Assembly (NCBI GenBank): GCA_039028935.1
Contig: JBCCHD010000020.1
Coordinates: forward strand, 1 to 64,000
Length of the DNA: 64,000 nt
Direction: 5' to 3'
Source: Pseudomonadota bacterium
GTDB taxonomy: Bacteria > Pseudomonadota > Gammaproteobacteria > Steroidobacterales > SZUA-146
Shown one piece after another: positions 1-64,000 of the stretch. The notes below the pieces were generated by a model. It had not been told where the DNA came from, searched no databases, and saw only the letters and a list, made by a program, of their open reading frames with translations. Within the stretch, counting starts at the first letter, position 1. Every line of letters begins with the position of its first letter. Made by a program: the position numbers and the translations under genes.

Positions 1-588
1 CGTGAATTTTGGGTGCAGCAACTGTCGCTCCAGGCGCAATATTTGGATGCCATTGCCGCGTCCGGACGTGGATCGGGCACACCGTTTGACTCGATTGACG
101 ACTGGAATGTGTCACTGAATGCCTCACTGCCGATCTACTCTGGCAATAGCCGTCGGTCCGCACTCAATCGCAGTCGAATTCAGGTTCGCCAACTTGCGCT
201 CAGTGATGCGGCAACTCGCCAAGGCATTGAACAGTCGATCCGCGCCGCGATGCACGCCGCCCAGGCCTCGTATGTCAACATTGAGCTTTCAGAAATCGGC
301 GCCGAGGCATCCCGCAAAAACCTGGAGCTTGTCTCCGAAGCGTATAAGCAAGGTACGCTGAGTATCTTGGATTTGCTGGATGCGCAAAATCAGAGCCTAC
401 AAGCCGACTTAAACGCCAGCAACGCTGTGCATGATTTCCTGCTCAACATCATGAGTTATCAACGTGCGACCAGCACCTTTGAGTTCTTGCTTGGCCCGAC
501 CGACAAGCGGGCAAGTCGTGATGAGTTTTTTCAGTATATTAAAGAACGCGAGGCCGACGATCGGCCCACATTGGGAGAGTCCCCATGA
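1..588 (+). CDS. TolC-family outer-membrane efflux channel, C-terminal part (5' end outside window)
   Basis: The frame is open from base 1, so this is the last 195 residues of a longer protein. It shows the alternating helix and strand pattern of TolC/OprM channels: a beta-strand stretch (DWNVSLNASLPIYSG), a long amphipathic helix rich in Ala, Gln and Ser, and the family-typical segment YKQGTLSILDLLDAQNQ near the end. TolC-type proteins form the trimeric exit duct of tripartite efflux pumps. The next gene, an adaptor, starts inside its stop codon, and a pump gene follows, so the three form one operon. The tail after residue 160 is hydrophilic, as in other members. Substrate cannot be told. 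Confidence 0.9.
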   Translation, partial: REFWVQQLSLQAQYLDAIAASGRGSGTPFDSIDDWNVSLNASLPIYSGNSRRSALNRSRIQVRQLALSDAATRQGIEQSIRAAMHAAQASYVNIELSEIGAEASRKNLELVSEAYKQGTLSILDLLDAQNQSLQADLNASNAVHDFLLNIMSYQRATSTFEFLLGPTDKRASRDEFFQYIKEREADDRPTLGESP

Positions 589-1664
589 TCCGCCTATTAT
601 TGGTTGCCGTCATCCTGTTGGTGCCCGCTTGTGGCGACGCGGTGCACGTTGAGGAGGAACCGGTCTTGCGACCGGTCCGCACGCTACTAATTGACCACAA
701 GGACACCACACGCGAACGCGCCTTCACAGGATTGAGTCAGTCGACGCAAGAAACGCGTATCAGCTTTAAGGTTGGCGGCACAATCACCGAATTGCCGGTG
801 CGCACCGGTTCGCAAATGACCGCCGGCGATGTCCTCGCGCGACTTAACCGCTCATCATTCGATTTGGAGGTTCAACAAGTCGAAGCCAGTCTTGCGCAAG
901 CGCAGGCCAGTCAGCGCAACGCCAGTGCGAATTATGAACGCGTCAAGGGCTTATACGCTGGCAACAATGCATCGCGCAATGATCTAGACGCCGCGCGTGC
1001 GTCTGCCGAGTCGGCCGGGGCGCAGGTGCGTTCTATTCGAAAGACGCTTGAAATCGCGCAGTTGAATCGCTCTTACACGACACTGACGGTGCCCGGCGAC
1101 TGCGTTGTGGCGGCACTCAATGTTGAGCTCAACGAGAACATTGGGGCTGGTGAGCCGGTGGCGCGCATGAATTGCGGCGCAGGAATACAGATCAACGTGG
1201 CGATTCCCGAGAGTCTGATCGCTTCGGTTTCCGAGGGCATGGCGTCAAGAGTCTCGTTCAACGCCATCTCCGACCGCCAATTTAGCGGCACGGTCACGGA
1301 GATCGGTGTGGCCAATACCGGCGGCTCCGCCACGTTCCCCGTAGTCGTGACCCTAGATGAAACCACGTCCGCGATCCGTTCGGGTATGGCGGCCGAGGCG
1401 GTCTTTCGATTTGAACAAGCCGGTGATGACACCATTGTCGTGCCGGCCGCCGCGGTGATCCAAGACGAGCGCGGCACGTTCGTTTATATCGCCGAACCCA
1501 ATGGCGACGTGGCGACAATCCGGCGCCGGCCAGTCGTGACGGGCGAACTTGTTGAAGAGGGGATACAAATTGTGGAAGGACTCGCTATCGGCGAACAGGT
1601 GGTGACCGCAGGCGTATCGGTCATACGCGAAAACCTGCAAGTCCTCATCGCCGCCAGTCCGTGA
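585..1664 (+). CDS. RND efflux periplasmic adaptor (membrane fusion protein), lipoprotein
   Basis: The 359-residue protein begins with a short lipoprotein signal; LLVPACGD gives a lipobox with Cys at residue 16, so it should be lipid-anchored and periplasmic. It has the order of HlyD/AcrA-type adaptors: a biotinyl-lipoyl half (GGTITELPVRTGSQMTAGD), a coiled-coil hairpin at about residues 95-150, the second lipoyl half, then beta-barrel and membrane-proximal domains (VVPAAAVIQD). Adaptors bridge the inner-membrane pump and the outer-membrane channel. ATG overlaps the upstream TGA by three bases, suggesting coupled translation. The pump gene starts 10 bases after the stop. Confidence 0.93.
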   Translation: MIRLLLVAVILLVPACGDAVHVEEEPVLRPVRTLLIDHKDTTRERAFTGLSQSTQETRISFKVGGTITELPVRTGSQMTAGDVLARLNRSSFDLEVQQVEASLAQAQASQRNASANYERVKGLYAGNNASRNDLDAARASAESAGAQVRSIRKTLEIAQLNRSYTTLTVPGDCVVAALNVELNENIGAGEPVARMNCGAGIQINVAIPESLIASVSEGMASRVSFNAISDRQFSGTVTEIGVANTGGSATFPVVVTLDETTSAIRSGMAAEAVFRFEQAGDDTIVVPAAAVIQDERGTFVYIAEPNGDVATIRRRPVVTGELVEEGIQIVEGLAIGEQVVTAGVSVIRENLQVLIAASP

Positions 1665-1674
1665 TTGATACCAC

Positions 1675-4600
1675 ATGTCGATAACCCGCGCCGCCATCCG
1701 TCAAAATCGTGTCACCGGTACGGTGGCTGTGCTGTTGATCATCTCCGGTATTTTCGCGTACGTCTCGCTGCCCAAAGCGCAGGACCCTGGCTTTATCGTG
1801 CGCACTGCGGTCATTACCACCCAACTACCCGGCGCAAGCCCCGAGCGTATGGAACAATTGGTCACGGACAAGATCGAGAAAAAAGCACAGGAGATGCCGC
1901 AGGTCGACACCATTACGTCGAGTACGCGTTCGGGTGTGTCGATTATCAACGTCAATTTCAAAGAGTCGTATAAAAACATGCGGCCTATTTTCGATGAACT
2001 ACGCCGCAAAGTAGACGATGTGGTGGGTGAACTCCCGGACGACATTCAAGGACCGTTTGTCAACGACGAATTCGGCGATGTCTTTGGTAGTGTATTTGCT
2101 CTAACTGGTGAAGGCTTTACCAATGCCGAGCTGAAGGATGTAGCCGATGAGATTCGCAATCAGCTCTTAAAAGAGCCGGATATCGCGAAGGTGTCGATTC
2201 ATGGCAGCCAATCCGAAGTGGTTTTTGTTGAGTACAACAATGAGCGCCTCACGGAACTTGGTCTCACGCCACAGTCGCTTTCGGGCGTGCTCGGCAACGT
2301 CAATATTCTTTCGACCGGCGGCAGCGTGGTGAGCGGTCGCGAACGCATCGTGCTGGAACCAACCGGAAACATTGAGTCGCTCGATGCGCTGCGTCGGACG
2401 GTGATTCAACTGCCGGGTGGCAACGTGGTGTATCTGGGCGACATTGTGTCGATCTACCGGGGATACGTCGATCCGCCCGAAAGCCTGACACGCGTAAATG
2501 GGCAACCGGCACTCGCCATTGCGGTATCGCTGCGCGATGGCGGCGACATACTCAAACTCGGCGAGCGGCTCAACAAACTGCTTCCTGATATTGAGAATCG
2601 GTATCCCTATGGCGTAGCGCTCGAGAAAATATGGTTTCAGGCCGACTTGGTCACCAAGAGCGTCGACGACTTTGCGTCGAATCTCCTCCAAGCGATCGCC
2701 ATTGTAGTCGTGGTCATGATTGGTTTCTTAGGCGTGCGCACCGGTCTTGTCGTTGCTTTGCTAATACCGTCGACCATGATCATTACGTTTTTCATGATGC
2801 AGACGTTCGGCATCACGGTGAATCAGATCTCACTCGCTGCTTTGATCATCGCCCTCGGCTTGTTGGTCGACAATGCGATTGTGATGGTCGAATCGGTGTT
2901 GGTTAAACGAGAGAACGGCATGGGTGCGGTCGATGCAGCCGTACAGGCCGGTGCTGAACTCAAACTGCCTCTGTTGATTTCGTCTCTCACTACCGGCGCG
3001 GCGTTTATGCCTATCGGGCTCGCCGAGTCGGCAGTCGGCGAATACACTGCCGATATCTTCTATGTGGTCACCATTGCCTTGTTGGTGTCGTGGTTGCTCG
3101 CCATGACGTTGATTCCCATGCTGACCACCGTACTGTTGAACGTCAAAGCAAAACCCGACAGCGATCAACGAGACAATTCCTGGCTCTATCGCTATTACCG
3201 GCGCTTACTTCACGCCATTTTGCGGCAACGACTGCTGTTTCTAGCGCTTGTTGTTGCCCTGTTTGTACTAGCCAATAAAGGATTGGGGCTGGTACCCGCG
3301 CAATTTATTGCGCCGTCAGAAGACCCGGTGTTTTCTGGCAAGCTGGAGCTACCACTGGGCACCACGATTGAAACCAGTGAAGAAATTATCGCGGCCGTCG
3401 ATCAATTTGTGCTCGACCGTTTCGTCAATATAAGCGAACCGAAGGTGTCAAGCTGGATGACCTTTGTTGGCGAAGGCGGTCCCCGCTTCACGTTGGGTCT
3501 TGATCCACCCAATCGCAATCCGGCGAATTCCTTTATGATTGCCAACACGACGACGGGCGAAGCAGTGCCGGATGTTATTGCGGGCATTCAGCAGTTTTTG
3601 TTCGAGCAGTACCCCGACATGAGTAATCAATTGTCGCGACTTGAAAACGGTCCACCCGTTGGTTATCCCATTCAGATTCGCCTGTCGGGACGGGACGTGG
3701 CCGAGCTGTACACTCTGGCCAGCACGGTTACCGAGCAGCTGTATGGCTATCCCGGCGTGCTCTCCGTAAAAAACACATGGGGACTGCAGACTAAGAAACT
3801 CATCGTGGCGGTTGATCAGGAACGAGCATTGCGCGCGGGCGTCACCAGTGCGGATGTCGCTTTTTCGCTTCGAGCCGGCTTAACCGGTATTGATCTGACG
3901 CAATATCGTGAGGGCGATCAATTGATTCCCGTCACGCTGCGCACGGTCGCGGGCGACCGTAACGACATTTCCAAACTCGATGGTTTGAGTGTGTATTCAA
4001 CCTCCTCCGGGCGGCCTGTACCGCTCAAGCAGGTGGCAGACATCGAGCTGACGTTTGAACCCGGCATCATCGAACGCCGTGATCGCGAACGGACACTGAC
4101 ACTCAAAGCGCAGTTGGTGGATGGCGTCACCGCCAGTCAGATCAATCAGTCGCTTGTGCCGTGGTTGGCTACCGCACGTGAACAATGGCTACCTGGTTAT
4201 GAGTATGAAATAGGTGGCGAATCGGAAAGTTCCGATGACGCGAACGCCTCCATCGCCGCCAAACTGCCGCTCGCGGTGATGGTGATCGTGCTGCTGCTGG
4301 TTATCCAGTTCAATTCCATTAGACGGCCGATTATTATTTTGACAACGATTCCTTTAGGACTGATCGGCGTCACAATTGGGTTACTGGTTGCACGCTCCTC
4401 GATGGGCTTTTTTACTATTCTCGGCATCATCGCCCTATCGGGCATTATCATCAACAACGCCATTGTGTTGATCGATCGAATCAAGATCGAGATCAATGAA
4501 TTAGGCAAACGACCCGGTGATGCGATTGTCGATGCCTGCCTGCAGCGCTTGCGTCCGATCATGCTCACTACCGCCACCACCGTACTGGGCATGATGCCTT

Positions 4601-4737
4601 TATGGTGGGGTGGCACGGCGATGTTTGAACCAATGGCCGTCACCATCATTTTCGGTTTATTGTTCGCTACCACGCTAACGCTACTGGTCGTGCCCGTGCT
4701 CTATTCCGTCTTATTCCGAGTGGTTCCGACTCAGTAA
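1675..4737 (+). CDS. RND-family efflux pump, inner-membrane permease
   Basis: At 1020 residues this is the normal size for an AcrB-like proton-driven transporter: an N-terminal membrane segment, two large periplasmic loops, and two groups of membrane segments (about residues 330-535 and 850-1010). The TM4 motif is GLLVDNAIVMVE, where AcrB has a DD pair; the TM10 motif is SGIIINNAIVLID, where AcrB has the essential lysine (K940) in AKNAI. This variant relay is seen in other RND subfamilies, so it does not by itself mean loss of function. With the adaptor and channel it should export hydrophobic or toxic compounds. No local regulator gene lies in the window. Confidence 0.94.
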   Translation: MSITRAAIRQNRVTGTVAVLLIISGIFAYVSLPKAQDPGFIVRTAVITTQLPGASPERMEQLVTDKIEKKAQEMPQVDTITSSTRSGVSIINVNFKESYKNMRPIFDELRRKVDDVVGELPDDIQGPFVNDEFGDVFGSVFALTGEGFTNAELKDVADEIRNQLLKEPDIAKVSIHGSQSEVVFVEYNNERLTELGLTPQSLSGVLGNVNILSTGGSVVSGRERIVLEPTGNIESLDALRRTVIQLPGGNVVYLGDIVSIYRGYVDPPESLTRVNGQPALAIAVSLRDGGDILKLGERLNKLLPDIENRYPYGVALEKIWFQADLVTKSVDDFASNLLQAIAIVVVVMIGFLGVRTGLVVALLIPSTMIITFFMMQTFGITVNQISLAALIIALGLLVDNAIVMVESVLVKRENGMGAVDAAVQAGAELKLPLLISSLTTGAAFMPIGLAESAVGEYTADIFYVVTIALLVSWLLAMTLIPMLTTVLLNVKAKPDSDQRDNSWLYRYYRRLLHAILRQRLLFLALVVALFVLANKGLGLVPAQFIAPSEDPVFSGKLELPLGTTIETSEEIIAAVDQFVLDRFVNISEPKVSSWMTFVGEGGPRFTLGLDPPNRNPANSFMIANTTTGEAVPDVIAGIQQFLFEQYPDMSNQLSRLENGPPVGYPIQIRLSGRDVAELYTLASTVTEQLYGYPGVLSVKNTWGLQTKKLIVAVDQERALRAGVTSADVAFSLRAGLTGIDLTQYREGDQLIPVTLRTVAGDRNDISKLDGLSVYSTSSGRPVPLKQVADIELTFEPGIIERRDRERTLTLKAQLVDGVTASQINQSLVPWLATAREQWLPGYEYEIGGESESSDDANASIAAKLPLAVMVIVLLLVIQFNSIRRPIIILTTIPLGLIGVTIGLLVARSSMGFFTILGIIALSGIIINNAIVLIDRIKIEINELGKRPGDAIVDACLQRLRPIMLTTATTVLGMMPLWWGGTAMFEPMAVTIIFGLLFATTLTLLVVPVLYSVLFRVVPTQ

Positions 4738-4762
4738 GGCGGCGCCCACTCGATCTGTGACC

Positions 4763-5962
4763 ATGGCATCCCAATCGATTCTTATCGCTGGCGCCGGCAT
4801 CGGCGGGCTTACGTTGGCAACCGCGCTCGCCAAAGCGGGTCGGAACGTGGTCGTTCTAGAACAGGCGTCGACGCTCGATGACGTGGGCGCTGGCATTCAG
4901 ATTGGGCCGAACGCCATGCACGTTCTGGGACAGCTGGGGGTGACATCGGCACTACTGACGCATGCGTTTAAACCGGCCTTCGCCACCCTTCGTGACTATC
5001 AAGATGGCCGCATCCTTATACGCACGCCGCTTAACCCCACCTACGAAGGCCGGTTTGGTGCACCGTATGTGCATTGTCATCGGGCCGACCTTATGCGCGA
5101 TCTGTACACACGCGCATGTGCCCAGGGAGTGGATGTGCATTTTGACACTGGGGTTTCACGAGTCTTGGTGGAGGCCGATGGTGTCCAGGTCGAGACGAAC
5201 GGTCGATCGTTTAATGGCGATCTGCTGGTGGGCGCTGACGGCATTCACTCGATTGTGCGACGGCAGATGATTACCACCCGACCCGCGCGCTTCACGGGAC
5301 AAACCGCGTGGCGCGGACTGGTCGATGCGAATCGTTTTCCGGCGGGTCTGATCGAACCCGATGCGACGGTATGGCTTGGCCCGCAGCGCCATGTCGTGGC
5401 GTACTACGTTCGAGGCGGCACCTGGATCAATTTCGTCGCGGTCACTGAACAAGCGACGTGGCTAGACGAAGATTGGCAACGCCAAGGGGAAGCCGCGGCA
5501 TTGTTGGACTATTTTGAAGATTGGCATCCCGCGGTTAGCACCCTTCTCACTCATTGCGAGGCGGTTTACCAATGGGGTTTGTTTGAACACGCCTTGCCGG
5601 ACAGATGGTCGGCTGACCGCGTTGTTCTGTTAGGTGACGCCTGTCATGCCATGCTGCCTTTTATGGCACAAGGCGCGGCGATGGCGATAGAAGACGCGTG
5701 GGTGCTCGCCAGCCTGCTCACCAATCGATCCACTTCGCGGACAGCCTTCGAGCTGTACGAACGTCATCGCCGGCCGCGTCTGCGCTATGTCATGCAACAA
5801 TCTCGACAAAACGCGCGTCGTTTTCATCTCGGCCACCCACTTGCTGTGGGGGCACGCAATGCCGCGTTCGCACTCGCCTCGCGCGTGCCGGCGTTAGCGG
5901 CAATGACGCTGGATCGACTCTACGGCGTCAATGTGACGATGGACCACCCGCTAGGTAGTTAA
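4763..5962 (+). CDS. FAD-dependent aromatic-ring monooxygenase (salicylate-hydroxylase-like)
   Basis: The 399-residue protein starts with a Rossmann fold (ILIAGAGIGGLTLATALAKAG, acidic residue at the end of strand 2) that binds FAD. DLLVGADGIHSIVR is the family DG motif, and VLLGDACHAMLPFMAQGAA is the GD motif contacting the FAD ribityl chain and NAD(P)H. This is the class A flavoprotein hydroxylase pattern of salicylate and 3-hydroxybenzoate hydroxylases; the true substrate is unknown. A GTG two codons upstream could also start the gene, but the ATG is preferred. It follows the pump gene by 25 bases on the same strand and might share its transcript. Confidence 0.86.
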   Translation: MASQSILIAGAGIGGLTLATALAKAGRNVVVLEQASTLDDVGAGIQIGPNAMHVLGQLGVTSALLTHAFKPAFATLRDYQDGRILIRTPLNPTYEGRFGAPYVHCHRADLMRDLYTRACAQGVDVHFDTGVSRVLVEADGVQVETNGRSFNGDLLVGADGIHSIVRRQMITTRPARFTGQTAWRGLVDANRFPAGLIEPDATVWLGPQRHVVAYYVRGGTWINFVAVTEQATWLDEDWQRQGEAAALLDYFEDWHPAVSTLLTHCEAVYQWGLFEHALPDRWSADRVVLLGDACHAMLPFMAQGAAMAIEDAWVLASLLTNRSTSRTAFELYERHRRPRLRYVMQQSRQNARRFHLGHPLAVGARNAAFALASRVPALAAMTLDRLYGVNVTMDHPLGS

Positions 5963-5988
5963 CGGCCACGTGGTAGCGGCAGGTGGGT

Positions 5989-7779
5989 TTACGTACCGAT
6001 AAACGCGGCTTCGCTCATATCCAGGCATGTTCGATCCAGCGAACCCACCAGCGCAAACTGCGCTGATGCGCGCGGCAGCTCGTAGCGAAAAAAGTAGCGG
6101 CACGCGGCAACCTTGCCCTCATAAAACGCGGTGTCAACCGCCTGGTGGGAGGCGTCCGCCGCGACCAGACCCTGTCGCAGCCACATCCACGCGACGACCA
6201 CATGCCCAAGCGCATCCAAAAATAGAGTAGCGTTGGCGAGTCCGGCCTCCGCGTCATCACTGTCCACGACGTTTCGAATACACGTCTGAGCCGCAACAAA
6301 GACTCGCTCGAGCTCGCGTCCCTCCTCTACCAGAGGCGATTCGACCGACTGCGCGATGGCGGATTGCATTTCTGACTTGAGCATGGCGACGGCTGCGCCA
6401 TCAAACAGTCTGACCTTTCGACCTAGCACATCGAGGCCATGAATGGCGTGTGCTCCTTCGTGAATCGGATTGAGTCGATTATCCCGATAAAAACGCTCCA
6501 CCGGATATTCCCGCGTATAACCATAGCCGCCCAATATTTGAATGGCATGCTTGTTGGCTTCCAAACAAAACTCAGAGGGCCACGATTTCGCAATGGGTGT
6601 GAGCAAATCAAGTAACAGGGCCAATTGCTGTTGCTCGTCTTTTCGTGCGCTAATTTTTTGTCGGTCAATGAGGGAAGCGCAGTAATACAACAGCGCCTGC
6701 GCGCCTTCAATGTACGCCTTTTGAGCAAGCAACAAGCGCTTGACATCGGCATGACGCACCAGGCGCACCTGCGGTGACTGTGGATCTTTGTTGCCCGGCA
6801 AACGCCCCTGCCGGCGTTCTCGCGCGTAATCCAACGAGTAAAGATACCCAGCCAAGCCGCTCATCGCAGCGCCAAGTCCGACGCCAATTCGTGCCTCATT
6901 CATCATGTGGAACATGTTGGCCAGACCCTGGTTTTCGTCGCCAACCAAGAAGCCCTCACATTCCCCGGACTCCCCAAAATTAAGCAGACAGTTACTCGTG
7001 CCTCGGTAGCCCATCTTGTGATTGAGCCCTGCCGCCACCACGTGATTGAATTGGCCAAGCGTGCCGTCGTCGTTCACACGGATTTTGGGCACCAAAAAGA
7101 GCGAAATGCCGCGCACTCCTGGCGGAGCGTCTGGCACACGCGCGAGCACCATATGAATGATGTTCTCAGTTAAATCGTGGTCGCCGCCCGATATCCACAT
7201 TTTTGAACCAGTCAGTCGATATCGGCCTTCACCGAGTGGTTCAGCGCGCGTACGGATGTCGGCCAGCGATGACCCGGCCTGTGTTTCACTGAGGCACATC
7301 GTTCCAAACCAACGGCCTTCGAGCAACGGAGCAAGAAATTTTTGCTTTAACGCTTCGCTACCACAGGTATTGAGCAAATTGGCATTGCCGGCCGTAAGAA
7401 ATGGATAGCCAGAGAGCGCGGTGTTCGCGCACATGAAGATGCCGCTTATGATCTGATGCACAGTCCAAGGAAGCTGCATGCCTCCCACGTCTGAGTCAAA
7501 GCCAGCCGCCAAAAATCCCGCGTCCAGATACGCGCGAAGCGCCTCTTTCGCCTCGGGAACGACCGAAACCCGGTCATTGTGTAACGTCGGTTCGTTCTCG
7601 TCCATGAGGGCCGCAATGGGATGAAACGCTTGCTCTGCAATGGTCTGAGCTGCATCGAGCATGGCATTGATCGTGTCGCGGTCGTATTCGCTGTAGCGCT
7701 CGGCCGCAAAAAGACGGTCAGTCGATAAAAACTCGTAGAGATAGAAATCCAGATCGCGACGGTTGACGACAAATGACAT
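5989..7779 (-). CDS. Large acyl-CoA dehydrogenase, DmdC-like
   Basis: This 596-residue protein is much longer than standard 380-400-residue acyl-CoA dehydrogenases and matches the DmdC-like class (3-methylmercaptopropionyl-CoA dehydrogenase family), which carries extra N- and C-terminal domains. Visible landmarks are the FAD-binding MCLSETQAGSSLADIRT (about 161-177), WISGGDHD, QILGGYGYTREYPVERFYRD, and the catalytic base region NPIHEGAHAIHGLD with Glu441. The pathway substrate could be a thio-substituted or medium-chain acyl-CoA; nothing nearby fixes it. It is convergent with the upstream monooxygenase and downstream of the beta-helix gene, with no terminator apparent. Confidence 0.9.
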   Translation of the reverse strand: MSFVVNRRDLDFYLYEFLSTDRLFAAERYSEYDRDTINAMLDAAQTIAEQAFHPIAALMDENEPTLHNDRVSVVPEAKEALRAYLDAGFLAAGFDSDVGGMQLPWTVHQIISGIFMCANTALSGYPFLTAGNANLLNTCGSEALKQKFLAPLLEGRWFGTMCLSETQAGSSLADIRTRAEPLGEGRYRLTGSKMWISGGDHDLTENIIHMVLARVPDAPPGVRGISLFLVPKIRVNDDGTLGQFNHVVAAGLNHKMGYRGTSNCLLNFGESGECEGFLVGDENQGLANMFHMMNEARIGVGLGAAMSGLAGYLYSLDYARERRQGRLPGNKDPQSPQVRLVRHADVKRLLLAQKAYIEGAQALLYYCASLIDRQKISARKDEQQQLALLLDLLTPIAKSWPSEFCLEANKHAIQILGGYGYTREYPVERFYRDNRLNPIHEGAHAIHGLDVLGRKVRLFDGAAVAMLKSEMQSAIAQSVESPLVEEGRELERVFVAAQTCIRNVVDSDDAEAGLANATLFLDALGHVVVAWMWLRQGLVAADASHQAVDTAFYEGKVAACRYFFRYELPRASAQFALVGSLDRTCLDMSEAAFIGT

Positions 7780-7842
7780 ACGTTCTTCCCATGCAAAGAC
7801 CGCGAATATACCTCGATTGGTGGACCCGGGCGACCGTCATGG

Positions 7843-9858
7843 CTACGCGTTGCGTATGACTCGATGACACCGACGACGTCGACCCACAGCGACCAGAATC
7901 GCCAGCACAATCGCGCCAGTCGCACCACCACCGGAGGCGGCGTCGGTATTGGCCGCCGGTGGATCCGGTGCGGGTGTCAATGGTGCCATCGGTCTACTGG
8001 TGCTATCGGTCGGGTCGGTGCCTGCCTGGACCTCTGCTCCATCGGACGACCCGTCATTGTCGGTATCGGCCTTGAGCGGATCGCTGCCGTGTTGGCCTTC
8101 CTCGCCGTCCATCAAACCATCGCCATCCGTATCGGCAACCGTTGGATCCGTGCCCGCCGTGTATTCATCCAGGTGACTAAATCCATCCTGATCACCGTCA
8201 TCGCTGCCATTTTGTGCCAACGAACCAAAGTAGTTGATCTCCCAACTGTCGGGCAATCGATCGCGATCGGAATCCGGATCCGGGTCGGGGTCAGGATCGG
8301 GGTCCGGATCGGATGCTTGTACGTTCACATTGCGAGAAACGGACACGCTGCCACCGTCGCCCGTGCAGGTTAACGTGTACGTCGCGGTGCTACTGGCCAC
8401 TACTGTGTTGCTGCCACTTGGCGGGCGATTACCCGACCAAGCGCCCGATGCGACGCAGGCGGTGGCGTTTGAACTGCTCCACACGAGGCTGATGGTGTCG
8501 CCTTCGGCTACCGAGGTCGGTGCCGTCAACGTTAATTGTGGCGCGGGCGGCACCGAGGTCGCGGCATACTCAAAAGCACCGATATCGATGGCGGACCCAA
8601 CAACACGGGCATTGCCGGCGAAATCTTCGCTACCTGCGGCAATATTGGCTCCCGCATCAATCAATGTCGACGTGGGCAACAAACGGAAATCCTGAAGTGC
8701 TGGATCGACAAAGTGATCGCTGGCCGCCGATCCGGCGATCACTCGCACGTAGTCGACGCTAATACCGGATAAGCCGCCGCGAACCACATTGTTGGCAAGA
8801 TCGGCATTGTCTAAACCGTCTCCCCAAAGTGCGGTGGCGTTCTCGCAGAAAAGCGCATTGTTCGCTACCACGACATTGGGCGCGCTTCCAACGCGCAGGC
8901 GCGCACACACCGGATGACTGCCATACACCGTGTTGTTAACGATGGTCACGTTCCGAATACTGGGCGCAGGACTTTGTACGCGCAGATGAATACCGTTGAC
9001 CGATGAATTGAGCACCACATTATTGCGGATGATGGCATCGGCGGTCACCAAAATGGCGTCACCGCAGTTATACACCAGATTATTCTCGACAATGTTCGGC
9101 TCAGCGCCATGACCGTACACGAAAATACATGGAAACTCGGTGCCAATATTGGTGTCGTGAATGACATTTCCACGCACGACATTGCCACCCGACCCGAACT
9201 TGATTTCGATGCCGTCATTGCCACCGCTGCTCGTTCCGCGAAGGTGATGAATGTAGTTATTTTCGATTAGGTGATTGGTGCCCGGCCCACCACCATTGTG
9301 CTGTCCGATATACATCCCTTCGCCTTCGGTATCACCTGACGCGAGGCCCGTATTGTAAATTTCATTACCCCGAATAATGTGAGCATCCGTTGCGCCGGAG
9401 TTCATGGTCAGCGCGTTATTGAGTGTGTCCGAAATAATATTGTCCTCAAAGGTAATATTATTGCTCGACATGAAGCGGACACCGGAACTGCCGTACTGAA
9501 AATGCATACCGCGAATCGTAAAATGCGACCCCGATAATTCAATATTGTTATTGCTCGAGCTACTCGATTGCGGGCGGGTGATGAGCGGTCTTGCGCCGTC
9601 GGCAGCGCGGATTAGAATAGGTTGATCGGGTGTACCGTTGATCGTTAGGCGTCTTGCGCAGGCCTGAGAGTAGACTCCATCGTTGAGAATCAACTCATCA
9701 CCAGGCATGAGCGCATTGGCCATGTTCTCGAACTCTTCGCTACACGATTCCGTGTCTGAAGGTGGCGAGAGCGTATACACCTCCGCGCGGGTGGCGAGCG
9801 ATGAGGTCGCGATGATCACAGCGGCCATAACCGCCGGGCTGAGCTTAAAGTACGACAT
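7843..9858 (-). CDS. Secreted right-handed beta-helix protein with TSP3 repeats and GlyGly-CTERM-like tail
   Basis: The preferred ATG has an AGG eight bases upstream; a GTG seven codons earlier is possible. Domain order is: signal peptide ending near ATRAEVYT; a parallel beta-helix of Asn/Val-rich coils (repeated NNI, RGN, ENN turns) as in NosD and pectate-lyase-like proteins; an Ig-like domain with two Cys; a run of six Asp-Pro pairs; three or more TSP3-like DTDGDG motifs that should bind calcium; and a tail with GGGATG, a hydrophobic helix and RRRR. That tail resembles the GlyGly-CTERM signal processed by rhombosortase, but extends several residues past the basic cluster. The beta-helix suggests binding or cleaving a polysaccharide; no catalytic site was identified. 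Confidence 0.85.
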   Translation of the reverse strand: MSYFKLSPAVMAAVIIATSSLATRAEVYTLSPPSDTESCSEEFENMANALMPGDELILNDGVYSQACARRLTINGTPDQPILIRAADGARPLITRPQSSSSSNNNIELSGSHFTIRGMHFQYGSSGVRFMSSNNITFEDNIISDTLNNALTMNSGATDAHIIRGNEIYNTGLASGDTEGEGMYIGQHNGGGPGTNHLIENNYIHHLRGTSSGGNDGIEIKFGSGGNVVRGNVIHDTNIGTEFPCIFVYGHGAEPNIVENNLVYNCGDAILVTADAIIRNNVVLNSSVNGIHLRVQSPAPSIRNVTIVNNTVYGSHPVCARLRVGSAPNVVVANNALFCENATALWGDGLDNADLANNVVRGGLSGISVDYVRVIAGSAASDHFVDPALQDFRLLPTSTLIDAGANIAAGSEDFAGNARVVGSAIDIGAFEYAATSVPPAPQLTLTAPTSVAEGDTISLVWSSSNATACVASGAWSGNRPPSGSNTVVASSTATYTLTCTGDGGSVSVSRNVNVQASDPDPDPDPDPDPDSDRDRLPDSWEINYFGSLAQNGSDDGDQDGFSHLDEYTAGTDPTVADTDGDGLMDGEEGQHGSDPLKADTDNDGSSDGAEVQAGTDPTDSTSRPMAPLTPAPDPPAANTDAASGGGATGAIVLAILVAVGRRRRCHRVIRNA
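8275..8310. repeat. Hexanucleotide tract encoding six Asp-Pro pairs
   Basis: Thirty-six bases of near-identical six-base units (variants of GGATCC or GGGTCG on the plus strand) encode six consecutive Asp-Pro pairs in the beta-helix protein. They form a stiff acidic linker between the Ig-like domain and the TSP3 motifs. Short tandem repeats like this can change copy number by slippage; each unit keeps the frame. Confidence 0.85.
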
Positions 9859-10108
9859 CGATATTGCCTGGAAATCCACTAAATCATCACCAAAAGTCTA
9901 CACAGCGCCCAACCGCGAAGTGTTAGCTGGTTCACACTTTGGCTGGCTGGCCGACGTCGTTGAGCCTACGTGGATTTCGACTTGACCAACTGTGTCGCCT
10001 ACGCCTCAGTTTGGCGTTTGACGTAATGAGCCTGGCACGGACTCGCCGGCGTGTTCAGACTTCTGCGATTGCGAAATGGCGCGGTAGAGCCACAGTGCTA
10101 CCTTTCGC

Positions 10109-10114
10109 TATAAT
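10109..10114 (+). promoter_or_regulatory. Candidate -10 element of the iota-carbonic anhydrase-like gene
   Basis: A perfect TATAAT lies 29 bases before the ATG at 10143, and AGGAAGG follows just upstream of the start. No good -35 hexamer sits at 16-18 bases, so this may be a regulated or activator-dependent promoter. Confidence 0.45.
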
Positions 10115-10142
10115 GAGAAATCAAGCGACTTAGAGGAAGGTC

Positions 10143-10691
10143 ATGTCCGAATCTGTTAAAAGCCAGCCAGCGGTGGTCGATAAAGACGCGATCGTCGTGG
10201 CGCAGTCACACACCGACGATCGTGCGTCCATCACGCAAGAGGATGTGATCGCGGCGCAAACCGCGTGGGGCGAAGGGATTGTGGCGATCAGCGCCGTGTT
10301 CATTGACGGCGGTGATTACGTCAGTGAAGCGCAGTCGCTCATCGACGCGTTGTACGGTTACGATCAGGGCCCGGTACTGTTTAAACCGACGCTGGCGGCC
10401 AAACAGCCGTTCCGGCCAAGCAAAACCGAAGCGCTCTCGTACTTTATTGGCGGTGTTGTCAATGAAGATCACGGTTTTGCGATCAAACCCTGGGAGGCCG
10501 TCTCCATTGGTCCGCAACAGATCATTTTGCAAGGCGCGACTGCCGTTGCGATGGGACACTACCGTTTTCAACCCTATCAACAAGGTGATGAGGTGTTAGT
10601 CGAATTTACGTTTGGCTATTTTCGCGACAACGTGGGCGACGTGCGCATCAACGTGCATCACTCGTCGCTGCCCTATTCACCGGAAAGCTGA
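10143..10691 (+). CDS. Candidate iota-class carbonic anhydrase (COG4337-like, NTF2/SnoaL fold)
   Basis: The 182-residue protein has a strong ribosome site (AGGAAGG) before its ATG. After an uncharged tail of about 30 residues it shows an NTF2-like pattern: helix (VIAAQTAWGEGIVAIS), small-residue strands, YFIGG (100-104), HGFAIKPW (110-117), EFTFGYFRDN and the ending HHSSLP (His172-Ser175). The HHSS motif and TFGY strand are hallmarks of the COG4337 family shown in diatom and bacterial examples to be a carbonic anhydrase, unusual in often needing no metal. Relatives are often mislabelled phosphoribosyl-AMP cyclohydrolase. No signal peptide is seen, so it should be cytoplasmic. Assignment rests on motif recall, not on a search. 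Confidence 0.65.
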   Translation: MSESVKSQPAVVDKDAIVVAQSHTDDRASITQEDVIAAQTAWGEGIVAISAVFIDGGDYVSEAQSLIDALYGYDQGPVLFKPTLAAKQPFRPSKTEALSYFIGGVVNEDHGFAIKPWEAVSIGPQQIILQGATAVAMGHYRFQPYQQGDEVLVEFTFGYFRDNVGDVRINVHHSSLPYSPES

Positions 10692-10717
10692 TGCATTTGG
10701 CGTTGCGCGGTGCGCTA

Positions 10718-10933
10718 CTAACGCGCGACATAGCCCCGTGTCACCACCACCTCAACTGGAAAACCGTAATACGTTGTCGGAACATCGTCGGGATTGGGTT
10801 GCGTCGAGGCCGTCACGCGCAAGCCCAATCCACCCTCCGCGGGCACAAGGCCCAGACCTGCATACCAGCCAAATGGTGCGAGACGTTTGTGCAACATGCG
10901 CTTAGCGCGACGCGCGGCTGGTGAGGCGGACAT
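10718..10933 (-). CDS. Small protein resembling the N-terminal domain of the adjacent protease
   Basis: This 71-residue gene begins five bases after the protease stop codon on the same strand, so the two should be co-transcribed. After a basic helix (ARRAKRMLHKRL) it reads GWYAGLGLVPAEGGLGLRV, then an acidic linker and a final strand with GFPVEVVVTRGYVA. That layout (glycine-rich strand, LRV strand, xxPxxxxGFPVEVxxTG) is the small alpha/beta domain commonly found before bacterial trypsin-like domains, and the neighbouring protease has its own copy at about residues 48-98. It could be an inhibitor, a chaperone or a split-off propeptide; function is not known. No export signal is visible. Confidence 0.65.
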   Translation of the reverse strand: MSASPAARRAKRMLHKRLAPFGWYAGLGLVPAEGGLGLRVTASTQPNPDDVPTTYYGFPVEVVVTRGYVAR

Positions 10934-10938
10934 GGCGG

Positions 10939-11928
10939 CTACTGAACGAGCCCAACACCGAGTTGACGAAACACGTCGGGCATGAAGTGCGCAACCGTAC
11001 GGTCAATTCCCTGACTGTCCGGTCCCCCACCGTATAACAACGCGTACACCTTCAGGGTGTCGCGATCGATGATGAATGAACCACTGTCGCCGCCGGCGCT
11101 AAAGGCCTTACTGCGCGTGGCACCGACCAACTCTATCTGATCGTTGAACGTCACAATAGCGGGATCGGATTCGGAACCGTAGTTGAGCTGAATACCATCG
11201 AGTTCAAACGCACTCACGGTGCCACGCGTGACGCCCGTTGTACGCCCGCGTTTGATAACGCGCGACACGGCGAACCGATCGGACATGGGTGTTTTGTCGA
11301 TCACGCCAATACCGCTGTAGTCCCACGGTTCGAAGAATTCAACCTCCTCAGAGAAGGTGGCCAATGCGGCATCCACGCCATCTACTTTGGTTTTACTCAG
11401 TGGAATGTAGCGGTCGAGCAGACCCACAATCTTGGGGGTGGCTTGCCCTGCGTCAAGCGGCCCAGGCGCAACGATTGGATCGCCATGAAAGCACTGATTA
11501 CTGTTCGCGAACACATGATTATTGCTAAGCATGTAATAACCGTCTGCGTCTTCCACAAAACCACCGAGAGTGCCTGCGGTTATGCGATAGTGACCAATGG
11601 ATCCACCAGCCGTTAGTGTTGTACGCGGCTGATAGCGAATGCCGGTTACCAGATCAATCTCACCCATATGTCGATCGAGGTCTTTAAGGAGCGCCTTCTG
11701 CTGGCGTTCGCATCCTTGATATAACCGCACCGCCAGCTTGTACTCATCGCCTTTGCCAGGGGCTATGCCTACGGCCGCAATCGGTGTCGGTTCGCGAACG
11801 CTGAGCCGTCGTTGACGGCCCGCGCCGCGCGCGAGCGGATAGCGCCTCGCGGAGGCAGACCGGGACGAAAGCGAATAAGCCTTTTCCTGAATTTCCAGTT
11901 TCAATGCGCGGCACGACGACAGTTTCAT
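10939..11928 (-). CDS. Trypsin-like serine protease (Nal1-like)
   Basis: The start at 11928 has AGGAG eight bases upstream and gives 329 residues; the frame is open further upstream but without support. The chymotrypsin-fold triad is visible as His138 (MLSNNHVF), Asp186 (DGVDAALA) and Ser282 (SAGGDSGSF). Residues 48-98 (AAVGIAPGKGDEYKLAVRLY ... MGEIDLVTG) form a small alpha/beta domain typical before such proteases. A basic N-terminus is present but no convincing signal peptide, so its compartment is unclear. It lies downstream of the giant TSP3/OmpA gene, separated by a terminator, and is followed at five bases by a small protein repeating its N-terminal domain. Substrate unknown. Confidence 0.82.
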   Translation of the reverse strand: MKLSSCRALKLEIQEKAYSLSSRSASARRYPLARGAGRQRRLSVREPTPIAAVGIAPGKGDEYKLAVRLYQGCERQQKALLKDLDRHMGEIDLVTGIRYQPRTTLTAGGSIGHYRITAGTLGGFVEDADGYYMLSNNHVFANSNQCFHGDPIVAPGPLDAGQATPKIVGLLDRYIPLSKTKVDGVDAALATFSEEVEFFEPWDYSGIGVIDKTPMSDRFAVSRVIKRGRTTGVTRGTVSAFELDGIQLNYGSESDPAIVTFNDQIELVGATRSKAFSAGGDSGSFIIDRDTLKVYALLYGGGPDSQGIDRTVAHFMPDVFRQLGVGLVQ

Positions 11929-12050
11929 TACGCAGCTCCTTTGACGATGAACTCGATCAGCGTGGCGACAACCGCCCACTTTCCCGCTCGATATGCGCCG
12001 ACCTTCATGTGGGTTCTGGTTCCACACTATAGCGCGGAAAGCCATTTCAC

Positions 12051-12083
12051 AAAAAAAAACGCGCCAGCAAGCGCCGGCGCGTT
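12051..12083 (-). terminator. Rho-independent terminator after the giant TSP3/OmpA gene
   Basis: On the minus strand an eight-pair stem (AACGCGCC with GGCGCGTT) and a ten-base loop are followed by a run of T. It lies 61 bases after the stop at 12144 and before the protease start at 11928, so it should separate the two transcripts. Confidence 0.8.
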
Positions 12084-12143
12084 AATTACTTATCAAGGCA
12101 ACGCCCGTTGTGTCTCAACGGGCAGACCGCCGGTCTTTCCTAA

Positions 12144-15100
12144 TCAGGGCGATACGAATTTCAGCGAGACGCGTCGATTCGCCGCGCGGCCCTCCTTCGT
12201 TGCGTTGCTTTCAATGGGCTGTGTCAGCCCATAGCCACGAGACTGGAGCTGATCTCTGGGCACCCCTCGACTTACCAAATGCTCCAGCACCTGGTTTGCC
12301 CGTTGCTTAGACAAGCCCATGTTGTAGTCCGCCCCTCCCACACTATCGGTATGCCCACCGACTTCAATCACCAAATTGCGACGACCGCGCAGCATCGAAG
12401 CCGCTAAGTCGAGGTCGCGCTGAGATTGCTCGGTTAATTCATCGGATTTATAACCAAAGCGTATGTTGGGAAGGCGAATGTCTTGGGTCACATCGCAGCC
12501 CTTCTCGTCCACCACGGCATTTTCCGTTGAGTTAGCACATTGATCCTGGCCATCCGGAATCGCATCGCTGTCTGAATCGATGACACCGCCATCGACCAGA
12601 CGGAGTTCGACACGGCGATTGGCCGCCCGGCCACTGTCAGTGCTGTTGTCATCAACTGGTCGCAGCTGGCCGTAAGAAACCGGCTGGAGGCGCTCGCGCG
12701 ACACACCGCCGTATGTGACCAAGAACTCGACCACCTGTTTCGCACGCATTCCGGCAAGACCGCGATTATAGTTCTGCCCCCCTACGCTGTCGGTATGTCC
12801 GGCAACCTCAACCATCACGCCTGGGCTGTGCGACAAGCATACAGCCGCATCGCGCAGACGCGCATCGGACTCGGCCGTCAGTGCATCAGACTTATACGCA
12901 AAATACACCGGACGCAGATCGCAGGTAGTCGGATCCACGATGATGCGTCGCGTGCAGCCTGTGCTATCGACCTCATCGCCCTTGGGCGTATCGGGACAGC
13001 TGTCCATCGCGTTGATCACACCATCACCGTCGGAATCCAGCACGCGCTTACAACCATTGCTGTCCACCGATGTGCCGGCAGGTGTACGCGGACAGTTATC
13101 CATCGAATCGATCACACCATCGGCGTCGGAATCCAGTACGCGCGCACAACCACGCGCGTCAACAATCGCACCACGCGCCGATCGCGGACACGCATCGATT
13201 GAATCGAGGACCCCATCAAAATCGGAGTCGAGATCGCGCTTAGGCGCCACCGCAGCGCCGCGAGGCAATCCGAAACCACGACCGATGGCGATGCCGGCAT
13301 ACCAGGCATCGCGATCGTAGAAATCGATATCACCACGCGCAAACCATGGATTTTCGCCAAAGTCGTAGTCCGCACCCAATCCAAACGCAAATTGTGCGCT
13401 GGTCTGTTGTTCGAACGGCACAGGGCCCCCACCCGCTTCATTCTCAATGACCGAAATCCCGGCCTTAACAAACGGTGTTAATTTGCGATTAACCCGAAAG
13501 CGATAACCGGCCATCAACGACGGTACGGTGTAGCTGATGTTGGCGCCTGGAAAGGCGGCCGCGATGGCCGGATTCCGATTGGTAATACCCGCCTCGCCAA
13601 GGTCCGCATACTTTAATTCTGCAAACCATCGCTCGGTGAACTGCTTACCGATAAAAAGCTGAATACCACCGTCGTGATTTTCCGACGCATCGTGGAAAAA
13701 GTTTTGTGCTTCTTCATCCGGCGATACGTAGGAGTACCCGAGTCCGATACCGCCATACCAACAGTCGCGCCAGCGAAAATCACTGCCCACCTGCTCGCGC
13801 GCTTCGCCCCGATGCTGACCCAGCGCACAGCCGCCATCGGCCCAAGGATCGCCGTTGTTCGACTGAGCCTGCGCAGGCAGTGCCAACACGAACAGCAGTA
13901 TCAACAGGCCCGTCCAGAGCGGTGCACGTGCGTGTGAGTTACGTTTCGATTGCGTCACAGCCTTTCCTTTCATTTGTCCAATGTTTAGCGCGAGCGGCAT
14001 CCGCTGGCGGCGCGCAAGCGCCACCAGCATGATTGAGAACAACGCCAGCAACCCAATCGAGCCCGAGCCCTCGAGTGCGGTTTCGAGTTCTTCACCCGCA
14101 TCGAGGTAGTCCGGAATGCCATTGTTGTTGAAGTCGTTAGTGCCCTCCAGTACATCAAGAATGCCGTCGTTATCACTGTCGGTGTCTCGAAGATCTGGTG
14201 TGCCGTCGCCATCGGTGTCCACCGGCGAGTTGAGGTTTTGTGCCTCCACCGCGTCGGGGATGCCATCGTTATCCGAATCGGTGTCATTGAAATCCGGATT
14301 GCCATCGCCATCGGTATCGGCTGTGCCCTCTACCGAATCGGGAATACCGTCACGATCGGTATCGGCGAGTGTGCCAAACCCATCAAACAGATCCACGGGA
14401 TCGGCAATGCCGTCGCCATCGGAATCAGTGGGATCATCCACCACGCCGTCACCATTGGCATCCGACGACTCAAACAACGTGCCGACTATGTCCGGCGTAC
14501 CGTCGTTATCGCTATCGACTTCTCGCCAGTCGCCAATGCCGTCGCCATCGGTGTCCACCGGCATGGAGATGGTGCCTTCGTTCGTCGGCACATCATCGAT
14601 CACACCGTTGAGATCAGAATCCGGGCCAACCGCCTCCTGTACATCCGGAATACTGTCGTTATCCGCATCCAGATCAAGATAGTCCGGCGCCATATCGCCA
14701 TCGGTGTCGGTGGGCATCACGCTATCATCAACGCCATCGCCATTGGCGTCGGTGCCCAAAGTGATATCCACGTCATACAGATCGTTAATACCATCGCCGT
14801 CACCGTCCGCCATGGGATCCAGATCGGTTTCCACGGTATCTGGAATACCATCATTGTCGGCATCGATGTCGACAAAGTCGGGACTCCCGTCGCCGTCGGT
14901 ATCGATCGGCATTTGCGCATCGTCCACGCCATCGCCATCGGCATCACTGCCACCGGTCTGGTCGATGTCATAGGCATCGTCAATGCCGTCACCATCGGTA
15001 TCGAAACCGATCGCGACGCCGTCTTCCACGGTGTCGGGTAACCCATCCGCATCGCTATCAAGGTCCAGATAATCTGGGGTGCCATCGCCGTCTGTATCCG

Positions 15101-18100
15101 ACGGAACCGACGGGTCACCACCCGCTTCATTGCTATCTGGAATGCCGTCGTTATCCGAATCGGGATCCAGCATATCCGGAGTGCCGTCACCATCGGTGTC
15201 TACGGGGTTCAACGGATCGGCACCGGCCTCGACACTATCGGGAATACCGTCGTTATCCGAATCAGGATCCAGCGCGTCGATAATGCCGTCGCCATCGGTA
15301 TCCATGTTTTCCAGGTTATCCGGTACACCATCCCCATCGGAGTCTGGGTCGTTCGGGTCGGTACCCAAATCGATCTCAGTGCCGTCAGGAATGCCGTCCA
15401 TATCCGAATCACACGCGGCGGCAGTGTTGTCCGGCACACACGGGTCGGTGTCTGCGGCCACATCCGGCTCAATCGGTTGGGTCGTCGTCGGTGTACCAAA
15501 GTCCACGGCGCCATCGCCGTCCGTGTCCATACAGCCCATGCCTGGGAAGTTGGGGACACAGGCGTCGTTTGGATCAGGATCCGCGCCATCGGAAATGCCG
15601 TCACCATCGGTATCCAACAAATCGTCAGCGCCATTGCCAGCGGTTGGATCGGTCATATCGGCGGTGGCTTCAATGCCGTCGGTGACACCACCATCGTCGG
15701 TATCGGTATCGAGCGGATCGGTTGGACCTGTGCCCGAGAGCGGTCCAGTTCCGACTACCTCGACACCGTCGGTGAGGCCATCGCCATCGCTGTCAGGGTT
15801 TGCCGGATCGGTTTCACCGCTGCCGCTGGTGCCCGTGCCGCCAATTTCGACAGGACCCGTTGCACCATCGCCGTTGGCATCTTCCACGCCGTCCTGCAGT
15901 CCGTCGTCGTCGGTATCGGGATCGGTCGGATCGGTCAACGTGGTCGGATCACTGTCGGGCACGAACGCCATCGGATCGGTGCCGTCGAACGCCACTCCGT
16001 CGCCGTCACTGGTGCCGCCAGGAATCGGATCGGTTGCACCCAATTCGAGGCCATCGCCCAACCCGTCACCATCGGTATCGGGATTCAGTGGATCGGTTTC
16101 GTCACCGCTATTCATCACGCCATCGGGACCCAGTGCCTCATCGCCATCGGACAATCCATCGTTATCGCTATCGGCATCCAGCGGATCCGTGTCGCCCGCA
16201 TTGACGGTTCCGTCGTTACCAATCTCATCGCCATCGTCGATGCCATCGTTATCGGTATCGGGATCGTTGGGATCGGTTCCCAGGACCGCTTCTTGCGCGT
16301 CGCTGATGCCATCGCCATCGGAATCGGTTGACGCATCATCCGCGCCGTTACCGGTCGTCGGATCAGTGCCGTCGGTGAGCACTTCCGTGCCGTCCTCGGT
16401 GCCGCCATCGTCCGTATCACTGTCGAGCGGATCGGTTGCCCCAACCATGCTCAAGGGACCGGTTCCGTTTGTTTCGTCACCGTCGATCAGTCCGTCGCCA
16501 TCCGTATCCGGGTTATTGGGATCGGTTTCACCCGAACCCATCGTGCCGGTTACGCCCAGCGTGTTAACGGTCGCGCCATCGCCATCAGCGTCTTCGTCAC
16601 CGTCGATCAGCCCATCGTTATCAGAATCGGGATCCGCCGGATCGGTGGTCGTCGTTGGATCCGCGTCCACCACAAAGTTTGGCGACGCGGTGTCGGTACC
16701 GAAGTACATGACGCCATCGCCATCGCTTGTTCCATCCGGAATACCGGCGATCACGCCAAGCTCAGTGCCGTCGAGAATACCGTCATTGTCGCTGTCAGCA
16801 GCGAGCGGATCGGTCTCATCACCGGTCAGCGGCATGCCGTCGGCGCCATTGACCTCGTCACCATCGCTAACGCCATCATCATCAGTATCGGCATCAAGTG
16901 GATCGGTATCATTCGGATCGAGAACGCCGTCTGCACCCACTTCCGCACCATCCGGAATACCATCGTTATCGGTATCGGCATCGTTTGGATCGGTACCCAG
17001 CAGCATTTCCTGCGCGTCACTCAAGCCGTCCATATCGGTGTCAATCGACACATCGTCGGCGCCGTTTCCGGCCGTCGGATTGGTGCCATCGGACAGCACT
17101 TCGGTTCCGTCGCCGGCGCCACCGTCATCGGTATCGACGTCGAGCGGATCGGTGGAACCAATTCCTGCTAAAGGTCCCGTCTGATTGACTTCATCACCGT
17201 CTGTCAGACCATCGCCATCGGTATCCGGGTTGCTCGGATCGGTTTCGCCGCTGCCCGGCGTGGTCGAGTCACCAATTGTGTTGATCGTTGCGCCGTCACC
17301 ATTGGCGTCCTCATCGCCATCCAGCAGACCGTCGCCGTCGGTGTCGGGGTTGGTCGGATCCGTGGTGGTGCTCAAATCCGCGTCACCCGGGAAGCCAGCG
17401 GCCGTGCCGTCATACGGCGTACTGTTGCCGTCGCTCGTACCAGGGTCGACACCATCAAACGACACGCCCGCTTCAATGCCGTCATCGATACCGTCGCCAT
17501 CGCTGTCAGGATTGAGCGGATCGGTTGGCCCATACGGCGCAAGCGGACCGGTGCCATTGACCTCATCGCCATCGTTGATTCCGTCATCGTCCGTGTCCCC
17601 ATCCAGTGGGCTGGTCTCGCCAGGATCCAATACGCCATCCGGACCCACTTCTTCGCCGTCGGTTAGGCCATCATTATCGGTATCCGGATCGTTGGGATCC
17701 GTACCGAGCACCCCTTCGAGTGCATCGGATATGCCATCACCATCGGAATCCACCGCGTCATCTAACCCGTTACCGGACGTCGGGTCGGTCATATCCGTGG
17801 TGGCTTCAGCGCCGTCCAGCGCGCCGCCATCGTCGGTATCGGTATCCAGTGGATCGGTGGGACCGTAAGGAACCAGCGGGCCCGTACCATTGACTTCGTC
17901 CCCGTCGGTCAGTCCGTCACCATCGGTATCACTGTCGTTTGGATCGGTTTCACCCGAGCCGGGCGCACCACCCGTACCGCCGATTGAATTGAGCGTCTGG
18001 CCATCGCCATTGAGGTCTTCCTGACCATCGGTGAGACCGTCGCCATCGGTGTCGGGATCCAGCGGGTCGGTTGTCGTGGATGGGTCCGCATCACCCATAA

Positions 18101-21100
18101 AGGCGGGGTCCGTCCCCATAATCGGTCCGGCGCCATCGGGATCGGCAATGCCGGCCACCACGCCGGCTTCGACGCCATCGATGATGCCGTCCGCATCTGT
18201 GTCTGGGTTATTCGGGTCGGTTTCGCCCGCATCGACCATGCCGTTGCCGTTGGCGTCCTCATCACCATCGCTGATGCCGTCATCATCGGAATCGAGATCC
18301 AGCGGGTTGGTATCGCCTGCATCAACACTGGCATCACCGCCGGTTTCCACACCATCCGGTAGGCCGTCGCCATCCGTATCAGGGTTGGTCGGGTCGGTAC
18401 CCAGCGTCGCCTCGTCGGCATTGGTCAGTCCATCCATGTCCGCATCACAGTTCGGCGCGGTATCGGATGGAATACACGGATCCGTATTGGCCGGATCGCT
18501 TTCATCTGGGAAGCCATCGTTATCCGTATCAATGATGGAGGACTCTTGGAAATCCGGAATGCCATCACCATCGGAGTCCGCCGTTGGGCCTTCAACACTA
18601 TCGGGATCGCCATCACCATCGGTGTCGATCAGACAGTTGGTGCCAAACGCACTGGGAATACACGGATCCGTATTGGCCGGATCGCTTTCATCCGGGAAGC
18701 CATCACCGTCCATATCGGCATTCGACGGCTCAAGATAATCTGGTGTGCCGTCACCGTCTGAGTCGGCGGTGGGTCCTTCAACACTGTCCGGCTCCCCGTC
18801 ACCATCCGTGTCGGTGGTACAGCCCATGCCAAACTGACTGGGATCACATGGGTCCGCGTTATTCGGATCATCTTGATCCGGTGTGCCATCGCCGTCAGCG
18901 TCATCGGTTGCGGATTCCAGGTAATCCGGTGTGCCGTCGCCGTCCGCATCGTCATCGGCAAGATTGCCGTTACTGTTGTCGTCTTCGTCTGCCGTGTTGA
19001 TGCCATCGTCGTCATCGTCTTCGTCACGCCAGTCGCGATCAGCATCGCCATCGGTGTTTTGCAGCGGACTGTTACTCGCGGTGCTGTTGCCCGCCCCCGG
19101 TCCACTTTGGGTGTCAAACACGTCGTTGAGCCCGTCGCCATCGGCGTCGGCATTGATGTCCGCGATCACGACATCCGGGATGCCATCACCGTTCGCATCG
19201 TGACCTTCAATCGAATCGGGCACATTGTCATTGTCCGAATCGTCATCGAGAAAATCGGGTTGATCGACCCCATCGGTATTCGCGATGGTAATCGGCGTGC
19301 CGCCGTTATCGGTGTCGTACGCGTCATCGATACCGTCCATGTCGGTATCCATGCCGGTCGGCGGCGTGTAGGCACCCTCCCCCTGTGCTTCCACATTGTC
19401 GACGATGCCGTCATTGTCTGAGTCGATGTCTTGTGAGTTTGGAATTCCATCGCCATCCAGATCACCGGCACCTTCATCGACATCGAGGATGCCGTCGTTA
19501 TCGTCGTCAGGATCCGTCGCGTTTGGAATCCCATCGCCATCGGCATCGGGACTCACTTCATTGGTGTCGTCTCGATCGACGCTCATGCCCGCTGAATCGA
19601 GCTGATCGGTATACGTTACCGTCACCGTGTCGCCAGCCTGTGTATTGAGCGTGCCGTCATTGTTCACACCCGCAGTCGTGCCGGGTGTGGTCGCAACGGT
19701 GCCGCTAAAGACGCCCGTGTTCGGGCCGGTTTCGGTCAACGTAATCTGTTCAGTTTCGCCGGTGACATCGTTTACAACCGTCACGACCAGCGTCTCGACC
19801 AGTGCCGCGTTCAAATCCAGATCGGCGTCGGTGACGGTGATGGTGAGCGTATCGCCCGGTTCACTTGTCTCATCGATCGTTACCACACCATCGACGCCGG
19901 TGAGAGCGGTATCGTCGGCGGTAATCACCAAATTGGCCGTCGCGGTCGACTCCAACCCGTACACGTAGGTATCAATAAAGCGCGCATTACCGAATCCGCT
20001 GCTCGTAAAATCTCCCCAGGTGTGACTACCGGCAGCCGTTCCCGACAATTCGCCGAGAGGGACGGTCGAGGTGCCGCCTGCACCGGCCCCCAGCACCGTC
20101 ACGTCATCCCAGTAGATCTGGGTCGGCGAGGTGACACCGACTAAATCCGATAGAAAGATTGTGAGGCCGTCTTCGCTGGGCCCACCGCTTGTTTCCGCAT
20201 CGTTAGAGACAAAGTGATACTCACCCATGCGCACGGACACTTGCGCCGCATACGCGCCGGCGGGGAGTGGGTTGCCATCCGGATCGGTCCCGTTATACGT
20301 CACCGAGTTTAGGCCGACGACCGCACGTCCGAGCAACAGCGTGTCACCGACATTACCAAACACGCCATTATTGTCGACGTCGATGAATACCGAATAGGTG
20401 CCTTCGACATCCGAGTTGAACTCAAAGGTGCCGTCGTCCTGAACACCACTGGTTGATGGGTCAGGCGAAATTCCGATGTCCTGACCTTCGTTGTCGATGA
20501 ATCGCAGTCCTGTCACCGACGGAGGTGTGGTCGGTTGTGGATCCGCGATGGCCGGTACGCCCAGGTAGTTGGGGTAGCGATACTCAGCGTCATTACCGAC
20601 CAATGGGGTTGAAAACCCGGAATTGGGTGAATTAACACCGATATCGTTGGCGATAATGTTGTAGCCAAAGCCCGCAAAGTTGTTGAGATCGAGCTGCCAT
20701 ATGTAATTGGTGTTGGGTCTGCCGCCAGGCACCAGCGCATAAAAATTGGCGTCAGTGGCATTCGCTTCAGCGAAAGAGCCCGCATTGAAGTTCCAGCTGT
20801 ACGCCCACAGTCGACCCGCAGCGACGGTTGGATCGGGGTCTGTCACGGCATCCGGCGTGACGGTGATATCCAGGCGCTCAAAAAAACCGTTCGAAAAGTT
20901 CGTGCCCGTTACGTTTTGCAGCACGAGACGATACGTACCGACCTCGGTGGTTGTGTATCGCTCGGGATTCGTGAGCGGCGCGGTCATCGTGTCGGCACAC
21001 GACACGTTACTGCTGGTCAAGTTGGACGTAAAAGCCGGCGTCGCGTCGTCGGACGGCGCGAAGACTTCGATGCTCAATGCATCGGTATCCTGCTGACCGC

Positions 21101-21347
21101 AGAGCGATACGTTGATCACTTCACCGATGGTAAAAATATCGACAAAGTGAGAGAACGTATCGGATTCAGCCGCATCGGCATAGCCTTGAAGTGCGGCTTC
21201 CTCGGCACCCAACACGCGCTGGGTAAGACCGAGCTGTGCAGAACCTTCGGCGAAGGCAAACGACGTTGAGAACAGCGCAGCCAATGTGATGAAAAGCGGC
21301 GTGCTGCGCGGTCGAATTCCGCTGGAACGGCGTGAGTATCGTGACAT
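12144..21347 (-). CDS. Giant TSP3-repeat surface protein fused in frame to an OmpA-type protein (3067 aa)
   Basis: The ATG at 21347 has AAGGGA seven bases upstream and begins a signal peptide ([15 protein letters not shown]). About 570 residues of beta-rich domains follow, then some 1800 residues (roughly 600-2410) of calcium-binding TSP3 motifs of the type DTDGDGIPD. At residues about 2425-2450 comes a Gly/Ser turn, hydrophobic helix and basic cluster ([23 protein letters not shown]), which looks like a C-terminal anchor. Only about 15 residues later a second signal peptide ([18 protein letters not shown]) starts an OmpA-like protein: eight-strand barrel, three TSP3/Cys linkers and two OmpA C-terminal peptidoglycan-binding domains ([14 protein letters not shown] in both). 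No stop separates the halves. Either one huge wall-linked protein or a recent or artefactual fusion of two genes. Confidence 0.85.
13956..13973 (-). promoter_or_regulatory. Internal translation start for the OmpA half
   Basis: On the minus strand, AAAGGA lies six bases before GTG at 13958, which would begin a normal 30-residue signal peptide and a 604-residue OmpA protein. An in-frame ATG at 13973 is the alternative. A ribosome site at exactly this place suggests the OmpA half was, or still is, translated on its own. Confidence 0.5.
15630..18440. repeat. Four higher-order tandem repeats of about 235-239 codons in the TSP3 region
   Basis: The segment coding for PTxGNGADD recurs at about 17766, 17061, 16344 and 15630, spacings of 705, 717 and 714 bases. 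Between markers each unit has the same order: [14 protein letters not shown], GxDGVLDxGDTDPLD, [38 protein letters not shown] and GTGPL. The units are diverged from each other, so the array is old enough to have drifted but kept its order and frame. Confidence 0.8.
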
Positions 21348-21888
21348 AGTAGAATCCCTTATTGCCCGGTGCGCCCTGTTGGTGTCCGGTGCATTATTAG
21401 ATGATAGTGACTGTGTACCCACCGTCGGCGAGCAATGTCGCCGAAAGCATTGATTTGCGTACTTTTATACCCCTAATGTACGCATACTGCGGGTCAATAC
21501 TATGATGAACATCTCATCTTGATCAATGTTAACATTTGCACCGAACGCGTATACCGTATCTCATTGTAAGTTATCTATTTTTACGGTTACCGCCAGTGAG
21601 GCAATTGCACCCCACCCGCCCTTGCCCGGGTTAATTGCGCCGCTTTAACGTTTTCTGGGGTTATGCCAAACCGGCAATTTAGGGGAATCCTCGACATTTC
21701 GCATCGGCCCCACTCGATCCCCAACGGCGTTCACATCACGGCGCCCCGCTCTTGGCCCAAATGGCGACCACGTGATGACGGCGCCACATCGGGCGACCGG
21801 CAAAACCCTCGGTCATCGCACGAATCGGTGCTTGCGTCGCGTCGGTAGAACCGCTAGCGTCAACCGTCCCTTTCGCACCGCCCCTCCT
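21348..21888. other. Intergenic region between the giant gene and recQ
   Basis: This 541-base stretch separates two divergent genes. The half next to the giant gene (about 21440-21580) is AT-rich and holds a 12-base perfect palindrome, AATGTTAACATT at 21525-21536, overlapped by TTGATCAA at 21519-21526; these could be operator sites. A TATAAA on the minus strand at 21464-21469 has no partner -35 at normal spacing. The half next to recQ is GC-rich. No small gene or structured RNA was recognised. Confidence 0.5.
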
Positions 21889-23709
21889 ATGAGCGCCACC
21901 CCGCAATCCATTTTGGAAGACACGTTCGGTTATACCGAGTTTCGCTCCGTGCAGCGTGACGTGATCGATCACGTGGTGGCTGGGAACGACGGACTCGTGC
22001 TGCTGCCCACAGGTGCGGGCAAATCGCTGTGTTATCAGATTCCTGCACTGCTGTTTGATGGCGTGACCCTCGTCGTCTCGCCACTCATTGCGTTGATGCA
22101 CGATCAGGTCTCCGCCCTTGCGCAGCTGGGGGTTGAGGCGGCCTTCCTCAACTCGACGCTCAGCCCCCAAGCTCAGCAAGCCGTCTTCGACGCGCTTGAC
22201 ACCGCAACCACTAAACTGTTGTACATCGCGCCTGAACGGCTCATGCAGCCGGCCACACTTCAGCGTCTGAGCCAATGTCGCATTCGCTTCATTGCCATTG
22301 ACGAAGCACACTGCGTGTCGCAGTGGGGTCACGATTTTCGTGAGGATTATTTGTCGCTGGGTCGCCTCAAAGACATGTTTCCCTCCACGCCGGTTCTGGC
22401 GCTTACGGCGACCGCCACCAAACCCGTACGCGACGAAATTGTCTCTCGTTTGCGTCTTGTCGCACCTCGACAGTTTGTTACGGGCTTTGATCGCCCAAAT
22501 ATTCGCTATGACGTGCAGTCCAAACACGCGCCAAAACAGCAGCTCCATGCGTTTCTCCAGCGGCATCGAGGTCACGCTGGCATCGTGTACTGCATGTCAC
22601 GAAAAAAAACCGAAGACACGGCTATCTCGCTTACGCAGGCCGGATTTGACGCGCTGCCCTATCATGCCGGACTCGACGCGGCGACGCGCAATCGGCACCA
22701 GCAACGGTTTCTCAGCGACGACGGTATCATTATGGTGGCGACAATCGCGTTTGGTATGGGCATTGATAAGCCGGACGTTCGCTTTGTCGCGCACCTCGAT
22801 CTGCCCAAAAGCATCGAGGCTTACTATCAAGAAACCGGGCGCGCCGGTCGCGATGGACTCCCGTCGGAAGCATGGATGATTTATGGATTGCAAGACGTCG
22901 TGCGGCTGAGACAGATGGTGGATGAGTCGACGGCCACAGACGAATTCAAGCGCAACGAACGCGCAAAATTAGACGCACTTCTCGGTTGGTGCGAAGTAAC
23001 GACCTGTCGTCGTCAAGCGCTGTTGGCGTATTTTGGTGATGAGCGAGACGATGCCTGCGGTCACTGCGATGTCTGTGACCTTCCGCCGGAGGTGTTCGAT
23101 GGCACGCTGCCTGCGCAGCAGCTACTCTCAGCCGTTTTTCGAACCGGTCAACGCTTTGGTGCGGTGTACGTGATCGATGTGTTGATGGGAAAAACCAGCG
23201 ATCGTATGACGAAAAATGGCCACACGGCACTCGCTGTGTTTGGTATCGGACGCGACTACACACAGGCGCAATGGCGTTCGATTCTACGACAGCTCCTGGT
23301 GCAAGGCTTTTTGACCGTGGATACGGGCGGATACGGCGGATTGGCGCTGACCGAGAAATGTCGCCCATTATTGCGTGGCGAGGTTGCGCTACCGTTACGC
23401 AAAGATCTGCTCAAATCGCCTGTGCGGCAGAAAATAAAAAAGTCGAAGGTGTCCTTGAACGACGCCGATAGCGACCTGTTCGATGCCCTACGCGCTTGCC
23501 GCAAAGATCTTGCCAGCGAACAAGGTGTGCCGCCCTACGTGATCTTTCATGACACCACGCTGGCCAGTATGGCGGCATTAAAGCCGGTAACCAAACAGCA
23601 GTTACTCACCGTGTCGGGCGTCGGTCAATCGAAACTCGATCGATTTGGGCAGGCCTTTATCTCGGTCATTGAGCGCTATCTGGATGATCGCGATCCTGCC
23701 ACTGTCTAA
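21889..23709 (+). CDS. recQ: ATP-dependent DNA helicase RecQ
   Basis: From ATG 21889 the protein has 606 residues, as in E. coli RecQ (609); the frame extends 39 codons further up, without family similarity. It shows motif I ([15 protein letters not shown]), the DEAH box ([20 protein letters not shown]), motif VI ([10 protein letters not shown]), the zinc-binding cysteines around [12 protein letters not shown] and CGHCDVC, the RQC winged helix and a C-terminal HRDC domain (residues about 525-600). RecQ unwinds DNA 3' to 5' in recombination and stalled-fork repair. It stands alone, convergent with the PadR/HAAS pair. Confidence 0.96.
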
Positions 23710-23755
23710 CGCACCTGCCTGCTCACGATTTTCATTTGGTGTGCTAGTCGCCGCA

Positions 23756-24244
23756 CTATCGAAAGAAGCGATTCTTTAACCACCGCCATTCGGCAGCGGC
23801 GACGGCGCGCGATCCGCCTAACCACGTGCTGGTCACGAACCAACCCAAGATCAGCAGGGCAAACACCCAGTCGTAAATACGCGCCTCTTTGAGCCACCAA
23901 GCGGACATCAGAATCAACGCCGCAAACACAAGCGCAATACCCACCGACGTCACGGGGGACGCGCCGTGTTGTGGGCCACACTCCGCCGCCAACACTCGGC
24001 GATGAAGCGGTAAACCGGCTCGCAGCTGGCGGCTCACACTGTCGGGCTCGCCGAACTGTTTGAGCGCGTGTGAGAACGCGTCATCCAAGCTGACCCCTTC
24101 CGCTCGGTTTACCAGCGCAGCACTCACGATGTGATCGACGAGCTCGTCAAGCTGATCAGAAGAAAGGCCCACGCACTGACGGGAAAAATGTTTCTCGCAC
24201 CAGTCCATCGCCCATTGCTCTAAAACCATCGCGTCTTTATTCAT
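23756..24244 (-). CDS. HAAS-domain membrane protein paired with a PadR regulator
   Basis: The 162-residue protein begins with a soluble helical region containing LDDAFSHALKQFGEPDSVSRQL, the pattern of HAAS domains that follow PadR regulators in many genomes, and ends with two membrane segments (about 97-117 and 125-145). ATG 24244 overlaps the PadR stop codon, so translation is coupled. In related loci such proteins are thought to act as partners or membrane anchors in a PadR-controlled switch; a specific role cannot be given here. No permease gene follows, unlike many PadR/HAAS modules. Confidence 0.7.
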   Translation of the reverse strand: MNKDAMVLEQWAMDWCEKHFSRQCVGLSSDQLDELVDHIVSAALVNRAEGVSLDDAFSHALKQFGEPDSVSRQLRAGLPLHRRVLAAECGPQHGASPVTSVGIALVFAALILMSAWWLKEARIYDWVFALLILGWFVTSTWLGGSRAVAAAEWRWLKNRFFR

Positions 24245-24576
24245 GTGACTGCCTCGAGTTTAGTGAAAATCGCATTCAGTCGTTGCCACTGGGCTCGTTG
24301 GGTGGCGAGCGCTGCACGACCCGATTCAAGCAACCGGTAGTATTTGCGCTTACGGCCGGCGCCGGAAGTGTCGGTGTACGACTCGATGAAACCCTTGCGT
24401 TCGAGTCGATACAAAATGGGGTAGAGCATGCCGTCCTTCCACGCCAAATCACCGTCAGAATAGTGATGCACGCGCTCTATAATGGCGTAACCGTAGTTAT
24501 CGCCTTCACGCAGAATCGAAAGGACGATGGGGGTGGCCGACGCGGCAATTAAATCTTTTGAAAACATAGCGGTCAT
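24241..24576 (-). CDS. PadR-family transcriptional repressor
   Basis: The 111-residue protein has the PadR winged helix: ATPIVLSILREGDNYGYAIIERV, then DGMLYPILYRLERKGFIES in the recognition region, and a short C-terminal helix for dimer formation. Two ATGs, at 24576 and 24567, can start it and neither has a good ribosome site. Two inverted repeats lie directly upstream over its promoter, so it should repress itself and the overlapping HAAS gene. PadR proteins respond to phenolics, drugs or other small ligands; the inducer is unknown. The RND pump at the window start is far away and not obviously linked. Confidence 0.9.
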   Translation of the reverse strand: MTAMFSKDLIAASATPIVLSILREGDNYGYAIIERVHHYSDGDLAWKDGMLYPILYRLERKGFIESYTDTSGAGRKRKYYRLLESGRAALATQRAQWQRLNAIFTKLEAVT

Positions 24577-24597
24577 TTACTTAGTAATTCTAAGTAA
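24577..24597. promoter_or_regulatory. PadR operator 1 (perfect inverted repeat)
   Basis: TTACTTAG and CTAAGTAA, eight-base perfect arms five bases apart, abut the first PadR start codon. A dimeric PadR bound here would cover the transcription start region. Confidence 0.75.
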
Positions 24598-24626
24598 AGA
24601 TTACTTAGATATTCTATGTATGTCAA
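24598..24626 (-). promoter_or_regulatory. Promoter of the PadR/HAAS operon
   Basis: Read on the minus strand, a perfect TTGACA (24621-24626) and TAATCT (24598-24603) are 17 bases apart. Operator 2 fills the spacer and operator 1 begins just downstream of the -10. Predicted start is about 20-25 bases before ATG 24576, leaving a very short leader without a clear ribosome site. Confidence 0.6.
24601..24621. promoter_or_regulatory. PadR operator 2 (imperfect inverted repeat)
   Basis: TTACTTAG and CTATGTAT, again five bases apart, copy operator 1 with two mismatches in one arm. The two sites start 24 bases apart, so dimers would sit near to two helical turns from each other, on about the same face. 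Confidence 0.65.
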
Positions 24627-24962
24627 TGCACACTTAACTCGCTGGTTTTTACATTAATGCCAATACGTTATGCTCGTTTTCACGAATTCATCTAACCGAT
24701 CAGCAAAATGGTCGACAGAGGCTAGACAAATCACCGCCGGTCGCTATAGTGTCTGTCGCTCGCGGGGCAGACCGCGTCGATCGCGGTTTTCGTCACACGC
24801 AATATCGGCCGTGACGGAATGGATTGGTACACGCGCTCTGCCGGTCGTCACAGTCGCCAATGATCAACAGGCAAAGACAAACAACGGCAAAAACCGGGTG
24901 ACGCCAAACGAACCGACGGCTCGCATTTCGAATTAACCAAACCACCAACTGGAGCTACTTGC
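24627..24962. other. Intergenic region upstream of the glycosyltransferase pair
   Basis: This 336-base stretch lies between the divergent PadR operon and the glycosyltransferases. It contains a promoter-like sequence at 24723-24750 and then over 200 bases of leader. The leader has a small inverted repeat just after the -10 (GTCTG and CAGAC). An 88-codon open frame across it has no protein-like features and is not called. Confidence 0.5.
24723..24750 (+). promoter_or_regulatory. Candidate promoter of the glycosyltransferase pair
   Basis: TAGACA and TATAGT, each one base from consensus, are separated by 16 bases. Transcription would begin near 24757, leaving about 205 bases of untranslated leader before the ATG at 24963. 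Confidence 0.5.
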
Positions 24963-26090
24963 ATGAATCATCCCTCGCTCGCGTTTGCAGAGGATGCACT
25001 GCCCTACTTGGTTGACGACGCGGATTATCCGACCGGCGGCTGGGCGGTGGAATTGTTGGGTTGGTTCGAGGGCTTTAATGCGTTGAATCGATCGGTTGTA
25101 TTGACCTGGGACGGCGCCAATGAGATTGCGGGCTCACAGTCCGCGGTTGAGTTTATCGAAGCGTGGTCTCCACAGCGTGACACGGGTGGGTGGCGCTATT
25201 TTCGGCGGTTTGTGCCGGCGGTCAGTAACGCCTTGCGCGAGAACGATATCGACGTCATGGTCCAGGCCTGCGCTGGCTTAGCAACGCTGCTTTACGGACT
25301 GGCGGCACGGCAGGCGGGTAAGAAGTTCGTGTATCGCGTTGTCAATGATATTGACGTCGATGATCGAATAAAGCAGCGACTGAAGCCGTATCAATATTAT
25401 GCTTACCAATTTGCGCTACGAATGGCCGACGCGTTTGTTTGCCAAAACGATTACCAGGCGCAGAAACTCAAGCAACGCTTCCCAAAGACACCACAGTTTA
25501 CGCTGCACAATCCCTACAAGGCGTTGGCCGAACCAGAGGCCCAAGCGGAGACCACGCCGTACGTCGCTTGGCTAGGTGTATTTAGTGAACAAAAGAATCT
25601 GCCGTTGCTTCTGACGTTGGCTCGCACGACGCCGGATGTCGAATTTCGCGTAGCGGGCATGCCCGCCAAACTAGCCGATACCATCACGCTCGACGCGTTT
25701 GATCAGTTAAAAACACTGGACAATGTGAATTACGTGGGCTTTACGAAGCGCACACAAGTACCTACCTTTTTACACAACGCTCGTGCACTCGTGAACACGA
25801 GCCACTACGAGGGCTTTTCCAACACCTTCTTAGAATCACTGGCGGTGGGCACCCCGATCATTACCTCGGTCGGCGTTGATCCCGATCATATCGTGGCGAA
25901 CAATGCGTTGGGTTTTGTGGTTAATGGCGTTGATGAATACCGAGACGCCATTCGCGAGGTAACGCGCGCAGACACTGATGATTACACCGAGCGAATGGCG
26001 CGTTGCCGGGCATTTGTCGAGACTCATCACGCCCCGACGACACAGGCGACACAGTTTCTCACTGAACTCTCCGCGGCCCTCGACCTGTAG
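24963..26090 (+). CDS. Glycosyltransferase family 4 protein
   Basis: The ATG has GGAG ten bases upstream. The 375-residue protein is a GT-B enzyme: the C-terminal half shows YVAWLGVFSEQKNLPLLL (start of the donor domain), the linker ALVNTSHYEGFSNTFLESLA and GTPIITSVGVDPDHIV, matching the GT4 EX7E region that holds the sugar nucleotide. The acceptor half at the N-terminus is less conserved. It should transfer a sugar from a nucleotide donor to a lipid or glycan in the cytoplasm. A second GT4 gene follows four bases later; no polymerase, flippase or sugar-nucleotide gene is near. Confidence 0.85.
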   Translation: MNHPSLAFAEDALPYLVDDADYPTGGWAVELLGWFEGFNALNRSVVLTWDGANEIAGSQSAVEFIEAWSPQRDTGGWRYFRRFVPAVSNALRENDIDVMVQACAGLATLLYGLAARQAGKKFVYRVVNDIDVDDRIKQRLKPYQYYAYQFALRMADAFVCQNDYQAQKLKQRFPKTPQFTLHNPYKALAEPEAQAETTPYVAWLGVFSEQKNLPLLLTLARTTPDVEFRVAGMPAKLADTITLDAFDQLKTLDNVNYVGFTKRTQVPTFLHNARALVNTSHYEGFSNTFLESLAVGTPIITSVGVDPDHIVANNALGFVVNGVDEYRDAIREVTRADTDDYTERMARCRAFVETHHAPTTQATQFLTELSAALDL

Positions 26091-26094
26091 CACC

Positions 26095-27210
26095 ATGTCG
26101 CCCTACCGCATTTTGTTTGTCATCCCGTCCCTCGGCCGTCGTGGAACAGAACGTCAACTGGTCGAATTACTCAAAGGATTGGACGACCAATTTGCCATTG
26201 CGCACGTGGTGACGCTCGTCGACTCTGTCCCGAACTACATCGCGGATGTCGAGGCACTCGGCATTCGCGTGACGCGCCTAAAGTGTCAGGGTCAAACCGA
26301 TTACCTGCGCTCCGTTTGGACGATCCGTCGCCTAATTAACGCCGAGAAAATCGATATCGTGCATGGCTTTCTCAATCTAGGCAGTTTCGTGGGCACTCTC
26401 GCGGGAAGACTTGCCGGTGTAAAGGTGGTCGCCGCATCGATTCGTGATGCGCGCGATACGCAGCGCTCGCTCCGTGTCTACCGAGCGATCACATCGCGCC
26501 TCGCCCATGTGTTCACGTCAAACTCAAAGGCGGGGTTCAACAATCGCTATCGCACGCTTCCGGCCCATTTTCGCGTGATTTATAACGGCATAAATCTAGA
26601 GCGCTTCACCGATCTGGGTGGTCACGCCGATACGCTCAGAGCGTCACTCTCGATCACTTCATCGCAACGCTGCGTGGCGATGGTCGCCGCATTGAGCGAA
26701 CACAAAGACTACGCCACGTTTATTGAGGCCGCTAAGCTCGTTACGACAGCCCGATCGGATGTTGTTTTTCTGAGCATCGGCGACGGTCCGATGCGCGATG
26801 ACATTCATCGCATCAACTCCGCGCACGGCGAGCCCGTGCGGTTTCTCGGACAGCGAAACGATGTCGACCAACTTTGGTCAGTGGTCGACATCGCGGTCAT
26901 GCTAACGAACAATCAGCTGATCGAGGAAGGCCTACCGAATTCGGTGATGGAAAGTCTGGCCTGCGGCGTACCCACCATCGCGAATAACTCTGGCGGCACG
27001 GTTGAAGTGATCGATCACCAAGTCAACGGATTGTTGCTGGACGAACCGAACGCCAAAGAGCTCGCCGATGTCATTCAATTATGGCTTGACGACACCGAAC
27101 TCTACGCCCGACTCTCGGCGGCGGCGCGAGAAAAAATAGTCACCACGTTTTCGTATGATCACTATCTCGCTACGCATCGGCAGCTCTACGCTGATCTAAT
27201 GGCGACCTGA
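26095..27210 (+). CDS. Glycosyltransferase family 4 protein
   Basis: ATG 26095, four bases after the preceding stop, gives a 371-residue protein beginning YRILFVIPSLGRRGTERQLVELL, the classic first strand and glycine loop of GT4 enzymes. Later come FTSNSKAGFNNR, VIYNGINLERF, VAALSEHKDYATFIEAA and EEGLPNSVMESLACGVPTIA with the EX7E donor-binding glutamates. It is a retaining GT-B glycosyltransferase, probably acting on the same glycan as its neighbour. The pair is convergent with the decarboxylase gene, and no clear terminator lies between. Confidence 0.9.
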   Translation: MSPYRILFVIPSLGRRGTERQLVELLKGLDDQFAIAHVVTLVDSVPNYIADVEALGIRVTRLKCQGQTDYLRSVWTIRRLINAEKIDIVHGFLNLGSFVGTLAGRLAGVKVVAASIRDARDTQRSLRVYRAITSRLAHVFTSNSKAGFNNRYRTLPAHFRVIYNGINLERFTDLGGHADTLRASLSITSSQRCVAMVAALSEHKDYATFIEAAKLVTTARSDVVFLSIGDGPMRDDIHRINSAHGEPVRFLGQRNDVDQLWSVVDIAVMLTNNQLIEEGLPNSVMESLACGVPTIANNSGGTVEVIDHQVNGLLLDEPNAKELADVIQLWLDDTELYARLSAAAREKIVTTFSYDHYLATHRQLYADLMAT

Positions 27211-27246
27211 TCCCATTCAACGGTCGCTGTAGCCTGACGTTTACAC

Positions 27247-28650
27247 TCAATGCGGCGAATCAGTCGCCCGAATCAGTTCGTTGACGAGAACGTCCATATC
27301 CGACTCGGTCGTGGTGCCATTGGTAATGCAAAACCGAATGACGGGTGTCCGTTCAAATTCAGCTATCGAGATCCAGGCGTTGCCCGCCTCGACCACCCGC
27401 TCAACGATCGTGTGGCACGGGGTCGTGGTGCCCTTGGGCGGGACCACGCACGATACGGCCATTGGCGAATCATTGACCACCCGCCATGCCCGTTCAAGTA
27501 ATTGCTCATTGGCATATTGAACAAGCGATTGCGCGCGCTGGATATGAGCCGCAAAGGCCGACCAGCCGCCCGTTGCCAGCGCCATAAAAAGACGCAAACC
27601 CGAGAAACGACGTGACCACTGCATCGAGGTTAAATAGTAGTCGACCGACGCGTCTTGCGACGGCATATAGCTTGCTTTGGCATGAAAACAGGCATCCAAG
27701 CTATCTGTATTCGGCGTCAAGAACATGCCGGTGCCCATTGTGGTTGCGAACCACTTATGCGCATCGATCGTGATTGAATCCGCTTGCTCGATTCCAGCGA
27801 GCGCTGCCCGTTGGGTTTCATCGGCGATCAATGCCCCGCCCCACGCCGCATCGACGTGCAGCCACATATGGTAGCGATCCGCGAGCCGTTTACAGGCCAT
27901 CACCGGGTCGATCATTCCCGCGTTGGTCGTGCCAACCGTCGCCGCAACCATGATCGGCACATCGCCTTGAGCCGTGTCCATCGCCAGAACGGTGGACAAC
28001 TCATCAGGGCTCATTTGCCCACGACCGTCTGTTTCAATCAACCGCACGGCTTCTCGACCCATGCCACAAATGTGCGCAATTTTTAGCCACGCAAGATGAC
28101 TTTCTCGCGATACATAGAGCCTCGGCTGCCCGTCGAATGCGCGACAACCGCGCGTAGCAAAATCCGGCGACCGTCTGGTCAGCGCACAGACCACGGCGCT
28201 GGCATTCGCTTCAGAGCCACCGCTTGTCATATGACCCGCTGCGCGGCGAAAGCCGACACGACGACACATCGCTTCAACGACATGGCGCTCGATATAAACG
28301 GCAACAGGTGCGTGGGAAAGCACACACACCTGAGGATTAAACGCCGCCATGACCCGATCCGCGCATTCAGAGGGGTACGACGGGGCGGGGTTGAATAAGC
28401 CAAAGTAACGCGGGTGTGTCATTTGAACCCCGCCCTTTTCTAGATAACCAACCGTCCAGTCCAGGACCTCGTCAAGCGCCTGCGGAGACGAGAAATCACG
28501 TTCGGCCAATTCGCGAAGAAAGACCGCCTCGTCGTACGAGGGGCTGGCCGCGCCTTGACGAACACGGGTCAACGCCTCCGACAACCTACGCGTCAGCGCG
28601 TCTTCATGCGTCATTCGATCGGAAGTCGATAAGAACAAGCGACTGCTCAT
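27247..28650 (-). CDS. PLP-dependent group II decarboxylase
   Basis: ATG 28650 overlaps the stop of the ABC ATPase gene as ATGA; the longer open frame inside that gene is not needed. The 467-residue protein shows HMTSGGSEANASAVVCAL (PLP phosphate site), HVDAAWGGALIADE (the Asp that pairs with the PLP nitrogen) and TIDAHKWFATTMGTG, with the Lys that forms the Schiff base. This is the fold of aromatic-amino-acid, glutamate, diaminobutyrate and cysteine-sulfinate decarboxylases; such enzymes also occur in siderophore pathways. As the last gene of a chelate-importer operon it may modify what is imported, but the substrate is open. Confidence 0.88.
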   Translation of the reverse strand: MSSRLFLSTSDRMTHEDALTRRLSEALTRVRQGAASPSYDEAVFLRELAERDFSSPQALDEVLDWTVGYLEKGGVQMTHPRYFGLFNPAPSYPSECADRVMAAFNPQVCVLSHAPVAVYIERHVVEAMCRRVGFRRAAGHMTSGGSEANASAVVCALTRRSPDFATRGCRAFDGQPRLYVSRESHLAWLKIAHICGMGREAVRLIETDGRGQMSPDELSTVLAMDTAQGDVPIMVAATVGTTNAGMIDPVMACKRLADRYHMWLHVDAAWGGALIADETQRAALAGIEQADSITIDAHKWFATTMGTGMFLTPNTDSLDACFHAKASYMPSQDASVDYYLTSMQWSRRFSGLRLFMALATGGWSAFAAHIQRAQSLVQYANEQLLERAWRVVNDSPMAVSCVVPPKGTTTPCHTIVERVVEAGNAWISIAEFERTPVIRFCITNGTTTESDMDVLVNELIRATDSPH

Positions 28651-29438
28651 CGTTGTGCCGGCGAGTCCGCGAGCCCTTTCCACGTCACCTGGGGTTGATC
28701 GTGGCGCCAAAATACGTCGGCCTCCATCTGATAAACCTGTGCGAGTCGAGTGGCGGAAAGGGTCGTCATGACGGGACCATCGTCGACGATGCGTCCGTCG
28801 ACCATCCACAACAGGCGATCGGCGTAGCGAGCGGCCAGTTCCGGATCATGCATGATCACCACGGCGCCGCCGCCTTCATTTACATACCCTCGGATGAGCT
28901 CCATGAGCCGAAACTGATGCCAGGGATCGAGCTCGGCTGTGGGTTCGTCCGCCACGAACAGGGCGGCTTGACTTGCCAACGCACGGGCGCAATGCACGCG
29001 AGCCAGCTCGCCGCCTGACAAGGCGTCAACGCGTCGCATGGCAAACGATTGAAGGTCGCACGCGGTGAGCGCCTCGTGCACCGCCTGCTCATCCTCAACG
29101 CCGAGCTTGCCCAGCCGCGCGCCATGGGCGAAACGACCGAGCGCCACGGTATCGCGCACAGTCAGCGGCCATGACAACGTGCGAATTTGTGGCAGATAGG
29201 CCACCGCGCGGGCGCGATCATGGGCGGACATTTTGTGAGAATCCACTTTATTTATTGTTGCTATACCACTGTTTATAATCTGTATTCCAATCGCCGATCT
29301 TACCAATGTGCTTTTGCCAGATCCGTTTGCGCCGAGTATGGCGACAAGCTCGCCAGACGAAAACTGCACGCTGACGTCCTGCAAGACGGTGCGGTCCCCA
29401 CGCACGACCGATACCCGCTTAAGGCCCAACTCAGGCAT
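28647..29438 (-). CDS. ABC transporter ATPase, FecE/BtuD-like
   Basis: The ATG at 29438 follows GAGGGG at six bases and overlaps the permease stop by eight bases. The 263-residue ATPase has Walker A (ILGANGSGKSTLV), the Q-loop (YLPQIRTLSW), signature LSGGELARVHCARAL, Walker B (LFVADEPTAELD) and switch His (VIMHD). Its type serves FecCD permeases that import iron chelates, haem or cobalamin. It completes the importer with the two genes upstream and is translationally coupled to both the permease and the decarboxylase. Confidence 0.93.
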   Translation of the reverse strand: MPELGLKRVSVVRGDRTVLQDVSVQFSSGELVAILGANGSGKSTLVRSAIGIQIINSGIATINKVDSHKMSAHDRARAVAYLPQIRTLSWPLTVRDTVALGRFAHGARLGKLGVEDEQAVHEALTACDLQSFAMRRVDALSGGELARVHCARALASQAALFVADEPTAELDPWHQFRLMELIRGYVNEGGGAVVIMHDPELAARYADRLLWMVDGRIVDDGPVMTTLSATRLAQVYQMEADVFWRHDQPQVTWKGLADSPAQR

Positions 29439-30477
29439 GCTCAACCCCTCTACGGCTGGCGATCCACACGAACGCAGGGGCCCCGATCAATGCCGCCACC
29501 ACGCCCAGTTTGAGTTCACTGCCGGTCGGTAAGATCCGCACCACGATATCCGCCGCGAGCACGATGCAGCCCGCGAGTAGCGCAGAAGGCACCAATACGG
29601 CACCCGGGCGGTAGGCCACCCAAGGCCGCACGATATGCGGGGCCACAATGCCGACAAAACCGATCGCACCGGCGAGCGAAACGGACGCACCAGTGCACAG
29701 TCCTGTGCCAAGAATGACCAGCCAGCGTAACCGCGCCACATTTAACCCACTGCCTGCCGCCGCCTCTTCTCCCAACGTCAGCACGGACAAGTCATTGCGC
29801 ACGAGCATCAGCACAACGGCGCCCACCAGCATAAAGGGCGCGGCAAAATAGAGATCGGACAGACTCCGATTGCTCACTGAGCCGAGCATCCAGTTGACCA
29901 TGTCAGACAGAGTGAACGGGTTCGGTGACAGATTCATGAGCAGTGCCATCAGCGCCCCGGCGAAACTGGATAGCCCAACGCCGATCAGTAGCAACGTTAC
30001 CACCGACGACACCCGTCTTGCCGCCAGCATCAACAAGGCGGTAGCGGCCAAGGCCCCCGCCACGGCCGCGCCCGGCAACGCCCAGCTACTGACGCTTAAC
30101 AGGCCAAAAAATAACGCCAGCGTCGCGCCCAGCGACGCACTGGCTGACACGCCCAACACACCTGGTTCAGCGAGCGGGTTCCGCAGCAAGCCTTGCAGTG
30201 CGGCACCACTTAATCCCAGCGCGGCGCCGGTCAAGAGCGCAGCCAAGGCCCTGGGCAGGCGGATCTCGAGTACCACGATGGCGTCGGCGACCGCACCATT
30301 GCCAACCAAAGCACTGACGGCGCGCGTCAGCCCCAACGGCGTCGAACCCAAGCTGATCGCCACCGCACACAACGCCAGCGCCACGAGCACGAGCACACTG
30401 TTGAGTACCCACACCGGATCGATTGCTCGCGAACCGCTAATGGCGCGCACCCAACGTTGCGATGGCCTCAACCGCAT
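29431..30477 (-). CDS. FecCD-family ABC permease (iron chelate, haem or cobalamin type)
   Basis: This is a very hydrophobic protein of about 348 residues with the nine or ten membrane helices of FecCD permeases; ALLTGAALGLSGAALQGLLRNPLAEPGVLGVS and the segment GAIGFVGIVAPHIVRPWV are family signatures, the latter being the coupling helix to the ATPase. ATG 30477 overlaps the binding-protein gene by 41 bases; GTG 30450 would give a shorter overlap. It carries chelated metals across the inner membrane. Sequence alone cannot choose between siderophore, haem and vitamin B12. Confidence 0.92.
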   Translation of the reverse strand: MRLRPSQRWVRAISGSRAIDPVWVLNSVLVLVALALCAVAISLGSTPLGLTRAVSALVGNGAVADAIVVLEIRLPRALAALLTGAALGLSGAALQGLLRNPLAEPGVLGVSASASLGATLALFFGLLSVSSWALPGAAVAGALAATALLMLAARRVSSVVTLLLIGVGLSSFAGALMALLMNLSPNPFTLSDMVNWMLGSVSNRSLSDLYFAAPFMLVGAVVLMLVRNDLSVLTLGEEAAAGSGLNVARLRWLVILGTGLCTGASVSLAGAIGFVGIVAPHIVRPWVAYRPGAVLVPSALLAGCIVLAADIVVRILPTGSELKLGVVAALIGAPAFVWIASRRGVEHA

Positions 30478-31300
30478 CGAGCAAAAACCAACCGCCACAG
30501 GCGGTTTTGGCGCCCTCAATGTGAATACCAGGTACGTCTGTTACGAGCGAGCGAACATGCGGATGACGAGAAAGTGACCAAGGGTTCACGTGCGATTTCG
30601 GATCGCCGAATGTGGCGTTTACCAGTCGATCAGGATGCATATACACCAAACGCTCGAGCGGTAAGTCGTGCCAGCCGGCGTTCAATTCGTAGTTTTGCAA
30701 CCCCGCGGCCACCATCAATTCGTGGACAATCGACCCGGGTCCGGTGGTGACGCCACTAGGCGTGGTGTAGAGCACGCTCAGCTCGGGTGCCGGCACAATC
30801 GCGGCCAAACGCGCATCGAATCGCTCGATTTCTCGTTCACCTGCCGTCGGCTGCCCCAGAGCGGTCGCCATCTCGAGCGTCTGTGTTCGCACCTGCGACA
30901 AGTCTTGAGGATAACCAAGCTGAACCACTTCAATTCCGGCGCGCGACAAAAACTCGCCAATTCGTGGTCCACCTCCGTAAGAACGCACGACCGTGGTTGG
31001 GGACAATGCGAGCACGTCCTCGGCACTCGACCGGACCGACGGCACATCGGGGTGCCGATTACGAAGATACGAAAAGTGTTTACGCGCGTCCGGTGACACC
31101 GCCACGATTTGGTGTCGCGGCACGAATTTGAGTACAAACTGATCCGCGCAATAATCAAGGCTCACAACGCGCTGGGCGGTCTCTCCAACCGCGGGCGCCT
31201 CTTCGTTGAGGGGGGACTCGCAGCCCAATACGAACACCCACACACACAGCCAGGCGCGACGGGCAAGCACGGTAGTGAACGTGAAGAGATGATCGGTCAC
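30437..31300 (-). CDS. Periplasmic chelate-binding lipoprotein of the ABC importer (BtuF/FhuD fold)
   Basis: The 287-residue product starts with a lipoprotein signal (VWVFVLGCES, Cys27), so it is anchored in the periplasm. The body is a class III binding protein: RVVSLDYCADQFVLKFVP as first strand and helix, DVLALSPTTVV, a long connecting helix, and a second lobe ending GWFLLDAVEAI. Such proteins bind cobalamin, haem or siderophores. The start is GTG without a clear ribosome site, three bases after the thioesterase stop, which suggests coupling to that gene. Confidence 0.85.
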   Translation of the reverse strand: MTDHLFTFTTVLARRAWLCVWVFVLGCESPLNEEAPAVGETAQRVVSLDYCADQFVLKFVPRHQIVAVSPDARKHFSYLRNRHPDVPSVRSSAEDVLALSPTTVVRSYGGGPRIGEFLSRAGIEVVQLGYPQDLSQVRTQTLEMATALGQPTAGEREIERFDARLAAIVPAPELSVLYTTPSGVTTGPGSIVHELMVAAGLQNYELNAGWHDLPLERLVYMHPDRLVNATFGDPKSHVNPWSLSRHPHVRSLVTDVPGIHIEGAKTACGGWFLLDAVEAIATLGARH

Positions 31301-31303
31301 GTG

Positions 31304-31768
31304 TCAGTCAACTCGCGCTGCGAGAGCATCGAGCGCGGCGCGTAAGGTATCCGGGATCGGAACCGAGCGTTGGCTTGCTCGTGAGACGAATACGTGGGTA
31401 AAACGCCCTACCGCTGCCGCTTCTTCGTCTTCATGTCGAAACACAGCAATGCCATACTCGACCGACGAGCGACCGAGGCGATTGACCCGGACGCCGAGCG
31501 CCAACGTGTCCGGATGGGCGATGGGTTTGTAGTACTCGCAACTCGAGGCCACCACGAATCCAACGACATCGCTCGATTGAAAATCGAATTGACCTTCTCG
31601 AATCAGAAAATCGTTGGCGGCCGTATCAAAATAGCTGTAGTACGTGACGTTATTGACGTGACCGAAGACGTCATTGTCCATCCACCGGGTGGGTACGTTA
31701 AGCCAGTGTGCATAATGGGATCGTCGTTGCTCGGGCGGTGGCGTCATTGGCAAAGTCGTTTCACTCAC
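31304..31768 (-). CDS. Acyl-CoA thioesterase, 4HBT hotdog family
   Basis: The 154-residue protein has a single hotdog fold with the active-site stretch RWMDNDVFGHVNNVTYYSYFD, the Asp/His/Asn pattern of 4-hydroxybenzoyl-CoA-like and YbgC-like thioesterases. It hydrolyses a cytoplasmic acyl-CoA to free acid and CoA. It is first in a tight run of five genes with the chelate ABC importer and a decarboxylase. Whether it belongs functionally to that set or simply shares a transcript is unclear. Confidence 0.88.
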   Translation of the reverse strand: MSETTLPMTPPPEQRRSHYAHWLNVPTRWMDNDVFGHVNNVTYYSYFDTAANDFLIREGQFDFQSSDVVGFVVASSCEYYKPIAHPDTLALGVRVNRLGRSSVEYGIAVFRHEDEEAAAVGRFTHVFVSRASQRSVPIPDTLRAALDALAARVD

Positions 31769-31860
31769 TGATTAGCGGCGCCGACATTGTACGACGATCC
31801 ACGCGCGGGTGTCGCGCTCGCAGGCGACCGAAACACGATGGGCACTTGTCGGCCCCAAAA

Positions 31861-32946
31861 CTAGGGTTTCAACGGTGCCGGCACCGGGACGACTGCGATT
31901 CGATCGGCGGTCAAGCTGCCTAAGTGAAGCACATCGCCCACCTGATTCACGCTGGTAACACTGCTAAATTGATCATGAATATCGGCAATAAAGTGGGTGA
32001 CCTCACCGTTCACGTCGAGGCCGACGACCAGCGTGTGGGGAGAATGCGGAATGAGCGTTGTGGACGCTAACCCACCGAGCAGCCGCCTCAGCCAGATCGA
32101 GCCCGACGATCGTTCGCGGGCGACCGAACGCAATCCGGGCAGCGCCACCCAAAACGTATCGTGACCATTGAATGACAGATTGTCCGGATGGCCTGGCAGC
32201 CCGTCATAAAAAATATCGCGCTCACCCGCACGCTCGGTTTTTAACCACAACCGGTGTATGCGCCCTGTGCCGGTCTCACTCACCAAAACGAACTGTTCAT
32301 CCGGCCCAAGAGCCACACCATTGGCAAAATGCAGCCCGTCCATCGCCACCGTTGTGTTACCGGTCGCCGGATCAAACCGCAACAGGCGGCCGGTGAAACT
32401 GGCCTCGAGCAGGTCTTTGATCCAGTCATCCAAACCAAACCGCTGTGACGCATCGGTAAACCAAACGCTACCGTCCTCGGCGATGTCGAGGTCGTCGGTG
32501 AGTGTCAGGGCAACTCCATCTACCTCACTGGTCATCACGGTCAGTGCACCGTCAGGCGTAATGCTGAGTAGCCCTCTCGCGGCGTCCGCCACCAGCAAAT
32601 CGCCCTGGTGAGTAAACTGCAGACCGAGTGGCCGACCGCCGGTGTTCACAAAGGGTTCCGCTGCGATCGCTTCCGGCTTTATTTGAACGATCTGACCATT
32701 CGCTAGGCCAGTAAAGATCGTGCCCTGCGTATTGCTCGCCACATCTTCTGGACCGAGAGCAGGCACGGACAAGAAACGGGCATGGATTAGGGTAGCGGCG
32801 TCTGTCACCGTAAATGGACCATCCAATGCGGGAAGTGGCGCCGGCTGCCAAATCGTCGGTCGAACGTCTGAGCGATGCCATAAGAACACCGCAGCAATCA
32901 CTACCAGCGCACAGGCTGAGTACAGTACTCGTCTAATTACACGCAT
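31861..32946 (-). CDS. SMP-30/strictosidine-synthase-like beta-propeller, membrane-anchored
   Basis: From ATG 32946 the protein has 361 residues with one N-terminal membrane segment (YSACALVVIAAVFLW) and then a six-bladed propeller rich in GxVW and GLQF-type strands. The central block FANGVALGPDEQFVLVSETGTGRIHR and GLPGHPDNLSF is the strictosidine synthase/APMAP signature. Relatives are lactonases or arylesterases of the outer face of the inner membrane. The catalytic metal ligands were not checked. It lies 92 bases from the thioesterase gene on the same strand and 141 bases from the SDR gene. Confidence 0.82.
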   Translation of the reverse strand: MRVIRRVLYSACALVVIAAVFLWHRSDVRPTIWQPAPLPALDGPFTVTDAATLIHARFLSVPALGPEDVASNTQGTIFTGLANGQIVQIKPEAIAAEPFVNTGGRPLGLQFTHQGDLLVADAARGLLSITPDGALTVMTSEVDGVALTLTDDLDIAEDGSVWFTDASQRFGLDDWIKDLLEASFTGRLLRFDPATGNTTVAMDGLHFANGVALGPDEQFVLVSETGTGRIHRLWLKTERAGERDIFYDGLPGHPDNLSFNGHDTFWVALPGLRSVARERSSGSIWLRRLLGGLASTTLIPHSPHTLVVGLDVNGEVTHFIADIHDQFSSVTSVNQVGDVLHLGSLTADRIAVVPVPAPLKP

Positions 32947-33087
32947 GATCCCATCGCTGTCAGAAACATCGGTCAACGATGCGACGATCGAGTTCAAACG
33001 TCAACAACCAAATGGGAGTCCACGCTGCGCTTGACGAACGTCCATCAGCGCAACGTCCGACGCTGCTCGCGCTACGGCGATACAACG

Positions 33088-33930
33088 TTAGCGACCGCGT
33101 AATGAACGCCAGCGTTCGGTGATGGGTCGCTCCAGTTTCAGCCAGCGCTCATAGCTACCTGGGAATAGCCGAATTATAAAATCAGCGAATCGTGCATCCC
33201 TACCCACCAATATTCGACGTTTGTTTTTGCTGACGCCCTTCAAGATTATTTGGGCCGCCTGCTCCGGCGTCGTCATTGCCAACCGATCAAAATACTCAAT
33301 AAAACGTTGCTTGTTCATTGGCACGTGCGCTTCGGCGATGACGCTGTTGCGCACGATATTCGTTTTCACGCCACCTGGATGAACACACGATACACCGATG
33401 GCGGTATCGGCCAATTCCATCTTGAGTGCCTCGGTGTAACCACGGACGGCAAATTTCGATGCGTTGTACGCACTCTGCGAGGGCAACGCGCCCAGGCCAA
33501 ACAAGCTGGAAATATTCACGATATGCGCCGCCTTCGCGTCGCTGAGCAACGGTAAAAACGCGCGGGTGCCGTACACCACTCCCCAAAAATTAATGTTCAT
33601 CACCCGCTCGAAGTCCGCGTAACGCTGAGTGGCGGCAAAATCCGCCAGCGCAACACCGGCATTATTGATCAGCAGCTGCGCGCCGCCATGCGAGTCAAGC
33701 ACATCCTGGGCAAACTGCTCGACCTGGTCACGATGAGCGACGTCGACGTGATGGACGCTGCAGCGACTGCCCGGCGACCGCACCACATCAGCTACACGAT
33801 TGAGCTCGCTCTGATCGATATCGGCTAGCGCCAGGTGCGCGCCGCGACGGGATAACTCGATCGCCAATGCTTCGCCGATGCCCGACGCAGCCCCGGTGAC
33901 TACCGCGACGCATCCTTCAAACGATCGCAT
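33088..33930 (-). CDS. Short-chain dehydrogenase/reductase
   Basis: The 280-residue protein has the NAD(P) motif TGAASGIGEALA, NNAGVALAD, the catalytic Ser in NISSLFG, and YNASK with Tyr and Lys of the triad. ALADIDQSEL after strand 2 has an Asp, which favours NAD over NADP. The longer C-terminus (KNKRRILVGRDARFADFIIRLFPGSYERW) occurs in SDRs that act on lipids or steroids. It starts 23 bases downstream of the acyl-CoA dehydrogenase stop and is likely in the same transcript. Confidence 0.92.
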   Translation of the reverse strand: MRSFEGCVAVVTGAASGIGEALAIELSRRGAHLALADIDQSELNRVADVVRSPGSRCSVHHVDVAHRDQVEQFAQDVLDSHGGAQLLINNAGVALADFAATQRYADFERVMNINFWGVVYGTRAFLPLLSDAKAAHIVNISSLFGLGALPSQSAYNASKFAVRGYTEALKMELADTAIGVSCVHPGGVKTNIVRNSVIAEAHVPMNKQRFIEYFDRLAMTTPEQAAQIILKGVSKNKRRILVGRDARFADFIIRLFPGSYERWLKLERPITERWRSLRGR

Positions 33931-33953
33931 GGCTCAGGTGACCGCCATTGGCG

Positions 33954-35087
33954 TTAAGTGGTGCGCTCGATGTATTGATTGAGCTGGTAGTCGGCATTAC
34001 CAAAAAGCGAATCGATGAGCGTGAGACGCTTAAATAAATGCGCGACATCCACCTCATTACTCACGCCCATTCCACCGTGCAGCTGAACCGCCTCTTCGCC
34101 GAGTTTTCGGCCCTCTGTGCCGATATAGTACTTGAGCGCCGCAATCGCCTCATCGGCCTCCGGGTTTTTCTCATCTAACAAAATGGCCGCCCGCAACAAC
34201 AGCGAGCGCGACTGCTCAAGCGCCATGAACATGTCGACCATACGATGTTGAAGCGCTTGAAATGAGCTTAACGGCACACCAAATTGCTGCCGATTCTTCG
34301 TATACTCCACGGTTTTTTGCGTCAGCGCGTCCATAATGCCAAGGGCTTCGGCACTGGCGGCGAGGGTTGCCTCGAGTATGACCGGTTCGAGTATCGCTAG
34401 ACCGTCTTCCGGACCCGATAGCCGGTCGCCTTCCTGCACCTCTACGTTGTCAAAACGCACATGCGCGCCATGCGCCCCATCCACGGTTTTGAACCCGTCT
34501 CGGTGCACGCCCGCCTGCGACGTATCCACATAAAAAAGGGCAATGCCTGTGCGATCGTTAATCTCGCCGGCCGTGCGCGCCGACACGATCACAGAATCAG
34601 CAGTCGCCCCGTTAAGCACAACAAACTTCTCACCATTTAGACGATAGCGATCGCCGTCAGCGGTTGCTGATACGCCCACATGATGAAGCGCAAATCGAGC
34701 ATGCCGTTCGCTGAATGCCAGGGCCGACACATGTTCACCACTCATGATCAATGGCAACAATCGCTGTTTGAGTGCTGTATTGGTCGACCGTCGAATGCAG
34801 CCACCCGCAAGTATAATCGCAGCAAGATACGGTTCGATGACTAACCCTCTGCCCAATTCCTGCATGAGCAACATGGTCTCCACCGCACCGCCACCGAAGC
34901 CATCGTCTTCGACGTCAAAGGGTAAGGACAGCCAGCCAAGTTCAGCAAACTCACGCCATTTTTCGATCGAGTACGGCGCGTCGCTTTCGACTACCTTCAT
35001 GCGCGATTCAAAGTCATAGGACTTGTCGATATATTGAACCACCGACTCTTTCAGCATTGACTGTTCTTCGTTGAGTGAAAAATCCAT
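33954..35087 (-). CDS. Acyl-CoA dehydrogenase, probable small or non-catalytic partner subunit
   Basis: The 377-residue protein has the ACAD layout: N-terminal helical domain, beta-domain (ALAFSERHARF, where active enzymes read SEPxxGSD), and C-terminal helices with KNRQQFGVPLSSFQALQHRMVDM and LHGGMGVSNE. It lacks the C-terminal YEGT glutamate and the usual FAD-contact SEP motif is changed. Its sequence resembles the second subunit of paired ACADs known from steroid side-chain degradation. It follows the 399-residue ACAD by 45 bases. A heteromer with that protein is inferred, not shown. Confidence 0.88.
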   Translation of the reverse strand: MDFSLNEEQSMLKESVVQYIDKSYDFESRMKVVESDAPYSIEKWREFAELGWLSLPFDVEDDGFGGGAVETMLLMQELGRGLVIEPYLAAIILAGGCIRRSTNTALKQRLLPLIMSGEHVSALAFSERHARFALHHVGVSATADGDRYRLNGEKFVVLNGATADSVIVSARTAGEINDRTGIALFYVDTSQAGVHRDGFKTVDGAHGAHVRFDNVEVQEGDRLSGPEDGLAILEPVILEATLAASAEALGIMDALTQKTVEYTKNRQQFGVPLSSFQALQHRMVDMFMALEQSRSLLLRAAILLDEKNPEADEAIAALKYYIGTEGRKLGEEAVQLHGGMGVSNEVDVAHLFKRLTLIDSLFGNADYQLNQYIERTT

Positions 35088-35132
35088 ACTTTTTCCTATT
35101 CAGGACGCACTGCGCCGCTCCAAAATCATGAG

Positions 35133-36332
35133 TTAGATGCCGAGTACCGCTTTGGCGATAATGTTCTTTTGAATCTCGTTTGAGCCACCGTATATCGACG
35201 CTTTTCGATAATTAAAATAGCGCAATGCAGTGAGACTCGACTGATCATCTTCGATTCGATCGCCCGCATAGCCTGACTCGTACTGCTCGCGAAGATTGGG
35301 AAATGCGCCATAACCTGCAAGTTCAAAACACAGGTTGTCGATTGCCTGCTGCATTTCCGTGCCCTTGATTTTGAGGATGGACGATTCGGGGCCAGGCGCT
35401 TTACCGGTTGACACCGAAGCCAGCGTCCGCAGTTCGGTGTACTCCAATGCCGACAGCTCAATTTCTACGCGAGCAATTTTCCGTTTGAATGATTCGATGT
35501 CAGCCGGTGCTTGGCCTTCAGCGGCGTATTCACTCAACGTTTCTTTTAGGCGACGGAGCCGTTGCTTGGAAACGGAAACACCCGCGATGTTCGCCCGCTC
35601 ATGCGTGAGCAGCACTTTGCCGTAGGTCCAGCCCTTTCCTTCCTCACCCACCAATTGATTGGCAGGGATGCGCACATTGTCGAAGAAGACGGTGTTGATT
35701 TCGTGATCGCCATCCAGCGTGTAAATCGGCGACACTGTAATTCCCGGCGTATCCATTTTGACGAGTAAGAAGCTGATACCTTCTTGCTTGCGCGACACGT
35801 CCGAGTTGGTGCGGGCCAGCAAGAACATCCAGTCGGCGTGCTGCGCCAATGTGGTCCACGTTTTCGTGCCGTTGATGACGTACTCATCACCATCCCGATC
35901 GGCCCGGGTTTTTAGTGAAGCCAAATCCGAACCCGCACCGGGCTCCGAATAGCCCTGACACCACCACACTCGGCTACTCAGAATGTCGGGTAAGAACTGC
36001 GCCTTCTGCTCATCGCTACCGTAGGTGTAGATCACGGGCCCGACCATGCTCAATCCGAATGGGATAATGATGGGGCACTCCGCCGCAGCGAATTCGGTGT
36101 AAAAAATGTACTTTTGCGTCGCGCTCCAACCTGTGCCGCCGTATGCCACCGGCCAGTTAATGCCCGCCCAGCCCTTCTCGTAGAGCGCGTGCTGGCTACG
36201 AACGTAGTCTTCTTTTGACCAGATCGCGCCATTTCGCCGACGTTCGAGGATATCTTGAGGATATTCGGTCTCGAAATACGCTTTTACCTGAGCCTGAAAG
36301 GCGCGTTCTTCATCGGAAAAATTCACGTTCAT
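35133..36332 (-). CDS. Acyl-CoA dehydrogenase, probable catalytic subunit of a pair
   Basis: The 399-residue protein carries WWCQGYSEPGAGSDLASLKT (FAD and substrate contact), NGTKTWTTLA, and ends ASIYGGSNEIQKNIIAKAVLG, where Gly replaces the usual catalytic Glu before Gly-Ser. Glu245 in LLTHERANIAG lies at the alternative base position used by isovaleryl-CoA dehydrogenase and by mycobacterial FadE26-type enzymes. That group forms alpha2-beta2 heterotetramers with an adjacent ACAD gene, as here. The substrate is likely a branched or steroid-type acyl-CoA. Confidence 0.9.
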   Translation of the reverse strand: MNVNFSDEERAFQAQVKAYFETEYPQDILERRRNGAIWSKEDYVRSQHALYEKGWAGINWPVAYGGTGWSATQKYIFYTEFAAAECPIIIPFGLSMVGPVIYTYGSDEQKAQFLPDILSSRVWWCQGYSEPGAGSDLASLKTRADRDGDEYVINGTKTWTTLAQHADWMFLLARTNSDVSRKQEGISFLLVKMDTPGITVSPIYTLDGDHEINTVFFDNVRIPANQLVGEEGKGWTYGKVLLTHERANIAGVSVSKQRLRRLKETLSEYAAEGQAPADIESFKRKIARVEIELSALEYTELRTLASVSTGKAPGPESSILKIKGTEMQQAIDNLCFELAGYGAFPNLREQYESGYAGDRIEDDQSSLTALRYFNYRKASIYGGSNEIQKNIIAKAVLGI

Positions 36333-36441
36333 GGGCGGACTCCTGCGGGCGGATTCGCAAAAAACTTGTCGTCAGCAAGAATAATGCATTGCAACAACCG
36401 GTGTAAAGCGAAATCTGATCCAGTGGCGGAATTGGAGGGTG

Positions 36442-37884
36442 TTACAGCGCGACGAGATAGTGCATCAGCCGTCGTTGAAACGCCTGGCCCGCCCCTTTGT
36501 GAACATTTTCTTGGTTGATCATCAGCGCAAATTGCAGACGCCGATTATCGCGGGTTTGGACGTAGCCAGCGGCGGCCGACACATGGTCGATCGTACCGGT
36601 TTTCATGTGCACCCGCCCCTTGTAGCTACCCTTGGGAAAGCGTTTCTTCAAACTACCATCAATACCCGGGACGCCGAGAGACGCAATAAATTCTGGCATG
36701 TAGGGCGAATGCCACGCGACGTCCAGTAGCTGCACTATGGTGTCAGCCGTGACACGACATTGACGGCACAAGCCGGATCCGTTGGCGATGATCAAGGATT
36801 CAACATCGATGCCCTGACGGCTGAGCACTGCCCGTAAAGCCGTGTCGCCCTTGCTCGCCGTGGCGGGCGCGCCATACATCTGCTCGCCAAGTGTCAGAAA
36901 CAGCTGCTGGCTCATTACGTTGTTTGAGAATTTATTGGTGCTACGGACAACCTCCGACAGTGTCGGCGACGTCAGGCTCATCAATTTGCGACTGTCCGAC
37001 GGTGCTCGCCCAATAAGTAGAGCCCCATTGAGCCCACCACCCCGCTCTTCCAGTAATGTGCTCAGCGTGCCATACAACAGTTCATTGCTGGGCAGTACTG
37101 CGCGGGTTAATTGATAGCGCCCACACGACTTCGGGTACTGGCCCGTGAACATCACCTGTCGACCAGACTCGATGGCCTCCACCGCGATACGCATACGAAT
37201 GCGATTGCTTTTGCACGCCCCGGTGAGCGCTTTCACACGACTGACCACCTCGAGTCCCTTCACTGCGGGTACGACGCGGATATCGACGAATGGCTTGGCG
37301 ACCGGAACTAAGGTGAAATTAATCGCGTTGAAGTTGAAAAGCGCCGCATGCGGTCCTACGTTGTATGGCCGATATTGCCGACCGTCAAACGCGCCTGGAT
37401 CGTGATCCGGCAAGTCGAATAGACTCTCGTCAACGATCAGATCGCCATTTATGGTGTGGATGCCACGAACACTGAGCTGATTAACCAGTGCCCACAGGTT
37501 TTCTTGCAAAAACGAGGGATCACCACCGCCAACCACAATAAGATCACCGTTCAACTGGCCGTTTTCCGCCAGGCCGGTTCGCCGCACGTCTGTTTGCCAC
37601 TGAAAGCCAGGGCCCAGTTCACTGAGCGCCGCGAAGGTGGTGAACATCTTCATTACCGAAGCGGGATTACGCGCAATCGCCGCCTGATAGGACACCATGG
37701 GACGTTCGCTATTCACCTCTTTCACGATCAAACTCACGTTCTTGAGATCGATCTTAAGCGATTGAAGACCGGACTGAAGCTCGTCCGGTAACGAACTCGC
37801 ATCCGCTAGGGCCGGCGCCGCCAACGCGAGATTAAACAGTAACGCAAGCCCCTGCCACAGGACAAAGAGCCGACCTCGAGTCAC
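36442..37884 (-). CDS. dacB: D-alanyl-D-alanine carboxypeptidase/endopeptidase, PBP4 family
   Basis: The 480-residue protein starts with GTG whose last bases overlap the TGA of the DUF349 gene, so it is translated by coupling. A signal peptide ends near ALAAPALADA. Class C penicillin-binding motifs are SxxK (Ser76-Lys79 in NPASVMKM), SxN (KFSNNVMSQQ) and KTG (MKTGTIDHVSAAAGY). PBP4 cleaves cross-links and terminal D-Ala of peptidoglycan in the periplasm. Length fits the E. coli enzyme (477). The downstream 109 bases to the ACAD gene hold no clear terminator. Confidence 0.95.
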   Translation of the reverse strand: MTRGRLFVLWQGLALLFNLALAAPALADASSLPDELQSGLQSLKIDLKNVSLIVKEVNSERPMVSYQAAIARNPASVMKMFTTFAALSELGPGFQWQTDVRRTGLAENGQLNGDLIVVGGGDPSFLQENLWALVNQLSVRGIHTINGDLIVDESLFDLPDHDPGAFDGRQYRPYNVGPHAALFNFNAINFTLVPVAKPFVDIRVVPAVKGLEVVSRVKALTGACKSNRIRMRIAVEAIESGRQVMFTGQYPKSCGRYQLTRAVLPSNELLYGTLSTLLEERGGGLNGALLIGRAPSDSRKLMSLTSPTLSEVVRSTNKFSNNVMSQQLFLTLGEQMYGAPATASKGDTALRAVLSRQGIDVESLIIANGSGLCRQCRVTADTIVQLLDVAWHSPYMPEFIASLGVPGIDGSLKKRFPKGSYKGRVHMKTGTIDHVSAAAGYVQTRDNRRLQFALMINQENVHKGAGQAFQRRLMHYLVAL

Positions 37885-40769
37885 GATTGCCGAATGTGAG
37901 CGCGCGCGATCTGCGCACGAGAAAAGCGTTCACGAAGTGCCTCCCAATCCTTAGACTCCACGCCGCCGAGTCCATACCACCGCTCCAAGATTTCGCTCCA
38001 TTCCCGATCCGGTTCGGGCAATTCCCCCCGCATCGATTGGGTCAATCGCTCGAGTTTTAGCGCATTGCGTTCGTTTTCGGCATCGGTAGGAGAATCGATT
38101 TCGGCCAGCAGTTCTGCCCGCACGCACAGCGCGCGCCGCGCCGCGAGATTCGCCACCCGTGCCTCGGACAACCGTGTAATCGCGTTGGCGTCGCGGGATT
38201 CGGTCAATGCCAACAGCGCCTCAAAACGCTTACCGAGTGCTTTGCCTGACGGGCCTCGTACTCCGTCAACGGATGACTGATCCACTGAAAACGTCTCGTC
38301 GTTACCATCAATGAGGTGCGCCTCACCCTTTTGACACAGGTGCAGCAGCTCATCCAGCGCCACGCCGGCCTTCTGCTCTTGTGCTACACGCACGCGCCGG
38401 ATGCGTTGGCGGGCGACTTTCTGCGCATGGCGGTACCGACTTTCCAGTTTTGCCAGGACGTTTTTGGGAATTTGATGGCGTTCACGCCAGCGTTTTTGTG
38501 CCGCATCCAGCGCACCTTGCGCCACGCTCGCGTCGCGTTCCGTGTAGCCCTGCTCCGGCGCTTCCGTGTCGTTCAGCAACGCCTCGATTTCACCGCACAG
38601 TGCGTCTCGATCAGCGGCCTGCGCCTGCCACGCGGCTTTGGCGTCTTTTTGTTGCTGCTTGAGTGAACCAAAGATGTCATCGCACACGGATCGAAATTCT
38701 TCCCAGAGTGCTTGTTCAGTTTTTCGATCACTCTGAACCGTCGGTCGCCAATCGCGTTGTGCACGCTTTGCGGCGCTGGCCAGTTTTCCGCCGCTATCCG
38801 AATTCTGACTCTGTTTCAGCCCGTCAATGAGTCGTCGACGCCGCGTAATCTCGGCCTCGCGTTCTTCTTTGAATTGCGCCTCAAGTTTCTGACCAATTCG
38901 TTCATACGCTAGGTCGATTTCCTTTCGCATCTTATAGTCGACCGTGCCAGCTCGACGCCACTGTGCGGTCAGCTCTTTGTGCGACTGCGTGACTGCGGCC
39001 CAATCCGGTTGTTGCCAGTCGGTCTGGTCGAGCAACGCCTCCAAAGCAGACACGATTTCGCGTCGTTTACTCAGGTTGGCTTTGCGTTCTTTGGCCAGCT
39101 GATCGAAGTGTTTTTTGGCGGGCTTATAAGCCACTTTGCAGGCCTGATTGAACGTCTGCCAGTGGGTTTCCGAGGCACGGCCGTCGTCACGATCGAGATC
39201 CTGCCAGGACGCACGCAACGCTTTAACCGCTGCCGCCAACGCCTTGGGCGACGCTGGCGGTTCACTGATCAGCGTATTGGCTTGGCCAATCAAATTTTCA
39301 CGGGCCTGAAGTGTGCCGAAATGTCGCCACTTCTTGTATTCATCGAGCTTCGGCTGCGCCGCTTTTAACGCGGTCTCGATACGCTGTAGTGCGGCCGGCT
39401 CAAGCGCTCGATTCGCCGAACGCGCGCGGAGTTTATCGTTCAGCGACATGGCTTTTTTGAATTCGCCTGCCTCCACGGTCGCCTCAAAGGTACTGAGAAT
39501 GGCCAGCAGTTGTTCGCTGTTGTGCGCGCGCTTCCGCGCGTGCTCGGCCTCGTCCTGATCCAGTTTCGTCAAGACACTTGTCACACGTTGCGCTAACGCG
39601 TCAAGCTCCGACACGGATTCGGGTTTCTCGGCGCTCGCCCACTCGCGCTCGACTTGCGCTTTGCGACTGGCCGGCGAGCTATCGTATTGATGCTTCTCCC
39701 ACTCAGCGACACGCGATTCAAGCTGATCGCGAAGCTTGCGGCTACTTTGATGAGCCGTGATCATGCCGTTTAGTGCTCGGCTCGCCGAGTCAAACTGTGT
39801 TTGCTCAAGTCCTGTGTGGTCGGGGATGCGACCCCACTGCTCAACAATTTGCGCCAGAGCCGTCGCGTCGACCTCATCGGTAGCGCTGGCAGACTCAACC
39901 ATCTCGCGTAACGATTCAAGATCTTGCTTGCACTGCTTCCGCGCGTCCACATGGCCACGGGCGACTTTAAGCTCGGCATCCACCGGCGCTACACATTCCT
40001 CAAAGGTGGCTCGCAACGAGTCGCCCATCGCCGCATTTTCCTGGCCTACTGCCCGAATTCGTTGCTCTAAATTCTGACGCTTAGCCTGAAGCGCGGCGAC
40101 CGCGTCATTCTGTGCCACAACGTGGCTGTCGCCCAACGACCGGCACGCGTCATTGAGGACGCTCACCTCATGATTGAGCGCCTCTGCACGCTTTTGTGCA
40201 TCGAGCTTTTCTTTGAGCAGTCGATACACCGTTTTGTCTTTGTCTTTAAGCTGCGCACAACATTGCTCAATCGACTCGCGCTCAACTAATGAGTCGGCGG
40301 CAAGCTGCCGAACCGGTGCGCTGCCCGATTGCATGGCAAGACGGAGTCGTTGCGCTTCCGGCAATGCCTTGAGCGTTGAAGGCGACTGTAACGCGCCGTG
40401 TAAGAGCCTTACCCGTTCATCACTGGGTATCAAGGTGGCGGAAAGGTCTGGCCACTGTGTCCATGCGGCGCTGGCCGCCTGTTCGAATACGCCCTGCCAC
40501 ACCTGCGGGTCTGCGTTGGTGTTCTTTTCGGCAAGTGCCACGAGGCGCGTTCGGGCGATCGCGGCGAGCGATCCTTCTTCTGACGCGTGACGCAAAATGT
40601 CCGAGATACTGTCCGCGCGCTGGATCACCACGCTCAGGACCTCGATGTCCCGCTCCGTGCTGAGCGCATCATTGACTGTGGCGATGTCTACGGCATCAGA
40701 CTCATAGGCTTTAGCCCGTACCGTTGGGTCCGCGTGATTGATTTTGGGGCCGAGCAAACGGTCAAACAC
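37881..40769 (-). CDS. Large coiled-coil DUF349 protein
   Basis: I prefer GTG 40769, which has GGAG six bases upstream and gives 962 residues; ATG 40781, four codons earlier, is the alternative. The N-terminal part is helical and HEAT-like (DPTVRAKAYESDAVDIATVNDALSTERD), followed by long charged coiled coils and repeated DUF349 units with conserved Trp and Arg (for example WRRAGTVDYKMRKEIDLAYE and LWEEFRSVCDDIF). DUF349 proteins occur in many proteobacteria; their role is not settled. No signal peptide is present. The coupled dacB gene hints at a link with cell-wall growth. Confidence 0.82.
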   Translation of the reverse strand: MFDRLLGPKINHADPTVRAKAYESDAVDIATVNDALSTERDIEVLSVVIQRADSISDILRHASEEGSLAAIARTRLVALAEKNTNADPQVWQGVFEQAASAAWTQWPDLSATLIPSDERVRLLHGALQSPSTLKALPEAQRLRLAMQSGSAPVRQLAADSLVERESIEQCCAQLKDKDKTVYRLLKEKLDAQKRAEALNHEVSVLNDACRSLGDSHVVAQNDAVAALQAKRQNLEQRIRAVGQENAAMGDSLRATFEECVAPVDAELKVARGHVDARKQCKQDLESLREMVESASATDEVDATALAQIVEQWGRIPDHTGLEQTQFDSASRALNGMITAHQSSRKLRDQLESRVAEWEKHQYDSSPASRKAQVEREWASAEKPESVSELDALAQRVTSVLTKLDQDEAEHARKRAHNSEQLLAILSTFEATVEAGEFKKAMSLNDKLRARSANRALEPAALQRIETALKAAQPKLDEYKKWRHFGTLQARENLIGQANTLISEPPASPKALAAAVKALRASWQDLDRDDGRASETHWQTFNQACKVAYKPAKKHFDQLAKERKANLSKRREIVSALEALLDQTDWQQPDWAAVTQSHKELTAQWRRAGTVDYKMRKEIDLAYERIGQKLEAQFKEEREAEITRRRRLIDGLKQSQNSDSGGKLASAAKRAQRDWRPTVQSDRKTEQALWEEFRSVCDDIFGSLKQQQKDAKAAWQAQAADRDALCGEIEALLNDTEAPEQGYTERDASVAQGALDAAQKRWRERHQIPKNVLAKLESRYRHAQKVARQRIRRVRVAQEQKAGVALDELLHLCQKGEAHLIDGNDETFSVDQSSVDGVRGPSGKALGKRFEALLALTESRDANAITRLSEARVANLAARRALCVRAELLAEIDSPTDAENERNALKLERLTQSMRGELPEPDREWSEILERWYGLGGVESKDWEALRERFSRAQIARAHIRQS

Positions 40770-40822
40770 AGTGCACTCCATTCGGCACAAAAAAGCATTC
40801 ACTCGCGATAGCAAGCCGGCGA

Positions 40823-40831
40823 AGTATAGCA
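40823..40831 (-). promoter_or_regulatory. Extended -10 promoter of the DUF349-dacB operon
   Basis: On the minus strand the sequence TGCTATACT is an extended -10 element (TGn plus TATACT), with no good -35. It would start transcription about 45 bases before the GTG at 40769. Confidence 0.45.
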
Positions 40832-40943
40832 AGGCGATTAAAAAATTGCCTAAACCTCCGTTTGATGGAAACCGGTTTATGGCGTACTGGCGCTGGCACA
40901 TAACAGTAGAACAATAACCTTGGATCGCGTTAATTGGGAGCGG

Positions 40944-43148
40944 TTAGTTCTGAGGATTCAGAACGGCAACAGTAGTAGCCGGAAAGCTACCGGTGTGGAC
41001 AAACTCATTGCTGCCGTTGATATGCTTTTCAAGATAGGTGATCAGATCGTCACGAAGCATTGGGCGCGCATAATAGCTCCCTTGCACCATGTCGCAGGCA
41101 ATATTCTTGACCAGCTCAAATTGTTGTTGGCTCTCGACGCCATCGGCAATCACTTTCATCTTAAGGCTGTGTGCCATCGCGACTATAATCGCGACAATGG
41201 CTTTTTCGTGTTCGCCCTGATCAATCTGCCGGATATACTCGTGAGCTACCTTTACGCTATCAACCGGAAGTTTGGTGAGATAATTCAGAGGCGAATGCCC
41301 ACTACCGAATGCGTCCACCACAATGTCCACACCGCTGTCTCGCAGTTCGGTCAAGATTTTGGACGCCCTCGGGAAATTACGCATGATGGTTTTTTCGTCT
41401 ACTTTGAGACTCAGACTTTCTGCGGGTACCCCATTTTGTACGAGCGCCTTATTCACCACATCGCTGATGCTCTGATCGCGAAAATGCACGCTAGACAGCT
41501 TTGCCGAAATCTTGTGAGACGTATAGCCACGCTTCTGCAGCATGCGCATGTCTCGGCACACCGACTCGACAACCCACTCATCAAGCTCAACAATGAAGCC
41601 AGTTTGTTCAGCCAGCGGTAAAAACACGTCGGGATGAATGACGCCCAATGCCGGATGCATCCAACGCAATTTAGAGTCGATTGCCACTACCGCGTTTTGC
41701 TCAATATCGAGCACAGGCTGATAGACGAGGCGCATCTGATCGTAACGCAACGCGTGACGCAGATCCGCCTCGAGCGACAGTCGTTCCGTCGCCATGCGAT
41801 GCATTGAGTCGTTATAGAACTCAAATTGATTCTTGCCACGCTCTTTGGCCTGATACATCGCAACGTCTGCATTACGCAAGAGCGTATCGACGTCACTGCC
41901 GTCCTCGGGAAACGTGGTAATGCCGATACTGGCGCCGACAACGACTTCCTGCCCGGCAATCACAAACGGCTCTTTGAGGGCCGAGAGAATGCGTTGAGCG
42001 ATCACCACCACGTCGGATGGCTGAGTAATGCTGTCGAGCACGACCGTGAATTCGTCACCACCCAGTCGAGCGATGACATCTGTGCTTTGCTCGTCGGACG
42101 CGGTGGCGATCTGATCTTCAACTCGGATGCTGTCCGCTAGACGCACGGCAAATTCTTTGAGCAAGGTATCACCGGCGTCGTGACCAAGCGTATCGTTGAC
42201 GCGCTTAAAGTCGTCCAAATCGATAAACAACAACGCAGCACTGGTTTCCGACCGTCGGGCTCGAGCAACCGCCCGCTGAAGCGCGTCTTTCAGCTGCGCG
42301 CGGTTGGGCAATTTTGTCAGGCTATCGTGATACGCAAGATAGTGCACTTCTCCGCTGGTAACCTGCAGATTATCACTCATCTCCCGAAGACTTTTTGCCA
42401 AATCGCCCAACTCATCAGAACGTCTAATCGGCAGTACGGCGTCATAATTACCTTTACCGACTTCGTCTGCATAGGTAGCAAGCTGGCGAATTGGCGTGAC
42501 CAATTTGCGCGCCAGCCACATCGCAATTATCGCCGTTGTGATCAGCAATATGCCGGTGGTGACTAACACGATGTAAATCTGACGCGCTTGATCCGAATCG
42601 ATCAACGCCCGGGTATTTGCCACAATGGTCTGCGTTTCTGCCGAGACCGAATCCAAAGATAAGCCAACGGTTACGCCGCTACCGCTGGTGTCGGTCAGCG
42701 GCATCGACACGACGACATGATTACCTAACTTCCCTTCTGTCACAGCAGATTCAACACCGGTATGGTCGCGCACCACGTCGGCAATCCGCTGGCCGTACTT
42801 CGGAATCGTCGCCTGCCCGTCATGGACGATCGCGCCTTCGCGATCATAGACGTACACGAATGCAACATCGTTGTTATCCAGCGCGGCCTGCAGCTTGAGC
42901 TGAATTGAGCGCATATCCAGATCGGCGACGTCGTCACCCAGATTAGCGGCCATGTTCTGCGCAATTGTCGCGCCACGCTGCTCGAGTCGTTCAGTCAACG
43001 AATCCTGGAGTCGTTGCGCACCCAGCTCGCTGATCCGTCCAGCAGAATGGCTGAAAAACAGCATCAGCATTGTTGTCATGATCGCGATGACAAACGAAGA
43101 CAACCCGATCGTTTGCAGCAGATAGCGAGACTGTAGGCCCATGCGCAT
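40944..43148 (-). CDS. Membrane diguanylate cyclase with degenerate EAL domain
   Basis: The 734-residue protein has two membrane segments (about 12-33 and 191-212) around a periplasmic sensor, a HAMP linker (213-265), a GGDEF domain with intact RLGGDEF (363-367), and an EAL-type domain. In the latter, EAL reads DSK (491-493), the metal-binding Asn is replaced in ISAKLS, and DDFG reads DAFG (612-615), so phosphodiesterase activity is unlikely. The RxxD inhibitory site just before GGDEF is displaced by an insertion of about 12 residues. It should make cyclic di-GMP under control of the sensor, with the EAL domain as a possible binding or regulatory unit. It overlaps the PhnD-like gene by one base. 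Confidence 0.92.
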   Translation of the reverse strand: MRMGLQSRYLLQTIGLSSFVIAIMTTMLMLFFSHSAGRISELGAQRLQDSLTERLEQRGATIAQNMAANLGDDVADLDMRSIQLKLQAALDNNDVAFVYVYDREGAIVHDGQATIPKYGQRIADVVRDHTGVESAVTEGKLGNHVVVSMPLTDTSGSGVTVGLSLDSVSAETQTIVANTRALIDSDQARQIYIVLVTTGILLITTAIIAMWLARKLVTPIRQLATYADEVGKGNYDAVLPIRRSDELGDLAKSLREMSDNLQVTSGEVHYLAYHDSLTKLPNRAQLKDALQRAVARARRSETSAALLFIDLDDFKRVNDTLGHDAGDTLLKEFAVRLADSIRVEDQIATASDEQSTDVIARLGGDEFTVVLDSITQPSDVVVIAQRILSALKEPFVIAGQEVVVGASIGITTFPEDGSDVDTLLRNADVAMYQAKERGKNQFEFYNDSMHRMATERLSLEADLRHALRYDQMRLVYQPVLDIEQNAVVAIDSKLRWMHPALGVIHPDVFLPLAEQTGFIVELDEWVVESVCRDMRMLQKRGYTSHKISAKLSSVHFRDQSISDVVNKALVQNGVPAESLSLKVDEKTIMRNFPRASKILTELRDSGVDIVVDAFGSGHSPLNYLTKLPVDSVKVAHEYIRQIDQGEHEKAIVAIIVAMAHSLKMKVIADGVESQQQFELVKNIACDMVQGSYYARPMLRDDLITYLEKHINGSNEFVHTGSFPATTVAVLNPQN

Positions 43149-44152
43149 TAACGATCGCCTCGGCTGATAATGTGATCTTCCGAACCGTCGTTCGACGTGC
43201 CGAAACCCGAATACAGTGAAAACTCGTGCAGACGTTGAATATCGTCTTGGGTGGGCGCATCGAAACGTTGGGTATCGAAATACGCGCTTCGCACCGCCTC
43301 GGTGCGTTCACTGTCGTGCATCGACTGCAGCAGTTGACTTAAACGAGCCTTGATGTCCGCGTCTAAATCGCTGCGGACAAGCTCAAGTGCACGTACCACG
43401 TCACCGGTTTCATGCACAATGCGAAAATCGTCGCGCAGGCTGTCTGGCACAACGTTGGGATTACGCCAACAACTGTCGTTGATCACGCCGACATCAACAA
43501 TGCCTTTTTGCACCCATAGCGCCGTGTTGTACTCGGATTTAGAGAATCGATAATTCACGTCCTTCTTATCGGATGAGGTCGCGTCCACCATCGCATCGTC
43601 GAGTTGTCGCACCAAATTTTTTCCCCGTGCTTCCAATTCGATCTTCGGCACGAAGTAGGCGCTTGTCGAATACGGATGCTCAAAGGCGATGGAGTGGTCA
43701 TCGAGGTGATCAAGACTGTCGAGCGCGCTGTCCTTACGCACGAAGAACACGCTTTTATACGTCGGAGTTCCGCCGCGCCAACTGCGGCTGAGCACACTCA
43801 CATCGGCGTTCTTGAGAAAGTACGAAGCGTTGTAGGCGGTTTGTGAAATCCAATCGACACGGCCATGACGAATCAGTTGTGCGAGATGCTCGCGGTCGGT
43901 CGCCGTCACCACCACCACGTCGTCGACACCAATTTCGCTGATGTGCTGACGCACAAAGGCGGCCATTGGTTCGAGCGCTTCGTTCACATCGCGATTCGCT
44001 GTTTTGATGCCACCCAAAACAAGAATGCGGTTTTGCTCGGCCACCACTGCGCCGCTAATGATCAGCAAAGAACAAACCAACAGGGCACGTAACGCGAAAC
44101 CGGCGTCCGACTGGACGACGGTGCGCAAGCAAGCGGAGACAAACACGTTCAT
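43148..44152 (-). CDS. PhnD-like periplasmic solute-binding protein, probable sensor input
   Basis: ATG 44152 gives 334 residues with a signal peptide (LLVCSLLIISGAVVAEQ). The body matches phosphate/phosphonate (PhnD) binding proteins: DRDVNEALEPMAAFVRQ-like first lobe, GRVDWISQTAYNASYF, and YKSVFFVRKDSALDSLDHL, ending each lobe as in this family. No transporter genes are near; instead its TAA shares a base with the ATG of the cyclase (TAATG). By analogy with NspS/MbaA in Vibrio it may report a ligand to the cyclase's periplasmic domain. The ligand may be an oxyanion but is unknown. Confidence 0.82.
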   Translation of the reverse strand: MNVFVSACLRTVVQSDAGFALRALLVCSLLIISGAVVAEQNRILVLGGIKTANRDVNEALEPMAAFVRQHISEIGVDDVVVVTATDREHLAQLIRHGRVDWISQTAYNASYFLKNADVSVLSRSWRGGTPTYKSVFFVRKDSALDSLDHLDDHSIAFEHPYSTSAYFVPKIELEARGKNLVRQLDDAMVDATSSDKKDVNYRFSKSEYNTALWVQKGIVDVGVINDSCWRNPNVVPDSLRDDFRIVHETGDVVRALELVRSDLDADIKARLSQLLQSMHDSERTEAVRSAYFDTQRFDAPTQDDIQRLHEFSLYSGFGTSNDGSEDHIISRGDR

Positions 44153-44391
44153 GGCACGACCCACACAAAGACTATGGGTCAGTCTAGGTCCGCCCGCAGA
44201 ATCATACTGTTAAGCGGTTCACGGATTGGTTTGACGCCCTATTTCGGTGCCGTTTGGTGAATTCGGTATGGCGGGATATGGTTATCGTGTAATTAATTGA
44301 TAATTATACTTTTATTGTCTCTCCGATGGTGCGAGTCACGCAGACAGCCACCGGTGTGATGGGATTGGTCACCAATGTTTACATAATGTGT

Positions 44392-45435
44392 CTATCGCAC
44401 GACCTCAGTGATGCGGATCGACACGTGACGATTGTCGTTAGGACCCAACGACTGTTCGCCAAAAAGATCGCCAGGGGTCGCGGTCGGGACGCCGCCCAAC
44501 GACACACGCGCCACAATATCTAGCGCCTCGAATCCAGATAGGGTCCTGGATGGCATCATGGCATTGCGATCATCCAACACAATGTCCAGCGGCAGTTGCC
44601 CAAGCGTCGCCCGATGCACGGCGATGGGTGGTCCGCCCTCACCAGCGGGTCGTACAAACACAAACACGTTCGTCGATGGACGCAACGACGGCGTGCTGGA
44701 CAACGCCGGTTCGAGCGTCACCTGTATGCGCACCGCTTCGGGTGCACCCATTGTGCCAACGTGGCCCGCGGGCATGCCCGTTTGATCACGCTCCGCCTCG
44801 GCAGCAGCGATGCGTTGTTCGAGTAATCGAGTAACCGAACGGGCCTCATCGGAATTGATGCGTCGCGAATCGCTGAGCATCGCTTGCCATCGCGCGATTG
44901 CGACCTCCCATTGACCAAGACTCGCCGCGACTTCGCCGCCGTACCAAAGGGCTTTACGATGTCCGGGATCCAACTTGAGGGACGCACTGAGAATCTCCGC
45001 GCTGCGTGGCCCATCATTGGGCTCTCCACGCGCGGCTAATGCTTCGACCAGATTGAGGTTGGTGTCGACATCACGGCCGCCACTCAATCGAACACTGCTT
45101 TCGAGTGAGTCAATCGCAAGCGCTAACTGATCGAACTGTAAGTAGAAGCGCCCCAAGTCACGCCATGCGGTCGCACTTTGTTGATCTTCATGTACGGCTT
45201 TTTGAAGCGCATAGAGTTGCTGTGCCGCGGGCGCATCCGGCACACCGAATGGCTGCCAATTCCAATCGCTCAGGTAGACGTACGCGGCCGCCGTTCCGCC
45301 GACCACTAAGAGCGCGAATGACGCCGCGGACGGCAACCAAGATTGCCCGCTCGCCGCCCGGTAAACTGGAATCACAATGATGGCGGCCGCCATCAACGTC
45401 ATCACAAGAGCAAGCACGACAAATGGGAGAGGCAC
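44392..45435 (-). CDS. ccmI: Cytochrome c maturation protein CcmI (CycH), TPR-containing
   Basis: The 347-residue protein has two N-terminal membrane segments, TPR helices (AWRDLGRFYLQFDQLALAIDSLESSVRL) and a C-terminal beta-rich domain (FVFVRPAGEGGPPIAVHR) of the CcmI type. It binds apocytochrome c in the periplasm and presents it to the CcmF/H haem ligation complex. Its ATG shares the last base of the CcmH stop region, and it ends the ccm series. Confidence 0.9.
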   Translation of the reverse strand: MPLPFVVLALVMTLMAAAIIVIPVYRAASGQSWLPSAASFALLVVGGTAAAYVYLSDWNWQPFGVPDAPAAQQLYALQKAVHEDQQSATAWRDLGRFYLQFDQLALAIDSLESSVRLSGGRDVDTNLNLVEALAARGEPNDGPRSAEILSASLKLDPGHRKALWYGGEVAASLGQWEVAIARWQAMLSDSRRINSDEARSVTRLLEQRIAAAEAERDQTGMPAGHVGTMGAPEAVRIQVTLEPALSSTPSLRPSTNVFVFVRPAGEGGPPIAVHRATLGQLPLDIVLDDRNAMMPSRTLSGFEALDIVARVSLGGVPTATPGDLFGEQSLGPNDNRHVSIRITEVVR

Positions 45436-45902
45436 TACGGCTGATCCTCGGGCAGCGACAGATCGCGCTCAGCTTCGTCGGGTGTCGACACACTCTGACG
45501 AGAACGGTGTTTCTTTAGCGTACCCCAAAGCAAGGTAACACCGAGTAATCCAACGATGAACGGAAACAGTTGTAGCAGCAGCGTATTGATGCGCCAAGGT
45601 GGCCGATAGCGGACATAGTCTCCGTAGCGCTCCGTCATATACGCGTAAATCTCGGTATCCGAGCGCCCCGCCAATAGCATCCCTCGCACCTGTCGTCGCA
45701 GATCTTTGGCCAAATCGGCATTGGAATCTTGGATCGATTGGTTCTGACACACCAAACAGCGCAGTTCTTTACTGATCGCCACGTAGCGCGTCTGCAATAC
45801 GGGATCGTCGAGCGTTTCGGAATCAATTGCATGCGAGGGCGCACAAACAAGGACGATGGTCAGTGCCGCGACGAGTCCAAGCGGGTGGTGTCGAAGGCTC
45901 AC
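45435..45902 (-). CDS. ccmH: Cytochrome c maturation protein CcmH
   Basis: GTG 45902 overlaps the CcmG stop codon (GTGA) and gives 155 residues: signal peptide (LTIVLVCAPSHAID), the redox motif LRCLVCQNQSI with the two Cys that reduce apocytochrome haem-binding cysteines, and one C-terminal membrane helix. The longer open frame upstream lies in ccmG. It works with CcmF and CcmG in the periplasmic thioreduction step. Single-domain form, with CcmI encoded separately. Confidence 0.94.
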   Translation of the reverse strand: MSLRHHPLGLVAALTIVLVCAPSHAIDSETLDDPVLQTRYVAISKELRCLVCQNQSIQDSNADLAKDLRRQVRGMLLAGRSDTEIYAYMTERYGDYVRYRPPWRINTLLLQLFPFIVGLLGVTLLWGTLKKHRSRQSVSTPDEAERDLSLPEDQP

Positions 45903-46414
45903 AGCGCGCTCACCCTTGACAAAAACTCGGCCTGCCAAATAGCCGGTGTTAAAGGTCCCACATGCTTGTGTAAAACCACACCTTCCGCACTGACCAAGAA
46001 TGACTCCGGGGCGCCGTAAACGCCGAGATTAATGCCGGCGTCACCTACCGGGTCGTAGGCATTGACCACATACGGATCGCCGAGCCGAGCCAGCCAATTT
46101 CGTGCGTCCTCACGCGTGTCTTTCCAATTGAGTCCCACAATGGGTAATTCACCCTGTTGTGCGTATTCCAACAGATAGGGGTGCTCGTCGTAGCAGGCTG
46201 GACACCAAGAACCCCACACATTGATGACAAAGGCCTTGCCCTTAAAGTCCGACGTGGAGACCGTCTGCAACGGATCATCGAGCGACTCGAGAGTGAATGG
46301 GGGCACCGCTTTGCCTATAAACGGCGACGGCACGTATTCAGGATCCTGACCGAGCCCCAATGCCAGAAACACGCTCATCGCTAAAAAGACCAGAAGCGGC
46401 ACCGCGTAACGCAT
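45899..46414 (-). CDS. ccmG: Thiol:disulfide interchange protein CcmG (DsbE)
   Basis: ATG 46414 overlaps the CcmF stop by one base; 171 residues. One N-terminal membrane anchor precedes a thioredoxin fold with NVWGSWCPACYDEHPYL (CPAC active site) and the cis-Pro region GVYGAPESFLV. It keeps apocytochrome c and CcmH cysteines reduced in the periplasm. Order and spacing follow the standard ccm operon. Confidence 0.95.
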   Translation of the reverse strand: MRYAVPLLVFLAMSVFLALGLGQDPEYVPSPFIGKAVPPFTLESLDDPLQTVSTSDFKGKAFVINVWGSWCPACYDEHPYLLEYAQQGELPIVGLNWKDTREDARNWLARLGDPYVVNAYDPVGDAGINLGVYGAPESFLVSAEGVVLHKHVGPLTPAIWQAEFLSRVSAL

Positions 46415-48351
46415 CAGACAATCACACTCGCCGCCGAGGTTTGTCGCTCGCGAAAATATCGTCGATCGGTCATGGCCAGCAATCCGCCGAGTGACATGAT
46501 CAGTGCACCGAGCCAAATAAAGCGCACCATCGGTTTGATCTGAAGACGCAAGCTATACGAACCACCACCGAGGTCGTCACCCATCGCCACATACACATCC
46601 CGACGCAACCGGGGGTGAATATCGGACTCTGTCATCGGCGACTTTTGCACCAAGTACTGACGTTTCTGTGGACGCAGTTCCGTTAAGGGCTGCCCCTTGT
46701 GCTGCACACCCACCACGGCTTCCTCCGCCGTATAGTTAGGACCCTGAACGGTGCCGACCGATTGAAGTGTGAACGTATAGTGTTGCAAGTCATACGACTC
46801 GCCGATCTTTAGCGCCACATCACGCTGATCGCTGTAGGCCGACGTAAAGGTCACGCCCGCCACGCTGAGCGCGACACCGATATGCGCGACCAACATGCCA
46901 GCCACAGCGCGCGGCAGCCGACGGCCGCCGCGCCAGCTCGCCACCACCTCGCCAAGGCTCGACAGCAGCACCCATAAGGCCGTGGTTGCACCGAGAATGA
47001 CCATTACTGACGTGCGTTGATAGATGATCAGCGGTATCACAACCGCGCCGACGATCGCCACAAGCGCCGGCATACGGAGCCGACGAATCAGTGCCGCGAC
47101 ATTATTCACCCGCCACACGGTGTGCATTCCCGCACCGAGGAAAACCATCAGGACGAGCGCTAATGGCACAAAATACGCGTTAAACCAAGGCTCTCCCACC
47201 GACACCTTGGGCAGCGACAACGCATCGTTAATCAACGGATAGAGCGTGCCAAACAGCACGACAAACGCGGCACTGACGAGCAATACATTGTTCACCAACA
47301 GGGCCGTTTCTCGCGATACCAAATCAAATTGCCCATCCTCAACAAAGCGACCCGCGCGAAACGCATACAGCAAAAGCGCACTGCACACCACGACACCGAG
47401 AAACAGCAGAATAAAAAATCCACGTTCAGGGTCATTGGCAAAAGCATGCACGGACACGAGGACACCGGATCGCACCAAAAATGTGCCGAGCAGAGATAGC
47501 GAAAATGCCAGAATTGATAGCAGCAGTGTCCAACTTTTAAACAGACCGCGCTTGTCGGTGACGGCCAATGAATGGATAAGCGCTGTGCCAATTAGCCAGG
47601 GCATAAACGAGGCGTTCTCCACCGCATCCCAGAACCACCATCCGCCCCAACCCAGCTCGTAGTACGCCCACCAACTGCCCAACGCGATGCCAATGGTAAG
47701 GAATAGCCATGCGAGCGTAGTCCATGGTCGCGTCCAACGCGCCCATTGAGACGCGACGTCACCGCTCATCATGGCGGCGATGGCGAACGCAAACGCCACT
47801 GAAAACCCAACGTAGCCCAGGTAGAGCATCGGCGGGTGAATGGCGAGTCCAGGGTCTTGTAATAACGGATTTAGGTCGCGCCCTTCGAACGCGCCGGGCA
47901 TAAGACGCCAAAACGGATTTGACGTGAGCAGAATAAAGAGTAAAAAGCCCACGCTGACAAATCCCAGCGTCGCGATCACACGCGAGGAAAAGACATCCGG
48001 CAGCCGGTTGCTACCGAGCGCAACCGCACACGTCCAGCCACTTTGGATGAGCACCCACAACAGCAACGATCCTTCGTGAGCACCCCAAACAGCCGCCACT
48101 TTGTACAGGGTGGGCAACGCGGTATTTGAGTTACTGGCGACATAAGAGACGGTAAAGTCATCGGCGAGAAACGCGGCAACTAACGTAGCAAACGATAGCG
48201 TGGCGAAGACCATTTGACCGATTGCGGCCGGTTTGACGACGGCCATCCAGCTCGCACGATTCGCCCAGGCGCCGGCATAGCCGAACACCATCTGCGCGAC
48301 CGCCAACATCAAACACAAAATCAGCGCGATATGTCCAAGCTCTGGAATCAC
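46414..48351 (-). CDS. ccmF: Haem lyase subunit CcmF
   Basis: The 645-residue protein has about 15 membrane segments and the WWD haem-handling motif GWGGWWFWDAVENASFMPWL, plus conserved periplasmic His residues (for example LAIHPPMLYLGYVGF). Length matches E. coli CcmF (647). CcmF receives haem from CcmE and attaches it to apocytochrome c with CcmH and CcmI. It starts 34 bases after ccmE. Confidence 0.96.
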   Translation of the reverse strand: MIPELGHIALILCLMLAVAQMVFGYAGAWANRASWMAVVKPAAIGQMVFATLSFATLVAAFLADDFTVSYVASNSNTALPTLYKVAAVWGAHEGSLLLWVLIQSGWTCAVALGSNRLPDVFSSRVIATLGFVSVGFLLFILLTSNPFWRLMPGAFEGRDLNPLLQDPGLAIHPPMLYLGYVGFSVAFAFAIAAMMSGDVASQWARWTRPWTTLAWLFLTIGIALGSWWAYYELGWGGWWFWDAVENASFMPWLIGTALIHSLAVTDKRGLFKSWTLLLSILAFSLSLLGTFLVRSGVLVSVHAFANDPERGFFILLFLGVVVCSALLLYAFRAGRFVEDGQFDLVSRETALLVNNVLLVSAAFVVLFGTLYPLINDALSLPKVSVGEPWFNAYFVPLALVLMVFLGAGMHTVWRVNNVAALIRRLRMPALVAIVGAVVIPLIIYQRTSVMVILGATTALWVLLSSLGEVVASWRGGRRLPRAVAGMLVAHIGVALSVAGVTFTSAYSDQRDVALKIGESYDLQHYTFTLQSVGTVQGPNYTAEEAVVGVQHKGQPLTELRPQKRQYLVQKSPMTESDIHPRLRRDVYVAMGDDLGGGSYSLRLQIKPMVRFIWLGALIMSLGGLLAMTDRRYFRERQTSAASVIV

Positions 48352-48385
48352 GCGCTAGGTCTCCATCGTGGGTCGCGCCGAATCT

Positions 48386-48829
48386 TCATTTGGCACCGTC
48401 GTCATTGTTATGCTGAACTTTTAATGCGTCGGCGACTTCGGGCGGCATGTAGTTTTCATCGTGCTTCGCAAGAATGGTCTCGGCTTCAAACACGCCGTCG
48501 GCGTTGAGCTGCCCGGTGGCCACAACACCCTGCCCCTCACGAAACAAATCCGGTAGTAAGCCGGTATAACGCACCGTGACATCATGGGCAAAATCAGTAA
48601 CGACGAAGCGAATATCGAGTGACTCAGGCGTACGCTCAAAGGAGCCTTCTTTGACCATTCCGCCTAACCGAAAGGGCTGCGCCGTATCGACTTCGCCGGC
48701 CGCAATCTGACTGGGATCAAAGAAGTAAAACTTGAGATCTTCGCAACCCCGCAGACCGAACACCGTCGCCAAGGAGACGCCGACCAATAAGACGATCACA
48801 CTCATCATACGATTGCTTCGAGGTGTCAT
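48386..48829 (-). CDS. ccmE: Haem chaperone CcmE
   Basis: ATG 48829 lies one base beyond the ccmD stop with overlap (TCATGA), giving 147 residues. A membrane anchor (MSVIVLLVGVSLATVFGL) precedes an OB fold with GMVKEGSF and ends with LAKHDENYMPPEV, whose His covalently binds haem and whose Tyr follows in the HxxxY motif. It carries haem from CcmC to CcmF. The 20-codon upstream extension is in ccmD and not used. Confidence 0.95.
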   Translation of the reverse strand: MTPRSNRMMSVIVLLVGVSLATVFGLRGCEDLKFYFFDPSQIAAGEVDTAQPFRLGGMVKEGSFERTPESLDIRFVVTDFAHDVTVRYTGLLPDLFREGQGVVATGQLNADGVFEAETILAKHDENYMPPEVADALKVQHNNDDGAK

Positions 48830-48999
48830 GAGCGCCTCTCGGACTGCTTCGCGAGCCGCGCACGTTCCGCCGCACGTGACAACCACTTACGCCGATTCGA
48901 ACGGGCTACCTGCACATTGGCGATCAGCACCAACAATGTGATGACATAGCACGGCCAGACGTAAATGCCATCGCCGTTCATCTGCAGCCATTCCATCAT
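48826..48999 (-). CDS. ccmD: Small membrane protein CcmD
   Basis: This 57-residue gene fills the space between ccmC and ccmE: ATG 48999 overlaps the ccmC stop as ATGA and its own TGA overlaps the ccmE start. It begins MMEWLQMNGDGIYVWPCYVI, continues in one membrane helix (TLLVLIANVQVA) and ends with a basic tail, the classic CcmD pattern including the conserved GxYVWP-like start. CcmD helps release holo-CcmE from the CcmABC complex. Confidence 0.93.
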   Translation of the reverse strand: MMEWLQMNGDGIYVWPCYVITLLVLIANVQVARSNRRKWLSRAAERARLAKQSERRS

Positions 49000-49739
49000 G
49001 ATGACACCAACTCAATGACCCAACGCTTTCGCTGTTCGCGACGAAGTACCTCGTTGCGGGTGCGCATCAGCACCAACGCGACCAAGTAGAGTGTAAAGGC
49101 AAGCATCATCAACAGGAGCGGCCACAACAAACTCGCGTCGATCCCGGATTTACCGGTCACGGAGACACTTGCCGTTTGGTGCAATGTATTCCACCACTTC
49201 ACCGAAAAGTGAATGATCGGCACGTTCACCACGCCGACGATCGTCAATATCGCCGCGGCGCGGTCACCTTGCGGTCGGTCCTCATAGGCATTACGCAATA
49301 AGATCACGCCCATAAATAAAAAAAGCAGAACAAGTTCAGACGTTAGGCGCGCATCCCATACCCAATACGTCCCCCATGTGGGCTTACCCCAGATGGCACC
49401 GGTAACGAGCGCTAAGAAGGTTAAAGACGCGCCGGCGGGTGCAATGGCTGCGGCCACGGCATGCGCCAGTTTCATGCGCCAAATCCAACCGATCGCCGCC
49501 GCGACGGCCATTGAGGAGTAACTCATCAGCGACAGCCACGCTGACGGCACATGCACATACATGATGCGCACGGTATCGCCCATCTGGTAATCCTGTGGCG
49601 CACGCACAAGACCGAGGTACGCGGCGACAATGCCCAGCGCTACGGCCGGCCACAAGACCCAAGGAATGGCCGCCCCCGCCCACCGATAAAAGTGCGGAGG
49701 TGAGCTCATGCGATAGAACCAGTTCATGAAAGCGTTCAT
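48996..49739 (-). CDS. ccmC: Haem exporter/ligase subunit CcmC
   Basis: From ATG 49739 the protein has 247 residues (a GTG eleven codons up is possible; ATG 49727 also). It has six membrane helices, YVHVPSAWLSL and the WWD motif TWGTYWVWDARLTSELVL, and the conserved second periplasmic His near VNVPIIHFSVKWWNTLHQ. CcmC loads haem on CcmE. Unlike usual ccm operons it is not contiguous with ccmB: about 275 bases lie upstream. Confidence 0.95.
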   Translation of the reverse strand: MNAFMNWFYRMSSPPHFYRWAGAAIPWVLWPAVALGIVAAYLGLVRAPQDYQMGDTVRIMYVHVPSAWLSLMSYSSMAVAAAIGWIWRMKLAHAVAAAIAPAGASLTFLALVTGAIWGKPTWGTYWVWDARLTSELVLLFLFMGVILLRNAYEDRPQGDRAAAILTIVGVVNVPIIHFSVKWWNTLHQTASVSVTGKSGIDASLLWPLLLMMLAFTLYLVALVLMRTRNEVLRREQRKRWVIELVSS

Positions 49740-50014
49740 GGATGTATTCGAATTCCTCGGGTCCGCCGACACACGCGTGGTCAGTGATGCCTTATTCTAC
49801 CCGTTTGGCCACTGCCTCCTAAGAGACACACACGGCACGTCGCAGGTTCCAATACCCGCCAGGCCGTTCCAAACGCCCATTTTGAAACGAGATTTCGGTC
49901 AGTTTTGTGACGCCCGTGGGCTTTTTAACATGCTGATCGTGAAAATCCACTCAGTAATCCCGCCATTTAATCACCGCAAGCCGCCCGTTCTTGCCAAACC
50001 GCCCATCCACACCG
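49740..50014. other. Gap between ccmB and ccmC
   Basis: About 275 bases without a recognised gene split the ccm cluster, where these genes normally overlap. There is a short stem GCCC/GGGC followed by five T on the plus strand at about 49911-49926, no good terminator on the coding strand, and no obvious promoter. It may hold an internal promoter or remains of a lost gene. Confidence 0.5.
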
Positions 50015-50698
50015 CTATTCAAGACTCACCCTGAGCGCAGCCGCGGTGGCAAACGGGGTCAGCGTGGCCGTCAGCAGAGTGATCGCCGCCAGCACGTTGA
50101 GTGCACCCGACGCACTCAACCCGGCGCCTGCCAGCTCGGTCGCACGCGCACCTAAAATCAACGTGGGCACCATAAGTGGCAGAACTAACACGGAAAACAG
50201 CAAGCCACCCTGACCTAAACCGACGGTCAGCGCGGCCCCCATCGCACCGAGCGCGCTCAGGCTCAGTGTGCCCAGCAACAGCGCGAGCACCAGTGTCAGA
50301 TTGGCCTCGGCCGGTAAATTTAAGGAGTAACCCGCCACCGGCCCCAACAACACCAATGGCAGTCCCGATGTGGTCCAGTGCGCAAACTGTTTTGCCCAAA
50401 CCTGTAGCCATAACGGCGTTGGTGAGAGCGCCATGAGTTGCAGACTGCCGTCATCATAGTCGCTGCGGAACAACGTCTGAAGCGCAAGCATGGCAGACAG
50501 CAAGGCCGCCACCCAGACCACCGGTCCGGCGATGGTGGCCAGCCGCTCAGGCGATGGTTGGGTGCTCAGTGGAAACAGGGCCACCACCACCGCGAAAAAA
50601 AGAAGCGGCGTGAGCGTTGCCCCAAACTGGCGCCCAAGCTGCCGCCACTCCTTCAGCATTTGCGCGCGGAGTACCCGCGAAAGGGAGACTGAAGTCAT
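50015..50698 (-). CDS. ccmB: ABC transporter membrane subunit CcmB
   Basis: ATG 50698 overlaps the ccmA stop as ATGA and gives 227 residues with six membrane helices. RVLRAQMLKEWRQLGRQ at the start and the segment FRSDYDDGSLQLMALSPTPLW are typical of CcmB. With CcmA and CcmC it forms the complex that frees holo-CcmE using ATP. The longer open frame reaches into ccmA and is not used. Confidence 0.95.
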   Translation of the reverse strand: MTSVSLSRVLRAQMLKEWRQLGRQFGATLTPLLFFAVVVALFPLSTQPSPERLATIAGPVVWVAALLSAMLALQTLFRSDYDDGSLQLMALSPTPLWLQVWAKQFAHWTTSGLPLVLLGPVAGYSLNLPAEANLTLVLALLLGTLSLSALGAMGAALTVGLGQGGLLFSVLVLPLMVPTLILGARATELAGAGLSASGALNVLAAITLLTATLTPFATAAALRVSLE

Positions 50699-51339
50699 GA
50701 GTGCAGCACCAAGGTTTGCCTTTGAGACGACGCTACGCTGGGTACACGGTGAGCGCTCACCAGGGCGCAACCACCCACCTCGAGATGCTGTCTTAATAAG
50801 GCGTCCACAAATTCCACTCCAGCCTCATCGAGGTTCGCGTACGGCTCGTCCCAAACCAGAACGGGCGACTGTGTTAGCACGGAACGCAATAACGCAACGC
50901 GTCGCCGCTGGCCGGCCGAAAGCTGGCGCGCCAAGCGGGGCAACAACGCCGACAGGGACAGCGACGCAAACGCCGATTCGATGTGCGCCGAGGATAGGTC
51001 GCGTTGCAGCCCTGCCCCCCACTGTACGTTTTCCAACACGGACAGAGCGGGATTGAGGCCTTCGAGGTGACCGGCGTAGGCAAGTAGGCCGCCGGCGGTC
51101 GGGGAAATTAACGAGCCATCACGCCGCCATTCGACCGATCCGGTTTCGGCGGTGGACAGGCCCGCAAGCACCTTCAAAAGCGTCGTTTTCCCGCTTCCGT
51201 TCACGCCTTTGACATGCACAAGTGGGTGCGTTTGAGTAAATTGGGCATGACTCAACAAACAGCGTTCGCCGCGCCATATCTCAAGGTCGCTGTAGGCCAC
51301 GACGCAGGACGCGTGTTGGCGCGCAAAGAGTGAGGTCAT
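50695..51339 (-). CDS. ccmA: ABC transporter ATPase CcmA
   Basis: The 214-residue ATPase has Walker A (VKGVNGSGKTTLLKVLAGL), signature QLSAGQRRRVALLRSVL and Walker B with VLVWDEPYANLDEAG, as in CcmA. Its start is only 26 bases from the 3' end of tRNA-Leu, so it may share that transcript or have a promoter inside the tRNA region. First gene of the cytochrome c maturation series. Confidence 0.95.
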   Translation of the reverse strand: MTSLFARQHASCVVAYSDLEIWRGERCLLSHAQFTQTHPLVHVKGVNGSGKTTLLKVLAGLSTAETGSVEWRRDGSLISPTAGGLLAYAGHLEGLNPALSVLENVQWGAGLQRDLSSAHIESAFASLSLSALLPRLARQLSAGQRRRVALLRSVLTQSPVLVWDEPYANLDEAGVEFVDALLRQHLEVGGCALVSAHRVPSVASSQRQTLVLHS

Positions 51340-51365
51340 GCAGGTCGCCCCACGAAAAATAAAAC

Positions 51366-51452
51366 TGGTGCCCGGAGCGAGACTTGAACTCGCACTTCCT
51401 TACGGAAAACGGATTTTAAGTCCGCAGCGTCTACCAATTCCGCCACCCGGGC
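51366..51452 (-). tRNA. tRNA-Leu (anticodon TAA)
   Basis: The minus strand folds as a class II tRNA of 87 bases: acceptor GCCCGGG with TCCGGGC, D-loop TTGGTAGACGC, anticodon arm with ACTTAAAA (TAA), a long variable arm (TTTTCCGTAAGGAA), T-loop GTTCAAGTC and an encoded CCA end. Confidence 0.96.
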
Positions 51453-51478
51453 TGTTTGCAGCCGCACCTAGTTCGAAA

Positions 51479-51552
51479 TGGAGGCTAGACCCGGAATCGA
51501 ACCGGGGTACACGGCTTTGCAGGCCGTTGCATCACCACTCTGCCATCTAGCC
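51479..51552 (-). tRNA. tRNA-Cys (anticodon GCA)
   Basis: Seventy-four bases on the minus strand form the cloverleaf: acceptor GGCTAGA with TCTAGCC, anticodon loop CTGCAAA, T-loop GGTTCGATTCC and encoded CCA. It lies 26 bases upstream of tRNA-Leu, as in the Gly-Cys-Leu tRNA cluster next to pgsA in other gammaproteobacteria. Confidence 0.96.
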
Positions 51553-51718
51553 AGAAATGTCGTTGGGCGGTGCGACGGTGTGGGCACCGCCGCAAGCCGC
51601 GGAACTGTAGCATACTGATCTCTTAAATGCAGGCCAATCCGAGCGGAAATTGGCGCTAACTCGCGACGCCCTCTGCCCGCGCCCAACATCGGCGATCAGC
51701 GCCGCTGACCGAAGAAAT

Positions 51719-52021
51719 TCAGGCCTTTTTTGCCTCGAGCTGCGCCAGTTGCTCGGGGGTTGCGTCCGTCTGATGATTCGCTTTCCACTCGGCATATGAC
51801 ATGCCATAAACCGCCTCATGGGCCTCGGAAATGTCCAGTTCCACACCCTGCTCATCCGCCGCGGCCACATACCACTTGCTGAGACAGTTGCGACAAAAGT
51901 CGGCCAACAGCATGAGCTCGATATTTTGCACATGCTTTCGTTCATCCAAATGTCGAATGAGACGTCGAAAAACGGCGGCTTCAACTTCAGTGCGCGTATC
52001 AATATCCAGTTTCTGGCTCAT
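51719..52021 (-). CDS. DUF1244 family protein
   Basis: The 100-residue protein has the DUF1244 signature NCLSKWYVAAADEQGVELD with its conserved Cys, Trp and Tyr, followed by EAVYGMSYAEWK. It is an all-helical small cytoplasmic protein of unknown function; a structure of a family member showed a helical oligomer. ATG 52021 overlaps the stop of the ferredoxin reductase gene, so the two are coupled. It ends 167 bases before tRNA-Cys. Confidence 0.9.
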   Translation of the reverse strand: MSQKLDIDTRTEVEAAVFRRLIRHLDERKHVQNIELMLLADFCRNCLSKWYVAAADEQGVELDISEAHEAVYGMSYAEWKANHQTDATPEQLAQLEAKKA

Positions 52022-53064
52022 TCATTGCCCTCCTTCAGGCCCAATCTCTCATGCATAAGCGGACTCGTTGTGGTGTATTGCACGCGTACTTTCTTATCGG
52101 GTTCTATCCGCTGCTTGATGGCAAACGCGGCGAGCGCGCCCTCGTGAAAACCGGATAAGATCAGTTTCTTTTTGCCAGGATAGGTATTGATATCACCCAC
52201 GGCATACACGCCGGGCATGGAAGTTTCGAACTTCTCGGTATCCACTGGCAGCGTTTTACGCTCGAGTTCGAGCCCCCAATCCGCGATCGGCCCAAGTTTT
52301 GGCGCCAGACCAAAAAAGACCAGCATGTGATCGGCCTCGAGCGCCTCAATTTCGCCATTGTCGCGTTTTACGTGTACGTGGCTGAGTTTGCCGTTGTCGC
52401 CCTGCAACGAGTCGACGACCGTTCTTTCCAGTAGTGCAGCTCGACCCTGTGCGACCAGTGCTTTAAATTTTTCGACGGAGGCATCAACAGCCCGATACTC
52501 ATCGCGTCGATGGACGAGAGTCACATGCTTCGCTCGGTCCGCTAATTCCAGCGCCCAGTCAAGGGCCGAGTCACCCCCGCCAAAAATCACAAGGCGTTGA
52601 TCAGAAAATCGTTCCGGGAATCGGACACGATAGTGCAGCGATTCCCCCTCGAACGCATCGGCATCGGCCACGCGAATTTTACGCGGCTGAAAAGATCCGA
52701 CGCCCCCTGCAATCACAACCGCCTTGGCGCGAAATTCGGTATCAAGGTGTGTGCGCAGGACAAACTGTTCGCCCTGCGCTTCCAACTCGGTCACTTCCTG
52801 ACCAAGATGAAGCCCCGCGTTGAACGGTTCGATTTGCTTGAGCAGATTCTCGGTTAGCTCCTGTCCGGTGCACACCGGTACAGCCGGTATGTCATAAATT
52901 GGCTTGTCAGGATACAGCTCAGCACATTGGCCACCGGGTTGCGAAATCGAATCAACCACCTCACAACGCAGGCCGAGCAAGCCGAGCTCAAACACCTGAA
53001 ACAATCCGCAGGGTCCGGCCCCAATTATGACCACATCGGTATCAATGTGCGGTGTGTCGCTCAT
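52018..53064 (-). CDS. Ferredoxin/flavodoxin-NADP reductase, thioredoxin-reductase-like type
   Basis: ATG 53064 gives 348 residues; the longer open frame runs into the tRNA region. It has an FAD site VVIIGAGPCGLFQVFELG, an NADP site RLVIFGGGDSALDWALEL with HRRDEYRA (Arg pair for the 2'-phosphate), and YAVGDINTYPGKKKLIL at the FAD end. It lacks the CxxC of thioredoxin reductase, matching the dimeric ferredoxin-NADP reductases of Bacillus YumC and Chlorobium type. It moves electrons between NADPH and ferredoxin or flavodoxin in the cytoplasm. DUF1244 follows with ATGA overlap. Confidence 0.92.
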   Translation of the reverse strand: MSDTPHIDTDVVIIGAGPCGLFQVFELGLLGLRCEVVDSISQPGGQCAELYPDKPIYDIPAVPVCTGQELTENLLKQIEPFNAGLHLGQEVTELEAQGEQFVLRTHLDTEFRAKAVVIAGGVGSFQPRKIRVADADAFEGESLHYRVRFPERFSDQRLVIFGGGDSALDWALELADRAKHVTLVHRRDEYRAVDASVEKFKALVAQGRAALLERTVVDSLQGDNGKLSHVHVKRDNGEIEALEADHMLVFFGLAPKLGPIADWGLELERKTLPVDTEKFETSMPGVYAVGDINTYPGKKKLILSGFHEGALAAFAIKQRIEPDKKVRVQYTTTSPLMHERLGLKEGNE

Positions 53065-53118
53065 AATGTCTCCCGGAAGGCTCCATAGCGTAGCGTGGTT
53101 TGCGTGAGGCGGATCCAC

Positions 53119-53145
53119 AAAAAAAGCCCACCATTGGTGGGCTTT
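53119..53145 (-). terminator. Rho-independent terminator after tRNA-Gly
   Basis: A ten-pair stem, AAAGCCCACC with GGTGGGCTTT, is followed on the minus strand by seven T starting just after the tRNA-Gly 3' end. It should end the transcript from gacA, uvrC, pgsA and the tRNA before the reductase gene. Confidence 0.88.
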
Positions 53146-53151
53146 GGAATC

Positions 53152-53227
<76 letters not shown>

Positions 53228-53353
53228 AATGCCGTCCCACAACGTAGTGTGGCGAGCGGCGTATTGTAGCCGCTGACCGTTCTTAGTCAAGCGATTGGCC
53301 CCACATTGGGCAAAATATCACGACCTCCTGCTCACCCGCCGCCATTGCCGCCA

Positions 53354-53920
53354 CTAATCGATATCGGTGGTGAAATGCGGCATGGCCGACCGCAGATAGA
53401 TGGCCATTGAGATCAGTGTGAGAATCGCCGCGATAAACAGCGCCGCCATGCCAATCCAATAAATGGGGATGCCGTAAAACGGCTGCTCCCAGAGCATCCA
53501 CGCGAGCGCGGTGATTTGTGCCACCGTCTTGATTTTGCCGACCGGCCCAACCGCCACCACATTGCGATTGCCGGCCTCGGCCATCCACTCGCGCAACGCT
53601 GAGATCGTGATTTCGCGCCCGATGATAATAGCGGCACCCAACGCCACCGGGATACCCCATGCGTCGGGCACCGAATGAACGATCAGCACCAGTGCCGTGG
53701 CCACCATGAGCTTGTCGGCTACCGGGTCCAGAAAGGCCCCAAATCGGGACGTCTGATTCCACTTGCGCGCCAGATAGCCATCGAGGATATCGGTGAGTCC
53801 GGCGGTCACGAAGATCAGGCTGCTCGCAGGTCGAGCCCATTCAAACGGGAGGAAAAACACCAACACGAAAAGCGGAATCAACGCAATACGCAGCCAGGTA
53901 AGCAAAATGGGGGCGTTCAT
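53354..53920 (-). CDS. pgsA: CDP-diacylglycerol-glycerol-3-phosphate 3-phosphatidyltransferase
   Basis: The 188-residue protein has several membrane helices and the complete CDP-alcohol phosphotransferase motif: TDILDGYLARKW followed by GAFLDPVADK, giving D-x2-DG-x2-AR-x8-G-x3-D-x3-D. It makes phosphatidylglycerol phosphate, the first step to phosphatidylglycerol and cardiolipin, in the inner membrane. It starts 18 bases after uvrC, the usual order in this group. Confidence 0.95.
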   Translation of the reverse strand: MNAPILLTWLRIALIPLFVLVFFLPFEWARPASSLIFVTAGLTDILDGYLARKWNQTSRFGAFLDPVADKLMVATALVLIVHSVPDAWGIPVALGAAIIIGREITISALREWMAEAGNRNVVAVGPVGKIKTVAQITALAWMLWEQPFYGIPIYWIGMAALFIAAILTLISMAIYLRSAMPHFTTDID

Positions 53921-53938
53921 TAAATTGCGGTTTCCGTA

Positions 53939-55801
53939 TTAAGCCTCATGGATCTGAGTGTAAATGGTTTTGGCCAATTTTGGACCAATTCCGTCAACTT
54001 TCTTAAGATCATCGATACCGGCCCGCTGCACGCCTTGCAAGCCGCCAAAATGCCGCAACAACACACGGCGACGCTTGGCACCTAATCCTGGAATATGCTC
54101 GAGCACCGACGTTGTCGCTTTCTTGTCACGCCGTGTGCGGTGACTGCGCACAGCAAAACGATGTGCTTCGTCTCTCACCTGCATCAGAAGCCGCAGCGCC
54201 GCTGAGTGATTGCCAGGCGTGATCCAACCAGCACGTCCATGAATAAACAGGCGTTCATGACCCGCTCGCCGCTCAGCGCCCTTGGCGATACCCACCACTA
54301 ATGGCTCTTCAATTTGGAGCTCTTCAAGAATCGCCGCAGCGGCACTCACCTGTCCTGGGCCGCCATCAATCAAAAGGATGTCAGGCAGTGGCGCCTCGCC
54401 GCGTTTAATACGGGTATACCGACGTTTGAGTGCTTGCGACATCGCGCCATAGTCGTCGCCCGGGCTCACTCCCTTGATATTGAAACGTCGATATTCCGCG
54501 TTGCGCATCGCCTCGCGATCAAAGACCACACACGCGGCGCTGGTCAAATCGCCTCCCGTATGGCTAATGTCGAAACACTCAATTCGTTCAGGCGTTTCCA
54601 CATCGAGCAACTCACCCAGCGTCTCGAGCTGCTGTCTCACCTGTAGGCTGCTGGCTTGGCGTAATGCCAATGCGTGTTCGGCATTGGTAATTGCCAGCTT
54701 CAACCAGCCCGCGCGATCCTGCCGCACGCGATGCCGAATGCGCACGGTGCGTTCGATCTTCGCGCTCAGAGCTCCGGCGATCCAGTCGGCATCCGGCAAG
54801 GCATGATTGACGATGATTTCCGGCGGCGCGCCACGCGACAAATAGTATTGCGCCAAAAACGCTGACAACACCTCGAGCAATTCCGCGTCGGCAACCACGC
54901 GAGGAAAGTAGCTGCGTGTACCAAGATTGCGTCCGGCCCGAATAAAGATCACGGTGACACAATGTGTGGTGCCATCCGTTACCGCGGCCACCACGTCCAT
55001 ATCCACCGCGGCACTGCCGACCGCAAGCTGACGCTCCTGGATCTGCTTTAGTCCAGCAAGCTGATCGCGATAGTGTGCCGCGGACTCATAGTCCTGCTCA
55101 CTCGAACTTTTGAGCATGCGCCGCTGAATGTCGTCGGTAATTTTTTCGCTTTTGCCTTGAAGGAAATACAGCGCATGCTGAATATCAGACTGGTATTCCG
55201 TCTCACTGATCATGCCAACACAAGGTGCCGAACACCGCTTGATTTGATGCTGCAGGCAGGGACGGGAACGATGCGAGAAAAAGGTGTCGTCGCACGACCG
55301 TAAGCGGAATAGCTTTTGCAGCAGCTGCACCGCTTCTCGCACAGCCAACGTACTCGGATAAGGCCCGAAGAACTTGCCCTTGCCGCGACTCTTGCCGCGA
55401 TAAAAACTCACACGCGGATAGGATTTATGCGTGGATACCCGAATGAATGGATAGGTTTTATCGTCTCTGAGCAACACGTTATAACGTGGTTTTAGCTGTT
55501 TGATCAGCGTGTCTTCCAGAATAAGCGCTTCGGCTTCTGTGTTCGTCACGGTGATATCCACACGCGCCACGCGCCGCATCATGAGTTCCACTTTGCGGGT
55601 TTGTTTATGTTCGCGAAAATAGGAGGCGACGCGTGAACGAAGATTGCGCGCTTTGCCGACGTAAATCACCGTATCCTCCGCATCGACCATGCGATAGACA
55701 CCCGGCCGGCGGGTTAGGCGCGAGAGAAATTCCGCCGGCTCAAACGCGCCGGGTTCAACGGGAAAGCCATCTCTGAGTTCATTATTCTGATCGCTCGGCA
55801 T
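53939..55801 (-). CDS. uvrC: Excinuclease ABC subunit C
   Basis: The 620-residue protein has the N-terminal GIY-YIG nuclease (RPGVYRMVDAEDTVIYVGKA), the UvrB-binding UVR region (about 205-240), the C-terminal RNase H-like endonuclease with IECFDISHTGGDLTSA and LLIDGGPGQVSAA, and a tandem helix-hairpin-helix (IPGLGAKRRRVLLRHFGGL, VDGIGPKLAKTIY). UvrC makes both cuts in nucleotide excision repair. It starts nine bases after the uracil-DNA glycosylase stop. Confidence 0.97.
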   Translation of the reverse strand: MPSDQNNELRDGFPVEPGAFEPAEFLSRLTRRPGVYRMVDAEDTVIYVGKARNLRSRVASYFREHKQTRKVELMMRRVARVDITVTNTEAEALILEDTLIKQLKPRYNVLLRDDKTYPFIRVSTHKSYPRVSFYRGKSRGKGKFFGPYPSTLAVREAVQLLQKLFRLRSCDDTFFSHRSRPCLQHQIKRCSAPCVGMISETEYQSDIQHALYFLQGKSEKITDDIQRRMLKSSSEQDYESAAHYRDQLAGLKQIQERQLAVGSAAVDMDVVAAVTDGTTHCVTVIFIRAGRNLGTRSYFPRVVADAELLEVLSAFLAQYYLSRGAPPEIIVNHALPDADWIAGALSAKIERTVRIRHRVRQDRAGWLKLAITNAEHALALRQASSLQVRQQLETLGELLDVETPERIECFDISHTGGDLTSAACVVFDREAMRNAEYRRFNIKGVSPGDDYGAMSQALKRRYTRIKRGEAPLPDILLIDGGPGQVSAAAAILEELQIEEPLVVGIAKGAERRAGHERLFIHGRAGWITPGNHSAALRLLMQVRDEAHRFAVRSHRTRRDKKATTSVLEHIPGLGAKRRRVLLRHFGGLQGVQRAGIDDLKKVDGIGPKLAKTIYTQIHEA

Positions 55802-55810
55802 ACCGGTATC

Positions 55811-56473
55811 TTATTCTGTCTCGGCCTGCGTCAGTGTCGCCAATTTACGCAGTTTTATAAACACATCATCGAACATCGCTTGTGTAAGGCGTCGCGTGTT
55901 CGTGTTGTAACGGCTACAGTGATAGGAGTCGAGCAGTGTCAATCCTGTGGCGACTGAATGTACCGCGCCATGCCCAAATTTGGCCGCATTCAGTTTGAGC
56001 GACAGGGCTTTCAAGACCGCATTATGCGCGATTCCTCCCAGTGCCAACACCACACCCGGCCGCGCCATATCCTGAATATCACGTGCCAGAAACGGGTTGC
56101 ATTCATTAATTTCCGCGCCAACCGGCTTATTGGCGGGCGGCAAACACTTCACAGCGTTGGTAATCCGACACCCGTTCAGCGTTAGGCCATCGCGTCGATG
56201 CCGTGAGTCGGGTCGGCTGGCCAATCCGTGTCGGTGCAGCGTTTCATACAACACATCACCGGCGTGGTCACCCGTAAAGGGGCGCCCGGTGGCATTGGCG
56301 CCATGCAGTCCAGGTGCCAGACCGACAATTAAAATCGGTTCTTTTTTGCGACCAAATGCCGGTACGGGATAGCCGTAATAGTCCGGATATTGACGGCGCA
56401 CATCCTTGAGAAACCGGGCCAGTCGTGGGCAGCGCGTGCAATTTTTATTGAATGCGGCCCCGCCCATCGCCAT
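55811..56473 (-). CDS. Uracil-DNA glycosylase family 5 (UDGb-like), iron-sulfur
   Basis: The 220-residue protein has motif A GLAPGLHGANATGRPFTGDH, typical of family 5 UDGb, and four cysteines positioned for a [4Fe-4S] cluster (Cys12, Cys15, Cys110, Cys125). The C-terminal motif reads SYHCSRYNTNTRRLT, where many members have HPS; the His is kept. It should remove uracil, and in this family also hypoxanthine, from DNA. It is inserted between the gacA-type regulator and uvrC. Confidence 0.88.
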   Translation of the reverse strand: MAMGGAAFNKNCTRCPRLARFLKDVRRQYPDYYGYPVPAFGRKKEPILIVGLAPGLHGANATGRPFTGDHAGDVLYETLHRHGLASRPDSRHRRDGLTLNGCRITNAVKCLPPANKPVGAEINECNPFLARDIQDMARPGVVLALGGIAHNAVLKALSLKLNAAKFGHGAVHSVATGLTLLDSYHCSRYNTNTRRLTQAMFDDVFIKLRKLATLTQAETE

Positions 56474-56541
56474 GGCTACGCGCTGAATCGACCGAATTCT
56501 TTAATAGAAATAAGATTAATAGTATCACCTAACCTATTCAT

Positions 56542-57186
56542 TTATATCTTTTTACTATCAATCAATCCGTAATGCATAGCGAGTCGAACCAGCTCCGGCA
56601 CGTTATCGACACTGGTTTTTTGAAAGATTCGCGTGCGGTAGGTACTCACCGTTTTGGGGCTGAGATGCAGCATGTTCGAGATGTCGCGACCCGCGTACCC
56701 CTGCGCGATGAGATTACACACCTGCAGCTCGCGCTCTGAGAGCTGATCAAAAGGCGAGCCCGTGTCGCGGCCGGATAGGGAGGCTTCAGCCATCTGTCGA
56801 GCGATCTCCGCGCCTAAAAACCGCTCCCCGGCCATCACGCGCCGCACGGCGTCAAGCATTTCACTGGGTTCACATGACTTGGTCAAATACCCCATCACAC
56901 CCATTTCAAGTATGCGTTTGGTCATTGGACCCGCCCCATCCATGGTCAGACAGATTATTTTCACATCGAAGCTCGCCAGCACGCGCCGCATGGCTTCGAC
57001 GCCTCCAATGCCCGGCATGTGCTTGTCCATCATGACCAGGTCAGGCTTATGCAGCCGAACCAGATCCAGCGCCTGCTCCCCGGTGTCGGCCTCACCAACG
57101 ACGACCATATCAACGGCGCCCTCGATTATCTTGCGAATGCCGGTACGCACAATCTTGTGATCGTCGACCAGCAACACTCGAATCAC
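56542..57186 (-). CDS. gacA: LuxR-type response regulator, GacA/UvrY family
   Basis: The 214-residue protein has a receiver domain with acidic pocket (LLVDDH), phospho-acceptor Asp54 (LVMMDKHMPGIGG), Thr/Lys switch (ICLTMDG, YLTKS), and a LuxR helix-turn-helix (LSERELQVCNLIAQGYAGRDISNML, LSPKTVSTYRTRIFQK). GacA/UvrY controls small RNAs that titrate CsrA/RsmA in response to the GacS/BarA kinase. Position upstream of uvrC supports the name. A kinase gene is not in the window, as expected. Confidence 0.93.
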   Translation of the reverse strand: MIRVLLVDDHKIVRTGIRKIIEGAVDMVVVGEADTGEQALDLVRLHKPDLVMMDKHMPGIGGVEAMRRVLASFDVKIICLTMDGAGPMTKRILEMGVMGYLTKSCEPSEMLDAVRRVMAGERFLGAEIARQMAEASLSGRDTGSPFDQLSERELQVCNLIAQGYAGRDISNMLHLSPKTVSTYRTRIFQKTSVDNVPELVRLAMHYGLIDSKKI

Positions 57187-57225
57187 CGCCTTACCCCTCG
57201 CTCGCGCTTACTCGTCTCGCTCAAC

Positions 57226-58566
57226 TTACGCGTTCGGCTCCATATGGTCGATGACGGCCTCGCCAAACCCCTTGGTACCGACTAAGGTCGCGCCCGGAAT
57301 CAGTCGCTCGAGTTTTTCTTCCACCGTGCGTCGACGCGCAAGGTCTCGTTTGGTGCGTTTGGCAGCCGTATGCACCAGCGCCAGATCGAACGTCAGCTGC
57401 TTGGCGGCAATGGCACCACGCACGCCATTAAGAATGAGATCGGCGGCTTCCGTCCAGCCAAGGTATCGCAACATCATTTCGGAGGAGAGAATGAGTGACC
57501 CTGGATTAACCCGATCTTTGCCTGCGTAGCCTGGTGCGGTGCCATGGGTCGCTTCAAACACTGCAACGCCGTGACCGATGTTGCCGCCCGGTGCAATTCC
57601 GATGCCGCCGACCTGTGCAGCCAACGCATCCGAAATATAATCGCCATTGAGATTGAGTGTGGCAATCACATCGTATTCTTCGGGCCGCAATAATATTTGT
57701 TGGAGGAAATTATCCGCGATCACATCTTTAATCACGATAGGATGCCCTGTTCGCGGATTGGTAAATTCACACCAAGGGCCACCATCCACTTCGACCGCAC
57801 CAAACTCTTCCTTGGCCAGCGCATAGCCCCAATTGCGAAATGCGCCCTCAGTAAACTTCATGATGTTGCCCTTGTGCACAAGCGCCACCGATGTGCGATC
57901 GTTTTCAATGGCATATTGTATGGCTTTGCGAATCAGGCGATCGGAACCCTCTTTGGAGACCGGCTTAATGCCGATACCGGAACTCGATGGAAATCGAATC
58001 TTGCTCACGCCCATTTCCTGCTGCAGGAACGCGATCACTTTATGCACGTCCGGTGTACCCGCTTCCCATTCGATACCCGCATAAATATCTTCGGTGTTTT
58101 CGCGGAAGATCACCATATCGATTAAATCGGAGTCTTTTGTGGGCGTCTGAATGCCGGTGAAATTTTGCACCGGCCTAACGCATGCAAACAGATCCATCGA
58201 CTGACGAATCGCCACGTTCAGTGATCGCATGCCGCCACCGACAGGCGTCGCAAGTGGGCCTTTGATCGACACCACATAGTCGCGCATGGCGTGCAGCGTC
58301 TCATCCGGCAGCCACGCTCCACTCGCGTATTCTTGCGTGGCTTTGGAACCCGCGTAGACTTCCATCCACTCGATCTTGCGCTGATCCCCATACGCCTTCG
58401 ACACCGCCGTATTCACAACATTGATCATCACCGGACTGACATCAATTCCGATGCCGTCACCCTCGATGTACGGGATAATGGGCTGATCAGGCACATTGAG
58501 CGTGCCGTCTTCATTCGTCGTTATTTTCTCGCCCTGTTCAGGCAGTGTAATTTTTTCGTAGAGCAT
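57226..58566 (-). CDS. icd: Isocitrate dehydrogenase with C-terminal insertion
   Basis: ATG 58566 gives 446 residues, about 30 more than E. coli Icd. The core is clear: [43 protein letters not shown] (substrate Ser and Arg) and [19 protein letters not shown]. The E. coli NADP residues K344, Y345, Y391 and R395 correspond here to Gly, Tyr, Phe and Leu, and a basic insertion of about 24 residues ([18 protein letters not shown]) follows before FGEAVIDHM. Cofactor use is therefore uncertain. It converts isocitrate to 2-oxoglutarate in the TCA cycle and lies next to isocitrate lyase. Confidence 0.93.
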
Positions 58567-58690
58567 CGTGTCGAAGATCCTTCGCAGTATTAATTGAGCC
58601 ACATACGCGCAGCCCGCCGTCAATAAGTTAAGTCGCTGATGATAGCACCGACCGGCGTCGGGCGCCTTCTCAGGCATAAACAACGCGCAC

Positions 58691-58722
58691 AAAAAAGCCC
58701 GAACGCCACGAGGCGTCCGGGC
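58691..58722 (-). terminator. Rho-independent terminator between isocitrate lyase and isocitrate dehydrogenase
   Basis: Minus-strand stem GCCCGGACGCC with GGCGTTCGGGC (one G-T pair), TCGT loop, then six T. It starts 20 bases after the lyase stop, so the dehydrogenase should have its own promoter. Confidence 0.9.
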
Positions 58723-58741
58723 CGCAGACTGCACCGCCCGA

Positions 58742-60361
58742 TTAGGCGCGGCGTGAGTTCTCAGTATCGAACTGATTCATTGTGTTGTTTTCCCCGGAGG
58801 CTTTGAGCGCCTGGTCGCCGGAGAAATACTCTTTGTGATCGTCGCCAATGTTAGAGCCGGACATGTCCTGATGTTTCACACAGGCCAGACCCTGACGAAT
58901 TTCCTCTCGCTGAACGCCTTTCACATACGCGAGCATGCCCTCATCGCCGAAATAGCCTTTCGCTAGATTGTCGGTAGACAACGCCGCAGTGTGGTACGTC
59001 GGCAGCGTGATGAGGTGATGGAAAATGCCGGCTTCTCGCGCCGCATCCTGCTGGAACGTACGAATTCGCGAATCTGCCTCACGGCCCAAGGCTGAGTCGT
59101 CGTACTCCCCGCTCATGAGGTTGTCGCGCGCATAATCGGACAGGTCCTTACCCTCTTCCTGCCACGCGTCAAATACCTGTTGGCGAAAGTTCAGCGTCCA
59201 GTTAAACGATGGTGAGTTGTTGTAGACGAGCTTCGCGTGCGGAGCCTGTTCGCGAATCTTGTTGACCATGCCGGCAATCTGCTGAAGGTGCGGCTTCTCT
59301 GTTTCAATCCATAGGAGGTCCGCGCCGTTCTGCAAGCTCGTGACACAGTCCAACACGACCCGGTCAACGCCCGTATCCGCTTTGAATTTGTACAAACCGT
59401 TTGGCAGTCGAACAGGCTTGACCAATTTACCGTCAAGCTTGAGCACAACATCCCCTTCGTTCAAATCCTCAACGCCTGCGACCTCGGTGGTCTCCAAAAA
59501 GGCGTTATAACGCGAAGCGAGATCCCCTTCCGTGTTAGAGACAGGAATTTTCTGGGTGAGCCCGGCACCCAACGAATCGGTGCGCGCCACAATCACCCCA
59601 TCATCCACGCCGAGTTCCAAAAAGGCGTAACGTACGGCGTTGATCTTGGCAAGAAAATCCTCGTGCGGCACAGTGACCTTGCCATCCTGATGACCACACT
59701 GTTTGGCATCGGACACTTGGTTCTCGATTTGAATACAGCACGCGCCCGCTTCGATCATCTTCTTGGCCAACAGATACGTGGCTTCCTCATTACCAAAACC
59801 TGCATCGATGTCAGCCACAATCGGCACCACATGCGTCTGAAAGTTGTCGATGGCGTTTTGTGCGGAACGCTCAGCGGTTTCGTCACCCGCTTCGCGGGCG
59901 GAATCCAGCGCTTTAAACAGGTGCCCAAGTTCGCGGGCGTCTGCCTGCTTTAGAAAGGTGTAGAGCTCTTCAATGAGCATCGGCACCGACGTCTTCTCGT
60001 GCATCGACTGATCGGGCAGCGGACCGAATTCGGAACGCAGCGCAGCCACCATCCAACCGGACAGATACAGATAGCGACTCTTGGTCGTACCGTGATGTTT
60101 TTTCACCGCAATCATCTTTTGCTGACCGATAAATCCGTGCCAGCAACCGAGCGACTGCGTGTAATTCGCTGGATCAGCGTCATAGGCCGCCATGTCGGCG
60201 CGCATAATGCCAGCCGTGTAGCGCGCGATGTCCAGTCCGGTACGAAAACGATTCTGGGCGCGCATGCGTGCCGCATGCTCAGGAGAGATGGCGTTCCAGG
60301 CGGTGCCCTGGTCCTGACACAGTTTCTCGACCTGTTGGAGATCGCGGTTGTAATTCGACAT
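58742..60361 (-). CDS. aceA: Isocitrate lyase (long form)
   Basis: The ATG has AAGGA seven bases upstream. At 539 residues it is the long type found in Pseudomonas (531), not the 434-residue E. coli type. The catalytic motif reads [18 protein letters not shown] with the active Cys; further landmarks are [18 protein letters not shown] and [14 protein letters not shown]. It cleaves isocitrate to glyoxylate and succinate so that cells can grow on acetate or fatty acids. It faces a LysR gene across a 105-base divergent promoter region. Confidence 0.96.
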
Positions 60362-60466
60362 GGTGATTCCTTGAAAGTGGTTTCAGATGTTACAAAAGAA
60401 GCGTAAAGCTTAGGATCTCTGGCATAATTAATCTAATTTATCATCTTTATTTCCGTCATCATTAAA
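60362..60466. promoter_or_regulatory. Divergent control region of isocitrate lyase and LysR regulator
   Basis: Within the 105 bases an AT-rich palindrome-like stretch, ATAA-N10-TTAT at about 60423-60440, contains a T-N11-A pattern as bound by LysR proteins. No consensus promoter was recognised for the lysR gene, which also lacks a clear ribosome site. Confidence 0.4.
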
Positions 60467-61423
60467 ATGAATATTAATCAAATAGATCTTAACCTTCTCA
60501 TTTACCTAGATATTTTGCTGCGCGAGCAAAATGTCACGCGCGCAGCGAGTTACCTTAACGTCACGCAACCGGCCATGAGTAATGCCTTGCGTCGGCTACG
60601 TGCGCTGTTTGACGACCCGCTGTTGGTTCGCACGCGGGATGGCATGCAACCCACCGAACGCGCCTTGGCGTTGGCGCCGAGCGTTCACCAAATTGTGGCG
60701 CAGGCCCAACAAGTGGTGGCGCCGGAAGCCCAATTCGACGCGTTACACAGTCAACGCGTGTTCCGCATATCGGCCAGCGACTACGCCGAATCCGCCCTAC
60801 TGCCGGCCGTCTTGTCGCGCTTGCGTTCCGACGCGCCAAACATTTGCCTCGACGTGTTAACCCCCAGCGACGTGGAGTTTGCCGACGTCGAACGTGGCAA
60901 GGTCGATCTGGTGATCAATCGGTTTGACACGCTCCCGAAATCCTTCAACAGCCACACGCTGTGGGCGGACAGCTTCTCGTGTTTGTTCAGTCGACTCAAT
61001 CCACTGCGTCACAATTTCACCCTGCCTGCCTATTTGCAGGCCAAGCACGTGTGGGTGAGTAAGACGGGTATGGGCGTGGGCGTGGGCGTCAATCCTTCCG
61101 CCGTGCAGCAATTGGGCTGGGTCGACGAGGCGTTGCGTCAATTAGGTCATCAGCGCCAGATCAGCGTCTTCACACGTCATTATCAGACCGCGATGCGGCT
61201 GGCAGAACAACATGATCTGGTCGTCACGCTACCGAGCCGCACGACCCGGCTGCAGGCGCAAAACGATCGGATCGTCATCAAAGCACCGCCTTTTCCGATC
61301 GAGGATATTGAACTTAAGATGGCCTGGAGCCCATTGGTTGAACACAGCGCCGCCCATCGCTGGCTGCGGCGCACGATTGTGCAGGCAGCCAGTTCGGTGA
61401 TATCGGATAAGGGCGAGCGCTGA
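60467..61423 (+). CDS. LysR-family transcriptional regulator
   Basis: The 318-residue protein starts with the LysR helix-turn-helix (LNLLIYLDILLREQNVTRAASYLNVTQPAMSNALRRLRALF), followed by the NodD-like sequence PLLVRTRDGMQPTERAL, and a substrate-binding periplasmic-like domain. Divergent position from isocitrate lyase suggests it controls entry to the glyoxylate shunt and binds the shared region. The inducer is unknown. It is convergent with the DAHP synthase gene. Confidence 0.93.
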   Translation: MNINQIDLNLLIYLDILLREQNVTRAASYLNVTQPAMSNALRRLRALFDDPLLVRTRDGMQPTERALALAPSVHQIVAQAQQVVAPEAQFDALHSQRVFRISASDYAESALLPAVLSRLRSDAPNICLDVLTPSDVEFADVERGKVDLVINRFDTLPKSFNSHTLWADSFSCLFSRLNPLRHNFTLPAYLQAKHVWVSKTGMGVGVGVNPSAVQQLGWVDEALRQLGHQRQISVFTRHYQTAMRLAEQHDLVVTLPSRTTRLQAQNDRIVIKAPPFPIEDIELKMAWSPLVEHSAAHRWLRRTIVQAASSVISDKGER

Positions 61424-61439
61424 TGCCCGACGTTGCGCC

Positions 61440-61460
61440 CGTCAGCACGAGGCGCTGACG
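61440..61460. terminator. Possible hairpin between convergent lysR and DAHP synthase genes
   Basis: A seven-pair stem, CGTCAGC with GCTGACG and a seven-base loop, lies in the 57-base gap between the two stop codons. Neither side has a T run, so termination here is only possible, not shown. Confidence 0.3.
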
Positions 61461-61480
61461 ACCTGCACACTACGGACGAT

Positions 61481-62833
61481 CTACTTGTCGGTGATGCCTG
61501 CGATGCGCATAGCCAGCTCCATCGACTGCTCGTAGTTGAGCCTCGGATCCACCGTCGACTGATACGCCCGAACCAAATCATTGTCGGTCAGACCGCGTGC
61601 CCCACCGGTGCATTCGGTGACATTGTCCCCGGTCAGCTCAATGTGTACGCCGCCCAACCGAGAACCGCACGCTTTGTGCACCTCAAATGACCCCTCGACT
61701 TCACTCAAGATGTTTTCATATCGACGGGTTTTGAGTCCGGAGCTGCTGTTCTCGGTGTTGCCGTGCATCGGATCGCAAACCCATAGCACCAGCGAACCGG
61801 TGGCTTGCACAGCTTTGATCAGACCCGGCAATCGTTCATGCACGTGATCAGCACCCACGCGATGAATCAGCACAATTCGACCCGGTTCGTTGGAGGGGTT
61901 AAGCACCGCCAGCAGCTCCTGAAGCCACTCGGTGTTCATTCCCGGTCCGATCTTGATGCCCAATGGATTCTTTATGCCACGGAAAAATTCCACGTGCGCG
62001 CCGTCAAGCTCCGCCGTGCGCATGCCGATCCAAGGCAAGTGGGTGGTGAGATCGTACCAACCACGACGACGTTCAAGATACCGCGTTTGCGCCTGCTCGT
62101 AGTGCAAATGCAAGCCTTCGTGGCTGGTATAGAAATCGACGCGATTGGCCTGATGCACTTTGCGCCCAGAGATCGATTCGAAAAAATCGAGCGAATCGGC
62201 AATCGATCGCGCAATCTCTCGGTACTGCTGGGCCATGGGTGAGTGGCTGACAAAATCGAGATCCCATAATTCAGGGTGGTGCAGATCGGCAAACCCGCCG
62301 TCGACCAACGAGCGAATAAAGTTGAGCGTGAGACCCGCACGCGTGTAGCCACGCAATAATCGATGAGGATCGGGGATGCGGTGCGCCGGGGTAAAATCTG
62401 GCGCATTCACCAAGTCGCCGCGATAGCTGGGCAACGTCACACCGTCTCGTGTCTCGGTATCGGCCGAGCGCGGTTTGGCATACTGGCCCGCAATACGCCC
62501 GACGCGGATCACCGGCTGCTTAAATCCGTGCATCATCACCATGCTCATTTGCAGCAGGATTTTGAGTTTATTGACGATGACCTCACTACGGCAGTCGCCA
62601 AAACTCTCCGCGCAATCGCCACCTTGCAGCAAAAACTGCTCACCGCGCTGCGCACTGGCGATGTTCTCTCGCAGCTGATCGATTTCACCCGAGGTCACCA
62701 GCGGGGGTAGCGAGGAAAGCTGTGCCACCACGTCGGCGAGCGCAGCTTGGTCAGGATAGTTCGGTTGCTGGCTTGCTGTACGCGTTTGCCAACTCGCCGG
62801 ATGCCATTCATTTGTCGCGATTTTTCTGCTCAT
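61481..62833 (-). CDS. Class II 3-deoxy-7-phosphoheptulonate (DAHP) synthase
   Basis: ATG 62833 gives 450 residues, typical for plant-type (class II) DAHP synthases. Signatures are FLLQGGDCAESFGDC (metal-binding Cys), VGRIAGQYAKPRS, GIKIGPGM, LIHRVGADHV and WVCDPMHGNT (metal His). It joins phosphoenolpyruvate and erythrose 4-phosphate, the first step of the shikimate pathway. The longer open frame upstream is not supported. It may serve aromatic amino acids or a secondary route; no phenazine-type genes are near. Confidence 0.95.
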   Translation of the reverse strand: MSRKIATNEWHPASWQTRTASQQPNYPDQAALADVVAQLSSLPPLVTSGEIDQLRENIASAQRGEQFLLQGGDCAESFGDCRSEVIVNKLKILLQMSMVMMHGFKQPVIRVGRIAGQYAKPRSADTETRDGVTLPSYRGDLVNAPDFTPAHRIPDPHRLLRGYTRAGLTLNFIRSLVDGGFADLHHPELWDLDFVSHSPMAQQYREIARSIADSLDFFESISGRKVHQANRVDFYTSHEGLHLHYEQAQTRYLERRRGWYDLTTHLPWIGMRTAELDGAHVEFFRGIKNPLGIKIGPGMNTEWLQELLAVLNPSNEPGRIVLIHRVGADHVHERLPGLIKAVQATGSLVLWVCDPMHGNTENSSSGLKTRRYENILSEVEGSFEVHKACGSRLGGVHIELTGDNVTECTGGARGLTDNDLVRAYQSTVDPRLNYEQSMELAMRIAGITDK

Positions 62834-62952
62834 GCGTCGAGAATAACCAAATTGGTGTAGTGCACCAACAGTTTCTGCTGGTATCAACTGAGCGCTCTTG
62901 GCAAAATGCCCGGCATTTGACCTAACCCACAGTCTGGGCACGGAGAGACGAC

Positions 62953-64000
62953 ATGCAAGACATACTCAAACAACTCAACATAAGTCCGACCAACTCGGGC
63001 ACCTGGTCGGGTGCCGACGGCTGGTCGTCCACGACCGACGCGGGTGTGATCGAATCGGTTAATCCCACCACGGGTGACGTCATCGCCAGCGTGTACGCGG
63101 CCTCCGCGGACGATTATGAAACTGTACTCGCCAATGCAACGGAGGTGGCCAAGGCGTGGCGCAAAGTTCCGGCCCCGGAGCGCGGCGAAGCGGTGCGTTT
63201 AGTTAACGAGGAGTTGCGCGCCAACAAAGAAGCGCTGGGCGCGCTAGTCACTTTGGAAAACGGCAAGATTCGCGCCGAAGGCGAGGGTGAAGTTCAGGAG
63301 ATGATCGACATCGGGGATTTTGCCGTTGGCCAATCGCGCATGATGTACGGTAAGACGATGCATTCGGAACGACCCGATCATCGCATGTACGACCAATGGC
63401 ATCCGCTCGGCGTGGTCGGCGTGATCAGTGCGTTTAATTTCCCCGTCGCGGTGTGGTCGTGGAACGCCTTTTTGGCGGCAATTGCCGGGAATGTCAGCAT
63501 CTGGAAGCCCTCTCCTAAAACCCCGCTGACGGCCATTGCTGTGCAGCACCTGTGCAATCGTGCGCTTGAGAAACATGGCTACCCAGCCATTTTTCAACTA
63601 TTCATCGACGACGACAATAAACTCGCACAACGCTTTGTCGACGATCCCCGCGTGAACCTGGTGTCATTTACCGGTTCCTGCGAAATCGGTAAACATGTCG
63701 GTCAATGCGTCGCGGCTCGCATGGGTAAATCACTGCTCGAGCTGGGCGGGAACAACGCGCTCATCGTCGACGAATTTGCCAACTTGGATTTGGCCGTGCC
63801 GGCCATTGTGTTTGGCGCCATCGGTACGGCGGGCCAGCGTTGTACAAGTACGCGCCGCGTTTTCGTACATCGCTCGCATTTTGACGAACTCAAAGCGCGC
63901 TTGGTCAAAGCGTATGGCCAGGTGCGTATCGGTGACCCGCTCGAGGCATCGACCCTGATGGGACCGTTGATTGACGAATCATCGGTGCAGCGCTATCTCA
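62953..64000 (+). CDS. ALDH7-type aldehyde dehydrogenase, N-terminal part (runs off window)
   Basis: The ATG follows GGAGAG at six bases; 349 codons remain open to the window end. The sequence matches antiquitin/2-aminoadipate semialdehyde dehydrogenase: [33 protein letters not shown] (NAD site), [21 protein letters not shown] with the general base Glu, and [12 protein letters not shown] with the catalytic Cys. These enzymes oxidise piperideine-6-carboxylate (aminoadipate semialdehyde) in lysine breakdown. It is divergent from the DAHP synthase gene. Start and N-terminus were read directly because no stop lies inside the window. Confidence 0.92.

Follow-up and report, generated by a model that had tools for sequence, protein, structure and literature searches.

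A gammaproteobacterial reading frame joins a TSP3 protein with an internal GlyGly-CTERM-type tag to an OmpA-type protein and may encode a polyprotein

Introduction

The GlyGly-CTERM sorting tag was defined as an extreme C-terminal feature, and Haft and Varghese suggested that this position helps in the choice of substrates (PMC3237569). In Vibrio cholerae the tag is cut by rhombosortase, and the new C-terminus bears a glycerophosphoethanolamine-containing group (PMC6219818). JDVT-CTERM has been described as a sorting tag found in a two-gene neighbourhood with MrtJ, a member of the myxosortase family (PMC11980579). In Myxococcus, the tagged surface protein TraA and the barrel-TSP3-OmpA protein TraB are encoded by overlapping genes (PMC3325183, PMC6372800), and a 1:1 complex of the two has been proposed (PMC12045341). 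Sorting tags of this kind are terminal by definition, and bacterial polyproteins that are cut at internal signal peptides are rare. One such case is the fbcH gene of Bradyrhizobium, a single gene for a cytochrome b/c1 polyprotein with an internal signal sequence, from which two mature proteins arise after signal peptidase cleavage.

The gene described here lies in the first 64,000 nucleotides of contig JBCCHD010000020.1 (hereafter the window), from a Pseudomonadota bacterium of the order Steroidobacterales (assembly GCA_039028935.1). Like the VesB-type proteins of V. cholerae, its product runs from a signal peptide through a passenger to a G/S motif, a transmembrane helix and a basic cluster, and its genome has both rhombosortase and a type II secretion secretin; the tag, however, lies inside the chain, with a second signal peptide and a complete outer-membrane protein directly behind it. 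In relatives, passengers of the same family carry JDVT-CTERM, with MrtJ in the genome and, in at least three, just behind the pair, and one fused gene (genome G268) bears a JDVT-CTERM tag internally; the window tag, in contrast, is of the GlyGly type and its genome gave no MrtJ match at E <= 1e-6. As with TraA/TraB, a tagged surface protein is paired with a barrel, TSP3 and OmpA protein, here known from architecture and linkage, whereas the Myxococcus system has two genes, a MYXO-CTERM tag with Cys and a PA14-type head. The likeness to fbcH lies in one bacterial gene with an internal signal sequence and, as proposed below, two products; fbcH differs in that it serves a respiratory complex of the inner membrane, its product is cut once and bears no sorting tag, and neither mature protein belongs to the outer membrane. 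Type V autotransporters likewise combine a passenger with a C-terminal beta-barrel in a single frame. Searches of the open-access literature returned no description of a GlyGly- or JDVT-CTERM tag that lies internally and precedes a signal peptide.

Results

The gene is a single open frame on the minus strand, with a likely start at ATG 21347 and a stop at 12144 (3067 codons); the same frame is open further upstream to a GTG at 21422 (3092 aa). An initial annotation of the window had described it as one frame of this length holding a signal peptide, TSP3 repeats, a hydrophobic tail with a basic cluster, a second signal peptide, a barrel and two OmpA domains, and this description is borne out by hydropathy, composition and Pfam matches inside the frame (TSP3_bac, OMP_b-brl and two OmpA domains). 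The resulting features are collected in Table 1.

Table 1. Features of the fused gene, with coordinates in the window.
Feature	Coordinates	Strand	Basis
N-terminal signal peptide	21249..21347	-	cut expected after AFA, residue 58 (numbering from GTG 21422)
Passenger head, all-beta (Ig-like) domains, conserved family	19548..21248	-	homologues, alignment, model
TSP3 calcium-binding repeat array, 1823 residues	14079..19547	-	TSP3_bac PF18884 and composition
Predicted internal GlyGly-CTERM sorting signal: GSGS motif, transmembrane helix 1, RRQR cluster	14004..14069	-	TIGR03501
Short basic linker, expected to be cytoplasmic; holds AAAGGAAAGG, Shine-Dalgarno-like	13959..14003	-	sequence
Predicted internal signal peptide (transmembrane helix 2), signal peptidase I site AQA|Q	13866..13958	-	hydrophobic segment 2498-2518 ending PAQAQ
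Eight-stranded outer-membrane beta-barrel	13272..13760	-	PF13505 at residues 2557-2703
TSP3-like periplasmic linker	12930..13229	-	repeats; Foldseek match to OmpA TSP3 and C-terminal domain 5wtl
First OmpA peptidoglycan-binding domain	12615..12905	-	PF00691, 66.8 bits
Second OmpA peptidoglycan-binding domain	12174..12458	-	PF00691, 79.6 bits

The N-terminal hydrophobic segment (residues 41-58) ends AFA|EGS, and by inspection and hydropathy the signal peptide spans residues 26-58; the EGS..GL stretch at the start of the mature passenger is kept in homologues. About 570 residues between this signal peptide and the repeat array form other all-beta domains that are not TSP3. Homologues of this passenger head, 46-56% identical, occur in eight other genomes of the class sample described below. 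Pfam and NCBIfam gave it no clear name, FlgD_ig being a weak match, and its AlphaFold model was all-beta and poor (pLDDT 59.6). The TSP3-like array itself (residues 626-2448) is 26% Asp, with 63 DxDxDG motifs, a net charge of -541 and only five K/R. Antisense to it, on the plus strand at 15079-17184, is an open frame of 701 aa that is most likely a shadow of the TSP3 repeat codons and not a gene. One further genome (G202) has at least three members of the passenger-head family with TSP3 arrays (L118, L119 and L120); two of these lie on short contigs that end within the repeats.

Structural prediction of the OmpA half, run in AlphaFold with an alignment of 19 fused sequences, gave a barrel of eight main strands (block pLDDT 80-96) and modelled the two OmpA domains well, while the junction helices were of low confidence. 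Foldseek matched the model to OmpA barrels (9fzc, 1bxw) and to OmpA-like domains. The half thus combines the eight-stranded barrel and the PF00691 wall-binding domain by which the OmpA family is recognized. Membership of the TraB family (NF033763) was considered and rejected, with a score of 140 bits against a cut-off of 700 and a match confined to the C-terminal region. The next gene downstream (10939-12045, minus strand, 368 aa) has a sub-threshold Nal1_C match only.

At the junction of the two halves, the two strongest hydrophobic segments of the whole chain adjoin (residues ~2451-2472 and ~2498-2518). The first coincides with a match at residues ~2452-2473 to the NCBIfam GlyGly-CTERM model TIGR03501, which scored 16.8 bits against a cut-off of 15.5 (17.8 bits in the genome scan), and the hydrophobic tail with its basic cluster is thereby recognized, by sequence, as a sorting tag of the GlyGly-CTERM type. 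About 620 residues follow the tag in frame, so that it is not at the extreme C-terminus; on present evidence the gene lacks this one defining feature of GlyGly-CTERM proteins yet would appear to work like a member. Between the helix cores there are eight K/R and no D/E. The second segment leads to AQA, a site of the signal peptidase I type, directly before the mature OmpA half.

Profile searches were made in 369 genomes of the class and 296 of the order, and 34 fused junctions were inspected. A G/S-rich motif, a tag-like helix, a K/R-rich linker and a second helix were present in all 34. No D/E was counted in the linker at 32 of them, and 33 had an AxA-like site at the end of the module, a descriptive count insofar as the module ends were chosen by hand. 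Several internal tags of relatives scored at or just below the GlyGly cut-off and one gave no score at all. Some passengers are TSP3 arrays and others consist of different repeats. Fused frames occur in another family of the order (genome G017, where the barrel homologue sits in a frame of 3037 aa), in two metagenome-assembled genomes (L016, Gammaproteobacteria; L017, Woeseiaceae) and in the cultured species Marinibactrum halimedae; among 200 genomes sampled across the phylum, the window's own gene was the only one found. The genome of the window has a second fused gene on another contig (C30; L034, 517-4071), with a passenger unrelated to the TSP3 one. This passenger consists of seven VesB/HYDIN-like Ig domains, a further likeness to the VesB-type systems, and is followed by an internal tag of the GlyGly type and an internal signal peptide; the junction, GGSGGVGSLGWLSLAGVLLAVARRLRLGALMLALGLSAAAMA, leads to a different OMP barrel that ends in F and has no OmpA domain. 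The fused architecture of tag, signal peptide and barrel is recurrent in Gammaproteobacteria, and the initial annotation, which had called it not a normal design, was only partly right.

The frame is also open through the junction in the homologues, while the +1 and +2 frames at the window junction carry stops. In all six pairs that were compared, pN/pS across the junction was below 1 (about 0.08 to 0.66), with constraint in several of the six weaker there than in the flanks. The 3067-codon frame, with both of its halves, is genuine and not an assembly error, because homologues in other families are fused likewise.

The same two halves also occur as separate genes. For nine of the 14 stand-alone barrels in the class sample, the gene immediately upstream encodes a passenger with a tag-like tail, and the gap from stop to ATG in split passenger/barrel pairs ranges from -8 to +87 bases. 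This pairing is clear only for the TSP3/OmpA group; in the order sample, stand-alone barrels of about 200 aa related to that of L034 are not preceded by tagged passengers. The passenger head of the window gene occurs as part of a fused frame in G268 (L117) and in a separate passenger gene in G362, G100 and further genomes. In a tree of 28 barrel-OmpA halves the window gene falls in a clade of nine members, all of them fused (support 100/99). The one-gene or two-gene state changes at least four times on the best tree (three to five times in bootstraps), with only one change forced by strongly supported branches. The comparison of homologues proposed in the initial annotation therefore returned a mixture of both forms, and its claim of one frame stands since the homologues are mixed and the gene's own clade is entirely fused. 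The fused forms retain both the tag and the signal peptidase site, as expected if both are used.

Rhombosortase was found in the genome of the window at 143.5 bits (cut-off 84) and the type II secretion secretin GspD at 544.6 bits (cut-off 351). In the remaining GlyGly-CTERM proteins of this genome the chain stops, as is normal, immediately behind the basic cluster. One such protein is encoded within the window (7843-9879, minus strand), a right-handed beta-helix with TSP3 repeats and the tag at its ordinary C-terminal place. In the class sample, rhombosortase was present in 17 of 17 genomes with a fused gene against 126 of 369 overall, and in the order sample in 16 of 16 against 212 of 296 (Fisher test). 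Two of the fused-gene genomes (G220 and G634) were classed by frame length only. Rhombosortase was present as well in 12 of the 13 class-sample genomes with a stand-alone barrel only, and the co-occurrence is confounded by phylogeny, which may explain much of it.

Several relatives carry a different tag, with Cys and a DPxLPL-like stretch, whereas the window tag has no Cys. A JDVT-CTERM match (34.6 bits against a cut-off of 27) was obtained both in a split pair (G362) and in a fused gene (G268). The gene that follows the split pair is MrtJ in G362, G134 and G240 (104, 105 and 99 bits against 75). MrtJ at L115 7140-7598, L126 1486-2001 and L127 296-772 directly follows split passenger-OmpA pairs and forms a three-gene cluster with them. 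Across 27 scored genomes, MrtJ was above its cut-off in all 10 with the Cys-type tag (three fused, seven split) and in two of the 17 with other tags (Fisher p about 8e-6, phylogeny ignored). In G268 the MrtJ gene and the fused gene are on different contigs, the former near a stand-alone barrel hit, and MrtJ may act on the fused protein of that genome. The occurrence of the fused design with two unrelated pairs of tag and protease speaks for a function of the internal tag.

Discussion

From these sequence features we consider it likely that the gene encodes a polyprotein, which would yield a surface TSP3 fibre and an OmpA partner through cuts by an intramembrane sorting protease and by signal peptidase I. 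The first signal peptide would start Sec export of the fibre, the GlyGly-CTERM helix would stop transfer and leave the basic cluster on the cytoplasmic side, and export would resume at the second signal peptide for the OmpA half. Signal peptidase I would then cut after AQA and so free the barrel for insertion into the outer membrane. A cut by rhombosortase at the GSGS motif would give the fibre a lipid-type C-terminus, as shown for VesB, and the fibre would be displayed on the surface, probably by way of type II secretion. The two products may be physical partners, a rod at the surface and a barrel by which it is held to the outer membrane and peptidoglycan, as their likeness to TraA/TraB and the linkage of their genes suggest. 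The split homologues would arrive at the same two products by the ordinary route.

Cleavage is favored because the fused forms retain both cleavage signals, which would be needless in an uncut chain. The initial annotation had offered two readings, a product cut in two at the inner signal and a single chain that ties the fibre to membrane and wall. The former is better supported, since the tail is a recognized tag, both cleavage signals are kept in fused homologues and split pairs exist elsewhere; the fate of the latter is discussed below. Against the polyprotein speak the internal position of the tag, contrary to the terminal definition of GlyGly-CTERM, the low scores of several internal tags in relatives, the phylogenetic confounding of the rhombosortase co-occurrence, and the possible internal start considered next.

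An alternative that we regard as unlikely is internal initiation, in which the OmpA half is translated separately from a possible start at GTG 13958 and read-through gives a minor fused product, or is merely not selected against, so that the locus would in effect be two overlapping genes in one frame. At the window junction AAAGGAAAGG lies just upstream of this GTG, which would begin a normal signal peptide n-region, so that the OmpA half of this particular gene may also be initiated separately, and in split relatives the starts overlap and are probably coupled. As a general rule for the fused genes, however, internal initiation was rejected, since the linker lacks any ATG, GTG or TTG at half of the junctions (17 of 34). 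Only three of the 34 offer a start accompanied by a Shine-Dalgarno-like site, the nearest fused relative (L013) has none, and the linkers of many relatives are a few residues long, which leaves scant room for an n-region.

It is rather improbable that only one of the two proposed cuts takes place, with signal peptidase I freeing the barrel and the sorting protease refusing a tag that precedes another helix, so that the fibre would stay in the inner membrane by its helix pair. Such a product would agree with the view that tag position is part of substrate choice (PMC3237569), the tag here not being C-terminal, and with the internal tags that do not pass the GlyGly cut-off. Yet the hallmarks of the tag (G/S motif, helix and basic cluster) are preserved in the fused genes, the same passenger family bears a terminal tag where the genes are split, and internal tags of the JDVT type co-occur with MrtJ.

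The single uncut chain, an autotransporter-like polypeptide in which the TSP3 fibre would have a permanent link to the OmpA barrel and the wall, is very hard to uphold. Its frame is unbroken and has the order of type V secretion, passenger first and barrel last. The two adjacent, strongly hydrophobic helices between the halves, present at all 34 fused junctions, would nevertheless insert in the inner membrane and hold the uncut chain there. The barrel, moreover, is of the eight-stranded OmpA type with periplasmic wall-binding domains and is not a translocator barrel; for these two reasons the gene was not assigned to the type V autotransporters. The existence of split homologues also counts against a permanent tie. 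Finally, an artefact in which a lost stop codon or an assembly indel (the initial annotation had considered one near 13980) joined two ordinary genes in one genome would fit the presence of the pair as two genes in some other species, but this, like chance read-through, is ruled out for practical purposes by the independent fused homologues in many families, the all-fused clade, the conserved frames with pN/pS below 1 through the junction, and the second fused gene in the same genome.

To return to the polyprotein, we lean towards a more general form of it, in which a portable cassette of two helices, a sorting tag and then a signal peptide, would allow Gammaproteobacteria to produce both a surface protein and its anchor in the outer membrane out of a single chain. 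Two unrelated intramembrane proteases, rhombosortase and MrtJ, would serve the cassette, which would have been fitted to different passengers and barrels; the internal tags would be functional and the partners fixed at 1:1. Cleavage of the chains in the proposed way would mean that sorting proteases accept internal tags and that surface protein and anchor are guaranteed in equal amounts. Surveys of sorting tags that are restricted to the ends of proteins would miss the fused proteins. The fused genes may also serve as a Rosetta-stone link, by which otherwise unassigned tagged surface proteins are paired with specific OmpA-like barrels, and they suggest that TraAB-like pairs of fibre and anchor may be widespread outside the myxobacteria.
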